Of a stretch of 64,000 nucleotides of DNA, positions 1 through 64,000 are shown in pieces. Origin of the DNA: Actinoalloteichus caeruleus DSM 43889 (lineage in GTDB: Bacteria; Actinomycetota; Actinomycetes; Mycobacteriales; Pseudonocardiaceae); contig NZ_AUBJ02000001.1 in NCBI RefSeq assembly GCF_000429185.2, forward strand, positions 3,286,001 to 3,350,000, in the 5' to 3' direction. Under the pieces are notes generated by a model, which worked only from the letters and a program-made list of their open reading frames with translations, had not been told where the DNA came from and did not search any database. The stretch's first letter is position 1. Each line of letters begins with the position of its first letter. The position numbers and the translations under genes are program-made.

Positions 1-252
1 TCCGGCGGCCTTCCGGGTGAAGGTCAGCCCGAGGACGCGCTCCGGGGCGACGATGCCGTTGGCGACGAGCCACACCACCCTCGCGGCCATCGTCTCCGTC
101 TTCCCGGCCCCGGCACCGGCGATCACCAGGGCGGGTTCGACCGGGGCCGCGATGACGGCGACCTGTTCGGGGGTGGGAACGGCCAGCCCGAGTTCGCGGG
201 CCAGCTCCACCGGTCCGATCAGGTCGCTGCCGCGTTCCGCCGTGACCGTCAT
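1..252 (-). CDS. adnB: ATP-dependent helicase-nuclease AdnB, N-terminal fragment
   Basis: This is the beginning of a UvrD/RecB-type helicase whose remainder lies left of the window. The 84 visible residues start at an ATG (250-252) and carry a Q-motif-like TPEQ followed by a Walker A box GAGAGKTETMAAR, then GLTFTRKA (motif Ia). It lies 85 bp downstream of adnA on the same strand, the order of Rv3202c-Rv3201c in mycobacteria, where AdnA and AdnB form a heterodimeric motor-nuclease that resects double-strand breaks. AdnB is known as the main motor subunit there. The assignment rests on position plus the motor motifs; the nuclease domain cannot be seen. Confidence 0.85.
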   Translation of the reverse strand, partial: MTVTAERGSDLIGPVELARELGLAVPTPEQVAVIAAPVEPALVIAGAGAGKTETMAARVVWLVANGIVAPERVLGLTFTRKAAG

Positions 253-337
253 AGCCCGATTCTGGACCCCGGGCGCGAGCTCCTCACGCCGACTCCCCGT
301 CTCGCGGGCACCTGCCCCAGCGCGGGACGGGGTGCCG

Positions 338-3754
<3,417 letters not shown>

Positions 3755-3888
3755 ACCCCGATGCAACCACGACACCCCGACGCCGGTGACACCCGCGTCG
3801 GCGTGTCGGGCGCGTGACGTGGTCCGGGCGCCGCCGTCCGGAGTTCCTGCCCCGATGGCGGCGCCGGCCCCTGTGGTAGGCAGACCGG

Positions 3889-4206
3889 GTGAACGACGAA
3901 CTGGTGGAGCGGGTCCGCGAGGTGGTCCGGTCGATCCCCGCCGGACGCGTGCTCGGTTACGGCGATGTGGCCGAGCTCGCGGGTGCGCCCTCCCCGAGGC
4001 TGGTGGGACGGATCCTGGCCGAGGACGGCGCGGACCTGCCGTGGCACCGCGTGCTGCGTTCGGACGGGACCGTCGCCTCCCACCTCGCCGGTCGTCAGCT
4101 CGAGCGGCTGCGGGCCGAGGGCGTCGCCGCCCGGGACCGGCGGGTGGACATGCGCCAGTACCGGTGGCGGCCGGCGCCCCCGGGCCAGTCGGGGCTCTGG
4201 GACTGA
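3889..4206 (+). CDS. Alkyltransferase-like protein (MGMT family, ATL)
   Basis: A 105-residue protein with the O6-alkylguanine-DNA alkyltransferase fold: RVLGYGDVAELAG (helix-turn-helix with the arginine-finger region), RLVGRIL, then PWHRVL in place of the catalytic PCHRV. Tryptophan instead of the acceptor cysteine is the mark of ATL proteins, which bind O6-alkylguanine lesions and hand them to nucleotide excision repair rather than repairing them directly. Starts at GTG 3889. It is divergent from adnA, a repair neighbourhood also seen at Rv3204. Length matches typical ATLs (100-110 residues). Confidence 0.9.
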   Translation: MNDELVERVREVVRSIPAGRVLGYGDVAELAGAPSPRLVGRILAEDGADLPWHRVLRSDGTVASHLAGRQLERLRAEGVAARDRRVDMRQYRWRPAPPGQSGLWD

Positions 4207-4250
4207 CCGGGCTCCGGGACTGACGGGGGCCCCGGGACTGACGGGGCTCT
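4191..4250. repeat. Three imperfect 17-18 bp tandem repeats over the end of the ATL gene
   Basis: The block GGGACTGAC recurs at 4199-4207, 4216-4224 and 4234-4242, each set in a G/C-rich frame of the form ggggctc(c/t)gggactgac. The first copy contains the ATL stop codon (4204-4206), so the array begins inside the gene and continues beyond it. It lies between the convergent ATL and HemD-like genes. Confidence 0.8.
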
Positions 4251-4310
4251 CCCCCACCCGTTCGGTGTCGTGTCCGGGCGAGGCGCCGGGCCGCCGGGCG
4301 CGCGGCGGTA

Positions 4311-5153
4311 TCAACCGGCGCCCGTCGCGGCGACGAACGTCGGGAGTTCCCGTTCCAGCTGGCGCGCGAGCGCCCCGGTCCTGGGCCGGTCCGGGGTGCG
4401 GACGGGCAGCCCCTCCCGTTCGAGGGGTGCCGCGGTGACCGGACCCACGCAGGCCACGAGGCACGAGGTGCGCAGCGCTCGGCGGAGCGGCTCGCCCCTG
4501 CCGGTCCGCTCGGCCCGGCGGAGCAGGTTGGTGGCGGCCGGGGCACTGGTGAAGGTCAGGGCGTGGACCTCGGCCCGGGCCACCGCGTCGATCAGCGAGT
4601 CGAGGGGGCCGACGTCCTCCGGGTCGGTCCACCGGTAGACACCGACCGGGATGACCTCGGCGCCCCGACGACGGAGTGCCTCGCAGAACTCGGTCATCGG
4701 CTCCCCCTGCTCCTGAACGGCGATCCGCCGACCGTCGAGGTCCCGGCGGAGGAGCTCGTCGAGGACCTCGGCGACCGTCTCGGAGCCGGCCGTCCACGGA
4801 TCGGGCAGGCCGGCCCCCCGGACGGCGCCGCGTGCCTTCGGCCCGCGGGCCAGCACCTCGGCGGCTCCGAGCCGGCCCAACAGGCCCTCGCGCCGCCCTC
4901 GGCCCTCGGCGGTGTCCAGCCAGCCCCGGAAACCCACACCGGTGATCGCCACCACCAGGTCCACCGGGGCGGCGAGCACCGCATCCGTCGCGGCCGCGAG
5001 CCGGTCGTCGTCGGCGAGGGCGACGCTGCGGATCGCCGGCCCGTACACCACGCGGGCTCCTCGGCGCTCCAGCAGCCCGCCCAGTTCCTCGGCCCGGCGG
5101 GCCGCCGTCACCCCCACGGTCAGCCCGAGCAGCGGGCGGTGGTCCTGCGCCAT
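4311..5153 (-). CDS. Uroporphyrinogen-III synthase family protein (HemD-like)
   Basis: A 280-residue HemD-fold protein. It opens with LLGLTVGVTAARRAEELGGLLERRGARVVYGP, shown here only by its key pattern (Val-Thr-Ala-Arg-Arg then Leu-Leu-Glu-Arg-Arg-Gly-Ala), and continues with VAITGVGFRGWL, VAVQEQGEP-type and LTFTSAPAATNLL segments typical of the two lobes. HemD cyclises hydroxymethylbilane in heme/cobalamin synthesis. Actinobacteria often carry a second HemD-like gene fused to a DNA-binding domain (Rv0260c type); here only the HemD domain is present and no other heme genes are near. Start chosen at ATG 5151-5153, where family similarity begins. It may have a non-biosynthetic role. Confidence 0.7.
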   Translation of the reverse strand: MAQDHRPLLGLTVGVTAARRAEELGGLLERRGARVVYGPAIRSVALADDDRLAAATDAVLAAPVDLVVAITGVGFRGWLDTAEGRGRREGLLGRLGAAEVLARGPKARGAVRGAGLPDPWTAGSETVAEVLDELLRRDLDGRRIAVQEQGEPMTEFCEALRRRGAEVIPVGVYRWTDPEDVGPLDSLIDAVARAEVHALTFTSAPAATNLLRRAERTGRGEPLRRALRTSCLVACVGPVTAAPLEREGLPVRTPDRPRTGALARQLERELPTFVAATGAG

Positions 5154-5234
5154 CGGCCCATCCTCGTCTCTCCTCGGCCCGCTGAACAGGGGGTCGTCCC
5201 CGGTTCCGACCCCTGGGCGCACCCCGCCGCGCAC

Positions 5235-5272
5235 CCCGCTCACGTGAAGATCGAAAATTTCACCTGAGCGGG
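5235..5272. promoter_or_regulatory. Large imperfect palindrome (candidate operator)
   Basis: Two 14-base arms (5235-5248 and 5259-5272) pair with a single mismatch around a 10-base A/T-rich loop; the outer half-site is CCCGCTCA, the inner GTGAA. The right arm overlaps the inferred -35 element of the methyltransferase promoter, so repressor binding here would block that gene. It lies in the divergent interval between the HemD-like gene and the methyltransferase. Confidence 0.65.
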
Positions 5273-5287
5273 TGAGCCGCCTAGGAT
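5258..5287 (+). promoter_or_regulatory. Candidate promoter of the methyltransferase gene
   Basis: A -10 hexamer TAGGAT (5282-5287) is preceded by TTTCAC (5258-5263) with an 18-base spacer. TAGGAT is a close match to actinobacterial housekeeping -10 boxes. Transcription would begin near 5294, about 37 bases ahead of the ATG at 5331. Confidence 0.5.
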
Positions 5288-5330
5288 TTCGGCGGTTGCG
5301 TCGTCAACGTTCGGCTGACTGGGGTGTTGG

Positions 5331-6128
5331 ATGGACTCGGATGGCCCTGACCTGGCACGAGTTGATCTCGGTGCTCCAGGTCTGGCCCGCGTCGTCGACC
5401 ACCTGCTCGGGGGAGCGCACAGCTTCGCCGTCGACCGGGAGGCCGCGGACGTGCTCGAGTCGGAGATCCCGGGCATCCGGCAGGCGATCCACCAGACCCG
5501 CTCCTTCCTGGGACGCGCGGTGCGGTACCTCCTCCGCCGAGGTGTGCGCCAGTTCCTCGACCTCGGCGCGGGGCTGCCCGGCGTGGGCAGCGTGCACGAG
5601 ATCGCCGCCGCCAGCGGCCGGCCCGCACGGGTGGTCTACGTGGACAACGACCCGATGACGGTGGCGCACGCCAGGCACATGGTCCGGCTCGTGCCGCACA
5701 CCGCCGCCATCCTCACCGACCTCCGGTCGCCGGCCCTGGTGCTCGACCACGCGGAGTCACGGGCGGTGATCGACCCGGACGAACCCCTGGGCGTCCTGTT
5801 GTCCGACGCGCTGCCCGCCGTGCCGGAACCGATCGGGGAGGTGCTCGACGGCTACCTGGACCGCATGGTCGACGGCAGCTACCTGGCGCTGGCCCATCCC
5901 ACCAGCGAGGGATGGCCCGGAGACGGGAGCCGGTCGAGTGGGGCCTGGGCGCCGGTGGTGCTGCGGACGGCGGCCGACGTGCACGCCCTCTGGGATCGGC
6001 TCGACCTGGTACCGCCCGGAGTGGTGCCCGTGCAGGACTGGCGGCCGGACACACCCCTCGACGAGGTGAGCCAGGAGTGCCCGGTGCCGGTGCTGGCGGG
6101 TCTGGGACGCGTGCGCCCCCGGGTCTGA
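5331..6128 (+). CDS. SAM-dependent methyltransferase (DUF574 / Methyltransf_19)
   Basis: A 265-residue protein of the actinobacteria-specific DUF574 family. Visible marks are the family opening with ARVVDHLLGGAHSFAVDREAA, summarised here as an Asp-x-Leu-Leu-Gly-Gly segment, the SAM-binding FLDLGAGLPG, the acidic strand end VVYVDNDPM and the LALAHPTSEG segment. Many actinomycete genomes hold numerous copies of unknown substrate. It is a single gene with its own promoter and operator candidates upstream, and converges on the next gene over a hairpin at 6129-6146. Confidence 0.85.
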   Translation: MDSDGPDLARVDLGAPGLARVVDHLLGGAHSFAVDREAADVLESEIPGIRQAIHQTRSFLGRAVRYLLRRGVRQFLDLGAGLPGVGSVHEIAAASGRPARVVYVDNDPMTVAHARHMVRLVPHTAAILTDLRSPALVLDHAESRAVIDPDEPLGVLLSDALPAVPEPIGEVLDGYLDRMVDGSYLALAHPTSEGWPGDGSRSSGAWAPVVLRTAADVHALWDRLDLVPPGVVPVQDWRPDTPLDEVSQECPVPVLAGLGRVRPRV

Positions 6129-6146
6129 GCGCGGCTCCGGCCGCGC
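6129..6146. terminator. Hairpin between convergent genes
   Basis: A perfect 7-bp stem (GCGCGGC / GCCGCGC) with a TCCG loop sits immediately after the methyltransferase stop and before the convergent stop at 6151. There is no U-tract, as is usual in high-GC actinobacteria. Likely bidirectional. Confidence 0.6.
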
Positions 6147-6150
6147 GTCC

Positions 6151-6948
6151 TCAGAGGACCTCGAGCACCAGCTGGGTGGCTCGTTCCAGCCCGGCGAGCG
6201 ACTGAGGCGTGGACCTCGGGTGCAGGGCGTTGACCGCGAGCCTGAACAACAGGGCGTGCAACAGGGACTGCTCCCACTCGGGCAGGTGGGACCACCTGCG
6301 GATCAGGCCAGGATCCGCTCCTCCCCAGGCGAGCCCGTCGACCACCACGACCGCGGCGGCCCACTCGGCCGGCCGCCAGTAGGGCGTGAAGTCGATGACG
6401 CCCGGCGAGGAGTCCCGGCTGAACAGCACGTTGCCGAACAGGTCGCCGTGCACCACCTGCGCCCGGAGCCGGGAATGGCGTCGGGACCCCAGCAGCACCT
6501 CGAACAGCCGCCCGCCCCGGTCCGGGTCGAGGGTGGTCTCCTCCTCGCCCCACGCCATCCGGTCCGCGACCGAGAAGACGTCACGGCGTTCGTCGAGGAA
6601 CCGGGGCCGAGCGAGCCCGGCGGTGGCGTCGTGCAACCGGAGGGAGACGGCGACGACCTCGTCGTGGCGGGCCTCCGGCTGCCCGGTCAGGAACCGGGAC
6701 GCCGCCCAGCCGGACACGACCCACCGCCCGTCCGAGGACCGAACGGACCGGGAGAGCCGCAGGTCGTCCGGGTGCAGTGCCCCGAGGATGGTGGCCGCCC
6801 ACGCCGCCTCGGCCGGGTTGGACACCGGTCTGAGGACGATCTCACCGCACCGCCACACGCCGGCCGGATCCAGTGGTTCCGGCTCGTCATCCCTGGCACC
6901 GAACGCCGCACGCACGTGCAACGGCGGCGGCTCGGGGGTCACACTCAC
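6151..6948 (-). CDS. TIGR02569-family aminoglycoside phosphotransferase-like protein
   Basis: A 265-residue protein matching the Rv3205c type. The kinase-like signature VVHGDLFGNVLF (equivalent to the HGDxxxxN catalytic loop) and GVIDFTPYWRP (metal-binding Asp) are present, so phosphotransfer is plausible though no substrate is known for this family. Starts at GTG 6948. It lies just downstream of moeZ on the same strand, the gene order of Rv3206c-Rv3205c. Confidence 0.85.
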   Translation of the reverse strand: MSVTPEPPPLHVRAAFGARDDEPEPLDPAGVWRCGEIVLRPVSNPAEAAWAATILGALHPDDLRLSRSVRSSDGRWVVSGWAASRFLTGQPEARHDEVVAVSLRLHDATAGLARPRFLDERRDVFSVADRMAWGEEETTLDPDRGGRLFEVLLGSRRHSRLRAQVVHGDLFGNVLFSRDSSPGVIDFTPYWRPAEWAAAVVVVDGLAWGGADPGLIRRWSHLPEWEQSLLHALLFRLAVNALHPRSTPQSLAGLERATQLVLEVL

Positions 6949-7038
6949 GGGTAGGCACGCTACCGTGGGTGGCCCGGGACGCGGTAGAAACCCAGGTCCG
7001 CCCGGCGTGGGCGCCGGTCGTCGCCCCCGGCCGGGTGG

Positions 7039-8208
7039 TCAGTACGTCGGCAGACCGGGGTCCACGTCCCTGGCCCAGCCGAGCACGCCTCCCCCGACGT
7101 GGCTGGCGTCGGAGAAACCAGCCCGGTGCAACGCGGCCAGTGCCTCCGCGGACCGCATCCCGGACTTGCAGTGCAGGACGATGGGCTGGTCCTGCGGCAG
7201 TTCCGAGAGGGCCTCGCCGGACAGGATGCGGTCCTTGGGGATCAGCACCGAACCGGGGATGCGGACGATCTCGTACTCGTGGGGCTCCCGGACATCGACG
7301 AGGCTGAACTTCTCGCCCCGGTCGAACTTCTCCTTGAGCTCCCTGGGCGTGATCGTGTGGTCGGCCGCCGCCTGCTGGGCGTCCTCCGGGACGACTCCGC
7401 AGAAGGAGTCGTAGTCGATCAGCTCGGTGACCGGCTCGGCGTTGGGGTCGCGCCGGATCCGGATCGTCCGGTAGCTCATCTCCAGGGCGTCGTACACCAT
7501 CAGGCGTCCCAGCAGGGTCTCGCCCACCCCGGTGATCAGCTTGATCGCCTCGGTCACCATCACCGAGCCGATCGAGGCGCACAGGACGCCGAGGACGCCG
7601 CCCTCGGCGCAGGACGGGACCATCCCGGGGGGCGGCGGTTCCGGGTAGAGATCGCGGTACTGGGGTCCGTGCTCCGCCCAGAAGACGCTGACCTGCCCCT
7701 CGAACCGGAAGATCGAACCCCACACGTAGGGCTTGCCGAGCAGGACGGCCGCGTCGTTGACCAGGTAGCGGGTCGCGAAGTTGTCGGTGCCGTCCAGGAT
7801 GAGGTCGTACTCGCGGAAGATGTCCAGCGCGTTGCTGGAGTCCAGGCGGACGCGGTGGACGTTCACCGTGACGAAGGGGTTGGTCTCCGCGATCGACTCG
7901 CGGGCCGACTCGGCCTTGGGCTTGCCGAGGTCGGACTGGCCGTGGATGATCTGCCGTTGCAGATTGGACTCGTCGACCTCGTCGAAGTCGACGATGCCGA
8001 GCGTGCCCACCCCGGCCGCGGCCAGGTACAGCAGCGCTGGGCTACCCAGGCCACCGGCCCCGATCACCAGCACCCTGGCGTTCTTGAGCCGCTTCTGCCC
8101 CTCCATCCCGACGTCCGGGATGATCAGGTGCCTGCTGTAGCGGGCGACCTCCTCCCTGGTCAGTTCCTCGGCGGGTTCGACAAGCGGCGGTAGCGTCGCC
8201 CCTGGCAT
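7039..8208 (-). CDS. moeZ: Adenylyltransferase/sulfurtransferase MoeZ
   Basis: A 389-residue E1-like protein with a C-terminal rhodanese domain. The adenylating domain has the nucleotide loop VLVIGAGGLGSP and the Arg-finger region DESNLQRQ; the rhodanese part starts near residue 290 and ends with the persulfide-bearing loop HCKSGMRS. MoeZ proteins activate and thiolate the C-terminus of ubiquitin-like sulfur carriers (MoaD, CysO, thiamin- and natural-product carriers). The ATG at 8206-8208 is preceded by a strong ribosome binding site (GGAGGA). No sulfur-carrier gene is adjacent, consistent with a shared housekeeping role. Confidence 0.93.
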   Translation of the reverse strand: MPGATLPPLVEPAEELTREEVARYSRHLIIPDVGMEGQKRLKNARVLVIGAGGLGSPALLYLAAAGVGTLGIVDFDEVDESNLQRQIIHGQSDLGKPKAESARESIAETNPFVTVNVHRVRLDSSNALDIFREYDLILDGTDNFATRYLVNDAAVLLGKPYVWGSIFRFEGQVSVFWAEHGPQYRDLYPEPPPPGMVPSCAEGGVLGVLCASIGSVMVTEAIKLITGVGETLLGRLMVYDALEMSYRTIRIRRDPNAEPVTELIDYDSFCGVVPEDAQQAAADHTITPRELKEKFDRGEKFSLVDVREPHEYEIVRIPGSVLIPKDRILSGEALSELPQDQPIVLHCKSGMRSAEALAALHRAGFSDASHVGGGVLGWARDVDPGLPTY

Positions 8209-8387
8209 TGGCTGTCCTCCTCGTCACCGGCGAGACCGGCACAGTGTGCCTCTCCCGGGGAACGCGCGGACAGGCCACCGGAATTCCCGTCCCAACCAGT
8301 GGACGGCACCGGGGTACCGGGCGGTGGCTCCGCCTCCGTCCATGCCATGCGGACGCCGGGGGACACCACGGACACCGGCGGCCGTGG

Positions 8388-9491
8388 TCACTCGACCGTC
8401 GGGTGCGGCCAGCCGTTGGGCTTGCACACCTTGCCGTCCGCCGGGATGGCCTGGCCGCCCTGCCCGGTTCCCTCGATCAGCTCGTGCAGCTCGTCGTTGC
8501 TCGTGCTCCAGCTCTGCTGCATCATCACCGGCGCGAGGCCGCCGTCGATGTCGCACGGGACGTGGCCGTGTCCGAAGTAGTGGCCGACCTCGTGGTTGAT
8601 CAGGTACGCCTGGTACTGGGCCATCGCGCCCTCGAAGGCGCGGCCCCCGCGCACCCAGCGGGCGGCGTTGAGGAACACCCCCTCGGGGCGGCGGCACGAC
8701 GCCTCGAAGTCGACGCCGCCCCCGCACTTGAGCTTGGCGTGCGCCTGGGAGATCAGGATGACCCGGAAGTCGGCCTCCTCGACGGTGTCCACCCGTTGCA
8801 CCGAGATGGCTTCGCTGCCGATCCAACTGCGGGGGTCGGAGAGGGTGGCCTCCACCGTGTTGGCGTAGGCCTCCACGTCGAGGGGGACGTCGAAGCCGAC
8901 CTCGTACTCCACGGTGTAGCGGTGGAGGGAGTCCCCCTCCCCCACCGGCTCGGAACGCCCCGGCACGATGTCGTAGGTCCCCGCGCCCGTCGTCGGGAAG
9001 GGGCCGCCGTTCGGGAGTTCCGCCGAGATGACGTCCGGGTCGAAGGACGGGTTGGCGTCGAAGCTGACGCTGGGCTCCGCCGGTTCCGTGCCCGGGGTGC
9101 CGCCCGCTCCTCCGGTGGCGTCGGAGTTCGGGGCCTCCTCCGCCGTGTGCTCGGCGTCCTCACCCGGGGTCCTGGCCACGTCGACCGCGACGATGATGGT
9201 CAGGACGAGCAGCACGGGCAGGGCGTACACCCGCCAGCTCGGTGCCCGGCGGGACCGGGTACGACCTGAGGAGCTCCCCTCGCCACCGTCGACGGTCCTC
9301 GGCGAGTCCGCCTGGTCCTCGTCCCGCGCTCCGGCCTCCGGGGCCCAGGAGGCGGCAAGCGGTTCTCCCGTGGTCCGCCTCGAGTCCCGCTGGTAGCGCT
9401 TCTCGCTGGGGCGCCGCCGCGCCGGCCTCCGATTGTCCGATCCTCGGGAGGTGGGCCGGGGGCGGCCGGGACCACCGGCGTCGGGGTTCAT
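8388..9491 (-). CDS. DUF3152 membrane-anchored zinc-protease-like protein
   Basis: About 367 residues: a basic, disordered N-terminus, one membrane helix (about residues 84-104, YALPVLLVLTIIVAVDVA), an acidic/proline linker and an extracytoplasmic C-terminal domain. That domain contains NHEVGHYFGHGH, a HExxHxxGHxH zinc site resembling metzincins, plus cysteines likely in disulphides. It corresponds to Rv3207c-type proteins of unknown substrate. Start taken at ATG 9489-9491; a GTG three codons upstream (9500) is equally possible. It is followed on the same strand by moeZ after 180 bp. Confidence 0.85.
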   Translation of the reverse strand: MNPDAGGPGRPRPTSRGSDNRRPARRRPSEKRYQRDSRRTTGEPLAASWAPEAGARDEDQADSPRTVDGGEGSSSGRTRSRRAPSWRVYALPVLLVLTIIVAVDVARTPGEDAEHTAEEAPNSDATGGAGGTPGTEPAEPSVSFDANPSFDPDVISAELPNGGPFPTTGAGTYDIVPGRSEPVGEGDSLHRYTVEYEVGFDVPLDVEAYANTVEATLSDPRSWIGSEAISVQRVDTVEEADFRVILISQAHAKLKCGGGVDFEASCRRPEGVFLNAARWVRGGRAFEGAMAQYQAYLINHEVGHYFGHGHVPCDIDGGLAPVMMQQSWSTSNDELHELIEGTGQGGQAIPADGKVCKPNGWPHPTVE

Positions 9492-9518
9492 CGGTGCCAC
9501 GCCGCAAAGCGTGCCACA

Positions 9519-10697
9519 TCAGGCACCGAGAACATTTCCTCCTACCCTGGTGTCGGCGGTCGATGTGGGTGAATTCCCACCGTCGGGCTCCCACTGGTCC
9601 TCGGCCAGGGCGTCGATCATCCCGAGGACCGCTCGACCCACCGCCATCGGCTGTTCCATCTGCGCGACGTGCCCGGTCCTGGGGAGCACGAGCAGCCGAG
9701 CCCTCGGGAGCGCCAACGCCGTACGCGTGGCCTTGCGGACGCTGACCAGGCGGTCCTCCGCACCCCAGACCACCAGCGCCGGGGCTGGCACCCGGCGAAG
9801 CACCCGCCACGGCGAACGCGCGCCCGAGGCCAACCAGCTCCTGACCATGTTGAGCGAGGTCTCCCCCATGGCGACACCGGCCCAGGGGTTGCGGCCGAGT
9901 TCCGCGAGCTCGTCGGCGAGCTCGGCGAGCCGGTGGGTGGGCACGAGTTCCGGCCTGGCGAAGCACAACCGGCGCAGCTGCTCGGCGCGCCGCGCCGGGG
10001 GCACCCTGGCCAGCGCGCGCCGCACCCTCGGGCCGAGGAGCGGGAGGAAGGTCAGGGGGTAGCGGGGCTCGGTGAGCCGCCCCGGGTTCGGCCTCAGGTC
10101 GGGCACCGCCGGTGACACCAGGGTCAGGGTGCTGACCAGCTCGGGCCAGCGGGCGGCGACCTCGGCGCACACCAGTCCGCCGAAGGAGTTGCCCACGAGG
10201 TGGGCCGGCCCGCCGGCGAGCCGCCGCAGGCTCTCGGCGAGGAAGTCGGCGTGCTCGTCGAGGCCGTACCCGAAGTGGGCCGGGGGTTCCGAACGGCCGA
10301 ATCCGGGGAGGTCCACGGCGAGGGTCGGGTGCCGGACGGCGAGCACACCGGCGAGATCGGTCCAGTTGGTGGCGGAACCGGCCAGCCCGTGCACGCACAC
10401 GACGGGTGCCGCCTCCTCGGTGGAGGTGCTCGGGGTCTCCCGCACGTGCACGCGGCCGCGCCCCACCTCGACCTGCCGCCCTGGCCAGGGCGGTCGCCGG
10501 TGGTCGATGGCGGGCACCTCCCCGGTGAACATGGGCACCCAGGTCAGTGACCTCCTCGGGTCGGGCCGGCGGCCGTCGACCCGACCGGCGGTCGCCTCCC
10601 GGTGCCGGTCACCCTGCCACCGGCCGAGCTGCGCCCAGGCCGCCGTGAACTGGCTCCGCACCCGGGCGCTCAGCGCCCCCCACGTCGGCACCGTCAT
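9519..10697 (-). CDS. Alpha/beta hydrolase
   Basis: A 392-residue alpha/beta-hydrolase with oxyanion segment VCVHGLAGSATNW, nucleophile elbow GNSFGG, acid-bearing VVWGAEDRLV and the catalytic His in LPRTGHVAQME. Start at ATG 10695-10697; the first 100 residues are an N-terminal extension before the hydrolase core. It is divergent from the TetR gene (193 bp apart) and runs toward DUF3152, so TetR control is possible. Substrate unknown. Confidence 0.87.
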   Translation of the reverse strand: MTVPTWGALSARVRSQFTAAWAQLGRWQGDRHREATAGRVDGRRPDPRRSLTWVPMFTGEVPAIDHRRPPWPGRQVEVGRGRVHVRETPSTSTEEAAPVVCVHGLAGSATNWTDLAGVLAVRHPTLAVDLPGFGRSEPPAHFGYGLDEHADFLAESLRRLAGGPAHLVGNSFGGLVCAEVAARWPELVSTLTLVSPAVPDLRPNPGRLTEPRYPLTFLPLLGPRVRRALARVPPARRAEQLRRLCFARPELVPTHRLAELADELAELGRNPWAGVAMGETSLNMVRSWLASGARSPWRVLRRVPAPALVVWGAEDRLVSVRKATRTALALPRARLLVLPRTGHVAQMEQPMAVGRAVLGMIDALAEDQWEPDGGNSPTSTADTRVGGNVLGA

Positions 10698-10890
10698 ACG
10701 TCCAGGATGCCAAGGGAACGCTGGGGCGGCAGCGCCACCGAGTCCGCCCGAACGGGTGCCGCCCACTCGGACAGGTGACGCCCCGTCCGCAGCCGTGCCG
10801 CACAACTGCGACTACCAGCGAGTAAGGTCAGGCAACTGGCGGAGCCAGGACCACCGCACGGTGTGCGGGACATGCTGGAGGCGAGAAGAC

Positions 10891-11526
10891 ATGACGGAAA
10901 CCACGCGCGAATCCGCGGAGCAGGCGGGCCGCGGGGTCCGGTTGCCCCGCACGGAGAGGCGGGCGCAGCTCCTCGCCTCCGCGCAGGACGTGTTCGTCGC
11001 CAACGGGTACCACGCCGCGGCGATGGACGAGATCGCCGACAGGGCCGGCGTCAGCAAACCCGTCCTCTACCAGCACTTCCCCGGCAAGTTGGAGCTCTAC
11101 CTCGCCCTGCTCCAGCAGAAGGTGGAGGACATGGTCAGCCGTGTGAACACGGCGATCGAGTCGACGACGGACAACAAGCTCCGGGTGCACGCGGCCGTGG
11201 CCGCGTACTTCGACTTCGTGAACGCGGAGGACGGGTCGTTCCGGTTGGTCTTCGAGTCGGATCTCCGGGGCGAGGCGGCCGTGGAGCAGACCATCGACCA
11301 CGCGATGTCCCGCTGCGTCGAGCTGATCGCCGAGGCCGTCACCGCCGACGCCGGTCTCGATCCGGAACGCGCGAGCCTCGTCGCGATGGGCCTGGTGGGG
11401 CTGAGCCAGGTGACCGCGCGCTACTGGCTGACGAGGAACCGGCTCGTCCCCCAGGAGGAGGCGATCGAGCTGATCGCCAGCCTCGCCTGGCGCGGCATCA
11501 GCGGCTTCCCCCTCCAGCACCCCTGA
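10891..11526 (+). CDS. TetR/AcrR family transcriptional regulator
   Basis: A 211-residue TetR protein. The helix-turn-helix is clear (IADRAGVSKPVLYQHFPGK, about residues 53-71) and the C-terminal ligand domain is regular. It is the positional equivalent of Rv3208. The ATG at 10891 has a good ribosome binding site (GGAGGCG). It is divergent from the alpha/beta hydrolase, the usual arrangement for a local repressor, but no operator could be pinned down. Confidence 0.9.
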   Translation: MTETTRESAEQAGRGVRLPRTERRAQLLASAQDVFVANGYHAAAMDEIADRAGVSKPVLYQHFPGKLELYLALLQQKVEDMVSRVNTAIESTTDNKLRVHAAVAAYFDFVNAEDGSFRLVFESDLRGEAAVEQTIDHAMSRCVELIAEAVTADAGLDPERASLVAMGLVGLSQVTARYWLTRNRLVPQEEAIELIASLAWRGISGFPLQHP

Positions 11527-11567
11527 CATCCACCGGGGGTCGCCAGCTCATCCGCTCCGGCGGCGGG

Positions 11568-11598
11568 CGGGCCGCGCCCCGAGCTGGGACGCGGCCCG
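11568..11598. terminator. Hairpin between convergent tetR and DUF3107
   Basis: A perfect 9-bp stem (CGGGCCGCG at 11568-11576, its complement at 11590-11598) with a 13-base loop, placed between two converging stop codons (11526 and 11606). Probably a shared terminator. Confidence 0.55.
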
Positions 11599-11605
11599 GC
11601 CGAGA

Positions 11606-11833
11606 TCAGGCGATGCCGAACCCGACCCGCCTGGTGTCCGCGGGGCCGATCTCGACGTAGGCGACCCGCGCGGTCGGTACGACGAAGCGACGCCCCTTGT
11701 CATCGACCAGGCTCAGCAGCTTCTGCTCGCCGCTCAGCGCGTCGCTGACCGCCGTCTCCACCTCGTCCGGTGTCTGCGAGCTGGTGAGGACGAGCTCTCG
11801 TGAGCTGTCCGCCACACCGATCTTGACCTCCAC
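11606..11833 (-). CDS. DUF3107 family small protein
   Basis: A 75-residue protein with the DUF3107 pattern: VEVKIGVADSSREL, TPDEV, the LVDDKGRRFVVP strand and VAYVEIG near the end. It equals Rv3208A (TB9.4) by position and length. The GTG at 11831-11833 follows a ggagg ribosome binding site at the right distance. The family has no established function. Confidence 0.88.
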   Translation of the reverse strand: MEVKIGVADSSRELVLTSSQTPDEVETAVSDALSGEQKLLSLVDDKGRRFVVPTARVAYVEIGPADTRRVGFGIA

Positions 11834-12019
11834 GCCGACCTCCGGTCGTCGATCCTGAACCAACCGGGTCAGGCTAATGGAATTCGCGGTCCGCCCGGCG
11901 CGCACCCGTTCGTCGGGAGGGCGGCCGGGTCGGGCCGGCGGCCCCGCTGTTCCCGCCTCGCGGCCAGGGCCACGACCACCCCCTGGACCCCGGCTGGCGC
12001 CGGGCGTCGCGGCCAGGCC

Positions 12020-12727
12020 TCACCCCAGGCCCAACGCTCCCATCCGCTTGGTGTGGGTGGTCTGGAGACGTCGCAGCAACGCACCGATGCCCGCCAGGTC
12101 CCCCGACCCCCGGATGACCAGCTCCGTGAGCCCGTCCCGCTCGGCGGCCACCCGCTGCGCCTGGGTGACGGCCTCCCCCAGCAGGCGGCGGGCCCAGAGG
12201 GTGAGGCGGTCGCGCAGCGACCGGTCCCCTTCGCAGGCCGCCCGGACCTCGCGTTCCGCGAAGGCCGAGTACCCGGTGTCGGCCAGCACCTCCAGGACGA
12301 GGTCCCGGGTGCGGGGGTCGAGCCAGTTCGCCACCTCGCGGTAGAAGTCGGCGGCGAGGCCGTCACCCACGTAGGCCTTGACCAGGGACTCCAGCCAGGA
12401 CCGGGGGGCCGTGGAGGTGTGGAAGTCGTCGAAGGGCTTCGCGAAGGGCCGCATCGCGTCCTCGATGGGGACGCCCACCGTCCCCAGGTGCTCCTCCAGG
12501 CGCCGGTAGTGCCCCATCTCCGCGGCGGCCATGTTCGCGAGCGCCGCCCGTCCCGCCAACGTCGGCGCGGTTCTGGCGTCCTCGGCCAGCCGGTCGAAGG
12601 CCGACAGTTCCCCGTAGGCCAGCACCCCCAGCAGGTCGACGACCCCGTCCGCTACCGGGGTGGCGTCGGGTCCTCGGTCGGTGCGGACGTCCCCCTGCTC
12701 GGGGGCGGGCCGATCAGACGTGGTCAT
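12020..12727 (-). CDS. Ferritin-like fold protein (MiaE-like family)
   Basis: A 235-residue all-helical protein of the Rv3210c type, related to the di-iron tRNA hydroxylase MiaE. A four-helix arrangement is visible with Glu and ExxH-like residues: [24 protein letters not shown], then later helices ending in [13 protein letters not shown]. Whether all iron ligands are intact was not tested. Start at ATG 12725-12727. Divergent from rhlE. Confidence 0.78.
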
Positions 12728-13056
12728 GGTCGCGGAGCCTAGTCGCGGGGTCCCCGCTTTCCCACCCGCGCGGCGGTCCGCGGCCCCCGGAGGGCGGCCC
12801 TGTGAGCGACGCGACCAGGACTCGGGTCCGGCGTACTGGGGTTGGTTGCCCTCTCGGGGTAACCTGACGGTGATGCATGTGCCGGTCATCGCGCACCGCC
12901 AGCCAGCCGGTCCCTCGCGCGGCGGCGTTCACGAGCGGCGGTGCTACCGGATGCACACCCGAACTGTGGCGGCCACGCCGCCATGTGCACAGAGTGCGCG
13001 CACTGAAACCTCGGCCCTCCCGCGCCGGACACCGACGAGCACGTCGCTCACGTGTC
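12728..13056. other. Leader region upstream of rhlE
   Basis: A -10-like TAACCT (12860-12865) lies seven bases before ATG 12873, which opens a leaderless reading frame running to 13166 and overlapping the start of rhlE in another frame. The resulting rhlE leader would be about 185-245 bases. No RNA structure is recognised. The upstream frame looks compositionally non-coding. Confidence 0.4.
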
Positions 13057-14850
13057 GTGACCGTGGTCGAGCGCCCTGCCACAGCCGTGCGCGCTGGTAC
13101 GAGAGAGGCGATCACTCTGACAACGAACAACGACACCGACACACCGGGGCCCTCGGCCTCCGCTGAGACCGGTTCCCCCGACGAGGTGCGGATCGACCAC
13201 AGCGAGACCGGCGCCGAGAACGCCCAGCCGGCGCCCCACCCCCTGCACGCGTCGGCGCCACCCGAGCCGGCGGCACCCACGTTCGCCGAACTGGGGGTGC
13301 TGCCCGCGATCACCCAGGCGCTCGACGAGGCGGGCATCACCCACGCCTTCCCGATCCAGCAGCTCACGCTGCCACTGGCGCTGGCCGGCGACGACGTCAT
13401 CGGCCAGGCCAGGACGGGGACCGGGAAGACCCTGGCCTTCGGCGTGCCGATGCTCCAGCGGGCCGAGCTGCCCGGTGACGGGACGCCGCAGGCGCTGATC
13501 GTCGTTCCCACCCGGGAGCTCTGCACCCAGGTGACCAGGGACATCACCGACGCCGCCCAGCACCTCGGGGTGCGGACGCTGGCCGTGTACGGCGGCCGCC
13601 CCTACGAGCCGCAGATCGCGGCGCTGCGGGCCGGCGTCGACATCGTGGTGGGCACCCCCGGGCGGCTCCTGGACCTCGCGGAACAGCGCCACCTCGTCCT
13701 CGGCAAGATCCGAGGGCTGGTCCTCGACGAGGCCGACGAGATGCTCGACCTGGGCTTCCTGCCCGATGTCGAACGCATCCTCAGCATGGTCCCGGGCGAG
13801 CGGCAGACGATGCTGTTCTCGGCGACCATGCCCGGTCCGATCGTCACCCTGGCCAGGACGTTCCTGCGCCAGCCGACCCACGTCCGGGCCGAGGAGGTCG
13901 ACGCGGGTGCGGTGCACGAACGGACGAAGCAGTTCGTGTACCGGGCGCACGCCCTCGACAAGACCGAGCTGATCGCCCGGGTGCTCCAGGCCGAGGACCG
14001 GGGGCTGAGCATGATCTTCACGCGGACGAAGCGCACCGCGCAGAAGATCTCGGACGAGCTCGCCGAGCGCGGGTTCGCCTCCGCCGCCGTGCACGGCGAC
14101 CTGGGGCAGGGCGCGCGGGAGCAGGCCCTCCGCGCGTTCCGGGCCGGCAAGGTCGACATCCTGGTGGCCACCGACGTCGCGGCCCGGGGAATCGACGTGG
14201 CGGGTGTCACCCACGTCATCAACTACCAGTGCCCGGAGGACGAGAAGACCTACGTGCACCGCATCGGCCGGACGGGCCGCGCCGGCCGCGAGGGTGTGGC
14301 CGTCACCCTCGTCGACTGGGACGAGGAACCCCGCTGGAAGCTGATCAACGACGCGCTCGACCTGGGCCGCCCGGAACCGGTGGAGACCTACTCCACCTCC
14401 GACCACCTCTTCGAGGACATCGGCATCCCGCGTGACGCCTCCGGTCGCCTCCCCCTGGGCCGCCGCACGAGGCCGGGTCTGGACGCCGAGCCGGTGGAGG
14501 ACCTCGACCGCAACGAGCGGGCCGGCCGGAACCGTCGGCGCCGGGGTGGGACCGCCACCCGGGGTCGCGGCGGTGACCGCGCGGCCGCCAACGCCGAGCG
14601 GACGTCCGAGGGCTCTGCCGACCGGCCCGCGCCGAGCCGCAGGAAGCGCCGGCGCACCCGGGGTGGCGTCGCCGTGGGCGGTGAGAACGGCCCGCAGAGC
14701 AAGGAGTCGCAGGCCGTGAAGGAGACCGGCTCAGCCGACCAACCCTCGGGTGGGGGCGCTCCGCGCCGCAGGAGGCGGCGGCGCCTGGGCTCGGCCGGGG
14801 AGTCGACCACCGCCGGCGGTTCCGGGCAGCAGGGTGAGAACGCCGGCTGA
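13057..14850 (+). CDS. rhlE: DEAD-box RNA helicase RhlE-like
   Basis: About 597 residues. Helicase motifs: Q motif (FPIQQLTLP), ARTGTGKT, PTRELC, GTPGRLLDL, LDEADEM, SAT, and RIGRTGRAGR in the second RecA lobe. The last 150 residues form an Arg/Gly-rich basic tail typical of RNA-binding extensions. It is the positional match of Rv3211. The start is uncertain: GTG 13057 is given, but a CTG at 13117 follows a GAGAGAGG ribosome binding site with correct spacing and would yield an N-terminus LTTNNDTD. Confidence 0.92.
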   Translation: MTVVERPATAVRAGTREAITLTTNNDTDTPGPSASAETGSPDEVRIDHSETGAENAQPAPHPLHASAPPEPAAPTFAELGVLPAITQALDEAGITHAFPIQQLTLPLALAGDDVIGQARTGTGKTLAFGVPMLQRAELPGDGTPQALIVVPTRELCTQVTRDITDAAQHLGVRTLAVYGGRPYEPQIAALRAGVDIVVGTPGRLLDLAEQRHLVLGKIRGLVLDEADEMLDLGFLPDVERILSMVPGERQTMLFSATMPGPIVTLARTFLRQPTHVRAEEVDAGAVHERTKQFVYRAHALDKTELIARVLQAEDRGLSMIFTRTKRTAQKISDELAERGFASAAVHGDLGQGAREQALRAFRAGKVDILVATDVAARGIDVAGVTHVINYQCPEDEKTYVHRIGRTGRAGREGVAVTLVDWDEEPRWKLINDALDLGRPEPVETYSTSDHLFEDIGIPRDASGRLPLGRRTRPGLDAEPVEDLDRNERAGRNRRRRGGTATRGRGGDRAAANAERTSEGSADRPAPSRRKRRRTRGGVAVGGENGPQSKESQAVKETGSADQPSGGGAPRRRRRRRLGSAGESTTAGGSGQQGENAG

Positions 14851-14906
14851 TCCGGCGACGTGGGATCACGAGCGGCCGGCTGGTGCCCGGGGCGGAGGGG
14901 CGGGAC

Positions 14907-16118
14907 GTGGTGAAGCCTGAGCGGCGGACACGCGGGGACGTCGTCGTGGCCAGCCTGCTCATGGTGGGCGTGCTGGCGGTGGGAGCGGTGCTCTGGCGCA
15001 CCAGCGACCTCGCCGGGACGACGGCTGAACCGTCCGTGCTCCCCGTCGTGGCGCCTGACCCGGCGGTCGCGCTGCCCGCCGGGCTCCAGGAGCTCTGGCG
15101 GGCGGACAGCCCGGCGACGAGTTCACCGGTGGTCGCGGGGCCCGCCGTCGCCACCGCCTCGGGCGGCGAGGTCGTGGGCCGGGACGCGCTCACCGGGGAA
15201 CCCCGCTGGCGTTACGCGCGTGACCTGGAGCTGTGCACGGTGTCGGCGGCATGGGAACGCGCCGTCGCCGTGTACCGGCGCGGCGACTTCTGCTCGGAGG
15301 TGACCACGCTGGACGGGGCGACCGGGGACCGGGCCGGGCAACGGCACGGCGACTCCGAACCGGCCACGGAACTGGTCACCGACGGCCGCTACGTCGCCAC
15401 GACGGGCGAACGGTTCGTGGAGATCTTCGGCTCCAACATGGTGATGACCCTGGAGTACGGGGACGTGCCAGCCGTGGTGAACCCGAACCGGCAGCCGAGG
15501 AGCGACTGCCGGTACCTGTCCACCCTGCTGGCCGAGGGCCGGCTGGCGCTCATCGAGCGGTGCCCCACGGACGTGACCGACCGGGTGACGCTGTTGACCG
15601 CGAAACCGGACGACAGCGACCGCCCGGAGGAGACGTACAGCCAGACCCTGGACGACGTCGGTGCTCGGCTCGTCGCGCTCACCGACGACCACCTGGCCCT
15701 CTGGCTGCCGAACCCCTCGCGGATCGTCGTGTACGACACCGAGCGGGGCGACCGGCTGGCGGAGCACCCGGTCGACACCACGGCCGAGGACCTGGACCGG
15801 GCGTCGTCCCAGGTGCCCGAGACCACGGCGTCTCCCAGCCACGTCTACTGGTACACGGGTCGGAGCACGGTCGCCCTGTCGCTGTCCGACCTGAGCCCGT
15901 CCTGGTCGGTCCCGGACACCCTGGGGTCCGGGGCGGTGCTCGCGGGCCGGTTGCTCGTTCCCGAGCCCGGCGGTCACGCCGTCGTCGACACCGTGACCGG
16001 CGAACGGGTCGCGACGCTGCCCGTCGACCGGGGCGGGCACGCGGGTCCGGTGCGGACCTCCGTCCTCGGCCCGGTGCTGCTGGAACAACGTGCCAGCGAG
16101 GTCGTGGCGCTCGGCTGA
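14907..16118 (+). CDS. Membrane-anchored beta-propeller (PQQ-like) protein
   Basis: About 403 residues with one N-terminal membrane helix (VVASLLMVGVLAVGAVLW) and an extracytoplasmic region made of repeated beta-strands of the PQQ/WD type (for example DALTGEPRWRYARDL, TLDGATGD, VDTVTGERVATL). It matches Rv3212 in position and plan. The GTG at 14907 is preferred because a GGAGGGG ribosome binding site precedes it; an in-frame GTG at 14883 lacks one. It follows rhlE by 56 bp and may be cotranscribed. Function unknown. Confidence 0.82.
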   Translation: MVKPERRTRGDVVVASLLMVGVLAVGAVLWRTSDLAGTTAEPSVLPVVAPDPAVALPAGLQELWRADSPATSSPVVAGPAVATASGGEVVGRDALTGEPRWRYARDLELCTVSAAWERAVAVYRRGDFCSEVTTLDGATGDRAGQRHGDSEPATELVTDGRYVATTGERFVEIFGSNMVMTLEYGDVPAVVNPNRQPRSDCRYLSTLLAEGRLALIERCPTDVTDRVTLLTAKPDDSDRPEETYSQTLDDVGARLVALTDDHLALWLPNPSRIVVYDTERGDRLAEHPVDTTAEDLDRASSQVPETTASPSHVYWYTGRSTVALSLSDLSPSWSVPDTLGSGAVLAGRLLVPEPGGHAVVDTVTGERVATLPVDRGGHAGPVRTSVLGPVLLEQRASEVVALG

Positions 16119-16320
16119 CCCGCGCACCTCGGTCCGGCCGCGCCCGCCGGGGCGTCCGCTCCCGAGTCCGCACCGCTCGTCGAAGCGGGGGGCCCGCCCG
16201 CGCGGGCCGCACGCGGTGGGTTCGCGACCAGGTCGGGGGACCTCCGGCGGCCTCGGGAGTGTGGTGGGCGAACCCGCCCGGGGCAGGCGTGATCGGCCCG
16301 GGATGGGGCACACTGATGCA

Positions 16321-17199
16321 GTGACTGTTGTGCGTGGATCCGAGATGAGTCCGCACCGTGCGATCCCGGTCCAGCTCCCGACCGAATACGGCGAGCTGTC
16401 AGGTCTGCACGGAACGTCACAGGCCCGCACCGTGCTGGCCACCGCCGTGCTCCTGCCCGGGTACACGGGCTCCAAGGAGGACTTCGCCGCGCTGATCGAC
16501 CCGCTCACGGAGGCGGGTTTCGACGTGCTCACCATCGACCTTCCCGGCCAGTACCAGTCGGACGGGCCCGACGACGAGGACGCCTACCGACCGTCCCGGC
16601 TCGGGGTGGTGATCGCCAACCTCGTCTCCCGCCTCCGGTCCGAGGGACGCCGGGTCCTGCTGCTCGGCCACTCCTACGGCGGTCTGGTCGCGCGGGCCGC
16701 CGTGCTCTCCGGGGCCGAACCCGTGGGTCTCACCCTGCTCGCGTCGGGGCCGTCAGCCCTGCCCCCCGGCCCGAGGCTCTCCCTGATCGAGTTGTGCGAG
16801 CCGGCGCTGCGCCTGCACGGCGTGGAGGCGGCGGCCCAGATCTACGAGGCGCACGACCCGGCCTGGTCGGCCAGACCGCGTGAGCTGCGCACCCTGCTGC
16901 GCGCCCGGTTGGTCTCGTCCATGCCCGCCGGGCTGCTCGGGATGGCGACCGCGTTGCGCACCGAACCCGATCTCGTTCCCGAACTCGCCGCCCGGATCCA
17001 GGAACACCGCATCCGGGGCTTCGTGGTGTGCGGCGAGCAGGACGACGTGTGGTCGGTGGAGACCCAACGCGAGATGGCCGAGAAGCTTGGCGTCGACTTC
17101 GTCACCGTCCCGGACTCGGGCCACAACCCCAACAAGGACAACCCGCAGGGGCTGCTGGACGTGCTCGTCCCCACCTGGCAGCGCTGGCTGCTCAGCTAG
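16321..17199 (+). CDS. Alpha/beta hydrolase
   Basis: A 292-residue serine hydrolase: oxyanion loop LLPGYTGSKEDF, nucleophile elbow GHSYGG, acid in VVCGEQDDVW and catalytic His in VPDSGHNPNKDNP. Such lysophospholipase-like hydrolases are common; the substrate cannot be inferred. GTG 16321 is probably close to the transcript end, as no ribosome binding site is seen. Confidence 0.85.
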   Translation: MTVVRGSEMSPHRAIPVQLPTEYGELSGLHGTSQARTVLATAVLLPGYTGSKEDFAALIDPLTEAGFDVLTIDLPGQYQSDGPDDEDAYRPSRLGVVIANLVSRLRSEGRRVLLLGHSYGGLVARAAVLSGAEPVGLTLLASGPSALPPGPRLSLIELCEPALRLHGVEAAAQIYEAHDPAWSARPRELRTLLRARLVSSMPAGLLGMATALRTEPDLVPELAARIQEHRIRGFVVCGEQDDVWSVETQREMAEKLGVDFVTVPDSGHNPNKDNPQGLLDVLVPTWQRWLLS

Positions 17200-17358
17200 G
17201 CGGCCGCGGCCGGCGACGCCCCGTGCGACCCCGGCCGGGCGGCACGCCCCGAGGCCGCCCCGCTGCCGGCCCTTGAGTCGCCTCGTCCCCGCTCCGCCGC
17301 CCCGGCCCATCGAGGCGCGGCACCGCCCGGCGACGGGGATCAGCCCCCGGGTGGGGGG

Positions 17359-17730
17359 TCAGTGCCACCACCCGGTCCAGAGCAGCCACCCGGCGACGAG
17401 CACCACCAGGACCGGCGCCCACCACCGGGCGGAGCGGGCACTGCGGTCGGCGTACGCCTGCAGCCCGACGGCGACCACGCTCGCCCCCAGGTGAAGTGCC
17501 ACGAACCCGTACCCCGGCCCGGGGTAGCCGCGGTGCAGCGCGAGGACCTGGAGGCCCAGCACGACGAGGGCGAGCACCACCAGCCCGGCGGCCACGGCGC
17601 CGCTGAACCCGCGCCACCCCCGGTTCGCCACTCCGCCTCGGGTCGACGGGGGAACCACTCGAAGGCCGAGGACGTCGGTGTCCTCAGTGGAGTTGGTGAT
17701 GGGCCGGGGTAGCCGGTGAGTTCCGCTCAC
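17359..17730 (-). CDS. Small integral membrane protein
   Basis: A 123-residue protein with three predicted membrane helices (VAAGLVVLALVVLGLQVLAL; YGFVALHLGASVVAVGLQAY; WWAPVLVVLVAGWLLW). Its GTG start (17728-17730) overlaps the TGA of the RecB-like gene in a GTGA arrangement, indicating translational coupling. The pair resembles Rv2119/Rv2120c. No function known. Confidence 0.72.
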   Translation of the reverse strand: MSGTHRLPRPITNSTEDTDVLGLRVVPPSTRGGVANRGWRGFSGAVAAGLVVLALVVLGLQVLALHRGYPGPGYGFVALHLGASVVAVGLQAYADRSARSARWWAPVLVVLVAGWLLWTGWWH

Positions 17731-18560
17731 GGTGCCAACAGATCCCACGGTTCCAGGTCGGGCGCGGCGGCCCTCCCCTCCGGACAGGAGCGCCGGAACT
17801 CGCAGACCGAGCAGCCCCGCCCGGGACGCGGCGGGAAGTGCTCGTCGGGGTCAGCTCCCCGGTCGAGGGCCGACGCGGCGGCGGAGAGTTCCTCCGCGAT
17901 CCGTTCGGCGTGCCTCCGGTGCTCGGCCAGCGTTTCCGCGTCGTGGTCCCACGCCACCACCCGGCCGGTCGGGAGGTGGTGCAGCTCCACCCGGCTGCCG
18001 GGTCGGCGCAGGGTGCGCCGGGCCGCCATCAGGTAGAGGGCCAGCGCCCGCGAGTCGCGGGCGTCCTCCGTGGTGAGCACGTGCCGCCCGGTCTTGTAGT
18101 CGACGACCACGAGCTGGCCGTCCCGGTCGTCGATCCGGTCCACCCGGCCCTCGACGATCAGCGCACCGGTCGGGGCGGACACCCAGCGTTCGAGGGCGAC
18201 CGGTTCCCCGGCCGCCTCCGGGCGACGGGCGTACTCGTCCAGCCACTTCGCCGCCCGCGACCGGTACTCGGCCGCCTGCTCCCGGTCGCGGAACCCGTCG
18301 CCCTTCCAGTACCGGCGGAGCAGGACCGGCAGGTCCTCGGGGTCCCGCTGGTCCGGCGGGCTCTCGAAGTAGGCGCGGAGGACGTTGTGCACCACCGCCC
18401 CGAGGGTGCTGTGGGCCCAGGCGCCGCCCCGGGCCGGGGCGGGCCGGTCCAGGTACGTCGCGCGGTACCGACGTGGACAGTCCTCCCAGCGTTGGAGCCT
18501 GGCCGGGGTGACCCGGACCAGCTCCTTCGGCATGCCTTCCAAGCCCAACTGCCCTTGCAC
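17727..18560 (-). CDS. RecB-family nuclease (PD-(D/E)XK, Fe-S type)
   Basis: About 277 residues. Fe-S cluster cysteines frame the nuclease: CPRRY near residue 27 and CSVCEFRRSCP near the end. In between are VVHNVL (His of motif I), EGRVDRIDDRDGQLVVVDYKTGR (acidic Asp then DYKT), that is, the complete RecB catalytic set. The family cuts single-stranded DNA in repair or defence. Two starts are possible: GTG 18560 (given) and ATG 18533. Confidence 0.85.
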   Translation of the reverse strand: MQGQLGLEGMPKELVRVTPARLQRWEDCPRRYRATYLDRPAPARGGAWAHSTLGAVVHNVLRAYFESPPDQRDPEDLPVLLRRYWKGDGFRDREQAAEYRSRAAKWLDEYARRPEAAGEPVALERWVSAPTGALIVEGRVDRIDDRDGQLVVVDYKTGRHVLTTEDARDSRALALYLMAARRTLRRPGSRVELHHLPTGRVVAWDHDAETLAEHRRHAERIAEELSAAASALDRGADPDEHFPPRPGRGCSVCEFRRSCPEGRAAAPDLEPWDLLAP

Positions 18561-18666
18561 GCTGCCACGGTACGCACACCCGCCGGAACGGCTCGCGGTG
18601 ACCCGCCGACCTCGGTCCTGGTTCGGGACGCGCGGAGCCCTCCGCCGGACCGGCCGACCCGAGCCG

Positions 18667-19530
18667 TCAACCACCCCGGACGTGGTTACCGGTCGCCGAG
18701 GAGATCAACCGTTCGAACTGCTCCGGGTCGGTCGTCTCCTGGCCGATGCGGAGCGACTTGTGGACCCCGTGGTAGTCGCTGGAGCCGGTGGTGACGAGGC
18801 CGAGTTCGCGGGCGATACCGGCGAGCTCGGCGCGGGTCTCCGGATCGTGGTCGGGGTGGTTGACCTCCAGCCCCGCCAGGCCGCACTCGGCGAGGTCCGT
18901 GATCACCCCGGCCGTGACGACCGGGCCCCTCGCCCTGGCGAAGGGGTGGGCGAGCACGGTGACGCCGCCCGCGCGCCTGATCATCTCGATCGCCCGGCGC
19001 ACCGGGGTGTCCGCCCGGCGGAGGTGGTAGGGGCTGCCAGCGCCGAGGTAACGGGCGAAGGCCTCGTCCACGCTGGACACGACACCCGCGCGGACCAGTG
19101 CGGCGGCCAGGTGCGGCCGCCCTGCGGACGAGCTCTCCGGGAGCTCGGCGAGCAGCAGCTCGGGATCGACTGGGAACCCGTCCTCCCGCATCATCACGGC
19201 CATCCGCAGGAGGCGCTCGCGGCGTTCCGCGCGCAACCGGAGCTGCTCGTCCGCGAGCTCGCCCGAGGTGTCGTCGAACAGGTAGGCCAGCAGGTGGACC
19301 GTGACGTGGCGGCCGTTGCCGTCGGGGGACACGCAGGACAGCTCGGCGCCGGGGACGAGTCGCAGGCCGGGCGGGAGGGCGGCGGTGGCTGGCGCCCACC
19401 CGACGGTGGTGTCGTGGTCGGTGAGCGCCACCACGTCGAGTCCCGCGCGTGCCGCGGCAGCGACAAGCTCTTCTGGGCTGTCGCTGCCGTCGGACGCGGT
19501 GGAGTGGGTATGCAGGTCGATGCGCACCAC
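18667..19530 (-). CDS. PHP-domain phosphoesterase
   Basis: A 287-residue PHP protein with the full set of metal-binding motifs: DLHTHSTASDGS at the N-terminus, ALTDHDT, PGAELSC, VLAHPF and GSSDYHG. Close relatives are YciV/RnmAM-type 5'-nucleotidases/exoribonucleases acting on nucleoside bisphosphates or RNA 5' ends. Starts at one of two adjacent GTG codons (19530 or 19527). Confidence 0.88.
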   Translation of the reverse strand: MVRIDLHTHSTASDGSDSPEELVAAAARAGLDVVALTDHDTTVGWAPATAALPPGLRLVPGAELSCVSPDGNGRHVTVHLLAYLFDDTSGELADEQLRLRAERRERLLRMAVMMREDGFPVDPELLLAELPESSSAGRPHLAAALVRAGVVSSVDEAFARYLGAGSPYHLRRADTPVRRAIEMIRRAGGVTVLAHPFARARGPVVTAGVITDLAECGLAGLEVNHPDHDPETRAELAGIARELGLVTTGSSDYHGVHKSLRIGQETTDPEQFERLISSATGNHVRGG

Positions 19531-19548
19531 TCCAGTCTGACCGAGGAC

Positions 19549-20118
19549 CTAGCGTGCCTTCACCGCGCGCCGACGGCCCAGCGCCGCGCGACGGGCCTTC
19601 ATCATGGTGAAGCGGTCCTTGTCGGTCTTCTTCTCACCGAAGACCAGTTCGGAGATCGCGTCGTTGATCTCCTCGGGGTTGGGCGTGTACTCGATCCGGT
19701 CCAGGCCCTGGACCTGGCCCGCCGACTCCACGACCACGGTCCCGTAGCCCATGAGTCGACCGCCCAGGGTGCGTTGGAAGGTCAGGTCGGTCACCTTGCC
19801 GATGGGCATCATGGCGACCTTGGTGGTGAACACGCCGGTGGTGAGCATGAAGCGCTTGTCCGTGATCACGATCCGCTCCACCCACCACTCGAGGACGTAG
19901 TAGGAGAAGCGGAGCACGACCGCCAGCCCGGCGTACCAGAGCATGTTCTGGATCAGAGCCGAGTCCTGGGGGGCTAAGTAGGACACGAGCATCAGGCCGA
20001 CGAGCAGCGCGCCGGCCTCGAAGACGTCCCACATCATGCTCGCCCAGTGCCTGCGAACCCGGATCACCCGTCGCTCGGAGTCGAGCAGGTACTCGTCCGG
20101 ATCTCGTGGTGCCAGCAC
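19549..20118 (-). CDS. PH-domain (bPH2/DUF304) membrane protein
   Basis: A 189-residue protein with two membrane helices (about residues 32-50 and 58-77), followed by a bacterial PH domain (RIVITDKRFMLTTGVFTTKV ... GKVTDLTFQRTLGGRLMGYGT is the signature region). The family (YdbS/YdbT-like) is membrane-associated with unknown function. GTG start at 20118. Confidence 0.85.
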   Translation of the reverse strand: MLAPRDPDEYLLDSERRVIRVRRHWASMMWDVFEAGALLVGLMLVSYLAPQDSALIQNMLWYAGLAVVLRFSYYVLEWWVERIVITDKRFMLTTGVFTTKVAMMPIGKVTDLTFQRTLGGRLMGYGTVVVESAGQVQGLDRIEYTPNPEEINDAISELVFGEKKTDKDRFTMMKARRAALGRRRAVKAR

Positions 20119-20245
20119 CGCTACATCCCTCGCCTGACTCTCAGAACTGCCTCGGACCTGGTCAGCGGCCGATGGGTCGACCGCCGGAGGAGGTGCGCAC
20201 CGCCTGGCTGGTCATCACCTCGACCAGCCGGACACCCGACACGTC

Positions 20246-20413
20246 TCAGAACAGGTTGCGGACGAAGGTGATGATGGCCTCGGCCGCCTGGCGGAGCGAG
20301 TTCAGGATGTTGTTGACGACATCTCCTGACCCGACAGGATCGCTGATCAAGAAGAACAAGAGCAACGCGATCCCAGCGAACGTGAGGATCTTCTTGAGGT
20401 TCACGATGACCAT
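20246..20413 (-). CDS. 55-residue membrane protein
   Basis: A short gene that is easily missed. It reads MVIVNLKKILTFAGIALLLF and continues with a second hydrophobic run, then an amphipathic C-terminal helix (NNILNSLRQAAEAIITFVRN). Such 50-60 residue proteins with this exact plan occur across actinobacteria as conserved hypotheticals. ATG 20411-20413 has a weak G-rich ribosome binding site. It lies 127 bp upstream of the PH-domain gene on the same strand. Confidence 0.78.
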   Translation of the reverse strand: MVIVNLKKILTFAGIALLLFFLISDPVGSGDVVNNILNSLRQAAEAIITFVRNLF

Positions 20414-20931
20414 CCCCGTCTGCTAGCCGCACCTGGCTGGTGCCTGCTGATCCGTTGTACCGCACTCCACGGGTGTCCCGCAGAGCGCCTAGCGCGCTTG
20501 AGTCAGCGTTTCGCGCTCAAGCCTGAACCCGATTACGCTCTGTGCCAATGGGCGAACCGGGTGAACTATACGTGCGCCACGCCGGCACCGTGTTACTGGA
20601 CGCGCCCGACCGCCTACTCCTCGTGCTTCACCCGCATCCGCCGAACGCCGGACGCTGATCCGTTCCGGGCAGCCGGCCGGAGCACGGGGCGGGGTCCCGT
20701 CGGCCCTGTCGGGGAGTTCTGGCTGGACAACGGCTCACGCGGAGCTCACGCGCTCCTCGCCCGGGTCGACGCGCCTCGTCCGACCGCGCGGCCCTCGGCT
20801 CCCGGACCACGGGCCCGGCGCTCCCGGCGCCGGCCGGTGCGAGCTTCACCACAGTGGGCAGCGGTGGAACGGCGGGTGCGGCGGCCCGGACGGGTCGACG
20901 GGCCAGGGTCAGCGAGCACGTCGCCCGGTGG
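20414..20931. other. Intergenic region without a convincing gene
   Basis: Holds a 7-bp inverted repeat (GCTTGAG ... CTCAAGC, about 20497-20523) and a 36-codon open frame (20548-20658) that uses a TTA codon and has no coding support. The rest appears empty. Confidence 0.4.
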
Positions 20932-22059
20932 TCAGGCCGCCAGCCACCGCATCCGGCGGCCGCCACGATCCGTCGCGGCGAGCACCCTGGCCTCGGGGCG
21001 GCCCTCCGACCAGCGGGTGAGCCCGAGGAGGTGGCCCTGACCTGCGGCCCGGGCGGCACCCGCACCCTCGGCGGAGTCGATCACCGTCAGTAGTCCCGCC
21101 TGAACCGGGTCATGGCTTAGCCACCACAGTGGACGCTGCCGGCCGAGGGTCGCCAGCTCGGTGGCCAGGGCGGTCAGGTGCACGGTCGCGGTCGCTGGTT
21201 CCGCCCACCAGGGATCACTGGTCAGCACCACGGGAACTGCGTCCGGGGGAACCCTGTTGATCGCCGCCGCGATGCCCGCCACCGGATCGCTACTCACCAT
21301 TTCGGGTGGGTTCTTACGCTGCGCGGCGAAACCCAAGGTCATCTTGGCCAACCAGTCGGGTTGGTCGGCCCACACGCACGCCTCCAACCAGGCGACATCC
21401 TCGTCATCGTCGAGGTCCGGCGGCCGCGAATCCACCCCGATCGTGGCGGCGAGCGGCAGCGTCCTGGGCAGGGTGGGGAACCTGGCACCGGGAGCCAGTT
21501 CGAGCGCGCACCGCAGCCGGACCCGTGCGGCGGCGGGACCGGCGGACAGCTCGCCGACCTCCGCCCCCTGGTACCGGTGGTGGTAGTGGTTGACACCGAG
21601 CAGCAGCCCCGCCTCGGCGCCGAGGTGCACCAGCCCCAGCTTCCTCCCGGTCTCGGAGGCGAGCACGGACAGGGCCGGGTAGAGCAGCGCGGACCTGGTG
21701 ATCTCGTTGTGCCGCACCGGGCGGCTGGCCGCCAGCGCGCCGATCCGCTCTGCCCGGGCCAGGACGAACTCCCGGAAGAGCGGCCAGGTCGAGCCGTCGG
21801 GGCCGGAGGTCCCACCGAGGTCCGGGTAGTAACCCGCCAGCGGCAACCACGGCTCGGCGGTCAACAGCCGGTGCGCCGCCGCGAGCAGGGCCTCGGGACG
21901 GGGCTGTTCCGAGGGCAGCCCGGCCACCGTGCGGAGGACCTCGTCGTCGTTGGCGGCGTTCTCGGCGAGAACGGCGTAGAGCGGTGACACCCCCGCGGCC
22001 TGCCGGTGCGCGAAGTCGCGGAAGCTGTCCCGCACGGACCCGAGTCCGGCGTCGTCCAT
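20932..22059 (-). CDS. DUF2332 domain protein
   Basis: A 375-residue protein of the DUF2332 family: SPLYAVLAENAANDDEVL near the N-terminus, RHNEITRSALLYPALSVLA, the LVHLGAEAGLLLGVNHYHHRY block, then GVDSRPPDL and WLEACVWADQ. The family is widespread in actinobacteria and alphaproteobacteria and has no assigned reaction. ATG 22057-22059 follows a GGAGAG ribosome binding site, which fixes the start within a longer open frame. Confidence 0.88.
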   Translation of the reverse strand: MDDAGLGSVRDSFRDFAHRQAAGVSPLYAVLAENAANDDEVLRTVAGLPSEQPRPEALLAAAHRLLTAEPWLPLAGYYPDLGGTSGPDGSTWPLFREFVLARAERIGALAASRPVRHNEITRSALLYPALSVLASETGRKLGLVHLGAEAGLLLGVNHYHHRYQGAEVGELSAGPAAARVRLRCALELAPGARFPTLPRTLPLAATIGVDSRPPDLDDDEDVAWLEACVWADQPDWLAKMTLGFAAQRKNPPEMVSSDPVAGIAAAINRVPPDAVPVVLTSDPWWAEPATATVHLTALATELATLGRQRPLWWLSHDPVQAGLLTVIDSAEGAGAARAAGQGHLLGLTRWSEGRPEARVLAATDRGGRRMRWLAA

Positions 22060-23481
22060 CTGCTCTCCCCACCTCGGTCGGGCGGCCGGGGCGTCGATCG
22101 GGTCACCGGCCGCCGGCGGCGTCGCCGTGATCAGCCGCCGATGGCACCGAGTCTGCCGGGTGCCGACCCGCCCTCGCCGGTCGGTGTGGGCGACCCCACC
22201 GGTACCAGGGTGTCGAACCGGGTCGTCCGACCGCCTCGCCGCGTCGAGGCCGGCCGTCGTCCGAGACGTCCCGGTGGGGGTCGGGGTGCCGGACACGGGA
22301 TCGTTCCCCTCGGGGCGGCCCGGGAGGACGACGCTGACTGGTCCGGGCCGAGGGCCCGGTGGGGTTCGGGGGCCGGCCGGGCGCCCTCCGCGCGCGTCGG
22401 CGAACCGGGAGCGGGAGGGAACGCCCTCCCCGAGAACGAACGTGTGGCACCGGAGGTGGGGTGACGCGGTCCCAGCGGAAAGAAGGGCGGAAACCGTACG
22501 AGCGGTGGTTCGGCCGCGATGCTCTCGCCGGCATGTCGGACCAGCGGGGCGGGCAGCGGTGTCCGGACGGCGGGAGCGCAGGGGGAATGCGCGGATTCCC
22601 ACTCCCCCCGGAATGACGAATCCCGCCTCGTCCCGGTCGACGGGAAGCGAGCGGGCGGCGGTTCCCACTTCCGGGCCACCAGCGCCCGCGGAATGGGGGC
22701 GGTGGTCGGCACGCTTGGCGGCACTCGGAGCAGGCGACCCGAGATGCGCGCGATCGGCCGCGCTCCTCGGGATTTCGCCGTTCGCCGCGTCGGACTCGGA
22801 CTCGGACTCGGACTCGGACTCGGACTCGGACTCGGACTCGGACTCACCGAAATGGTGACCCGGTCCGAGGACATCGTGGTGTGCCGAGGCGCCGGACGAC
22901 ATCCTCCCTGGCAGGACGGGCGCGGGAGCCCGCGGGGCCGACAGGGCGACGAGCGGGGTGGGAGCAGGTGGAAAGCACGACGCGCGACGGTCGAACGTCA
23001 CGTCCCTCCTTTCCACGGAGCCCTCCCTCGGATCCTCGCGGACGAGGAATCGGGCCACCCGAGCGGGGACCGCCGCGACGGCCCCCGTTTCCCTCGGTGG
23101 GGACCCATCCGATCCCGGTATCCCGCACCGCCGAGTGGGACTCCCGCGATCGTGTCATGATCTTTCTCCCGTGTACAGCTCCACTCGCGCTCCGCAGTGA
23201 CCCCGCGGCACCGTTTCCCCACTGTTCGCCGGCAGGGATGAATGCGCTCGCCCGAACAGCGGGCGGTGTGGGATTCACGTGAGGCCATCAGATTCGAGAA
23301 ACGGGTACGGAACGATCGGCCACGCGTTCCGCACCGGCACCACCGGATGTCGGGGCGCCCGGCGTGTGCCGGGGACCCGCGAAGGACCGCCGCTCCCGAG
23401 GTGACCGGGAAACGACATCCGGTGCGACGGAACACCTCGGCGAGCGCGTTCCAGGGGTAGCCAACCACGAAGGGGCGCACC
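22060..23481. other. 1.4-kb region without a recognisable gene
   Basis: No open frame here has homologous-looking sequence, and the composition is less GC-biased at third positions than flanking genes. It contains a hexanucleotide array (22791-22845) followed by a small dyad TCACC-GAAAT-GGTGA, and two dyads of the form GGAAC ... GTTCC (23318-23341 and 23429-23452) upstream of the sigma factor. It may be a regulatory region or decayed DNA. Confidence 0.45.
22791..22845. repeat. Intergenic hexanucleotide array (CGGACT)9
   Basis: Nine perfect tandem copies of CGGACT (22791-22844) plus one base. It lies between the DUF2332 start and the sigma-factor gene, about 640 bp upstream of the latter. All three forward frames stay open across it, so it creates spurious Ser-Glu or Gly-Leu repeat frames. 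Confidence 0.95.
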
Positions 23482-24006
23482 TTGACGTTCGACGAGTTCG
23501 TCGCCCTCCGACTACCACGTCTGCTGAGGTACGCGACGGTCCTCACCTCCGACGCGCACCTGGCCGAGGACGTGGTCCAGGAAGTGCTGCTCCGAGCCCA
23601 GTCCCGATGGAGACGCATCGGACGGCTCGAGGCACCGGAGAGCTACGTGCGGAAGATGATCACCAACGAGTTCCTGTCCTGGCGGCGGAGACGAGCCTCG
23701 GGGGAGGTGGTCACGCCGCCCGACGCGATCGGGACCCTGCGCGAACGGGCCAGTCGCGAGCACGACGACGCCCACGCCCGGTACGACGAGCGCGACGCCA
23801 TGCTCCGCCGCATCGCCCGGCTCCCGAGGAAGCAACGCGCCGCCCTGGTCCTGCGCTACTACGAGCAGCTGCCCGACCGGGAGATCGCCCGGCTGCTGCG
23901 CTGCGGCGTGGGCACCGTGCGCAGCCACGTCTCCCGCGCCCTGAACGGCCTCCGCTCCGAGGCACCAGCACCCGGAACCCGGCCAGCACTCCTGAAGGAG
24001 GCGTGA
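23482..24006 (+). CDS. ECF sigma factor, SigE family (sigma-24 type)
   Basis: A 174-residue ECF sigma factor. Region 2 is TSDAHLAEDVVQEVLLRAQ (residues 22-40) and region 4 is LPRKQRAALVLRYYEQLPDR followed by EIARLLRCGVGTVRSHVSRAL (helix-turn-helix). The start is TTG 23482, supported by a GAAGGGG ribosome binding site eight bases upstream. Its TGA overlaps the ATG of the next gene, so the two are coupled and form a sigma/anti-sigma unit. Confidence 0.9.
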   Translation: MTFDEFVALRLPRLLRYATVLTSDAHLAEDVVQEVLLRAQSRWRRIGRLEAPESYVRKMITNEFLSWRRRRASGEVVTPPDAIGTLRERASREHDDAHARYDERDAMLRRIARLPRKQRAALVLRYYEQLPDREIARLLRCGVGTVRSHVSRALNGLRSEAPAPGTRPALLKEA

Positions 24007-25151
24007 TGAGCTCCGACCACGAACGGTTGATCAGGGAGGCGCTGCTGCGCCAGGCCGACGCCGGTCCGGAACCGGCCGAGGTACTGGCCGGCCTCGAACG
24101 GGCCGGGGAGCGCCGCCGGCGCCGGCGGCGCGGCACGCTCCTCGTCGCCGCCGCGACCGTCACGACCATCGCGGTACCGGTCGCGGTGCTCGCCCTGGCG
24201 GACGGGGAACGGGGACCAGGGGTGGTCGCGGCGCCGGACACGCCTCCCAGCGAGGAACCGCCCGACACGGAGTTCTTGGGAGAGACCGCCTCCCTCGGTT
24301 ACGGACCCACCTGGGTGCCGGAGGGGTTCCTGGAGTACCGGCGGACCTTCGAGAGCACCCCCCCTCCCGAGCCGGTGGAGGGCGAGGGGCCCACCGAGTG
24401 GAGCCACACCCGGTCGTGGACCAGCGGGCCGGTCGAGGAGGCGGCGGTGACGGCGCCGACGGTCACCGTGTGGGTGCTCAAGTACGAGAACCCCCAGACG
24501 AACCACAACCTGGACGACCTGCCCGAGGTCCAGCTGGACGACACGACCACCGCTCACGTCAACGAGGACCAGCGGGGGTACCGCAGTCGCCTCTCGTGGT
24601 TCCCCGCGCCGGACGTGCTCGTCGTGGTCACCGCCTCGTCGATCGAGGATTCCTTCAGGGTGGCGACGGACGTCGCCCGGTCGGTCCGGGCCGACGTCCA
24701 CGTCGAGTTCCCGATGCCGCTGGAACTCGACGGACCGAACCCGGCGCGCTCGGTCTCCCTGGGGGCCGAGCCCGGGGACGAACGGGCATGGTCGGCCCTG
24801 CTGTCCACCGGCGTGCCCGGCGAGGAGGACTACCAGGCGGAGCTGGAGGTCGAGTACCTCCCGGACCGCCCCGAGGTGGACCAGCCCTGGATGCCCGACG
24901 GCGCGCCGCCCCCGGTGGAGACCCCCGTCCTCGGTGGGACGGCGTTCTTCTACGCCCCGCACCACCCGTGGTCCTCCGGTGGCCGACCGGCGTCGCTGGT
25001 CGTCCCGACCGCCGACGGGCGGTGGCTGGTCGTGCGGGACGGCCGGCCCACCGAGGGGAGCTCGGTGACGATGGACGACCTGGTCGACGTCGCCGACAGC
25101 CTCGTCGTGCACCCGGACGTCGACCGGTCGTGGGTGGGCACTCGTCCCTGA
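24006..25151 (+). CDS. Probable membrane-anchored anti-sigma factor
   Basis: A 381-residue protein with a short cytoplasmic N-terminus (about 40 residues, ending in a run of arginines), one membrane helix (TLLVAAATVTTIAVPVAVLAL, about residues 44-64) and a large acidic extracytoplasmic domain of unknown fold. The coupling to the sigma gene (TGATG overlap) and topology suggest an anti-sigma role. No zinc HxxxCxxC motif is present, so the link is by context only. Confidence 0.65.
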   Translation: MSSDHERLIREALLRQADAGPEPAEVLAGLERAGERRRRRRRGTLLVAAATVTTIAVPVAVLALADGERGPGVVAAPDTPPSEEPPDTEFLGETASLGYGPTWVPEGFLEYRRTFESTPPPEPVEGEGPTEWSHTRSWTSGPVEEAAVTAPTVTVWVLKYENPQTNHNLDDLPEVQLDDTTTAHVNEDQRGYRSRLSWFPAPDVLVVVTASSIEDSFRVATDVARSVRADVHVEFPMPLELDGPNPARSVSLGAEPGDERAWSALLSTGVPGEEDYQAELEVEYLPDRPEVDQPWMPDGAPPPVETPVLGGTAFFYAPHHPWSSGGRPASLVVPTADGRWLVVRDGRPTEGSSVTMDDLVDVADSLVVHPDVDRSWVGTRP

Positions 25152-25186
25152 GCCCACCGGGACGGCGGTGAGGGGTCGTCGGCCCG

Positions 25187-25203
25187 GGCCGCGAGGCGCG
25201 GCC
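25187..25203. terminator. Hairpin after the sigma/anti-sigma operon
   Basis: A perfect 7-bp stem GGCCGCG / CGCGGCC with a 3-base loop, 36 bases after the anti-sigma stop codon. No U-tract. Confidence 0.45.
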
Positions 25204-25245
25204 GTCGTCGCTGCTGGCACCCGGCCACCCCCCTATGCTCGCGGG

Positions 25246-25905
25246 GTGGTGCGGGTGCTGGCGGTCGCCGACGGGGTCGTGGAGAAGCTGTGGACCGAGC
25301 AGGTCCGGGCCTACGACGTCGCGCTGGTCCTCGGCGCCGGTGACCTGCCCTTCGACTACCTCGAGTACCTGAGCACCGAGCTCGGCGTGCCCTGCGTCTT
25401 CGTCCCCGGCAACCACGACCAGGACCTCGGCGGTTACACGAAGGTGCGGGGGATGTGGACCAGAGGGGGCATGCCGGTCTCCTGGCCCGGCCCCGCCGGA
25501 GCGGTCAACGCCGACGGCCGGGTGGTCGACGTCGCGGGCCTCCGGATCGCGGGCCTCGGCGGCTGCCTCCGCTACCGCGAGGGCGCGAACCAGTGGACCG
25601 AACGCGAGCAGGCCCGGCGGGGACGGCGGGTGTGCCGCCGGGCGGCGGCGCGGCGCTGGCGGGACGGCAGGGGGGTGGACGTGCTGCTGACGCACGCGCC
25701 CCCGTTCGGGTGCGGCGACCTCGACGACCCGCCCCACCGCGGCTTCCGCTGCCTGCATGACGTGGTGCGCCGCCTCCGGCCGCCGCTGCTGGTCCACGGC
25801 CATATCCATCCGGAGTACGGACCCCGCGCGCGCGAGGGCCATCTGGGTAACACTCTGCTGGTCAACGCCGCTTATCACCGTGTAGTCGAGATTCCCGTTC
25901 CATAG
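25246..25905 (+). CDS. Metallophosphoesterase family protein
   Basis: A 219-residue calcineurin-like phosphoesterase with GAGDLPFDYL, PGNHDQD, LLTHAPPFG and VHGHIH. The first motif (DxH in most members) reads VADGVVE, so the metal-binding His is replaced; this variant occurs in actinobacterial relatives. GTG 25246 lies six bases after a TATGCT -10 box (25234-25239), which suggests a leaderless transcript. It is followed 18 bp later by the ParB-like gene, probably cotranscribed. Confidence 0.83.
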   Translation: MVRVLAVADGVVEKLWTEQVRAYDVALVLGAGDLPFDYLEYLSTELGVPCVFVPGNHDQDLGGYTKVRGMWTRGGMPVSWPGPAGAVNADGRVVDVAGLRIAGLGGCLRYREGANQWTEREQARRGRRVCRRAAARRWRDGRGVDVLLTHAPPFGCGDLDDPPHRGFRCLHDVVRRLRPPLLVHGHIHPEYGPRAREGHLGNTLLVNAAYHRVVEIPVP

Positions 25906-25923
25906 CCACCCCGGAGGTGGAAC

Positions 25924-26769
25924 GTGCGCCGTGACACCGGCTTCCCCCACGCGGACGCCGAGAACGACTTCCTCCGCTCCCGGCGCCAACAGGTGCTGGC
26001 CCGGCTCTCGGCCTGGCTGCGACGAGAGCCGGACGACGTCAACATCATGCTGCCGTTCACCGAGGTCGTCGAAGCCCTCGGCCAGGTGGGCGAGCGGAGG
26101 CTGGGGTTGCGCGTCATCCGCTTGGACACCGTGGTCGGCAGCGTGGACCGGACCAGGGACTTCGACCGCCGGTTCCGCCCGACCTCGACCAGGGTGCGGG
26201 AGCGGTGGGAGCGGCTGGCGCGGGCGCAACGGCGGGGTGAGGCCGTCCCGCCCATCGCCGTCTACCGGATCGGGGACCTGCACTTCGTCCAGGACGGCCA
26301 CCACCGGGTCTCGGTGGCGATCGCGCACCACAACGACACGATCGACGCCTACGTCACGGAGATCATCACCAAGATCGACGCGGCGGGGATCCGTTTCCGG
26401 GGCGACCTGATGGTCAAGGCGGACCGCCGGCTGTTCCTGGAACGGGTCCCCCTGCCAGGGGAGGCGCGCGCGGCGGTCGTGCTGACGGACGCCTGGGAGT
26501 ACACGGAGCTCAGCGAGACCGTGGAGGCCTGGGGCTTCCGGCTCATGCAGGACGAGGGCACGTTCCTGGACCGCACCACGATCGCCCGGCGCTGGTACCA
26601 CGAGGAGTTCCGCCCGGTGGTGCGGCTGCTCCGCTCGGCCGAGTTGATCGCGGACCGCACCGAGGCGGAGGCGTACCTCCGCGTGGGTTGCGAGCGGTAC
26701 CGGCTGATGCGGACGCACCGCTGGGACGACGAGATCATCGAAGCGGTACGACGCGGTCCCCGGCGCTGA
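25924..26769 (+). CDS. ParB/sulfiredoxin-fold protein
   Basis: A 281-residue protein carrying the ParB/Srx catalytic-like segment: PPIAVYRIGDLHFVQDGHHRVSVAIAH (key element DGHHRVS). Actinobacterial genes of this type are annotated as chromosome partitioning ParB, but there is no helix-turn-helix DNA-binding region or parS context, so that role is not supported. GTG 25924 has a good ribosome binding site (GGAGGTGG). Confidence 0.7.
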   Translation: MRRDTGFPHADAENDFLRSRRQQVLARLSAWLRREPDDVNIMLPFTEVVEALGQVGERRLGLRVIRLDTVVGSVDRTRDFDRRFRPTSTRVRERWERLARAQRRGEAVPPIAVYRIGDLHFVQDGHHRVSVAIAHHNDTIDAYVTEIITKIDAAGIRFRGDLMVKADRRLFLERVPLPGEARAAVVLTDAWEYTELSETVEAWGFRLMQDEGTFLDRTTIARRWYHEEFRPVVRLLRSAELIADRTEAEAYLRVGCERYRLMRTHRWDDEIIEAVRRGPRR

Positions 26770-26781
26770 CCAGGGGGTCGG

Positions 26782-26796
26782 CGCCGGGGACCGGCG
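26782..26796. terminator. Short hairpin between convergent genes
   Basis: A 6-bp stem CGCCGG / CCGGCG with a 3-base loop, in the 34-bp gap between the ParB-like stop and the sugC stop. Confidence 0.35.
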
Positions 26797-26803
26797 GGGT
26801 GCG

Positions 26804-27982
26804 TCATGCCTCCAGGGTCAGGTTCCTGCCCGTGGAGGGGTCGAAGAGCTGGACCTTGCCCAGGTCGAACCACACCTCGTGGTGGTCGCCCTCGCGCACC
26901 GGCGAGACCGCCGAGAGCCGGGTCACCAGCTGGCCCTCACTGGCGGGGACGTCCGAGCTGCCCGAGTCGGCGGCGAGTTCCTCCAGTTCGGCGGAGCGGG
27001 CCTTCTCGTCGAGCGCGTAGTAGACGTACTTGTCCGACCCCATCGACTCCACCACGTCGACCAGGCCGGTGAAGACGTCTCCCTCGGCGCGCATCCGGTC
27101 GTCGACCAGGCTGGCGTCCTCGAAGTGCTCGGGCCGGATGCCGAGGATGACCTCGCGGGGCGCGTCCGCCCGCTCCATCGCACGCCGCAGCCGGTCGGTG
27201 AGCCGGATCTCGCCGAGCGCGGTGGCGAGCCCGCCGTCCGCGACGGCGGCGGGGACGAAGTTCATCGCGGGCGAGCCGATGAACCCGGCCACGAACAGGT
27301 TCGCGGGGTGCTCGTAGAGGTGCTGGGGAGCGCCGATCTGCTGGACCACTCCCCCGCGCATGACCACGACCCGGTCACCGAGGGTCATCGCCTCGGTCTG
27401 GTCGTGGGTGACGTACACCGTGGTGGTGCCGAGCTGCTTCTGGAGCCGCGACACCGAGGTGCGCATCTGGACCCGCAGCTTGGCGTCGAGGTTCGACAGC
27501 GGCTCGTCCATGAGGAAGGCCTTCGGGTTCCGCACGATCGCCCGCCCCATCGCGACCCGCTGCCGCTGACCACCGGAGAGGTTCGACGGCCGCCGGTCCA
27601 GGTGCTGGGTGAGGTCGAGGATCCTCGCGGCCTCGTTCACCTTGCGGTCGATCGTGGCGGTGTCCAGCTTGGCCAGCCGGAGGGGGAAGGCCATGTTCTC
27701 CCGGACGCTGAGGTGCGGGTAGAGCGCGTAGGACTGGAACACCATGGCGATGTCGCGGTCCTTGGGAGCCCGGTCGTTGACCACCGTCCCGTCGATGCGC
27801 AGCTCACCGGAGGTGATGTCCTCCAGGCCGGCGATCATGTTCAGCGTGGTGGACTTCCCACAGCCCGACGGGCCCACCAGGATGATGAACTCGCCGTCGG
27901 CGATCTCGATGTTGACCTCCTGGACGGCGAGGGCGCCGTCCGGGTAGCGCTTGGTCACCCGGTCCAAGACGATGTCTGACAT
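26804..27982 (-). CDS. sugC: Sugar ABC transporter ATPase SugC
   Basis: A 392-residue ATP-binding subunit of the MalK/UgpC class. Walker A GPSGCGKST (residues 37-45), signature LSGGQRQRVAMGRA, Walker B AFLMDEPLSNLD, and the switch His in YVTHDQTEAM are intact; a C-terminal regulatory OB-type domain of about 150 residues follows. It is the last gene of the lpqY-sugABC operon; ATG 27980-27982 has a GAGG ribosome binding site located after the sugB stop codon. In mycobacteria SugC powers uptake of trehalose released from the cell envelope. Confidence 0.93.
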   Translation of the reverse strand: MSDIVLDRVTKRYPDGALAVQEVNIEIADGEFIILVGPSGCGKSTTLNMIAGLEDITSGELRIDGTVVNDRAPKDRDIAMVFQSYALYPHLSVRENMAFPLRLAKLDTATIDRKVNEAARILDLTQHLDRRPSNLSGGQRQRVAMGRAIVRNPKAFLMDEPLSNLDAKLRVQMRTSVSRLQKQLGTTTVYVTHDQTEAMTLGDRVVVMRGGVVQQIGAPQHLYEHPANLFVAGFIGSPAMNFVPAAVADGGLATALGEIRLTDRLRRAMERADAPREVILGIRPEHFEDASLVDDRMRAEGDVFTGLVDVVESMGSDKYVYYALDEKARSAELEELAADSGSSDVPASEGQLVTRLSAVSPVREGDHHEVWFDLGKVQLFDPSTGRNLTLEA

Positions 27983-27989
27983 TGTCACC

Positions 27990-28835
27990 TCATCCCTTGA
28001 CAGCGCCGGAGGTCAGGCCCGCGACGATGCGGCGCTGGAAGAACAACACGGCCACGATGATCGGCACCGTGATGACCACGGCCGCCGCGGAGATGGACCC
28101 GGTCGGGTCCTGGAACTGCGAGTCACCGGTGAAGAACGACAGCGCCACCGGGACGGTGCGTGACCGCTCGGTCGAGGTCAGGGTGAGCGCGAACAGGAAG
28201 TCGTTCCAGCAGAAGATGAACACCAGGATCGCGGTGGTGAAGACGCCGGGCGCGGCCAGCGGAGCGATGACCTTCAGGAAGGCCTGGCCGGGCGTGGCGC
28301 CGTCCATCTTCGCCGCCTTCTCCAGCTCCCAGGGGATCTCCCGGAAGAAGGCCGACAGCGTGTAGATCGCCAGCGGCAGCGAGAAGGTGATGTAGGGCAG
28401 GATCAGCCCCGGCCAGGTGTCGAACAGGCCGAGGGTCCGCTCGATCTCGAACAGGGGCGAGACCAGCGAGATCTGGGGGAACATCGCGATGAGCAGGGAC
28501 ACCCCGACGAGCAGCCGCTTCCCAGGGAACTGGAGGCGGGCGATCGCGTAGGCCGCCATCGTGCCGAGGACGACGGCGATCGCGGTCGCGATCAGGGCGA
28601 TGCCGATCGAGTTCAGCAACGCCCGCAGGAACTCGGTGGTCGACAGGATCGACCGGTAGTTCTCGAGCGTCCACTCCCTCGGGATGAAGTTCCCGTCGTT
28701 GAGGGTGGCGGGTGTCTTGAACGACAACGACATGATCCACAGCACCGGAACGAGGGCGTAGACCACCACCAGGGTGTTCAGCAGGCTCCACCTGAGCTTG
28801 CGTGCCCGGGTGTCGGTGCCTCCGAACGCGGCCAT
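27990..28835 (-). CDS. sugB: Sugar ABC transporter permease SugB
   Basis: A 281-residue inner-membrane permease of the MalG class with six predicted helices and the EAA loop [20 protein letters not shown] (key element EAAxxDGA) that contacts the ATPase. Its ATG overlaps the sugA stop in a TGATG arrangement, so the two are translationally coupled. With SugA it forms the trehalose/disaccharide channel. Confidence 0.93.
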
Positions 28836-29857
28836 CAGCGCCTCCCCTCGGTGTCACTGCCCGGTGCGGCGGTGCCGAAGAGCTTCACGAAGACGAACGC
28901 GATCAGGGCCACCGACAGGAAGATCAACACCGACATGGTGGAGCCGATCCCCAGGTTGAGCGCCTGGATCAGGTTCGTGTTCGCGAGGATCGACACCGAG
29001 GAGGTGTCCTGTGCTCCCGAGGTCAGCACGTAGATGTTGTCGAAGATGCGGAACGCGTCGAGCGTCCGGAACAGCAGGGCCACCAGGATCGCCGGCTTCA
29101 TCACCGGGACCATGACCTTGATGAACCGCTGCCACGGGCCGGCCCCGTCCATGGACGCGGCCTTGAGCAGGTCGTCCGGTACGAGCGCCAGGCCGGCCAT
29201 CAGCAGCAGGGCCATGAAGGGCGTCGTCTTCCAGACCTCGGCCAGCGTGATGATCGCCAGGGCGCTGGCCTGGTCGGTGAGCGGAGCGGAGCCGGGGGCG
29301 AACAGGTTGGCGAGGTACCCGGTGTCGGGGGTCCAGGCGTACCGCCAGGAGAAGGCGGCGACGACGGTGACGATCCCGTAGGGCACCAGCGCCGAGGTCC
29401 GCACCAGTCCTCGACCCACGATCGTCCGGTGCATGATCAGCGCGAGCGCCATGCCCAGCACCAGCTCGATCGCGACCGAGACGACGGTGATCAGCAGGGT
29501 CACCCCGAACGAAGTCCACCAGTAGCTGCTGGTGAGCACCTCGACGTAGTTGGCGAGGCCCACGAACTCCTGGTCAGCCGGGAACCGGAGGTCGTAGCGC
29601 TGGAGCGACAGCCAGACGGAGTAGATGATCGGCCAGCCGGTGACCGCGATCATGACGAGCGCGGCGGGAGCGCACAGCAGCAGGGCCAGGCGGCGCTCCG
29701 ACCGCTGTCCCTCGGTGAGCGTCCGGCGCCCCGACCGGGTGCCACCGGTCCGCCCACCGCGTCCCGACCCGCCCGCCGGGCTCGGGCCCGGCTCGGCGGT
29801 CCCGTCCGCCGGGGAGCCGGGGGCCGCCTGGTCCTCGGAGAGGCGTTCCCCGCTCAT
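28835..29857 (-). CDS. sugA: Sugar ABC transporter permease SugA
   Basis: A 340-residue permease of the MalF class. A 50-residue Pro/Gly/Arg-rich cytoplasmic N-terminus precedes six helices, and the EAA-type loop reads [16 protein letters not shown]. Start ATG overlaps the lpqY TGA (ATGA). The operon layout lpqY-sugA-sugB-sugC is identical to mycobacteria. Confidence 0.92.
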
Positions 29858-31122
29858 GGCAGCACCCCCTTCGACTCCAGCGCCTTCTGCACGGACACCC
29901 GCAGCTCCTCCGCGGTTCGTTCCGGATCGATCGCCGAGGGCGGGGACAACGTGTGCGACAGCACCGTCGAGACGTTCTGGTAGGCCGGGGTCGAGGGCCG
30001 GTTCGCCGCGTTCTGGACGCTCTCGAGGATCGCGTCCTTCATCGGGTAGGCCTCGAGCATCTCGGGCTCGTCGTAGACGCTCTCGATCGTGGGGGGCACG
30101 CCGCTGTTGATCGCCGAGAACTTCTGGTTCTCCGCGTTGCGCAGGCAGAGCGCGGCGTCGAACGCCTCGTCAGGGTGTTCGGAGTAGGTGCTGACGGCCA
30201 GGTTGTACCCGCCGATGGTGGACCGGCTGGGGCTGCCAGGCTCCACCCCCGGGTAGGGGGCCCACCCGACGTTCTGGGCGAGCTCCGGTGTCTCCGCCTG
30301 CATGGCGGCGTAGACGAAGGGCCAGTTGATCTGGAAGGCGGCGTTGCCGGTCTGGAAGGCCAGGCGGGCGTCGTCCTCCATCGCGTTGGTCAGGCCCGGG
30401 TGCGCGAGACCGGAGGTGGCGAAGTCGCGCAGCACCTGGAGGGCGCGGACGGCACCCTCGTCGAACTCCGCGCGCAGGCCGTCCTCGGAGAGCATGTGCC
30501 CGCCGGCCGACGCGGTGATGGAGTTGTAGTGGACGACCAGGCCCTCGTACTGCGCTCCCGTGATGAGGATGGTGTGCGGGTCCCCGGCGTCCTTGAGCTC
30601 CTGGGCCGCCTCCATCATGTCGTCCCAGGTCTCCGGCGGCTCGTCGACCAGGTCGGTCCGGTACCAGAGCAGTTGGACGTTGGTGTTCTTCGGAGCCGCG
30701 TAGAGCCGGTCCTCGTACCTGGCGGACTCGAGCGGCCCCTCCAGCGTGCCTTCCTCCGCCTCGGCCCGGTGCTCGCCGGTCCACTCCTGGATCCACTCGG
30801 CACCGGCGAACTCCTGGGTCCACATGAGGTCGAGTCCGAGGACGTCCATGTCACGGTCCTCGGCCGCCAGCCGCCGGACCATCTGGAGCCGCTGGTCGTC
30901 GGCGCCTCGGGGCAGTTTGTTGTAGACGATCTGGTACCGCCCGGCGGCCCGCTGGTTGCAGTTCTCCACAACCGTCTCCAGGCCGTCCTCGGGCGCGTAG
31001 TAGAGGTTGACGGTGATCCCCTGCTGGTCGGCGCCGCAGGCCGCCAGCGGTATCGCGAGCAACGCGACCCCCATAGCCGCCGCGGCCCGCCCCGGCCGCG
31101 CACGCATCGCGGGGCGCCCCAT
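29854..31122 (-). CDS. lpqY: Trehalose-binding lipoprotein LpqY
   Basis: A 422-residue family-1 extracellular solute-binding protein. The N-terminus is a lipoprotein signal with lipobox IPLAAC (Cys at about residue 30). The mature part is a typical two-lobed binding protein with the FQTGNAAFQINWPF signature. LpqY orthologues bind trehalose, which is inferred here from the SugABC context. ATG 31120-31122 has an excellent ribosome binding site (GGAGGAGG). An in-frame extension upstream (to 31320) is not needed. Confidence 0.9.
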   Translation of the reverse strand: MGRPAMRARPGRAAAAMGVALLAIPLAACGADQQGITVNLYYAPEDGLETVVENCNQRAAGRYQIVYNKLPRGADDQRLQMVRRLAAEDRDMDVLGLDLMWTQEFAGAEWIQEWTGEHRAEAEEGTLEGPLESARYEDRLYAAPKNTNVQLLWYRTDLVDEPPETWDDMMEAAQELKDAGDPHTILITGAQYEGLVVHYNSITASAGGHMLSEDGLRAEFDEGAVRALQVLRDFATSGLAHPGLTNAMEDDARLAFQTGNAAFQINWPFVYAAMQAETPELAQNVGWAPYPGVEPGSPSRSTIGGYNLAVSTYSEHPDEAFDAALCLRNAENQKFSAINSGVPPTIESVYDEPEMLEAYPMKDAILESVQNAANRPSTPAYQNVSTVLSHTLSPPSAIDPERTAEELRVSVQKALESKGVLP

Positions 31123-31464
31123 CGCTGCCTCCTCCCGGCGACGGCTGAGGCGACACCCCGGCACCGCGTCGACACCGCCCGGGTGACCACAGCCGGCACC
31201 ACGTCGTGCCCGCACTGATCGCCGGTCGCCGCCCTGGCGGTGACCGGCCGCCTCGGGGTGCGTCTCGTCACACCCCGGGAACGGCGCATCGAACCTAAGG
31301 CCGTTGATCACCTTCCGCAACAGGTACTGCGCAAGATGCGAGATCTGTTATAAAAATGGGTCTCCAAGCAGCCCGTTACTCGGCCAGGTTCTCACAGTCG
31401 GTGACTCCTAACCGGACAAATCCGGAATCAACCCCCACTAGGGTCATTCCCGTTCGTGGAAGCC
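31123..31464. promoter_or_regulatory. Upstream region of the lpqY-sugABC operon
   Basis: The only A/T-rich stretch nearby (31347-31357, TATAAC on the minus strand) lies about 225 bases from the lpqY start. Further up, minus-strand TTGATT (31431-31426) and TAGGAG (31410-31405) flank a perfect dyad at 31412-31425. No gene is present. The sigma dependence is unknown. Confidence 0.45.
31412..31425. promoter_or_regulatory. Short perfect inverted repeat upstream of lpqY
   Basis: CCGGA-CAAA-TCCGG. It sits in the spacer of a possible promoter for lpqY and 40 bases after the stop of the preceding gene, so it is either an operator or a weak terminator stem. Confidence 0.4.
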
Positions 31465-31989
31465 TCAGGACGCGGACGGTGGCCGCATCGCCAACTTCGC
31501 GAGCAGATCCCTACCCTGTTCGGCGTTGCGCGGATGGCACAGGACGTCGTACCGCCCGGCGACCAGTTGGCTCGCGGAGACGAAGTCCCGCCGCCCCCGC
31601 GCCGAGCCGTAGGTGACCGCCGCGAAGAGGAGCCCGAAGAGCACGCCGGTCCCGAGACCGACGAGCACCGGCCCGATGAAGACGCCCTCCGTTCCGCTGA
31701 ACAGGCTGAGCAGGATTCCGACGAACAGGCCGAACCACGCGCCCGAGGCGGCCCCGCCCGCGAGTACCTTGCCCCAGGAGAGCTTGCCGGTCACCCGCTC
31801 CACGAGCATCAGGTCGACACCGACGATCGTCACCTCCTGCACCGGGAAGTCGCTCTCGGCCAGGTAGTCGACCGCGCGCTGCGCCTCCTCGTACGTGCCG
31901 TACGAGCCGATCGGCCACCCGGTGGGCGGAGTGGGCAGTCTCGGCGCGCTGCGCGCGTCTCTGCCCGAGCTGCCGAAGGGACTGGTCAC
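31465..31989 (-). CDS. General stress protein (DUF1269-like membrane protein)
   Basis: A 174-residue protein of the general stress protein 17M/Rv1234 type. It opens with an ACT-like soluble segment (SYGTYEEAQRAVDYLAESDF, VTIVGVDLMLVERVTGKL) followed by a glycine-rich double membrane helix (GGAASGAWFGLFVGILLSLF and GPVLVGLGTGVLFGLLFAAV). GTG 31989 has a GGAGGTG ribosome binding site. It is adjacent to lpqY as in mycobacteria. Confidence 0.85.
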   Translation of the reverse strand: MTSPFGSSGRDARSAPRLPTPPTGWPIGSYGTYEEAQRAVDYLAESDFPVQEVTIVGVDLMLVERVTGKLSWGKVLAGGAASGAWFGLFVGILLSLFSGTEGVFIGPVLVGLGTGVLFGLLFAAVTYGSARGRRDFVSASQLVAGRYDVLCHPRNAEQGRDLLAKLAMRPPSAS

Positions 31990-32150
31990 CGGTTCTCACC
32001 TCCGTGAACGGGAACTTCCATCCTGCCAACGATCAGGGCGACTGGCAGTTCCTGCGAATCGTTCGTGGCGACCATGATCCCTGTCTCGTTCCACGGAGGC
32101 GCGGCCGTCCCGGTCTCGACCCACCCCGCCCCGTCACCGCGCTCGTACCC

Positions 32151-33008
32151 TCACAGCGGGAGCACGGTCGCGAGGCGCCGGTAGGCCGGCCTCGGATCCG
32201 CTCCGTCCGCCGTCAGCACCTGCACCGACACGTGGTCGGCACCGGCGTCGAGGTGGGCCGTCACCTTCGCCGCGACCGACTCGTCGGTCCCCCAGGCCAC
32301 CAGGTCGTCGATCAGGGCGTCGCTGCCGTCGTCGGCGATGTCCTGCTCGGTGTACCCCAGTCGCAACAGGTTGTTCGTGTAGTTCACGAGCCTGAGGTAG
32401 GGGTTCGCGACCGGGGGACGACCGACGGCCCGGGCGGTCGCCGGATCGCTCTCCAGCACCACCTTGTGCTCCGGGGCCAGCAGGACGCCGGCGCCCAGGA
32501 CCTCCCGCGCCCGCCTGGTGTGCTCGGGAGTGGTCAGGTAGGGGTGTGCCCCGGCGGTGCGTTCACCCGCCAGCCGCAGGGCGCGGGGACCGAGCGCCGC
32601 CAGCACGCGGCGGTCCAGCGGAACGGGGCGGGCGGCGCTGTCCAGCTCGTCGAGGTACTCCACCAGCCGGGTGTACGGGCGGACGTACCCGGCGCCGACC
32701 GCCTCGCGGTGCCCGGCCCCGATCCCCAGCAGGAACCGGTTCGGGTACCGCGCCTCGATCCGGTGGAAGGACTCCGCGACGGTGTCGGCCGGGGAGTCCC
32801 AGATGTTGACGATGCCGGTGGCCACCACCAAGCGCGTCGTCGCCGCGAGCAGGTGCTCGACGACGTCGAGGTCGGCGGAGGGCGAACCACCCACCCAGAG
32901 CGTCCCGTATCCGAGCTCCTCCAGTTCCGCGGCGGTCTCCGCCCCCACCGCACCGGTCAGGAACGGGGCGGGCCGCCAGATGCCGATACGGCCGAGTCGT
33001 GGGCTCAT
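32151..33008 (-). CDS. LLM-class F420-dependent oxidoreductase (TIGR03620 type)
   Basis: A 285-residue TIM-barrel oxidoreductase of the luciferase-like family. The N-terminal GRIGIWRP, the LWVGGSPSADL and ATGIVNIW segments, and FLLGIGAGHREAVG are the signature blocks of the F420-using TIGR03620 group. The ATG at 33006-33008 has an AAGGAG ribosome binding site. The substrate is unknown. It is followed on the same strand by the stress protein. Confidence 0.88.
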   Translation of the reverse strand: MSPRLGRIGIWRPAPFLTGAVGAETAAELEELGYGTLWVGGSPSADLDVVEHLLAATTRLVVATGIVNIWDSPADTVAESFHRIEARYPNRFLLGIGAGHREAVGAGYVRPYTRLVEYLDELDSAARPVPLDRRVLAALGPRALRLAGERTAGAHPYLTTPEHTRRAREVLGAGVLLAPEHKVVLESDPATARAVGRPPVANPYLRLVNYTNNLLRLGYTEQDIADDGSDALIDDLVAWGTDESVAAKVTAHLDAGADHVSVQVLTADGADPRPAYRRLATVLPL

Positions 33009-34045
33009 GATCGTCTCCTTCCGTCCTCCGTGCGAACGTTCCCGGTCCCTGATCTCATTCCGCATCTCATCCCGAAGTTCCGGCGACGGCGAGTCGAGGC
33101 GGCCGGGAACAGCCAACCGGGGAGCTCGGACCGGGCACGTCGGTCGGTGGGTGGGTGGGTGGGTGGCGTCCCGCGCCGCCCGCGCCGGGTGACCAGCGGC
33201 CCCCTGGCCGCCGCGACCAACGCCCGCCCCGGGGCCACCTCGTCGATCGTCTCCGCGCCAGGCGATGGCGCGCCCGAGCCGCCACCCCCGAGACGGTGTG
33301 CCACGCGGAGGCCAGGCCGGTGGTGCTCGTCCGCTGCCCCTGGCAAGGACAAGGAGTGATCTCGTCGCGCTGGTCCGGGCGCGGGTCCCACCCGCCGTCG
33401 AGGTCGAACCCGGCCCGAAGGGCGCGACCGCCGGAGTCCGTCCTGTTCGCGAAGGCGGAGGCGGGGACCGCCGACCGCCCGTACCCGCCGAACCGTCACC
33501 ACCAGCAGCCGCGCCGGCACCGGGCGGGAGACACCGACGTCCTCGTGGTCGCCAGCCCTCGCCCCGACGTCGGCGCACGCGTGCCCACCGACGCGGTGAG
33601 GTCCGCTGGCCCGAGGACCAGCGGCTCGAACCGTGGAGCGGAGGCCGCGACCACCTCCGGCCGGCGGGGGCCCTGGACCGCTCGGTCCGGCTCGGATCGA
33701 CGCGGCCCGAGGGGAGGCCGAGGCCCGCCAGCCGCGGTCGCGGTGCCGGGTCCCGCGCCGTCGAGTTCCTCGAACGCTGCTGGTGGGAGCCAGGGCGGAC
33801 CCGGGCGGCCACTCCACGGTGCCGCGCCGGGCGAGTGGGCTCACCGGGACGTCGTGGAAGGGGTGGCGGGCGCCGACGAACGACCGGACCGCCTGCGGGC
33901 GACCGAGGCGGAGCGGCCGCCCGCGTGCCGTGGCCGACCTGACCCGACCCGGGTGGCTTCTCGCTCCCCCTCGGATCCGGGGCCGGCACGGCAGCGGGCC
34001 CGGCACGCCCGCACGCGGTCCACCCCCTCCTGGGATGCTGGGGGG
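33009..34045. other. 1-kb region without a recognisable gene
   Basis: All long open frames here look compositional (Arg/Pro/Gly-rich, no motif). It holds a perfect G-quadruplex motif (33149-33163) and a 7-bp hairpin CCGCTGG/CCAGCGG (33603-33624). The promoter of the F420 oxidoreductase presumably lies at its left end. Confidence 0.45.
33149..33163 (+). other. Perfect G-quadruplex motif (G3T)3G3
   Basis: Four runs of GGG separated by single T residues, embedded in GG-T flanks (33146-33166). Single-T loops give one of the most stable parallel quadruplexes known. It is located about 140 bases upstream of the F420 oxidoreductase start, on the template strand of that gene. Confidence 0.9.
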
Positions 34046-34420
34046 ATGGCTGGCACCGCCGACACCACCCGCACGCTGGACCTCGCCCTCCGCAAGGCCG
34101 GGGCGGTGTGGGTGGCTCCCGGGAACCGGCCGGCCAGGCTGGTGTGGACCGTGTGGCGCGGTGGTGCGCTGTGGGTGGCGGTCGGACCGGGGGAACAGCA
34201 GGTGCCCGGCCTCGCCGACGACTCCCTCTGCCAGGTGACCGTGCGGTCGCCGAGCACCCGTTCGCACCTGCTGGAGTTGCGAACGCGTGCCCGGCTGGTC
34301 ACACCCGACGAGGACACCCTCGCCGCGCTCACGGCGGCCCGCCGCAACCGGCCGCCCTCCTGGACGGAGGTCTACCGCCTCGTCCCGGAGCCGGGCGAGG
34401 CGGAGGAGGCCCCCGGATGA
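34046..34420 (+). CDS. Small conserved protein, possible split-barrel (PNPOx-like)
   Basis: A 124-residue protein with segments that resemble the flavin-reductase/pyridoxamine-oxidase split barrel: WTVWRGGALWVAVGPGEQQVPGL and CQVTVRSPSTRSHLLELRTRARLV (only the general pattern is recognised). ATG 34046 is preceded by a run of G bases that could act as a ribosome binding site. The function is uncertain; F420-binding proteins of this fold are common beside LLM oxidoreductases. Confidence 0.6.
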   Translation: MAGTADTTRTLDLALRKAGAVWVAPGNRPARLVWTVWRGGALWVAVGPGEQQVPGLADDSLCQVTVRSPSTRSHLLELRTRARLVTPDEDTLAALTAARRNRPPSWTEVYRLVPEPGEAEEAPG

Positions 34421-34427
34421 GGGCGCC

Positions 34428-34448
34428 CCCCGCCCTCGACGGGCGGGG
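34428..34448. terminator. Hairpin between convergent genes
   Basis: A perfect 8-bp stem CCCCGCCC / GGGCGGGG with a 5-base loop, exactly in the 37-bp gap between two converging stop codons (34420 and 34458). Confidence 0.6.
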
Positions 34449-34457
34449 CCGCCCGAA

Positions 34458-34949
34458 TCAGGCCTGAGCCCGCTGACCGGCCGCCCTGGGTACCTGGCCG
34501 TCGGCCAACTTGGCGCAGGTGTCCGCCAGGGACCCGAGTTCCTCCCCTGGCAACACCGAGGTGAAGTACTGGCTGACACCAGCCAGGTGAGTGGAGACCG
34601 CCATGCGCAGGCGGTCCTTGCCCTGTTTCGTGAGTACCGCCATCACGCCGCGACCGTCCGTGTCGACTCTGACCCTGCGCACCAGCCCGACACGCTCCAG
34701 CCTGTCGACGAGTCGGGTGACACCCGACCTGGACAGCAGTACCGCGTCCGCCAGTTCGGTCATTCTGAGCCGTTGTTCGGGAGCCTCAGCGAGATGGACG
34801 AGCACGTCGTAGGCCGCCAGGGAGAGCCGCTGCTTGGCGATGAGGTCGGCCTCCAGGCACCGCGTGACGCGGGCGTGTGCCCGGAGGAAGCTGCGCCAAG
34901 CCGCGATCTCGTCTCCGTTGGGTAATCGGCCGAGAACGGTATCCGACAC
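34458..34949 (-). CDS. MarR-family transcriptional regulator
   Basis: A 163-residue winged-helix regulator: helix-turn-helix LRMTELADAVLLSRSGVTRLVDRLE with the wing VDTDGRGVMAVLTKQG. The start is GTG 34947-34949. It is divergent from mrp (194 bp between starts), so it may regulate itself and/or mrp; no clear MarR palindrome was identified in that interval. Confidence 0.88.
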   Translation of the reverse strand: MSDTVLGRLPNGDEIAAWRSFLRAHARVTRCLEADLIAKQRLSLAAYDVLVHLAEAPEQRLRMTELADAVLLSRSGVTRLVDRLERVGLVRRVRVDTDGRGVMAVLTKQGKDRLRMAVSTHLAGVSQYFTSVLPGEELGSLADTCAKLADGQVPRAAGQRAQA

Positions 34950-35143
34950 GAGATCGATGTTACGGAACGCGCGCGACCGTGCGCACAGCGCCCCCCGGGA
35001 ATGATGACTCTCCGCGTTCGCCCGGGTACGACCACCCGGGGAACGGCGGGCGGGACCGGTACCAGCGGGTGCCCGCGCCGTAGCATGGAGGCCGCACCAA
35101 GGTCCAGCAGCCTCATCAACGACGAAAGGCCCGGTGTTCGCAA

Positions 35144-36325
35144 GTGACTCCTGCCCAACCGGCTGACACCGCACTCTCGCCGGAGACGGTGCGCGAGGCG
35201 CTGTCGCGGGTCGAGGACCCGGAGATCCACCGGCCCATCACCGAGATCGGGATGGTCAAGGACATCACCGTCGGTGAGGGCGGAGTGGTGGATGTCGGGA
35301 TCTACCTGACGGTCGCCGGATGTCCCATGCGCGACCGCATCACCCGGGACGTCAAGGCAGCCGTCGAGGCGCTGCCCGGCGTCTCCGACGTGCGCGTCGA
35401 ACTGGACGTGATGAGCGACGAGCAGCGTTCCGAACTGCGCAGGACGCTGCGCGGTGACTCGGCGGAACCGAGGATCCCCTTCGCCGAACCGGGCTCCCTC
35501 ACCAGGGTGTACTGCGTGGCCTCCGGCAAGGGAGGCGTCGGGAAGTCCAGCGTGACGGTCAACCTCGCCGCCGCGTTGGCCGCGCGGGGTCTCTCGGTCG
35601 GCGTCGTCGACGCCGACATCTACGGGCACTCGGTCCCGAGGATGCTGGGGGCCTCCGGCAAGCCCACCAAGGTCGAGTCGATGATCATGCCGCCGCAGGC
35701 GCACGGCGTGAAGGTCATCTCCATCGGCATGTTCACCCCCGGGAACTCCCCCGTGGTGTGGCGTGGCCCCATGCTCCACCGCGCCCTCCAGCAGTTCCTG
35801 GCCGACGTCTTCTGGGGCGACCTGGACATCCTGCTGCTCGACCTGCCCCCCGGCACCGGTGACATCGCCATCTCGGTCGCCCAGCTCATCCCCAACGCCG
35901 AGATCCTGGTCGTGACGACGCCGCAGCAGGCCGCCGCCGAGGTGGCCGAACGGGCCGGGGCGATCGCCATGCAGACGCGGCAGCGCATCGCGGGTGTGGT
36001 CGAGAACATGTCGTGGCTCGAACTGCCGGACGGTCAGCGGATGGAGCTGTTCGGCAGTGGCGGGGGCCAGCTGGTGGCGGACTCGCTCTCCCGGTCGGCG
36101 GGGGCCGAGGTCCCGCTGCTGGGTCAGGTGCCGCTGGACCAGCGCCTGCGGGAGAACGGCGACGCCGGCACCCCGCTGGTGCTCGCCGAGCCCACCGCCC
36201 CCGCCGCCCAGGTGCTGCTCGACGTCGCCAAGCGGCTCTCCGTGCGCGCACGCGGGCTCGCCGGTCAGATGCTGTCGGTGACGCCGGTCCGCCGTTCGAA
36301 TCCAGCCGAGCGGAGCACAGGCTGA
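35144..36325 (+). CDS. mrp: Iron-sulfur cluster carrier Mrp/ApbC
   Basis: A 393-residue P-loop ATPase. An N-terminal DUF59/MIP18 domain (residues about 10-90, conserved Cys60 in VAGCPMRDR) precedes the deviant Walker A GKGGVGKS (128-135). The region after VVENMSW lacks the CxxC seen in many Mrp proteins, as in the mycobacterial form. The family transfers Fe-S clusters. GTG start 35144. It converges on tatB over the hairpin at 36346-36371. As drawn, the tatB frame overlaps its 3' end, probably an artefact of a frameshift. Confidence 0.93.
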
Positions 36326-36825
36326 GCCGATCGGGGGAAGTTGGGTCGGGGCCGCCCTCGGGCGGCCCCGATCGCGTTCGTGGCCGGTCTCCCGCGCCTC
36401 CGGGCCTCCCCCGGCGTGGGCTCAGGTGGCGTCGGGGTCGATGGGGGGCGCTCCCCCGGCCGCAGGGACGGCTCAGGTGGGCGGGCGGGCCCCGAGCCGG
36501 CGGTGGGATGGCCGTTCGGCTTCTCCGGGGCGCCGTCCGCCAGCGGCCGGTCGTCGTCGAACAGCTTCCTGGCCTGGTCGGTGATGGCCGTCTTCGGGTT
36601 CAGGTTCCGGAGACCACGCAGGTCCTCCAGCGGTTTGCGCAGTTCGTCGAACTCGGGGCCCATCTCCGAGCGGATCTGCTCACGCGCTCCCGACGCGTAG
36701 TCGCGGACCTTGCGGATGGTGTTGCCCAACCAGGCGGCAGCGGCGGGCAGCCGTTCCGGGCCGAAGATGAACAGACCGACGAGCAGCAGCACGAACAGCT
36801 CCGGCCACCCAATGTTCTCGAACAC
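36265..36825 (-). CDS. tatB: Twin-arginine translocase subunit TatB (C-terminus apparently frameshifted)
   Basis: The N-terminus is classic TatB: one membrane helix ([20 protein letters not shown]) then an amphipathic helix and an acidic tail. Open reading as sequenced gives 186 residues and overlaps mrp by 61 bases. In another frame the DNA reads [10 protein letters not shown] then stop (36422-36424), the ending shared by actinobacterial TatB proteins. One base missing from a C5 run (36453-36457, plus strand) or the G6 run (36443-36448) would restore it to about 134 residues. This is either a real mutation or a sequencing error. TatB forms the receptor complex with TatC. Confidence 0.88.
36346..36371. 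terminator. Bidirectional terminator between mrp and the expected tatB end
   Basis: A perfect 11-bp stem TCGGGGCCGCC / GGCGGCCCCGA with loop CTCG. It lies between the mrp stop (36325) and the expected tatB stop (36422), but inside the extended tatB frame. Confidence 0.75.
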
Positions 36826-36908
36826 CCTGGCACCTCCTCCGCACCCGCGAACAGCCTAACGGTTGCCCGGTCATGCGAAAGGGTCTCGGGTGGGACGGTT
36901 CCGGCCGG

Positions 36909-38459
36909 TCAGCGGTTCTGGTCCGAGTCGAGGATGACCGGGATCACCAGGACCCCGTCGCCCCGCACGATCTCCAGCTCGATCTCGTCACCGATCTGGC
37001 GCTGGCCGACCGCGAGGAGCAGTTCGTCCGCGCCGCCCACGGGCTGGTCGTCGACCTTGGTGATGACGTCGCCCTCCTGGACACCGGCCCGCTCCGCCGC
37101 CCCGCCCTCGCGCACGTTGGCCACCTCGGCGCCGTACTGGTTGCCCGACACCCTGGTGACCGGGTTCACCCCGAGGTCCGGGTGTTCCACCCGGCCGTGC
37201 TGGATGAGGTCCTCGGCGATCCGACGCACCTGGTTGACCGGGTTGGCCAGCCCGATCCCGATGGAGCCGCCGCCCGGCGTGGCCTCCCGGATCGCGGTGT
37301 TGATGCCGACGAGGGCACCGGACGAGTTGACCAGTGCCCCACCCGAATTGCCCCGGTTGATCGCCGCGTCCGTCTGGATGGCGTTGATCACCGAGGTCTC
37401 CGCGGCTGGCAACCGGGACGGCCGGTCCAGGGCGCTGACGATGCCGGAGGTCACGGTGTTGGGGAGGTTCAGCGGGTTCCCGATGGCCAGGACCGTGTCC
37501 CCCACGGCGAGCTGGTCGCTGTCACCCAGCTCGATCACCGTCAGGTTCTCGACCTCGACCTTCAGCACGGCGAGGTCGGTGCGCTGGTCCCGGCCGACCA
37601 GCGAGGCCTCCGCCCTGCTGCCGTCGGAGAAGACGACGTCGATGTCGGGGGAGTCGGCGTCGGCGGCCGAGGCGACCACGTGTTCGTTGGTCACCACGTA
37701 GCCCTCCTCGTGGATGACCACGCCGGAACCCGCACCGTCGCCGGTGTCGACGGAGACCACGGCTGGCCGCACCCGGCTGACCACCTCCGCGAGGGAACCC
37801 GGCTCCCGTTCCACGGCGGTGTCGGCCTCGGCGAGCGTCACGTCGGGACGGTTCAACACGCTGCCACCCTCGGCGGTGATCCGGCCGAGGAAACCGCCGG
37901 CCAACCCGACGAGGAGGGCGGCCGCGAACAACGCGCCCAGCGCGGTCGGCTTCACCCGCTGCCCGAAGAGCACCTCGCGGGCGCTCAAGCGCGCGGCCGC
38001 GCGCGGGGGTTCGGCGTCGGGGTCACCGTCGCTGGTCCCGGCCTCCAGAGCGGGCGGCCCCAGCACGGCCGGCGCGCTCGGATCCCGCCAGGCGTCCCGT
38101 TCGTCGGCCCACATGGTCGGCTCGGGGGGCGTCACCGGCCGGGAGGGACCCGGCTGGCGCCGCGGACCTTCTCCCCCACCTGTGGGACGTCCGAACGCCG
38201 CCGCGAGCTCCGCGTGTTCGGGGGGCCGGAGCCGGATGGGCGGCGGGGCCGCCGAGCCGGTGGGACGGTCGAACGCGCCGGTCACATGGTCGGGCCGGCC
38301 GAACACCGCCTCCTCGGCGGACCGGGGCGCCCTCGGCGCGCTGACCGGAGCGGCCGATCCCGCGGGGGTGTCCCGCCGGACGGCCTGGTCGTCGTTCCGA
38401 CCGTGGTCGGTGCCCTCGGAGTCTCGGCCAGGAGAGGAAGGCGGCAGCTGCTGACTCAT
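36909..38459 (-). CDS. htrA: HtrA/DegP-like serine protease with PDZ domain
   Basis: A 516-residue membrane-anchored protease. A 165-residue Pro-rich cytoplasmic region holds two FGRP motifs; the membrane helix is at about 171-192. The trypsin-like domain has His260 (TNEHVV), Asp295 (RTDLAVL) and Ser372 (RGNSGGA), all intact; a PDZ domain follows from about 425. It degrades or refolds damaged envelope proteins. Genomic context with sigE, rseA and tatB matches mycobacterial Rv1221-Rv1224, where SigE controls envelope stress. Confidence 0.92.
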   Translation of the reverse strand: MSQQLPPSSPGRDSEGTDHGRNDDQAVRRDTPAGSAAPVSAPRAPRSAEEAVFGRPDHVTGAFDRPTGSAAPPPIRLRPPEHAELAAAFGRPTGGGEGPRRQPGPSRPVTPPEPTMWADERDAWRDPSAPAVLGPPALEAGTSDGDPDAEPPRAAARLSAREVLFGQRVKPTALGALFAAALLVGLAGGFLGRITAEGGSVLNRPDVTLAEADTAVEREPGSLAEVVSRVRPAVVSVDTGDGAGSGVVIHEEGYVVTNEHVVASAADADSPDIDVVFSDGSRAEASLVGRDQRTDLAVLKVEVENLTVIELGDSDQLAVGDTVLAIGNPLNLPNTVTSGIVSALDRPSRLPAAETSVINAIQTDAAINRGNSGGALVNSSGALVGINTAIREATPGGGSIGIGLANPVNQVRRIAEDLIQHGRVEHPDLGVNPVTRVSGNQYGAEVANVREGGAAERAGVQEGDVITKVDDQPVGGADELLLAVGQRQIGDEIELEIVRGDGVLVIPVILDSDQNR

Positions 38460-38799
38460 CGCTTCCCGAGCGGTAGGGGTCGTGTCGGTCCGAAGCCGGC
38501 GACGTCCGACGCGCCGACGGTGGTCTCAGCTTAGGCCGTCGGGGCCGGGGAGGACTGTCGTTCTTCGTCGGTTGGCGTCGTCGACCGTCTCCGGCCGGGG
38601 TCGGGTGGTCCGTGCGGTGACGGCCGCGATGGCCGGGTTCGCCCGGTCCCAGGGCGAACACGAGCCAGGTCCGTCACGTGCGCTCCCAGGGTGCGGTACC
38701 ACTGGTGAAGTGGGCGTATCCCCGGAGGGCGTCCCGTGGTCGGGCCGGCCGTCGGCCGGGGACGGGGAGCGACGACGCGGGGGGTCCGGACGGCGGCGG
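38460..38799. promoter_or_regulatory. Upstream region of htrA
   Basis: A minus-strand -10-like TAAGCT (38533-38528) is about 70 bases upstream of the htrA start. No gene is visible in this 340-bp gap between hrpA and htrA. Confidence 0.35.
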
Positions 38800-41700
38800 T
38801 CAGCGCCGCGCGTCCTCGACATCCGCGATCGCCCGCAGGACGCGCACGTCGGACACGCTGTGGGCGGTTCCGAGCGACTGGGCGAAGTAGCTGACCCGAA
38901 GTTCCTCGATCATCCACCGGATCTTCCGCAGTTCCCTGGCCGAGGTCGCGCTCCCGGCCAGGCGTTGACGCGCGTCGTCGTAGGCCTCGCGTACCGCCGC
39001 CACCTGGTCGGTCAGCTGGGCGTCCCTCGCGGGGTTCTCCGGGAGCTTCTCCAGGCGGCGTTCCATCGCCTGGAGGTACCGGGGGAGTTGGGCGATCCGG
39101 GCCGCCCCCGTCGCGGTCACGAACCCCGGGTACACGAGTTCCGCCAGCTGCCGCCGGACGTCCTCCCGGCCAGCGGCGAGGGCGGGCGCGGTGGAGGCGG
39201 CCAACGCGCGCTCCACGGAGGTCGCCGCGGCGAGGGTGTCGCTCACGTGGCGTACGACGGTGTGCACCCGGGCGGGCAGTTCGCTCCGGAGCTTCTCCCG
39301 CAGCCGGTCGAAGGCGGCCGGGTCCCTGCCCGGGGCCCCCGCTCCCACCAGGATCGAGTCGGCCGCGCAGTCGACGCAGTCGTCCAGCAGGGCCGGCAGG
39401 CCGCCGTGCGGGTTGCGGGTCAGCGCGAGCTTCCGCGCGTTGCTGAGGCTGTTCTTGAGAGACCGCAGGGGAGAGGGCACGTTGAGCAGGACCAGGCGCC
39501 GGAAACCGCGCCACATGGCCCGCCGGGCCTCCCCTGGGGTCTCGAACATGCGGACGGAGACGGTGTCGCCCTCGTCGACGAGGGCGGGGTAGGCGGTGAC
39601 GGTCAACCCGTCCTGGTCCTGGCGGTACTCGGTGGGCAGTTCACCCAGATCGTTCCAGCTGGTCAGCCCGGTGCGTTCCAGTGACCGGGCCGCGTGGGAG
39701 AGGGTGGCGCGCACCCGGCCGCGCAACCTCGCCTTGATCGCCCCGAGGTCCCGGCCCTCCGCGACGGTCCCACCGTCGCCGTCCACCACCCGGAACGTGA
39801 CCCTGAGGTGGTCGGGGAGCTGGTCGGTTCGCCAGGCGTCGCGGGGAACGCTGACCCCGGTCAGCCGGTGGAGCTCCCGTTCGAGCGCCGGCAGCAGTGC
39901 CAGCTCCGAGTCGGGGCTGATCCGGGAGAGCACCGTCCTGGCCACGTCCGGAACGGGCACGAAGTTCCGCCGGACGTTCTTGGGCAGGGTGCGGATCAGC
40001 GCGGTGACCAGCTCGGACCGCAGGCCGGGCACCTGCCAGGTGAACTGCTCCGGCGTGACCTGGTTGAGGGCGGCCAGCGGGACGTCGACGGTGATGCCGT
40101 CGCTGGTGGTACCCGGCTCGAAGTGGTAGGACAGCGGCATCTCCAGACCCGGCTGCCGCCACGTGTCCGGGTAGTCGGACTGGCTGACGCCCCCCGAGTT
40201 CTCGTTCACCAGCATCGACCGGTCGAAGGTCAGCAGGTCGGGCTGGGTGGTCCTGGTCTTCTTCCACCAGGTGTCGAAGTGCCGTGCGGAGACGACCTCC
40301 GCCCCGACCCTCGCGTCGTAGAACTCGAACAGCGTCTCGTCGTCCACGACGATGTCCCGGCGGCGCGCCCGGTGCTCGAGTTCCTCGACCTCCGCCAGCA
40401 GCCGGCGGTTCTCGTGGAAGAAGCGGTGCCGGGTCTCCCAGTCCCCCTCCACCAGGGCGTGGCGGATGAACAGTTCCCGGCTCACCTCCGGATCGATCCG
40501 CCCGTAGTTGACCTTGCGACCGGTGACGAGCGGGATGCCGTAGAGCGTGACCCGCTCGAGGGCCATCACGGCTCCTCGCCGCTTCTCCCAGTGCGGCTCG
40601 CTGTGGAAGCGTTTCACGAGGTGGCCCGCGAGGCGTTCCACCCACTCGGGTTCGATGCGGGCGACGACGCGCGCCCACAGCCTGGTGGTCTCGACGAGCT
40701 CGGCGGCCATCACCCACCTCGGCTGCTTCTTGAACAACGCCGAGCCGGGGAAGACGGCGAACCGGGCGTTGCGGGCACCCTGGTAGTCCTGCTTCGGCCC
40801 CTCCTTGAGCCCGACGTGCGAGAGCAGGCCGGCCAGCAGCGCGAGGTGGACGCGCTGCGGCTCCTCCCTCGCGGTGCTCATCGGCAGGTCGAGCTGTTTG
40901 GCGATCTGCCGGAGCTGGGAGTGCACGTCCTGCCACTCGCGCACCCGCAGGTAGTTCAGGAACTCGTTGCGGCACAGCCTCCTGAACCTGTTCGAGGTCA
41001 GTTCCCGCTGCTGCTCCCGCAGGTAGTCCCAGAGGTTCAGGTAGCTGAGGAAGTCGGACTCCTGGTCTGCGAACCGGGCGTGCTTCTCCGCGGCGGCCTG
41101 TTGCCGTTCGGCCGGGCGTTCCCTCGGGTCCTGGATGGAGAGCGCGGCGGCGATCACCAGGACCTCCTGCACGCAACCGTTCCGCTCGGCCTCCAGCACC
41201 ATCCTGCCGAGCCGGGGGTCGACGGGGAGCTGGGCGAGTTTCCGCCCCAGCCTGGTGAGGCGGCGGCCACCGTCCTCGTCCACCTCCAGCGCTCCCAGTT
41301 CGTGCAGGAGTTGGACGCCGTCCCGGATGTTGCGGGCGTCGGGTGGTTCGACGAAGGGGAAGGCCGCGATGTCCCCCAGCTCCAACGCGGTCATCTGGAG
41401 GATGACCGAGGCCAGGTTCGTCCGGAGGATCTCGGGGTCGGTGAATTCGGGGCGGTTGTCGAAGTCCTCCTCCGAGTACAGCCGGACGCAGATCCCCTCG
41501 GCGACCCGACCGCAGCGGCCCTTGCGCTGGTTGGCCGAGGCCTGGGAGACCGGCTCGATCGGCAGGCGTTGGACCTTCAGCCGGTGGCTGTACCGGGAGA
41601 TGCGGGCGTTCCCGGTGTCCACCACGTAGCGGATGCCCGGCACGGTGAGCGAGGTCTCGGCGACGTTGGTGGCGAGGACGACCCGCCGGCCGGGGTGCGG

Positions 41701-42714
41701 GCTGAACACCCGGTGCTGCTCCGCCGCGGACAGCCGGGCGTAGAGCGGCAGGATCTCGGTGTTCCGGAGGTTCGCCTTCTCGAGCGCGTCGGCGGCGTCC
41801 CGGATCTCCCGCTCACCGCTGAGGAAGACCAGGATGTCACCCGGTCCCTCCTGGCTGAGCTCGTCGACGGCGTCGCGGATCGCCTGGGTCTGGTCCCGGT
41901 CGGGGTCCGGGTCGTCCTCGTCGAGGAGGGGGCGGTAGCGCACCTCCACCGGGTAGGTGCGGCCGGAGACCTCGATGATCGGTGCGCCGTCGAAGTGGCG
42001 GGAGAAGCGTTCGGGGTCGATCGTCGCCGAGGTGATGATCAGCTTGAGATCGGGTCGGCGGGGCAGCAGCTGCTTGAGGTAGCCGAGCAGGAAGTCGATG
42101 TTCAGGCTGCGTTCGTGCGCCTCGTCGATGATGATGGTGTCGTACTGCCACAGCATGCGGTCCTGCTGGATCTCCGCCAGCAGGATGCCGTCGGTCATGA
42201 TCTTGAGCAGGGTGTCGTCGGTGGAGCGGTCGGTGAAGCGGACCTTGAAGCCGACCGTCTCCCCCAGCGGCGTGGCCAGTTCCTCCGCCACCCGCTCGGC
42301 GACGGTGCGGGCCGCGAGCCGACGAGGTTGGGTGTGCCCGATGGCACCCCGAACCCCACGTCCGAGTTCGAGGCAGATCTTGGGGAGCTGCGTCGTCTTC
42401 CCGGAGCCGGTCTCCCCCGCGACGATGACCACCTGGTGGTCGCGGACGGCGGCGAGGATGTCGTCCTTCTTCCGGCTGACCGGCAGCGCGTCCGGGTAGC
42501 GGATCGCGGGAGTGGCGGCCCTGCGGCGCGCGACCCGCGTCTCCGCGGCCGCCAGGTCCGCCGTGATCCGGCTCAGGGCGCGCTCCCGCGCGGGTTCGCC
42601 ACGCGCCTTGCGCGAGCCTTCCAACCGGCGCGCGAGCCGCTGCTCGTCCCGGAGCGTCAGCTCGGGGAGGCGGGCGGCGATCTCGGCCGTCGAAGTCACT
42701 GGAGGCGTTCCCAT
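38800..42714 (-). CDS. hrpA: ATP-dependent RNA helicase HrpA (DEAH box)
   Basis: A 1304-residue DEAH helicase, as expected for bacterial HrpA (1280-1320). Visible motifs: GETGSGKTTQLPK, TQPRRLAA, IIDEAHERSLN, SATID, TNVAETSLT, QRKGRCGRV. The C-terminal half is the HrpA-specific DUF3418 region. In E. coli it acts on mRNA and resolves stalled ribosomes. Start chosen at ATG 42712-42714. It lies between rseA and htrA, thereby splitting the otherwise conserved sigE-rseA-htrA-tatB set. Confidence 0.93.
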   Translation of the reverse strand: MGTPPVTSTAEIAARLPELTLRDEQRLARRLEGSRKARGEPARERALSRITADLAAAETRVARRRAATPAIRYPDALPVSRKKDDILAAVRDHQVVIVAGETGSGKTTQLPKICLELGRGVRGAIGHTQPRRLAARTVAERVAEELATPLGETVGFKVRFTDRSTDDTLLKIMTDGILLAEIQQDRMLWQYDTIIIDEAHERSLNIDFLLGYLKQLLPRRPDLKLIITSATIDPERFSRHFDGAPIIEVSGRTYPVEVRYRPLLDEDDPDPDRDQTQAIRDAVDELSQEGPGDILVFLSGEREIRDAADALEKANLRNTEILPLYARLSAAEQHRVFSPHPGRRVVLATNVAETSLTVPGIRYVVDTGNARISRYSHRLKVQRLPIEPVSQASANQRKGRCGRVAEGICVRLYSEEDFDNRPEFTDPEILRTNLASVILQMTALELGDIAAFPFVEPPDARNIRDGVQLLHELGALEVDEDGGRRLTRLGRKLAQLPVDPRLGRMVLEAERNGCVQEVLVIAAALSIQDPRERPAERQQAAAEKHARFADQESDFLSYLNLWDYLREQQRELTSNRFRRLCRNEFLNYLRVREWQDVHSQLRQIAKQLDLPMSTAREEPQRVHLALLAGLLSHVGLKEGPKQDYQGARNARFAVFPGSALFKKQPRWVMAAELVETTRLWARVVARIEPEWVERLAGHLVKRFHSEPHWEKRRGAVMALERVTLYGIPLVTGRKVNYGRIDPEVSRELFIRHALVEGDWETRHRFFHENRRLLAEVEELEHRARRRDIVVDDETLFEFYDARVGAEVVSARHFDTWWKKTRTTQPDLLTFDRSMLVNENSGGVSQSDYPDTWRQPGLEMPLSYHFEPGTTSDGITVDVPLAALNQVTPEQFTWQVPGLRSELVTALIRTLPKNVRRNFVPVPDVARTVLSRISPDSELALLPALERELHRLTGVSVPRDAWRTDQLPDHLRVTFRVVDGDGGTVAEGRDLGAIKARLRGRVRATLSHAARSLERTGLTSWNDLGELPTEYRQDQDGLTVTAYPALVDEGDTVSVRMFETPGEARRAMWRGFRRLVLLNVPSPLRSLKNSLSNARKLALTRNPHGGLPALLDDCVDCAADSILVGAGAPGRDPAAFDRLREKLRSELPARVHTVVRHVSDTLAAATSVERALAASTAPALAAGREDVRRQLAELVYPGFVTATGAARIAQLPRYLQAMERRLEKLPENPARDAQLTDQVAAVREAYDDARQRLAGSATSARELRKIRWMIEELRVSYFAQSLGTAHSVSDVRVLRAIADVEDARR

Positions 42715-42825
42715 ACCGGGGCAAGGATAGGCACACCGCGTCGGCCGGCCACCAGCCATTAACGGTCCGGGGCTGCCTGGCCTGCGTCGAGGAGCGGGCG
42801 ACGTGACCAGCGCCACCCGGGGCGG

Positions 42826-43647
42826 TCAGGGACCGACCGGTGCGGGGGTGGTGCTCCCGTCGACGTTGGAGGGGGTGGAGTGGTCGCGCGCGGAAGGCGT
42901 CAGGTGCGCGCCCGGCGCCCGGGACCCGGCGCTGGGCGGGCTCGACCTCCCGACCACGGGCGCGTCTCCGGTGGCGGTGACGGTGGTCGCCAGGGGAGCG
43001 GGTGGCCGGCCGCCGGCGGCACCGGCGGGCTGGCTGACCGGTTCGCGCCCGTCCCTGGCTCCGGCCTGCTCCGGCACCTGACCACCGGGGGCTCCCGACG
43101 GCGTCGCCAGCATGACCGCCCCGAGCATGAGACCCGAGACGACGACGCCGGCCCCGTTGCGCAGCCGGCGGCCGCCGCGGGGCGAGCGGGCGCGCCGGGG
43201 CGCTTGGGCCCCGGGCGGTGCGGCGTTGAAGGTTCCCGCGCCGAGGACGGTGTCGCCCTGCCCGAGCGGGGTACCCGACCCGAACGGGGCACCGGAGCCG
43301 AGTGGAGGGACACCACCGAACCTGCCGCCCTGCCCGCCTGGCTGAGCGACGACCATCTGGCCGTCGGCGGTGACCGCGAGTTCGTCGGGCCCGGTCGGGA
43401 GCTGGGCGCTCTGCGGGATGGCGCGCAGGCTCTCCAGCAGGCCCGCCGGCATGGTGGGAGCGGCGGCGGAACGCAGCGCGGCCCTCGCCTGGCGTTGCGC
43501 GCTCGCCTGGCGGGCGCAGCGCACGCACCCGGCGAGGTGGCTCATGGCACGGTCGTGCGCGCCGGGGGTCAGTTCGCCGTCCACCAGCGCGACCACCGCG
43601 TCCACGGCGAGGCAGTGTTCGGGCAGCAGACCGTGCCGTTCAGTCAT
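42826..43647 (-). CDS. rseA: Anti-sigma-E factor RseA
   Basis: A 273-residue zinc-associated anti-sigma factor. The N-terminal ZAS motif HLAGCVRCA (HxxxCxxC, residues about 37-44) should bind zinc. A Pro/Gly-rich linker leads to a membrane helix ([19 protein letters not shown]) and a short external tail. Its ATG overlaps the sigE TGA in ATGA form, so partner levels are coupled. In mycobacteria RseA binds SigE and is released by phosphorylation and ClpC1P2 proteolysis under surface or redox stress. Confidence 0.9.
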
Positions 43648-44243
43648 GCCGAGTCCTCCAGGGCGCCGGCTCGGCGACGCTCGAGTGCCGCCTTGAGCGC
43701 CTGCCGGCCACGGTGAATCCTGCTCCGAACCGTACCCAGCTTCACCCCGAGCGTGGCGCCGATCTCCTCGTACGAAAGACCTTCCACGTCACACAGCACC
43801 ACGGCGGCCCTGAACTCCGGGGGGAGTTCGTCGAGCGCCGCCTGGAGGTCGGGATCGAGGTGGGTGTTCGCAAACACCTCCTCGGGGCTGGGGCCGCTGC
43901 CCGGGAGCCGGTCGGTGTCCTCGGGCAGGCCCTCCATCCGCAGTCGGGCACGACGGCGGACCATGTCGAGGAACAGGTTCGTGGTGATGCGGTGCAGCCA
44001 CCCCTCGAAGGTGCCCGGCTTGTACGAGGCGAGCGACCTGAACACCCGGATGAAGGTCTCCTGGGTCAGGTCCTCCGCGTCGTGCGGGTTACCGCTGAGC
44101 CTGAACGCCAGGCGATACACCCGATCGGCGTGTTGCCGCACTACTTCGTCCCAGCTCGGCGGCGTCCAACCGGCGGACTCCACCCCGTCGGAGGATGCGC
44201 TCGCCGTGTCATGGGGAACTGCGGTCATCGGCTGGGTAGGCAT
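43644..44243 (-). CDS. sigE: ECF sigma factor SigE
   Basis: A 199-residue ECF sigma factor with region 2 ([20 protein letters not shown]) and region 4 ([28 protein letters not shown] then [14 protein letters not shown]). Start ATG 44241-44243, with AGGAGG slightly far (13 bases). A GGGAAC N17 CGTT promoter-like pair lies 40-70 bases upstream (44284-44310), suggesting autoregulation. Divergent from the O-methyltransferase, as in Rv1220c-Rv1221. Confidence 0.93.
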
Positions 44244-44612
44244 CGTGTGCAGGACACCTCCTACGGGCTAACTGCCATAGGGGAACGCTCACGCGTCCCG
44301 TGTTGTTCCCGCGCCTCGCGGGACACCACCGTCTTCGCTGGCGGCTTCACCCTCTCGAACCGGGATGAGGCGGTGGTGAGAACAGGCTGAGAGGACCCTG
44401 AGAATGGGGTACCCGCGTCGGCGGGTGGGACACCGTCCCGGGGGAACCGCGGGTCGGAGCGCGCCCCGGCGACTGGCGGAGACGGCGTGTACTCCGCGCG
44501 GGCGGTCCGTGACCGTCGGGCGGAAAGCGCGGCTCGGCGATCGGGTCAGGCACTGAGAATAAGGGGGCGCTTCGGGTTCCGCCAGGGCGGTGCGGCGCTA
44601 ACCTCCTTGCTT
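44244..44612. promoter_or_regulatory. Divergent regulatory interval between sigE and the methyltransferase
   Basis: Contains the candidate ECF promoter of sigE (44284-44310) and the leaderless -10 (TAACCT, 44599-44604) of the methyltransferase. The rest has no recognised feature. Confidence 0.5.
44284..44310 (-). promoter_or_regulatory. Candidate SigE-type autoregulatory promoter
   Basis: On the minus strand GGGAAC (44310-44305) is followed after 17 bases by CGTT (44287-44284), the pattern of mycobacterial SigE-class promoters. Because GGGAAC and GTTCCC are complementary, the element is also an inverted repeat and reads as GGGAAC N18 GTT in the opposite direction. Confidence 0.6.
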
Positions 44613-45260
44613 GTGACACCCGAAACTCCGGCGGCCGACCTCAGCGTGGTGCAGGACTTCGTCGCGGACTACCTCGCGGAGGACGAGGTGCTGGCGGCCG
44701 CGCGGGCTCGCGGGGTGGCGCTCGGGTGCGAGCCGATCAGCCCCGGGAGCGGGGCGGCGCTGCGGTTCCTGGCCTCGTCCCTGCGTGCCAGGGCGGTCGT
44801 CGAGGTGGGGTCCGGGGCCGGTGTCAGCGGGCTGTGGCTGTTGCGGGGCATGTTGGGTGAGGGAGTGCTCACCTCGATCGACTTCGACCCGGAGAACCAG
44901 CGGGCGGCGCGGAAGGCGCTGGCCGAGGCGGGTGTGGCCGCCGGGCGCGCCCGCCTGATCACCGGGCGGGGCCTGGACGTGCTGCCCCGGCTGACGGACG
45001 GGGGCTACGACCTGGTCTTCGTCGAGTCGGGCTGGGTGGACTACGCGAGCTACCTGGAGGAGGGGCTGCGGCTGCTGCGTGACGGGGGAGTGCTCGCCTT
45101 CGGGAACCTGCTGCGGATCGCCGCCGCGGGGGGCACCCAGGAGGAACACGCCGGGTTGCGGCAGTTGACCGAGGTGATCCGGGTTGACCCCCGTCTGGTC
45201 CCGTTCCTGCTGCCGTTCGGCGAGGGCCTGCTCATCGCGGCGAAGCGGGACGTCCAGTAG
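44613..45260 (+). CDS. O-methyltransferase, Rv1220c type
   Basis: A 215-residue SAM-dependent O-methyltransferase related to catechol methyltransferases: VVEVGSGAGVSGLWLLRG (SAM loop), LTSIDFDPEN, and YDLVFVESGW. Most members need Mg2+ through a DAD-like acidic set; here the position is VESG, so metal use is doubtful. GTG 44613 stands eight bases after the -10 TAACCT, so translation is probably leaderless. Its last 29 bases overlap the 3' end of the convergent MFS gene. Confidence 0.86.
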   Translation: MTPETPAADLSVVQDFVADYLAEDEVLAAARARGVALGCEPISPGSGAALRFLASSLRARAVVEVGSGAGVSGLWLLRGMLGEGVLTSIDFDPENQRAARKALAEAGVAAGRARLITGRGLDVLPRLTDGGYDLVFVESGWVDYASYLEEGLRLLRDGGVLAFGNLLRIAAAGGTQEEHAGLRQLTEVIRVDPRLVPFLLPFGEGLLIAAKRDVQ

Positions 45261-46527
45261 CGTCCTCGCCGCTGCCCGGTGCCGCCGGGGGTGGCCCCGG
45301 CGGCGGCTCCCCCGCCCGGCCGAGGACCGCCACGCCCAGCGCCGCGACGAGGAACCACGGGCACACCACCGCCACCGTCCCGGGCCAGCCCCAGGCCCCG
45401 TAGGCCAGACCGCCGAGGGTCCCGCCGACGCTGCTGCCCAGGTAGTACGACAGCCAGTAGACGGCCGCGGCCTGGCCGCGCGCCCAGTGCGCCGACCGGC
45501 GACCCAACCACCCGTTCGCGGTCGCGTGGGAGGCGAAGAACCCGGCGGTCAGCACCACCAGGCCCACGACGACCACCAGCAGGTGCCCGGACAGGGTGAG
45601 CAGGGTTCCGGCCACGGTCACCCCGAGCGTGCCCCCGAGCACCCTCCTCGGCCCGAACCTGTCGGCCAGGCGCCCGGCGACGGGCGAACTCACGCTGCCG
45701 GCCGCGTAGGCCAGGAACACCAGCGAGGCGACCGCCGGGGCGACCAGGAACGGAGGCGCCGACAGCCGGAAACCGACGACGTTGTACAGCGCGACGAAGC
45801 CGCCCATCCCGAGGGCGGCCACCAGGTAGGGCCCGTACAGCTCCCGCCTTCCCAGCGCCGCGACCACCCCCGCCGCCAGCACGCGCCCACCGGTCCCGGC
45901 CGGCCGGGTGGGAACACCTTGGCGGGGAAGCAGCAGGACGAAGACGGTCGCGCAGGCGGCGGCCAGCAGCGTCACCACGGCGACACCGGTCCGCCAGTCG
46001 CTGAGCCCCGCCAGGACGCCGGCCACCACCCGCCCGGCCATTCCCCCGAGGGTGTTGCCGGCGATGTAGAGGCCGATCATCGCGCCGAGCCCCCGTCCCC
46101 GGCCGCGCTCGGCGAGGTAGGCGGTGGCGGCGGCCGGGAGACCGGCGATCGCCATCCCCTGCGCCGCCCTGGCCGCCACCAGCAGCTCGAAGGTGGGGGC
46201 CAGCGGCACGAGGAAACCGATCACGACGGCGGCGACGACCGCCGCGACCATCACCGGTCGGCGACCGAACCGCTCCGACGCCAGCGCCAGCGGGAGGACG
46301 GCGACGGCCAGGCCCGCGGTCGCCGCGGACACCGCCAGCGACGCCCCGCCCGGCCCCAGGCCGTACTCCTCGGCGAGCTGGGGAAGGACCGGTTGCGCGC
46401 TGTAGAGCAACGCGAACACCGCCAGGCCGGCCGCCAGCATCGCCACCGCGACCCGTCGTCGCTCTCCTTCGTCGGACCGCGTGGTCGGAGGCTCCGCTGC
46501 CGACGACGAGTTCTGCGTCCTGCCCAC
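45232..46527 (-). CDS. MFS transporter (YnfM-like exporter)
   Basis: A 431-residue major facilitator with 12 predicted helices. The motif A loop is ASERFGRRPVM after helix 2, with a second copy ADRFGPRRV after helix 8, and PAAATAYLAERGRGRGLG in helix 4-5. Genes of this shape export small molecules. GTG 46525-46527 is the most likely start, divergent from the LysR regulator 63 bp away, which probably controls it. Confidence 0.85.
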   Translation of the reverse strand: MGRTQNSSSAAEPPTTRSDEGERRRVAVAMLAAGLAVFALLYSAQPVLPQLAEEYGLGPGGASLAVSAATAGLAVAVLPLALASERFGRRPVMVAAVVAAVVIGFLVPLAPTFELLVAARAAQGMAIAGLPAAATAYLAERGRGRGLGAMIGLYIAGNTLGGMAGRVVAGVLAGLSDWRTGVAVVTLLAAACATVFVLLLPRQGVPTRPAGTGGRVLAAGVVAALGRRELYGPYLVAALGMGGFVALYNVVGFRLSAPPFLVAPAVASLVFLAYAAGSVSSPVAGRLADRFGPRRVLGGTLGVTVAGTLLTLSGHLLVVVVGLVVLTAGFFASHATANGWLGRRSAHWARGQAAAVYWLSYYLGSSVGGTLGGLAYGAWGWPGTVAVVCPWFLVAALGVAVLGRAGEPPPGPPPAAPGSGEDATGRPASPR

Positions 46528-46552
46528 CCCGGAGACGCTAGGAAGCCAACAC

Positions 46553-46567
46553 TCATTCGTCCAATGA
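46553..46567. promoter_or_regulatory. Candidate LysR operator in the MFS/lysR interval
   Basis: A perfect dyad TCATT-CGTCC-AATGA lies upstream of both divergent genes. LysR-type regulators bind such interrupted palindromes. The lysR -10 (TACATT, 46579-46584) begins 12 bases downstream. Confidence 0.5.
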
Positions 46568-46590
46568 CTGGAACGGCCTACATTGATGCG

Positions 46591-47502
46591 ATGGTGGATG
46601 ATGGGCCAGCACGGCTGGCCAGCGGCCTGGCTCCCCGGCTGGCGCTGCTCCGCGCCCTGGCAGAGGAACAACACATCACCCGGGTGGCTGAACGGTTGCG
46701 TGTCCCCCAACCCACGGTGAGCCGGTGGCTCGCCCGCCTCGGGGAGGAACTGGGCACCCCGGTGGTGGTTCGGGCGGGGCGCGGGATCCGGCTCAGCAGG
46801 GCGGGGCAGGCGCTGGCCGAGTCGGCGGGCCACGCCCTGGCGGCCCTGGAGGCCGGTTGCCGCCGCGCGCTGGCCGACACCGACGAGGAGCGGGGGCTGG
46901 TCGCGCTCGCCTTCCTGCACACGTTCGGTGGACGCCCGGTACCCGAGCTGTTGCGGGGGTTCCGGGCTCGCCGCCCCTCAGTGCGGTTCAGCCTGGCCCA
47001 GGCGCCCCACGAAACCATCCTCGACCGCCTGCGGGAGGGAGCCGTGGACCTCGGCCTGACCTCGCCGACGCCGACCGGGGACCCAGGCCTGACGTCGTCC
47101 GTGCTGTTCCACCAGCCGTTGGTCGCCGCCGTCCCCGAGCGCCACCCGCTGGCCGGGCGGCGTCGGGTGCGGATCGGTGAGCTGGCCGGGGAGGACTTCG
47201 TCGGCCTGGAACCCGGTTTCGGGCTGCGGGCCATCACCGACGAGTTGTGCGCGGCCGCGGGCTTCCGCCCCCGGCTGGCCTTCGAGGGACAGGAGACGGT
47301 GACCCTGCTCGGCCTGGTGGCGGCCGAACTGGGGATCGCGCTGGTCCCGCAGGCCGACGGCGGGCCTCCCGCCGGGGTCGTCGAGGTCCCGCTCAGCCCC
47401 GCGGCACGACGTACCGTCGGGCTGGTCTGGGCGGCGGGCCGCCCGCTGTCCCCCGCCGTCCGCGAGTTCCGGGACTTCGCCCTGAGCCGGGGGACGCGGT
47501 GA
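46591..47502 (+). CDS. LysR-family transcriptional regulator
   Basis: A 303-residue LysR protein: helix-turn-helix LRALAEEQHITRVAERLRVPQPTVSRWLARLEEE-like start (key element QPTVSRWLARL), co-inducer domain with RRPSVRFSLAQAPHETILDRLREGAVDLGLTS. ATG 46591 lies six bases after TACATT and is probably leaderless; an in-frame ATG at 46564 would lie inside the operator dyad. It probably activates the divergent exporter. Confidence 0.88.
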   Translation: MVDDGPARLASGLAPRLALLRALAEEQHITRVAERLRVPQPTVSRWLARLGEELGTPVVVRAGRGIRLSRAGQALAESAGHALAALEAGCRRALADTDEERGLVALAFLHTFGGRPVPELLRGFRARRPSVRFSLAQAPHETILDRLREGAVDLGLTSPTPTGDPGLTSSVLFHQPLVAAVPERHPLAGRRRVRIGELAGEDFVGLEPGFGLRAITDELCAAAGFRPRLAFEGQETVTLLGLVAAELGIALVPQADGGPPAGVVEVPLSPAARRTVGLVWAAGRPLSPAVREFRDFALSRGTR

Positions 47503-47507
47503 CGGGG

Positions 47508-47521
47508 GTCCCGGTGGGGAC
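47508..47521. terminator. Possible hairpin after lysR
   Basis: GTCCC-GGTG-GGGAC flanked by GGGGG and CCCCC tracts, in the gap between the lysR stop and the convergent gene at 47567. Weak evidence. Confidence 0.35.
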
Positions 47522-47566
47522 GGTCCCCCCGCTCGTGCCGCCGAGACGAGGCCGCCGGTCCACCGG

Positions 47567-48001
47567 TCAGCGCAGGAAGCCCCCGTCGCCGTCCTCGCCA
47601 CCGCTCTCCGCCTGCCGGCGGGCCTCGATCACGTCGTCGAGGGTGTGGCCCTCCTCGAACTGCTGGAAGATGTCCCGCATCTCGGTCATCTGGCTCTCCA
47701 ACGCCAGGCGCACGTCCGGATCGTCGTAAGCCCGGCCCTCCAGGACGTCCCGCCAACTCAGCGTTCCGGCCTCCACCCTGGTCTGGAGCGCCCGCATCGC
47801 GGGATCGGCGTCGACCCGCTTCGCCGCCTCCTCCATCTGGCGGACATCGGCCTCGGTGACCTGAGGCGGAGCCGGTGGCTGGAGCCGCTCCAACTCCCTG
47901 ATCAGCTCCCGGCTCCTGGCCATCGCCTCGCCCAGCTGCGCCTCGGCGGCACGAACCTGCGGGGTCTTCCAGCTGTCCTGGTCGAATCCAGGAGACGTCA
48001 T
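47567..48001 (-). CDS. Conserved protein of the ESX-like operon, 144 residues
   Basis: Soluble, acidic, mostly helical (LGEAMARSRELIRELERL; MTEMRDIFQQFEEGHTLDDVIEARR), no signal peptide or membrane helix. Similar proteins beginning MT-SPGFDQ occur beside WXG100-type genes in related genera. The start at ATG 47999-48001 is preferred to 48019 because GAAGG precedes it at normal spacing. Function unknown; it could be a partner or chaperone of the type VII substrate encoded upstream. Last gene of the set, 56 bp after the 474-residue gene. Confidence 0.68.
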   Translation of the reverse strand: MTSPGFDQDSWKTPQVRAAEAQLGEAMARSRELIRELERLQPPAPPQVTEADVRQMEEAAKRVDADPAMRALQTRVEAGTLSWRDVLEGRAYDDPDVRLALESQMTEMRDIFQQFEEGHTLDDVIEARRQAESGGEDGDGGFLR

Positions 48002-48057
48002 CACACCGTCCTTCGTCATGGGTTCGGCACCGGCCCGACCTCACGGGCCGGCCAGGT

Positions 48058-49482
48058 TCAGGAGCCAGTGGGCTCGTCGCGCCCCCGGAACCGCTGCCAC
48101 TCGTCGCGACCGAGATCGCGGAAGTTCCGCCCGGCCTCGCTGAGGTTGGCGCGTTCCCCCTCCGGCACAGCGTTCCACGCCTGCTCGCCCGCCGACCGCA
48201 CAGCGCCGCCCGGGTCGCTGATCGCCGACTGCGTGGCGTTCCACGCCGTGGAGGCGCCGTCCCTCGCCGCGTTCCACGCCGAGCCGTCCCGCACCGCGTC
48301 GTAGGCGCCGCGCGCCCCGTCCCAGCCCTCGCGGGCCGCGTTGCCCACGTCGCGGGCGGCGTCGACGTGCTGACCGATCCGCTCCTGGTACTGGTCCCGC
48401 GCCCAGCCCGTGACACCGTCCCGGGCGGCGCCGTAGGCCGAGGACGCACCGTCGCGCACCGTCTGCCCCGGGTTCTCCCAGGCGTTCCTGGCCGCGTCAC
48501 GCCCCGACTCGTAGCCGTCCCGGACCGTGTCCCTGGCGTTCTGGTAGTCCTGCCGCAGGTCGGCGCGCAGGTCGTCGGCTGCGTGTTGGAGGCCGCTGCG
48601 CCCGTCCCGCTCGTCGATGCGGCGGTCGCGGTACTCGTCGTAGTCGGACCGGAAGTCGCGGGCGTCCCGGCTCATGTCCCGGAGGTCCCTGGTCGCCGAG
48701 GAGGCGTTGTCCCGGATCGACGCGGCGTTGTCCCGGATGTTGCCGACCTCGCCGGAGATGTCCCGCACCTCGTCGCTGATGTCGGTCAGCAGGTCCACGG
48801 CGTCGGACACGCTCCGGACGTCCTTGATCTCGGCCAGCTTCGAGCCGATCGTCTGGACCGACTCGAAGATCGCCTGCGCGCTCTCGATGATCGCCTGGAT
48901 CGAGTCGACGATCGCGATGATCTTCTGGTAGAGCTGGTAGGCGTCCCAGATCAGCTGGGCGGCCTTCACCCAGCCGTAGGCGGGGATCCAGATCTTGGCG
49001 ATCGCGTCGATCAGCTTCTGGACCAACCAGTCCAGCAGGCGCAGGGCCTGTTTGGCGAGCGCCTTCGACCCCTCGGCGGTCTGGGTGAACGCCATGCCGA
49101 TCAGCTTGGCGACGCCCTGTTCGACGAGCAGTCCCCCGCCCCAGACGACCTTGATGAACGTCTCGTGGGAGACCGCGGCCTCGCCGTCCCACTCCTGCCG
49201 GACGACCTCCACGTTGTCGTTCAACGCCTGGCGGAGCTCGCTGACGCCGTCGGCGACCTTGTTCCACGCCTCGCCGTTGGTGGCGATCTTGCCGAAGTCG
49301 CCCGTGATCGGCATGATCACGCCCTCGACGATGCTCTGACCGGTCACCTGTTGGAAGGCCCAGTCCACGCCGTAGACGCGCCAGCCGGCGTCCCGGACCA
49401 TCTGCTCGATCGACTCGCCGGGGTCGACGGGCTCGGGTGGTGACGAGAGTGCGGCCAGCGCGCTGGCGTCCTGGTAGCTCAT
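48058..49482 (-). CDS. Large WXG100-like protein with LEA-like repetitive tail
   Basis: A 474-residue protein. Residues 1-110 form helices with a WDG turn at 98-100, like the WXG motif of type VII substrates. Residues 110-230 are hydrophobic amphipathic helices (LVEQGVAKLIGMAF, LVQKLIDAIAKIWIP, YQKIIAIVDSIQAII). From about 235 to the end the chain is extremely hydrophilic, with Asp-Asn-Ala-Ser and Arg-Asp repeats and later repeats of the form A-ARDG-x-x-AW/Y, resembling LEA or phage-tail-associated coil proteins. No catalytic toxin motif recognised. ATG 49482 has a GGGGGAA ribosome binding site. See findings. Confidence 0.65.
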   Translation of the reverse strand: MSYQDASALAALSSPPEPVDPGESIEQMVRDAGWRVYGVDWAFQQVTGQSIVEGVIMPITGDFGKIATNGEAWNKVADGVSELRQALNDNVEVVRQEWDGEAAVSHETFIKVVWGGGLLVEQGVAKLIGMAFTQTAEGSKALAKQALRLLDWLVQKLIDAIAKIWIPAYGWVKAAQLIWDAYQLYQKIIAIVDSIQAIIESAQAIFESVQTIGSKLAEIKDVRSVSDAVDLLTDISDEVRDISGEVGNIRDNAASIRDNASSATRDLRDMSRDARDFRSDYDEYRDRRIDERDGRSGLQHAADDLRADLRQDYQNARDTVRDGYESGRDAARNAWENPGQTVRDGASSAYGAARDGVTGWARDQYQERIGQHVDAARDVGNAAREGWDGARGAYDAVRDGSAWNAARDGASTAWNATQSAISDPGGAVRSAGEQAWNAVPEGERANLSEAGRNFRDLGRDEWQRFRGRDEPTGS

Positions 49483-49525
49483 GGTGCGATTCCCCCAGTA
49501 GTGCGAAAGCTGCTCCGAGTGGCGG

Positions 49526-49852
49526 TCAGATGACCCGGTTCGCCTGTTCCATGATCTTGACCATGCGGTCCTGGACGGCCTGGTCAGCGGCGGCGTAGAC
49601 CTCCGCGTTCCTCCGGATTCCGTCCGCGGTGCCGCCGAGCCGGTCCTGCCCGAAGTTCAACGTCTCGCCGAACAGGGTGCCGACCAGGTCGACGCCCGGG
49701 TGCAGCAGCGCGAGCAGACCGGTGAAGCCGGACTTGTCGCAGCCGTACCGCACGGCGTACTCGCGGAGCGCGTCGAAGGCGCCCTGGAGGTCGTCCAGGC
49801 TCCGCGCGTAGCCCTCCAGCGAGTCGACATCGACCTGGAACTGCTCGCTCAT
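49526..49852 (-). CDS. ESX-1 secretion-associated (DUF2580-like) substrate
   Basis: A 108-residue protein of helix-turn-helix type with DVDSLEGYARSLDDLQ in the first helix, the characteristic opening of DUF2580/EspC proteins. The C-terminal helix contains YAAAD (residues 86-90), fitting the general type VII secretion signal YxxxD/E. It is 43 bases upstream of the 474-residue gene. No ESX machinery is in the window. Confidence 0.75.
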   Translation of the reverse strand: MSEQFQVDVDSLEGYARSLDDLQGAFDALREYAVRYGCDKSGFTGLLALLHPGVDLVGTLFGETLNFGQDRLGGTADGIRRNAEVYAAADQAVQDRMVKIMEQANRVI

Positions 49853-50033
49853 CCAATTCCTCCTCGAATTCGGCGGTCTGGGTCGGACGCGCCGCGCCGC
49901 CCCGCGGTGCCCTCCACGGGAGATCGCGCGGGGACCCCGGAACCCGGTCCGTGCCCCGGAGCGGACGGAGCGGCACGGGTACCCGCGCCGCGTTCCGCCC
50001 GGTGCCGCCGCGGACCCGGCGGTGGGGGTCGGC

Positions 50034-50618
50034 TCAGTTCGCCCCGCGCCGCCGGGACAGCGCCCCGGCCACCACGTGCGCGAGCACCGCCGCGAGCAGG
50101 GGGAGGACCACCAGGAGACCGACCCGCCAGGTCCAGCCCCGGGACAGCACCTCACCGGCCCGCTCGACGTCCTCCGAGTACACCCGCACCTGGGCCCGCT
50201 CGTTGTCCGAGCAGTGCAGTTCGCCCGGGGCGGCCACCTGGGGCGTCCCCCGCCAGGCGAGGTCGCCGTACTCCCTGGCGTAGGTGAGGCGCACCGTCTC
50301 CCAGGCGCCGTCGGCGCCCCGAACGGAACACTGGGTGAGGGTCCCCGCCTCGGACCTGTCGGCGGTGAGCAGCAGTTCGCCGCCGTCCCAGTCCAGGAAC
50401 TCCATGCCGAAGCGCTGTTCCTCGCCGGTGTCCTGGTAGGCGACGCTCTCCTGGGAGCGGACGGCCCGCAGCGTGTCCCGCCCGAACACCGTCGGGACGT
50501 AGACGAGGAACAGCTGGTACACGAGCACCCCGACGGAGACGGCGACCATCGCCAGGGTGAACCAGATCGCGTACTTCGCGCGCGGGGTCGTCGTCGTCAC
50601 CTGACCGCTCTCACTCAC
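50034..50618 (-). CDS. Two-helix membrane protein at the head of the ESX-like operon
   Basis: A 194-residue protein with a membrane helix near each end (AIWFTLAMVAVSVGVLVYQLFLV and VGLLVVLPLLAAVLAHVVAG) and an extracytoplasmic domain in between with two cysteines (TQCS, ELHC). GTG 50616-50618 is the start chosen; GTG 50600 is possible. The function is unknown. It is 181 bp upstream of the DUF2580-like gene on the same strand, so cotranscription is plausible but unproven. Confidence 0.65.
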   Translation of the reverse strand: MSESGQVTTTTPRAKYAIWFTLAMVAVSVGVLVYQLFLVYVPTVFGRDTLRAVRSQESVAYQDTGEEQRFGMEFLDWDGGELLLTADRSEAGTLTQCSVRGADGAWETVRLTYAREYGDLAWRGTPQVAAPGELHCSDNERAQVRVYSEDVERAGEVLSRGWTWRVGLLVVLPLLAAVLAHVVAGALSRRRGAN

Positions 50619-50702
50619 ACGTCCCGGCCCGCCGCCGAGACCCCGGCGAACGGGGGCCACGCCGTCCTGAGTGGACCAGTGGCACCCGGGCAACCCTTTT
50701 CA

Positions 50703-50732
50703 CGTCCCGGGTGACTCTAGGCACCCGGGACG
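50703..50732. terminator. Hairpin downstream of pepA
   Basis: A perfect 11-bp stem CGTCCCGGGTG / CACCCGGGACG with an 8-base loop; on the minus strand it follows the pepA stop by about 100 bases and precedes the ESX-like operon. Confidence 0.6.
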
Positions 50733-50835
50733 GCGACCACGGGTGATACCCGAGCTAAGTGACCAGCGCCACAACAGGATGACGGGGAACCGGTCGTCGG
50801 GCACCGGGTGATCGGTGGAGCGGTCAGGTCGACGA

Positions 50836-52374
50836 TCAGCGCCGGGCGCGGTCCCGGGCGAGGCCGACCAGCGTCCGCGCCGCGAAGCCGCTCGCTCCCG
50901 TGGTCACCTCCGCGTAGTCGCGGTCTGACCGGGCGGGACCGGCCACGTCGAGGTGCGCCCACCGCGTCGCGCCGGTGAACTCCCGCAGGAAGAGGGCCGC
51001 GGTGATGCCACCGGGCCCCGGCGGGCACTGGCGCACGTCCCCGATCTCCCCCGTGACCTCGGAGGCGTACTCGTCGAGGAGCGGCATCCGCCACCACGCC
51101 TCGCCGACGGCCTCGCCGGCGGAGACCAGCTCGCGGGCGAGTTCGTCGTCGTCGGTGAGGACCCCGCCGGTGCGCAGACCGAGCGAGACCTTCATCGCGC
51201 CGGTCAGGGTGGCGACATCCACCAGCACGTCGGCGCCGAGGTCGCGAACCGCGTAGGCGAGGGCGTCGGCCAGGACCAGGCGGCCCTCGGCGTCGGTGTT
51301 GGTGATCTCGGTGGTGGTGCCGCCGTAGTGGCGCACCACGTCCCCCGGCCGGTACGACGATCCCGAGACGTGGTTCTCGGCGCAGGGCACCAGCCCGGTC
51401 ACCCGGATGGGGAGGCCGAGCCGGGCCACGGCACGCACCGCCGCGATCACGGCACCACCGCCGGCCATGTCCGTCCGCATGAGGTGCATGCCCTCGGCCG
51501 GTTTCAGGGACAGCCCACCGGTGTCGAAGGTGATTCCCTTCCCCACCAGCACGAGGTGCGGACCGGTGCCGCTGTCCGAGGGCCGCCAGGAGAGTTCGAC
51601 GAGCCTGGGTGGGCGTCGGGACCCCCCGCCGACGGCGAGCACGCCGCCGAAGCCCCGGTCGCGCAACCAGGTCTCGTCCCGAACGGTCACGTCAAGACCG
51701 GGGACGTCCTCGGCGAGCAGCGCGGCCGAGTCGGCCAACCAGGCCGGGTCCTTCACGTTGGAGGGTGTGTTCGCGAGATCCCTGGCCACCGAGGTGGCCT
51801 CCGCCAGGACGCTCGCCTCGGCGAGTGCCTCCCCGGTGGCCACCGGGTCGAGGGCGGCCGGGGGGCGAACGAGGAAGGTCGGCGGGGTCAGGCGGGGCTC
51901 GTCCGCGCTCACCCTGAACCGGTAGCCGCCGAGCAGCAGCCCGGTGGCCAGGGCGACGACCGCGTCGCCGTCGGTCTCCTCCGGGAGCAGGGCGGTCACC
52001 TGGTCGGCGACCGGTTGCTCGGGTTCCGCCGCCCGGCGGTCGCGGACCGCACGGGCGAGGACGGCGCCGGCCCGCCGCCAGTCCGAGGCCGTTCCCGCAC
52101 CCACGCCCACGACCCACGCCGGTTCGGGGTCGGCGGGAACCAGCTGGATGGAGCCCGCCTTCCCGGTGAAACCGGCGGTGGTGAGCCAGTGCCGGACGCC
52201 CTGGTACGTTCCGGGCAGGTCCGGCAGGCGTACCGACTCCGCGTCGTCGGCGCCGACGACGAACGCGGCGATCGCGGTCGACCGGTCGCGGTCATCGCCC
52301 TCGAGGACGACGGTGGGCGAGGGAGTGGGGAACCGGCCGGTGAGGTCCGGGGTGGACGGAGGGGAAACGGACAA
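50836..52374 (-). CDS. pepA: Leucyl aminopeptidase (M17)
   Basis: A 512-residue cytosolic aminopeptidase. The M17 signature NTDAEGRLVLADAL is present, with the metal/active-site segments GKGITFDTGGLSLKP and DMAGGGAV. The start is TTG 52374, since GAGGAG lies 8 bases before it; an in-frame GTG at 52395 falls within that ribosome binding site region. PepA hydrolyses N-terminal residues and in some bacteria binds DNA. Confidence 0.92.
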   Translation of the reverse strand: MSVSPPSTPDLTGRFPTPSPTVVLEGDDRDRSTAIAAFVVGADDAESVRLPDLPGTYQGVRHWLTTAGFTGKAGSIQLVPADPEPAWVVGVGAGTASDWRRAGAVLARAVRDRRAAEPEQPVADQVTALLPEETDGDAVVALATGLLLGGYRFRVSADEPRLTPPTFLVRPPAALDPVATGEALAEASVLAEATSVARDLANTPSNVKDPAWLADSAALLAEDVPGLDVTVRDETWLRDRGFGGVLAVGGGSRRPPRLVELSWRPSDSGTGPHLVLVGKGITFDTGGLSLKPAEGMHLMRTDMAGGGAVIAAVRAVARLGLPIRVTGLVPCAENHVSGSSYRPGDVVRHYGGTTTEITNTDAEGRLVLADALAYAVRDLGADVLVDVATLTGAMKVSLGLRTGGVLTDDDELARELVSAGEAVGEAWWRMPLLDEYASEVTGEIGDVRQCPPGPGGITAALFLREFTGATRWAHLDVAGPARSDRDYAEVTTGASGFAARTLVGLARDRARR

Positions 52375-52577
52375 CGGGAGATCTCCTCGTGACACGGGTG
52401 TCGTCTACTCCTGCGGTGGCGAGCTGGTCGGCGGTGGGGCGCGGGTGGACCTGGCTGGTGCCAGCCTCCCGGGCCGGGAGATGCCGAGGGCCCCGGTCGT
52501 GGAGCTTTACCGGGGCCCGACTCGCGTACTCGGGCGTCGCGGCGGGTGGGTGGACCCACCGAGCCTCAGCCGCGACG

Positions 52578-52745
52578 TCAGCCCGTAGCGGCCTTCAGCG
52601 CGTCGCCCAGGTCACTGGCCTCCTCCGCCGACATCTCGACGACGAGGCGCCCACCACCCTCGAGCGGAACGCGCATGACGATCCCGCGTCCCTCCTTCGT
52701 CACCTCGAGGGGACCGTCGCCGGTCCGGGGCTTCATGGCCGCCAT
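52578..52745 (-). CDS. DUF3117 protein, 55 residues
   Basis: The short sequence MAAMKPRTGDGPLEVTKEGR followed by GIVMRVPLEGGGRLVVEM is unmistakable DUF3117, equal to Rv1211. It is too short to be found by length filters. ATG 52743-52745 has a GGAGGGA ribosome binding site. The protein is conserved through actinobacteria; its function is unknown. Confidence 0.93.
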   Translation of the reverse strand: MAAMKPRTGDGPLEVTKEGRGIVMRVPLEGGGRLVVEMSAEEASDLGDALKAATG

Positions 52746-52900
52746 AGCGTGCTCCCTCCATCAACATCTTCCACCTGACGTACCGCACCGTCCGCCGGTG
52801 ACCGGGTCATTCTCCCCTATCGGCGGCGACCGGTGAAACCGAACCGGTCTCTTCGTGTCGCGTGCGCTGATCCACAGGTGCTGGTAGGGCGGGCCCGAAG

Positions 52901-53719
52901 GTGCCAGACTCAGGCGTCGTGCGGGCACGCTCGGCGATCTTCGACCTCTTCGGCGGACACCTCCGCCGCCGGGGCGGAGCTGTCACGATCGCCGCGCTGG
53001 TCAGGTTGATGGAACCCCTCGGTTTCGCCGGTCCCGCCGTGCGAACGGCGGTGTCCCGCACCGTCAGGCAGGGGTGGCTGCGGCCAACACGCTTGCCGTC
53101 CGGTCCGGGTTACGCGCTGACGCCGAAGGCGGAACGGCGGCTGGACGAGGCCGCCGGGAGGATCTACCGCACCCGCGACTGGTCGTGGGACGGGAACTGG
53201 CATCTCCTGGTGCTCACCGGCGTGTCGGACCGCCACCGGCGGGAGCGGATCGCCGCCTCGCTCGGGTTGCTCGGCTACGGCGAGGTGGAACCACTGGTGT
53301 GGGTCGCGCCCCGCCCGTCACCGGAACTCCCGGACCTGCTCACCAGTGAGGACCTCACAGCCCACGCGTTCCTCGCCGCCCACCAGGGCTCCGACCGTGA
53401 CCTGGCCGGCAGGGCCTGGGACCTGGTGGGGCTCTCCCGCGACTACGCGGCGTTCGTGGCGCGGTGGCGGCCCCTGGCGGCGGCGGTCGACGAGTCACGG
53501 GAACCGGCGGCCTTCGCCGCCTCCCAGCGGCTGTTGCACGACTGGCGCAAGTTCCTCTTCCGGGACCCGGGGCTGCCGCCGGCCCTGCTCCCGGCCGACT
53601 GGACCGGCCACCGGGCGGCCGAGTTGTTCGACGGCGAGACGGCCCGGTTCGCCCCGGCGGCCGACCGCTACGTCGAGAGGTGCCTGGCCGCTCCGCCGCC
53701 GGCGCTCCCCACCCCGTGA
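52901..53719 (+). CDS. PaaX-family transcriptional repressor
   Basis: A 272-residue regulator: the N-terminal winged helix is ARSAIFDLFGGHLRRRGG ... VRTAVSRTVRQGWLRPTRLPSGPGY, and the C-terminal dimer/effector domain follows. PaaX repressors sense phenylacetyl-CoA. It precedes an enoyl-CoA hydratase/isomerase by 64 bp, consistent with local control. Start GTG 52901 or GTG 52919. Confidence 0.86.
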   Translation: MPDSGVVRARSAIFDLFGGHLRRRGGAVTIAALVRLMEPLGFAGPAVRTAVSRTVRQGWLRPTRLPSGPGYALTPKAERRLDEAAGRIYRTRDWSWDGNWHLLVLTGVSDRHRRERIAASLGLLGYGEVEPLVWVAPRPSPELPDLLTSEDLTAHAFLAAHQGSDRDLAGRAWDLVGLSRDYAAFVARWRPLAAAVDESREPAAFAASQRLLHDWRKFLFRDPGLPPALLPADWTGHRAAELFDGETARFAPAADRYVERCLAAPPPALPTP

Positions 53720-53750
53720 CGGCGTCCTCGCTCCCCCTCCCGCGACAGCG

Positions 53751-53773
53751 ACACGAACAGGGACACGAACAGG
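53751..53773. repeat. Duplicated ribosome binding site region of the enoyl-CoA hydratase gene
   Basis: ACACGAACAGG occurs at 53751-53761 and again at 53763-53773, the second reading into AGGAAGG, the ribosome binding site for ATG 53784. Confidence 0.7.
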
Positions 53774-53783
53774 AAGGCACCGC

Positions 53784-54587
53784 ATGTCCGCTGAGAGCTC
53801 AGAACCGGTCCTGCTGGTCGACGACGCCGCCGGAGTGCGCACCCTGCTGCTCAACCGGCCGGCGGCGTTCAACTCGCTGACCCTGGAGTTGAAGGAGTCC
53901 CTGCTCGGTTCGTTACGGGCGGCGTCCCAGGACAGCTCCATCCGCGCGGTCGTCATCAGCGGCTCGGGGGACGCGTTCTGCGCCGGTCAGGACCTCAAGG
54001 AACACGTCGAGGCCCTCCAGCGGGGGGACGGCTCGTCCTCAACCACGGTGGAGCGCCACTACAACCCGCTGATCGAGACGATCACCGGTATGCCGAAACC
54101 CGTGATCGCGGCGGTGAACGGGGCCGCGGCGGGCGCGGGGGCATCGCTGGCCTGCGCCGCGGACCTCCGCATCGCCGACCGGTCGGCCAGGTTCCTGATG
54201 GCCTTCGCGAACGTGGGGCTCTCCGCCGACTCCGGGGCGTCGTGGACGTTGCCAAGGCTCATCGGGTACGGCAGGGCGATGGAGATGATGCTGCTGGCCC
54301 AGCCGGTCGGCGCCGAGGAGGCCCTGGCTGTCGGGCTGGTCAACCGGCTGGTGCCGGACGGCACGGCCCTGGGGGCCGCCCAGGAGCTGGCGGCCAGGAT
54401 GGCGACCGGCCCGACCGCGTCCTTCGCGGCGCTCAAGGAGGCGCTGCGGCTGGGGGCGGCCAGCTCCCTCCCGGACGCGCTGGCGAACGAGGCCCGCCTC
54501 CAGCACGAGGCGGGGGGCAGCGCCGACCACCGGGAAGCCGTGGAGGCGTTCGTGGGCAAGCGCCCGCCCCGGTTCACCGGGAACTGA
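53784..54587 (+). CDS. Enoyl-CoA hydratase/isomerase (PaaG-like)
   Basis: A 267-residue crotonase. Oxyanion-hole segments are GDAFCAGQDL and NGAAAGAGASLA; the stretch YNPLIETITGMPKPVIAAVN and the FLMAFANVGLSADSG region are most like PaaG, the ring-1,2-epoxyphenylacetyl-CoA isomerase of phenylacetate breakdown. The rest of the paa pathway is not in the window, so the exact reaction is inferred from the PaaX neighbour. ATG 53784 has an AGGAAGG ribosome binding site. Confidence 0.85.
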   Translation: MSAESSEPVLLVDDAAGVRTLLLNRPAAFNSLTLELKESLLGSLRAASQDSSIRAVVISGSGDAFCAGQDLKEHVEALQRGDGSSSTTVERHYNPLIETITGMPKPVIAAVNGAAAGAGASLACAADLRIADRSARFLMAFANVGLSADSGASWTLPRLIGYGRAMEMMLLAQPVGAEEALAVGLVNRLVPDGTALGAAQELAARMATGPTASFAALKEALRLGAASSLPDALANEARLQHEAGGSADHREAVEAFVGKRPPRFTGN

Positions 54588-54596
54588 CCGTCGGCG

Positions 54597-54633
54597 GGGC
54601 TCCGGCCGGGCGGACCGGCTCGGACCGGAGCCC
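54597..54633. terminator. Hairpin between convergent genes
   Basis: A perfect 9-bp stem GGGCTCCGG / CCGGAGCCC separated by 19 bases that can pair internally. It is between the hydratase stop (54587) and the SRPBCC stop (54651). Confidence 0.6.
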
Positions 54634-54650
54634 ACCGGCCATGCCGCCGT

Positions 54651-55103
54651 TCAGCCAGCCTCCCGCCGGCACAACTCGGCCAACCGCTGGCCCGAACGAC
54701 GCAGGCCCCAGGCGAACCCGGGTCGCACGACCGGCCACCCGAACCGGCCGACCTGACCGAAGGGCAGGACCAGCCGTTCGCTCCAGAGGAAGGTCGACGC
54801 CGCCGGTCCCCGCGCCACGACCTCGAAGATGCCGTCGCCGCGCACGAGCCGCCCGGTGTGCCGGACGACGCAGCGGTGGGGCGGGGACCACTCGGTGATC
54901 TCCATCGAGTCCAGCGCGCCCAGGCCCGCGACCCCGGTGAAGGCGACCATGCGGGAGCCGACCCCGCGCCCGTCACCCGATACCAGGTGCACCTCGGTGC
55001 CGAGCATCCACTCCCGCTGCCGGGGCCAGTCGGTGACCACCGACCACACGACCTCGGCGGCGGCCTCGATGTCCACGCTCTCCCGTACCGTGGCCGTGTT
55101 CAT
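54651..55103 (-). CDS. SRPBCC (START-like) family protein
   Basis: A 150-residue polyketide-cyclase/START-like protein: VWSVVTDWPRQREWMLGTEV at the N-terminus, then beta strands with GSRMVAFTGVAGLGALDSMEI and the long C-terminal helix. Ligand unknown. Its ATG (55101-55103) overlaps the TGA of the DivIVA-like gene (ATGA), so the two are coupled. Confidence 0.85.
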   Translation of the reverse strand: MNTATVRESVDIEAAAEVVWSVVTDWPRQREWMLGTEVHLVSGDGRGVGSRMVAFTGVAGLGALDSMEITEWSPPHRCVVRHTGRLVRGDGIFEVVARGPAASTFLWSERLVLPFGQVGRFGWPVVRPGFAWGLRRSGQRLAELCRREAG

Positions 55104-55498
55104 CTGGCGTCGCCTCCCTGTTCCGTTCCCGGTTCCCGCTGCTGGCCGCCCCGATCGGCGCGCTGCCCCTCCACGGGTTCCGGTTCCCGCCGGAGGTCCT
55201 CGCACCGCGCGAGGCGCGCCTCCAGTCCGGCGACCCGCGCGCGCAGGCGGTCCAGCTCGTCCGCCACCTCCGCCAGCGCCCAGTCCACCTCGGTCATGCG
55301 GTACCCGCGGACCGCCTGTTGGAACCGCAGCGCCCGGACGTCGGAGCCGGTCGGAGCCCGCTCCGGCAGCGTGGTCGGCGTGACACCGGGCGGCAGCGGG
55401 GCGAGTTCCTCACCTCGGCCGAAGACCAGGGAAGCCAGCAGGAAGACCACGGCGGCCACCATCGCCACGATCAGGAAGTAGACAAACAGAGTGGTCAC
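55100..55498 (-). CDS. DivIVA-domain membrane protein
   Basis: A 132-residue protein: one N-terminal membrane helix (LFVYFLIVAMVAAVVFLLASLVF), then VRALRFQQAVRGYRMTEVDWALAEVADEL, which is the DivIVA-repeat pattern (FxxxxRGYxxxEVD), and a coiled-coil end. It matches Rv1209 by position near folP2. Such proteins locate to curved or growing membrane. GTG 55496-55498 is the start. Confidence 0.87.
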   Translation of the reverse strand: MTTLFVYFLIVAMVAAVVFLLASLVFGRGEELAPLPPGVTPTTLPERAPTGSDVRALRFQQAVRGYRMTEVDWALAEVADELDRLRARVAGLEARLARCEDLRREPEPVEGQRADRGGQQREPGTEQGGDAR

Positions 55499-55576
55499 GG
55501 CACCACATCGTGGCACGAGCCGGGGCGGTCTCGCCGGGTGGCGGCGCGCTCGGCCCTCGGGTGACGGGCTGCCGGG

Positions 55577-55915
55577 TCAGGCGCGGGCGGCCTTCGACTC
55601 GGAACTGAGGACCCCCTCGATCGCGGCGGTGAACTCGCGCCAGGCGGCCCGCTCGGCGGTCAACGCGCGCTCTCCCGTCGAGGTCAGCCGGTAGGTGCGG
55701 CGCTTGCGCCCCGCCACCGTGCTCCAGGCGCTGCGTACGCACCCGGCCCTCTCCAACCGTCGCAGCGCCGGGTACACGGTGCCGGTGGGCAGGTCGAGGG
55801 CACCCCCGCTGCGCAGCTGCAACGCCTCGATGATCGCGTAACCGTGGAGCTGCCGACCATCGAGGGTGGCGAGCAGCAACGCGTCCAGATGTCCACGGAG
55901 TGCGTCCGACTTCAC
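55577..55915 (-). CDS. PadR-family transcriptional regulator
   Basis: A 112-residue PadR: GHLDALLLATLDGRQLHGYAI then GTVYPALRRLERAGCVRSAW and the wing GRKRRTYRLTSTGE. GTG 55913-55915 is seven bases after a TAGACT -10 (55928-55923), so the transcript is likely leaderless. A perfect 7-bp dyad (55931-55959) covers the promoter and is the probable operator. Confidence 0.88.
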   Translation of the reverse strand: MKSDALRGHLDALLLATLDGRQLHGYAIIEALQLRSGGALDLPTGTVYPALRRLERAGCVRSAWSTVAGRKRRTYRLTSTGERALTAERAAWREFTAAIEGVLSSESKAARA

Positions 55916-56262
55916 AGTGAGAAGTCTAATGCGTAGCGCTGCGTGGCCGGTAGCTACGCTACCCATACAGCGGTACCCGCGGGTCCGTCCGGGCGACGGT
56001 GGCCACGACCGGGCCAGCGGGGGCGTGACTCCCCCGGCCCGCGACGCCCACCGACCAGGTGGCCGCGGTCCACCGCCACCGCCACCCACCCCGGACTTTC
56101 CCCCGAAAGAAGGAATTTCTCGGACGTTCTGTAACTACTTCGAGTGAAGCACGCCAGGGGGTCCGCGAGACACGGGAACGCAGCGTCACCGGCACCGCGC
56201 CTGACTGGCGCGAGCACCGGAGGGCATGGGCCTCCTCGGCCCCTCGCCGGTGCCGGCCCCGC
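55916..56262. other. Intergenic region between padR and the folP-like gene
   Basis: Contains the padR promoter and dyad at the left. A less GC-rich stretch (56098-56150) has no recognised feature. No gene. Confidence 0.4.
55931..55959. promoter_or_regulatory. Candidate PadR operator
   Basis: GCGTAGC (55931-55937) and GCTACGC (55953-55959) form a perfect 7-bp inverted repeat with a 15-base spacer, immediately upstream of the padR -10 TAGACT and spanning the -35 position. Confidence 0.55.
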
Positions 56263-57129
56263 TCAGCGCAGGGCCCGCAGCACGCTCGCGGGAGGACGGG
56301 TCCCCCTGATCGACGCCGTCATCTCCAGTACTTTCCTGGTGCGGGCCACCTCGTGCGCGCGGAAGACGGCGGCGCCCTGCCAGGCGGCCACCGCCGTGGC
56401 GGCCAGGGTGCCGTCCACCCTGTCCTCGGTCGCCGCGTCCAGGGTCTCGCCGATGAAGTCCTTGTTCGACAGCGCCATCAACACCGGCCAGCCGGTTCCC
56501 ACCAGCCGGTCCAGCCCACGCAGCAGCGCGAGGCCGTGCCAGGTGTTCTTCCCGAAGTCGTGGGTGGGGTCGATGAGGATCCCCTCCCTCGGGACCCCGG
56601 CCCGGGCCAACGACTCGGCCCGAGCGGCCAGTTCCGCCGCGACCTCCCCCACCACGTCCGCGTAGCGCACCCGGTGGGGATCCGTCCTCGGAGCCAGACC
56701 GCCGGTGTGCGAGCAGACCACCCCGACGCCGAACTCCGCCGCGACCTCGGCCAGCCGGGGGTCCGCACCCGCCCACGTGTCGTTGAGCAGGTCGGCCCCG
56801 GCCCGGCACACCTCCTCGGCCACCTCGTGGCGCCAGGTGTCCACGCTGATCGCCAGGTCCGGGTACCGCTCCCGCACCGCTCGCACGAACGGCACGACCC
56901 TGGCGGTCTCCTCCGCCACGTCGACCCGCTCCCCCTGGGCACCGGCGCGGACACCTCCGATGTCGACGATGTCGGCGCCCTCGTCGACCGCGCGGTCGAC
57001 GGCGGCCATCGCCGCCGGCTCCGCGAACGTCGCCCCTCGGTCGTAGAAGGAGTCCCTGGTCCGGTTGACGATCGCCATGACCAGGGGCCGGTCGCCGTGC
57101 ATCTCCCGAGAGCCGAGCCGTAACCGCAC
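56263..57129 (-). CDS. folP2: Dihydropteroate synthase-like protein (FolP2 type)
   Basis: A 288-residue TIM-barrel of the pterin-binding family: VMAIVNRTRDSFYDRGATF (family motif NxTxDSF), GADIVDIGGVRAGAQG, SVDTWRHEVAEEV, LLNDTWAGADP, and PTHDFGKNTW. In M. tuberculosis the Rv1207 paralogue lacks clear DHPS activity, so synthase function is uncertain. The GTG start (57127-57129) is chosen from family alignment; the third codon is TTA, a rare leucine codon in such genomes. The gene runs from the LOG gene toward padR. Confidence 0.85.
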   Translation of the reverse strand: MRLRLGSREMHGDRPLVMAIVNRTRDSFYDRGATFAEPAAMAAVDRAVDEGADIVDIGGVRAGAQGERVDVAEETARVVPFVRAVRERYPDLAISVDTWRHEVAEEVCRAGADLLNDTWAGADPRLAEVAAEFGVGVVCSHTGGLAPRTDPHRVRYADVVGEVAAELAARAESLARAGVPREGILIDPTHDFGKNTWHGLALLRGLDRLVGTGWPVLMALSNKDFIGETLDAATEDRVDGTLAATAVAAWQGAAVFRAHEVARTRKVLEMTASIRGTRPPASVLRALR

Positions 57130-57209
57130 GGCATGATCGTGCCACGGGGGCGGGACGCCGCCCCGCCGCCCGTCCCCGTCGTCGTCGTCGTCGGGAGTGA
57201 CCGCGCCGG

Positions 57210-58001
57210 TCAGTGGGTCTCCTCCCATGCCTGGTACGCCTCCTCGACCACCCGGACGGCGTCGTCGATGTCGTCGGTCAGGTGGAGCAGCGCGAGATCG
57301 GGGACCCCGATCTTGCCGCCGCCCTGCACCGAGTCGCGGAGCCAGTCGTAGAGGCCCTGCCAGTAGCGGCGTCCGAACAGGACCACCGGGAACTTGGTGA
57401 CCTTCTTCGTCTGGACCAACGTCAGCGCCTCGAACAGCTCGTCGAGGGTGCCGAAACCCCCGGGAAGCCCGATGAAGGCCTGCGAGTACTTGACGAACAT
57501 CGTCTTGCGGGCGAAGAAGTAACGGAAGTTGACCCCGAGGTCCACCCACGGGTTCAGGCCCTGTTCGAAGGGGAGTTCGATCCCCAACCCGACCGAGTAG
57601 CCGCCCGCCTCGGAACAACCCCGGTTCACCGCCTCCATCGCGCCGGGACCGCCACCGGTGATGACGGCGAACCCCGCGTCCGCCAGCGCCGCTCCCACGG
57701 ACCGGCCCACCGCGTACTCCGGGTCGTCCCGCGCGGTCCGCGCCGAACCGAACACGGTGACCGCCTTGGGCAGCTCCGCGAGTGCCCCGAAACCCTCCAC
57801 GAACTCCGCCTGGATGCGCAGCACCCGCCACGGGTCGGTGTGCACCCAGTCCGACGGACCCCGGGAGTCCAACAACCGCTGGTCGGTCGTCGTCGTCTCC
57901 CTGCCGCGCGTCCGTCGCACGACGACGGGACCCTGCTGCGTCTGGGCGAGCTCAGCCGGTTGTGTGCCGTTGCCAGGGGCGGACGCGTTCTCCGTGCTCA
58001 T
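57210..58001 (-). CDS. LOG family protein (lysine decarboxylase-like)
   Basis: A 263-residue protein with the LOG signature: VITGGGPGAMEAVNRG, and LPGGFGTLDELFEAL. LOG enzymes hydrolyse cytokinin riboside monophosphates to free bases; bacterial members are nucleotide phosphoribohydrolases. It equals Rv1205. The ATG 57999-58001 lies downstream of the 15-bp hairpin that ends dapE. Confidence 0.9.
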   Translation of the reverse strand: MSTENASAPGNGTQPAELAQTQQGPVVVRRTRGRETTTTDQRLLDSRGPSDWVHTDPWRVLRIQAEFVEGFGALAELPKAVTVFGSARTARDDPEYAVGRSVGAALADAGFAVITGGGPGAMEAVNRGCSEAGGYSVGLGIELPFEQGLNPWVDLGVNFRYFFARKTMFVKYSQAFIGLPGGFGTLDELFEALTLVQTKKVTKFPVVLFGRRYWQGLYDWLRDSVQGGGKIGVPDLALLHLTDDIDDAVRVVEEAYQAWEETH

Positions 58002-58062
58002 GCTGGTCACCCTACGGAAACCCGGTCGGGAACCGGGCGGTTCGACCTGTCGGGGAGCGGAT

Positions 58063-58095
58063 GCCCCACCATCGGCGGAACGCCGATGGTGGGGC
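58063..58095. terminator. Perfect 15-bp hairpin downstream of dapE
   Basis: GCCCCACCATCGGCG (58063-58077), loop GAA, then the exact complement (58081-58095). It lies 72 bases after the dapE stop on the minus strand. A second 6-bp hairpin (58021-58037) follows. No U-tract, typical of high-GC actinobacteria. It could also be an operator for the LOG gene. Confidence 0.7.
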
Positions 58096-58166
58096 CGGGC
58101 CGGACGAACGCGGACGACCAGCACGTCGACATCCCCGACGGACCCCGGTGCGCGGTGGGACGCGAG

Positions 58167-59243
58167 TCAGGCCAGGAAACGCCCGAGCACGTCCGCGCAC
58201 CGGGTGATGTCGGCGGCCCGCACGTGTTCCTCCCTGGTGTGCGCCAGCGTCGGGTCGCCGGGACCGAAGTTGACGGCGGGCATTCCCCTGGCGGCGAACC
58301 TGGCGACGTCGGTCCACCCCAGCTTCGCCACCGGGGTACCTCCGGCCGCCTCGACCAGTTCCCGGGCCGCCGGTGCCCCCAGGCCGGGCAGCGCGCCGCC
58401 GGCGCGGTCCACCACCCGGACACCGAAGCCGTCGAAGACCGTCCGCAGGTGCTCCTCGGCCTCGGCGACCGAACGGTCGGGGGCGAACCGGTGGTTGACG
58501 GCGACGACGCAGCTGTCCGGCACGACGTTGCCGGCGACACCGCCGCTCACCGACACCGCCTGGAGACCCTCGCGGTACTCGCAGCCGTCGATGTCCACCC
58601 TCCTGGGCTCGTACTCGGCCAGCCTGCGGAGGATCTCGCCCGCACCGTGGATGGCGTTCTCCCCCATCCACGCGCGGGCCGTGTGGGCGCGTCGACCCGT
58701 GGTGCTGACCTCGACCCGGATGGTGCCCTGGCAGCCCGCCTCGATCACCGCGTTCGAGGGCTCGGCGACGATGGCGAGGTCACCGTCCAGCCAGTCGGGG
58801 AGCTCCCGTTCGATCCTGGTCAACCCGTTCCGGCTGGCGTCGACCTCCTCGCAGTCGTAGAAGACGAAGGTGAGGTCCAGCCGGGGCGACACGCACCCGG
58901 CGGCCAGCCCGAGCAGGACCGCGTCACCGCCCTTCATGTCAACCGTCCCGCAGCCGTGGAGCACCTGGTCGGAACCGCTGCCCGTGCGGCGCAGCGGGAG
59001 GTTGTCGTTGACGGGAACGGTGTCGAGGTGCCCGGCGAGCACGACCCGGCCTGGACGGCCGAGGTTCGTCCTCGCCAGCACGGCGTCGCCGTCGCGCACG
59101 ACCTCCAGGTGGGGCGCCTGGCGGCGCAGGGCGGTCTCCACCGCGTCCGCGATGGCCGCCTCCTCCCCCGACACGCTCGGTACGTCGACGAGGGCCGCGG
59201 TGAGCTCGACGGGATCGGCGGTGAGGTCCAGGTCTGCGGTCAC
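58167..59243 (-). CDS. dapE: Succinyl-diaminopimelate desuccinylase DapE
   Basis: A 358-residue M20 metallopeptidase-type enzyme: [25 protein letters not shown] (bridging Asp), [12 protein letters not shown] (catalytic Glu pair), VAEPS and the terminal [17 protein letters not shown]. It cleaves N-succinyl-LL-diaminopimelate to LL-DAP in lysine and peptidoglycan synthesis. GTG 59243 stands eight bases after TACTGT (59257-59252), so it is likely leaderless. Divergent from dapD across 130 bp. Confidence 0.93.
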
Positions 59244-59373
59244 GCCACCGGACAGTACCCACCCGGGCGCACGCGGGACGGGCACGGGGAGGCCGGCACC
59301 GGGATCGCCGAACCCGCGCCCGGCCTCCTCGGCGCCCGGGGTGGGGTGCCAACGGTGGGTTACCGTTGCCGGC

Positions 59374-60357
59374 GTGAGCAGTGACGTCACTTCCCAGGAG
59401 AGCGGCGCCCACGGCGTCGGACTGGCCACCATCGCCGACGACGGGACCGTGCTGGACACCTGGTTCCCCTTCGTCAGACTCGCCGAGACCGACGAGGTCG
59501 GTTCGCGGGTCCTCACCGCCCAGGAATGCGGGGAGGAACTGGGCTCCGCCGCCGTCGACCTGCTCGGCCCCGACGAGGCGCGCGGCGTCCGGGTCGAGGC
59601 GGTCCGGACCACCATCGGTTCCCTCGGCGAGGCGCCCGTCGACACGCACGACGTGTACCTGCGGCTGCACCTGCTGTCGACGACCCTCGTGCGTCCCCAC
59701 GGCCTGAACCTCGACGGCGTGTTCGGCCTGCTGGCCAACGTGGTGTGGACCAACCACGGGCCGGCCCGGGTCGAGGGCTTCGAGGCGACCCGGCTGCGGC
59801 TGCGGTCCCGGGGGCCGGTCACGGTGTACAGCCAGGACAAGTTCCCGCGCATGGTCGACTACGTCGTCCCGTCGGGCGTGCGGATCGGGGACGCGGACCG
59901 GGTGCGCCTCGGCGCGCACCTGTCTCCGGGCACGACCGTCATGCACGAGGGCTTCGTCAACTTCAACGCCGGCACGCTGGGCTCCTCCATGATCGAGGGC
60001 AGGGTGTCCGCGGGTGTCGTGGTGGGTGACGGTTCCGACCTGGGCGGCGGCGCCTCGGTGATGGGGACGCTCTCCGGCGGGGGCCGGGAGGTCATCAGCA
60101 TCGGGGAGCGCTGCCTGGTGGGGGCGAACGCCGGCATCGGGATCTCGCTCGGCGACGACTGCGTGGTCGAGGCCGGGCTGTACGTCACCGCCGGCACCAA
60201 GGTCACCCTGCCCGACGGGGTGCTCGTGCGGGCCAGTGACCTCTCCGGTCGGTCCGGGCTGCTGTTCCGCCGGAACTCGACCACCGGTGCCGTCGAGGTC
60301 CGCCCCCGGGAGGGTGCCGCGGTGGAGCTGAACAGCATCCTGCACGCGAACGACTGA
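59374..60357 (+). CDS. dapD: Tetrahydrodipicolinate N-succinyltransferase DapD
   Basis: A 327-residue left-handed beta-helix acyltransferase of the actinobacterial DapD type, with hexapeptide repeats such as [21 protein letters not shown] and [21 protein letters not shown] (only part shown as pattern) and [15 protein letters not shown]. It makes N-succinyl-2-amino-6-ketopimelate. GTG 59374 lies seven bases after TACCGT (59361-59366), so leaderless. A 12-bp hairpin follows the stop. Confidence 0.93.
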
Positions 60358-60674
60358 CGGCTCCCCGCCGTCGACGCCGGGGCGGTGGCCGGACGGCCGC
60401 GCCCCGGCGTCCGAGCGCGACCCGGCCGCTCACCCAAGCCGCCGCTCACCCCGGTCCCGGCGCTCACCCTCGGGGGCCGCGCCGGCCGCTCCCACCGCCC
60501 GTCGGCCCGGGTGCCCCGTGTCCAGCCGCTCGGCGAACCGGTTCGCCGACATGCCTCGTCGGCCGCGGGAGCACGGCGAGGCCGGGTCCGGTCCCGCGCG
60601 GCGGAGCCGACCGGCGCCCACCGGTCGTCGCCGAGGCGCGCCTCCGGCCGCCGGGTGCGCGCGGGCCGCCCTCG
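60358..60674. other. Intergenic region between dapD and dapC
   Basis: Contains the dapD terminator hairpin; nothing else recognised. Convergent genes flank it. Confidence 0.5.
60373..60411. terminator. Perfect 12-bp hairpin after dapD
   Basis: GACGCCGGGGCG (60373-60384) pairs exactly with 60400-60411; the 15-base interior can form a further GGCCG/CGGCC stem. It begins 16 bases after the dapD stop codon. Confidence 0.7.
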
Positions 60675-61787
60675 TCAGAGGCGGGCCGCGCCGGCACGGA
60701 TCCGTTCGTCGGAGGCGGTCAGCGCGACCCTGACGTGGTTCCGGCCCGCCGGCCCGTAGAAGTCGCCCGGAGCGACCAGGATCCCCCGGTCGGCGAACCA
60801 GGCCACGGTCCTCCACGCGTCCTCACCCCGCGAGGCCCACAGGTACAGGCCGGCCTCGGAGTGCTCGACGGCGAACCCCGCCGCGCGCAGCGCCGGTAGC
60901 AGGACGTCCCGCCGTGCCGCGTACCTGGCCCGCTGCTCGTCGAGGTGCCGGTCGTCCGACATCGCCGCCGTGATCGCCGCCTGCACCGGCCGGGGCACGA
61001 TCATCCCCGCGTGCTTGCGCACCTCCAGGACCTCGGCGACCAGCGTCGGGTCCCCGGCGAGGAAACCGGCCCGGTAGCCGGCGAAGTTGGAGGACTTCGA
61101 CAGGGAGTGCACCGCGAGCAGGCCGGACAGGGAGTCGCCCACCCCGGAGGCGGCGAGCACGTCCGGGTGCAGCACGGAGACGGGCTCGGTGTCCCAACCC
61201 AACGCCAGGTAGCACTCGTCGGAGGCGACGACGGCCCCGAGCTCCCTCGCGGTGGCGACCGCATCGGCCAGCGCCGCCGCCCCCAGGACGCGCCCCGTCG
61301 GGTTGGACGGGGAGTTCAGCCAGACCAGACGCGTCCCGGGTGGTGGGCTTTCCCCGTCGGCGAGGCGGACGACGTCCGCTCCCGCCAGTCGCGCGCCCAC
61401 CTCGTAGGTGGGGTAGGCGAGTTCGGGGATCGCGACGACATCGCCGGGCCCGAGGCCCAGCAGCGTCGGCAACCAGGCGACGAGCTCCTTGGAACCGATC
61501 GTCGGCAGCACCGCGTCGGTGGGCACGGCCACCACGCCGTGTCGACGGGCCAGGCCCGCCACGACGGCCTCCCGGAGTTCGCGGGTGCCGTGGGTGGTCG
61601 GGTACCCGCCCTGGTCGGACACCGAGGCCAACGCGGCCCGCAGTTCCGGCGCGACCGGGTCGACCGGGGTGCCCACCGACAGGTCCACGAGGCCGTCCTG
61701 GTGCGCGGCGGCGCGCTCCCGCGACGCGCGCAGCGAGTCCCACGGGAAGTCGGGCAGCCGACGACCACCGGTCCGACTGGTGCTCAC
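60675..61787 (-). CDS. dapC: Succinyldiaminopimelate transaminase DapC
   Basis: A 370-residue class-I/II PLP aminotransferase: NSPSNPTGRV, VASDECYLALGW and the PLP-lysine HSLSKSSNFAGYR; the final segment NHVRVALT binds the substrate carboxylate. It converts N-succinyl-2-amino-6-ketopimelate to N-succinyl-LL-DAP, between DapD and DapE. GTG 61787, four bases after the ferredoxin stop, so the two form an operon, as in Rv1177-Rv1178. Confidence 0.92.
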   Translation of the reverse strand: MSTSRTGGRRLPDFPWDSLRASRERAAAHQDGLVDLSVGTPVDPVAPELRAALASVSDQGGYPTTHGTRELREAVVAGLARRHGVVAVPTDAVLPTIGSKELVAWLPTLLGLGPGDVVAIPELAYPTYEVGARLAGADVVRLADGESPPPGTRLVWLNSPSNPTGRVLGAAALADAVATARELGAVVASDECYLALGWDTEPVSVLHPDVLAASGVGDSLSGLLAVHSLSKSSNFAGYRAGFLAGDPTLVAEVLEVRKHAGMIVPRPVQAAITAAMSDDRHLDEQRARYAARRDVLLPALRAAGFAVEHSEAGLYLWASRGEDAWRTVAWFADRGILVAPGDFYGPAGRNHVRVALTASDERIRAGAARL

Positions 61788-61791
61788 CTGC

Positions 61792-62112
61792 TCATTCCCC
61801 CTGCGGGGGCAGCTGCGCGATCCATGCGGGGTCGTCGCTGACCTTGCCGACCTTGGCCGCGCCGCCAGGCGAGCCGAGCTTGTCGAAGAAGTCGACGTTC
61901 GCCTTGGTGTAGGCCGACCACTGGTCGGGGACGTCGTCCTCGTAGTAGATCGCCTCGACGGGGCAGACCGGCTCGCACGCCCCGCAGTCCACGCACTCGT
62001 CCGGGTGGATGTACAGCATCCGGTCGCCCTCGTAGATGCAGTCCACTGGGCACTCCTCGATGCATGCCTTGTCGAGGACATCCACGCACGGCTCAGCGAT
62101 GACGTAGGTCAC
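61792..62112 (-). CDS. fdxA: 7Fe ferredoxin (FdxA/FdxC type)
   Basis: A 106-residue bacterial 7Fe ferredoxin: [21 protein letters not shown] supplies the 3Fe-4S cysteines and [20 protein letters not shown] the 4Fe-4S site. It donates electrons to redox enzymes such as P450s. GTG 62110-62112, with AGGAG at normal spacing. First gene of the fdxA-dapC operon. Confidence 0.94.
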
Positions 62113-62300
62113 GGCGGCTCTCCTGCTCATCGTCCAGTCGCCCGTGCGGACCTTCGACGCACGGCCGCTCCAGTATCTCTCGCCGTCCACCCTGGTGCCC
62201 TACCCCCCTCGGAGTCCACTCCTCCCGTTTCCGGCTCGGCCCCACCGGGGGTGCCCGCGGCCGCTGTTCGGCGTGAGCCGTCCCATATCGCCTTCCGCGC

Positions 62301-63176
62301 GTGGAGGCGCCGCGACAGGATGCGTCGGTGCGTGAACGTGTCGTCGAGGAGCTCTGCGCCGACGCCTGGCCGGCGGTGACCGAGGAGCGCGTCCTGGGGT
62401 GGCGGTTCCGCGCCGCCGCCGGGTTCACCCTGCGGGCGAACTCGGGGATGCCCGGCGCGGAGGCGGCGGAGGTGTCCCGGGTGGCCCCCCTGCTGCTGGC
62501 ATTCGCCGGGACCCACGGGATCGTGCCCCGCGCCCAGGTGGTGCTGGGCGATCCCGTCGAGGCCGGACTGCGGGCGTTCGGATGGCGTCCCGACCACGAC
62601 TCGGAGACGCTGGTGCTCAGCGGACCACTCGCCGCGCTGGCGGGTGGAGCGCGGACGAGCGGCGCGCCACCCCGGCCCGAGGGCGTCCCGTCTCGGTTGG
62701 TCTCGGTCGGTGGCGGCCGGAGCCACGCCGTCGGGGTGTCCGGTCCGCCGGCGGCCGGTCCGGCCCACCGCGTGCACCTCGCCCCACCCGGCCCGGCCTG
62801 GTGGGAGCTGACCGCGGGCACCGGCGCCCCGGGGGCGGCGGAACGAGCGGTGCTCGCGCCCGCCCGTCGGGGGGACCACGTCGTCGGGTTCGGCGCGTCC
62901 ACGGTGGACGGCGTGCCCGTCGCCGCGGTGCGGGGCCAGGTGGTCGGGGCCCGGGGAAACCGCTGGCTGCACGTCGCCCGCCTCGCGGTCCGGCCGGAGC
63001 ACCGCCGGACGGGTCTGGCCCGAGCGCTGGTCGGGGCGCTCGCCGGCTGGGCGGCCGACCGAGGCGCGGAGCACTGCGTGCTCCAGGTCACCGAGGGCAA
63101 CCGCGCGGCCCGCCGCCTGTACGAGGGGTTGGGCTGCGCCGAACACCACCGCTACCGGTACTGGTCCCCGGGCTGA
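62301..63176 (+). CDS. GNAT-family N-acetyltransferase
   Basis: About 291 residues. The C-terminal GNAT core shows LHVARLAVRPEHRRTGLARALVGALAGWAADRG (acetyl-CoA loop RPEHRRTGLA) and QVTEGNRAARRLYEGLGC. The N-terminal half is a degenerate GNAT-like domain. Substrate unknown. GTG 62301 or GTG 62328 are possible starts; the latter follows a GGATGC -10-like box. Confidence 0.8.
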   Translation: MEAPRQDASVRERVVEELCADAWPAVTEERVLGWRFRAAAGFTLRANSGMPGAEAAEVSRVAPLLLAFAGTHGIVPRAQVVLGDPVEAGLRAFGWRPDHDSETLVLSGPLAALAGGARTSGAPPRPEGVPSRLVSVGGGRSHAVGVSGPPAAGPAHRVHLAPPGPAWWELTAGTGAPGAAERAVLAPARRGDHVVGFGASTVDGVPVAAVRGQVVGARGNRWLHVARLAVRPEHRRTGLARALVGALAGWAADRGAEHCVLQVTEGNRAARRLYEGLGCAEHHRYRYWSPG

Positions 63177-63196
63177 GGCTCCTCCGCCCGGTCGGA

Positions 63197-63607
63197 TCAG
63201 CGGCGGGCGGGCGCGCCGGCGGCCCCGCCGCGCGACGCCCTGGTCGACGCCCGGTACCGCCCGCTGAGCGTGCCCAGCACCATCGCGGGCGGCAGCGCGC
63301 CCAGCGCCAGCAGGAGGAGACCCCGCCAGTCGCCCATGAGCACGACGTCGCCGCCTGGCCCACTGACCCCGAACACGATGACCACCAGCACCCAGGCGAA
63401 CAGCGGGGCTCCGGCCACCCGCATCCGCCCCGAGATCCGCCCCGCGCCGAGCACCAGCAGCACGTTGGTGACGCCAGCCAGGACCGCGGTGAAGGGCACC
63501 GGGACGACACCGATCCGGAACGGCAGGAAGAACAGGGCGAGCAGCGCGAGGACCACGGCGTCGAGCACCAGCATGGCGAGCAGGAGCCAGTCAGGCACCG
63601 TCTTCAT
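63197..63607 (-). CDS. Integral membrane protein next to mshB
   Basis: A 136-residue protein with four predicted membrane helices (for example WLLLAMLVLDAVVLALLALFFLPF and LLLLALGALPPAMVLGTLSG). Its ATG overlaps the mshB stop (ATGA), the layout of Rv1170-Rv1171. The function is unknown, but coupling suggests a link to mycothiol metabolism or its regulation. Confidence 0.8.
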   Translation of the reverse strand: MKTVPDWLLLAMLVLDAVVLALLALFFLPFRIGVVPVPFTAVLAGVTNVLLVLGAGRISGRMRVAGAPLFAWVLVVIVFGVSGPGGDVVLMGDWRGLLLLALGALPPAMVLGTLSGRYRASTRASRGGAAGAPARR

Positions 63608-64000
63608 CGGCTGACCTCCCCCCGACCGCCCGGCAGGCCCCCGAAGAGGTCCGTCGCGGCGCCGGCCGGGTTACCGCTGGCCAGCACATAGGACTCGGCC
63701 CGCGGCACCGGTTGGGCGATGTCGTTGGACAGGGCGTAGACGGCCTCGCCCCCGCCGCCGTGCCACACCTGGACCTGGGTGGCGTGCGCGCGCATCGCGT
63801 CGAGCTTCGCCGGGACGTGCTCGGCCACGTCGACCACCGAGTCCACCTCGTCGTCGGGGGTCGAGGGCACCTCGCCGACGGCGGGCACCTGGTAGGGGTG
63901 GGCGTCGCCGAGGGCGGCGATCTCGGCGAGCCCCTCCTTGACGGCGCTCGCCGCGTTGACGACGTGGAAGACGCGGAGGACCTCGGGCACCTGTGCCGTG
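63604..64000 (-). CDS. mshB: Mycothiol deacetylase MshB, C-terminal part
   Basis: The last 131 residues of an LmbE-type zinc deacetylase; the start lies beyond the window. The segment VPAKLDAMRAHATQVQVW followed by YALSND and ESYVLA is the MshB ending. MshB removes acetyl from GlcNAc-inositol in mycothiol synthesis, a thiol restricted to actinobacteria. The catalytic N-terminal motifs are not visible here. Confidence 0.86.
   Translation of the reverse strand, partial: TAQVPEVLRVFHVVNAASAVKEGLAEIAALGDAHPYQVPAVGEVPSTPDDEVDSVVDVAEHVPAKLDAMRAHATQVQVWHGGGGEAVYALSNDIAQPVPRAESYVLASGNPAGAATDLFGGLPGGRGEVSR

Follow-up and report, generated by a model that had tools for sequence, protein, structure and literature searches.

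A 38-bp inverted repeat (dyad) lies between a hemD-like gene and a divergent gene for a DUF574 methyltransferase in Actinoalloteichus caeruleus, and it is probably an operator through which a symmetric transcription factor, dimeric or of the paired-dimer type, regulates the methyltransferase gene. It was found in a window of 64,000 nucleotides (64 kb), the whole stretch of DNA that was analysed. The initial annotation had called the site a credible operator. Its operator-like dyad stands, being kept and better paired in a sister species, while the strong promoter and the recurrence before DUF574 genes at large do not.

The dyad and the likely DUF574 promoter

The two arms of the dyad are 14 bases long and match at 13 of 14 pairs, with one mismatch, across a 10-nt spacer. 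This agrees with the body of the initial annotation, and so does the location in the divergent interval with hemD; its title, which spoke of 28-base arms, was right about the palindrome but gave the sum of both arms as the length of one. In its promoter region the inverted repeat is beyond chance, as expected of an operator: of 4000 sequences simulated with the length and composition of the 177-nt hemD-DUF574 interval, 10 (0.25%) scored as high, and 0 had the 14 that the sister species' dyad scores. Judged across the whole window, the score alone is unremarkable, because 12 dyads in the window score at least 11 and five simulated windows contain 1 to 4 each.

The right arm begins with the likely -35 hexamer (Table 1), which supports the earlier proposal that the dyad overlaps the -35 of the DUF574 promoter. 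The hexamer proposed at that time, TTTCAC (5258-5263), is 18 nt from TAGGAT and agrees with TTGACA at only 2 of 6 positions. Because TTCACC agrees at 4 of 6, the promoter reads better as TTCACC-N17-TAGGAT than as TTTCAC-N18-TAGGAT. By hand count, the preferred pair has 8 of 12 consensus positions. The promoter scan, with its threshold of at least 9 of 12, found none on either strand at the dyad region, so that the description of the promoter as strong was overstated. Transcription is predicted to start on the plus strand about 7 nt past TAGGAT, near 5294, which would place the dyad centre near -41. We infer the promoter, the start site, protein binding and the sign of control from the sequence.

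Table 1 Features of the dyad region, and identity of non-coding stretches to the sister species
Feature	Position	Strand	Remarks
Left arm of dyad	5235-5248	+	CCCGCTCACGTGAA
Spacer of dyad, 10 nt	5249-5258		Identical in the sister species
Right arm of dyad	5259-5272	+	TTCACCTGAGCGGG; begins with the likely -35
Likely -35 hexamer TTCACC	5259-5264	+	17-nt spacing to the -10; matches TTGACA at 4/6
Likely -10 hexamer TAGGAT	5282-5287	+	Falls in the 87-nt run 5276-5362, unchanged in the sister species
DUF574 / Methyltransf_19 S-adenosyl methyltransferase gene, 265 aa	5331-6128	+	PF04672, E 7.5e-62; 2qe6, 3giw
hemD-like gene (uroporphyrinogen-III synthase), divergent neighbour	4311-5153	-	PF02602, E 6.4e-34
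Non-coding, adjoining, hemD side	5154-5230		58/77
Non-coding	3830-3888		44/59
Non-coding, ATL-hemD gap	4207-4310		53/104
Non-coding	6129-6150		15/22
Non-coding	8209-8387		122/179
Non-coding	6949-7038		80/90, highest of the six

Conservation and distribution of the dyad

The comparison within the genus is one of two genomes, the home genome and one sister, apparently Actinoalloteichus spitiensis RMV-1378. The sister's dyad is at the orthologous place, 58 nt from the gene start as at home, and its arms are perfect (14/14). The sole difference inside the 38 bp is base 5243, a C at home and a G in the sister, where it makes the symmetry perfect. The nearest further differences are at 5275 and 5363 downstream and at 5229-5233 upstream. 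The dyad itself is identical at 37/38 positions, 5273-5330 at 57/58 and 5235-5363 at 126/129, and overall identity is 89.2% of 10,082 positions. Six other short non-coding stretches are 51-89% identical, most of them 51-75% (Table 1), and the possibly non-coding 9501-10071 is identical at 512 of 571 positions. The orthologous site is thus conserved between diverging flanks, as observed in one sister genome and with one gap as high as 80/90. The conserved block is on the DUF574 side, together with the promoter and leader of that gene.

Such conservation supports a function of the site, though other sites are equally conserved, as 414 of 9966 windows of 115 nt match or exceed 5249-5363. Of these 414 windows, predicted genes contain 218 entirely, and 79 have at least half their length outside such genes; the 79 are partly the dyad site itself and partly elsewhere, for example near 10.8 kb, a region of uncertain gene starts. 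In length, the invariant run 5276-5362 ranks fifth in the 10 kb, after runs of 126, 118, 89 and 88 nt, and two longer identical runs, 6845-6970 and 8164-8251, likewise extend into non-coding gaps.

Among the genomes searched, the dyad was seen only in this genus. Among 297 genomes of the family, searched with 0 mismatches allowed, the two of Actinoalloteichus gave the exact core CTCANGTGAA-N10-TTCACNTGAG, and the 295 others did not. A class sample of 394 genomes, some of them also in the earlier samples, was searched for the core with a spacer of N6-14 and again 0 mismatches; it was found only in the home genome itself. There were 0 matches to the dyad in viral contigs, and the hemD-DUF574 interval had no match in plasmids. 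A literature search found no report of the arm sequence TTCACCTGAG as a Streptomyces operator and no paper under the family name Methyltransf_19, and among the titles listed on operators, promoters or palindromes of Actinoalloteichus there was nothing on the site.

In the home genome the exact core occurs at one place only. Relaxing the dyad to at most 3 mismatches added one place, 532140 (3 mismatches), where G+C by codon position points to a probable coding frame. The half-site with at most 2 mismatches has 77 matches in this genome and the reversed pattern 36; only the two arms of the home dyad stand together, and we do not take the 77 matches for a regulon. Within the window, 8 half-site matches with at most 3 mismatches were found and 12.8 are expected. 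The initial annotation had named lack of repetition in this or related genomes as a ground for refutation; the home genome has a single copy, but the sister repeats the site, and the ground does not apply.

The half-site had also been expected before other DUF574 genes. We collected 110 DUF574 upstream regions, 30 loci from one search and the top 80 among the 547 of another, each measured from the start of the match. A core GTGAA-N4-20-TTCAC was present in 3 of the 110, all loci of the two genus members, and in 2 of 550 shuffles. Two of these loci (L003 and L035) are apparently one locus of one species. The core was found at 0 of the 107 other loci, which may contain duplicates (L027 and L039 look alike), so the expected recurrence was not borne out. 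Of the six DUF574-type matches in the home genome, the other five have no dyad within the mismatches searched. Inverted repeats with a score of at least 10, any terminators included, were found in 21 of the 110 upstream regions and 15 of the 550 shuffles; as the repeats other than the home site (three loci) differ from it in sequence and may include terminators, this excess does not speak for an operator shared by DUF574 genes.

Some individual upstream regions contain dyads of their own. Three Streptomyces loci (L084, L099 and L103) have imperfect dyads with look-alike arms (GGCCGTCAA-like), 92-95 nt before the DUF574 match, and these are possibly an operator common to that DUF574 subfamily. 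Very long dyads, with 21/21 and 26/28 pairs, precede DUF574 in Actinomadura violacea (L052) and a Micromonospora (L066) and are possible terminators.

Flanking genes and alternative readings

The gene downstream of the dyad is a member of PF04672, with 209.7 bits over a curated cut-off of 26 bits, and thus of the DUF574 / Methyltransf_19 proteins that include PDB entries 2qe6, 3giw and 3go4. 3giw has been described as a protein of unknown function with a structure like SAM-dependent methyltransferases, for which an unidentified ligand in the structure prompted the suggestion of a possible phenylethanolamine N-methyltransferase (PMC2954221). On the other side, hemD likely starts at 5153; with the gene read from there, the tblastn alignments of relatives start within its residues 1-8. 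A second hemD-like gene (G000:C1:5365420-5366208) is 58% identical to the dyad-side hemD.

In Actinoalloteichus, the DUF574 gene and the dyad sit between hemD and gene 6151-6948, which we take to be Rv3205c-like by synteny with Mycobacterium. Two relatives (G006 and G014) have the order DUF3152, moeZ, the counterpart of 6151-6948, hemD and then ATL, with no DUF574 gene between; hemD adjoins the counterpart there, with gaps between matches of about 50 and 110 nt, and the dyad core is absent. Because the two genes are direct neighbours in these relatives, the DUF574 gene appears to have been inserted between them, together with its dyad, at the level of the genus. In another genome (G013) the gap between hemD and the counterpart is 2.3 kb, without a match to the home DUF574 gene, and in G002 and G018 the counterpart was not found within the 10 kb taken. 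We note that the DUF574 gene has the opposite orientation within the otherwise conserved order DUF3152-moeZ-(6151-6948)-hemD.

The dyad might control hemD as well as the DUF574 gene, with a minus-strand promoter starting hemD near 5271, inside the dyad, but we consider this unlikely. Suitable hexamers are present on the minus strand, TTGACG (5307-5302) and, after 18 nt, TAGGCG (5283-5278), and nearly all of their bases fall in the invariant run. However, TAGGCG is a poor -10, the scan gave no promoter on this strand either, and the hemD side of the interval is poorly conserved (Table 1). In addition, 30 more upstream regions of hemD, including two from the genus's second hemD copy, gave 0 copies of the home dyad, and the one dyad seen among them (L123) is weaker and of other sequence. 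That one regulator at one shared operator sets both hemD, in the haem/sirohaem pathway, and a newly inserted DUF574 methyltransferase appears quite improbable; if true, it would link the function of DUF574 in the genus with tetrapyrrole metabolism and offer a way into the role of the family. It is also unlikely that the dyad acts in RNA, as a hairpin at the 5′ end of a hemD message read from the minus strand, with an effect on stability or attenuation. The minus strand folds at -26.7 kcal/mol and has one terminator-like match at 5275-5260 (0.3 expected), but folding is expected of any such dyad, and both strands fold (z of -4.97 for the minus strand and -4.49 for the other) because a dyad must. 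Conservation peaks in the plus-strand promoter and leader, not in the stretch between dyad and hemD; the fold of the conserved leader 5288-5345 is not unusual (z 0.36). A search of 4000-6500 against Rfam, up to E = 1, matched the dyad to no known structured RNA. A terminator between hemD and DUF574 was rejected, as the genes diverge.

It is also conceivable, at a very low probability, that the dyad arose by chance or is neutral and is common to both species by descent only. The comparison has two genomes only, with 11% overall divergence, each simulated window of 64 kb contains 1 to 4 comparable dyads, and other windows are equally conserved, all of which would suit such an origin. The 10 of 4000 simulations for the interval argue against it, as does a dyad at 37/38 while most non-coding gaps are at 51-75%, and the single difference between home and sister bears on the symmetry itself.

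A model of the proposed operator and its relation to known sites

In the operator reading that we prefer, a symmetric regulator, either a dimer or a paired dimer, would bind the 38-bp dyad and cover the -35 hexamer via the right arm, with the dyad centre some 41 bases upstream of the predicted start. The simplest outcome of binding would be a block to RNA polymerase, and hence repression. A class-II activator is conceivable as a second choice, because the -35 is weak and an activator could make up for it, but a repressor is somewhat likelier. Of the 17 predicted proteins from 338 to 20118 that were scanned, none next to the dyad is a regulator. The only regulator among them is TetR-like (residues 300-474 of ORF 10072-11526), about 5.7 kb away, and no half-site with at most 3 mismatches was found near it. 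The position of the TetR-type domains in this plus-strand ORF suggests that the real gene probably begins well inside.

Operators of the TetR family include paired-dimer types, such as those of QacR and CprB. The dyad resembles operators of dimeric repressors of this kind in having a long inverted repeat over the -35 and a single target, but differs from them in that no adjacent regulator gene was found and in its 14-bp half-sites 24 bp apart; to our knowledge, such half-sites fit no operator consensus. The consensus of the Rex operator is TTGTGAA-N4-TTCACAA, and the inverted core GTGAA...TTCAC is common to it and the dyad. We rejected Rex against this consensus, as the spacing is 10 nt in the dyad and 4 in Rex. 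The PHO box of Streptomyces consists of direct repeats of GTTCACC in 11-nt steps; both arms of the dyad contain TTCAC, which continues with a C in the right arm, but as single, inverted units. PHO box, GlnR, HspR, LexA and CRP sites were rejected by comparison with consensus sequences only.

If bound as proposed, the dyad would be a new example of a widespread type of element, an otherwise ordinary single-target operator. It would then also serve as bait for the regulator of the DUF574 methyltransferase, and hence lead to the condition that induces it.
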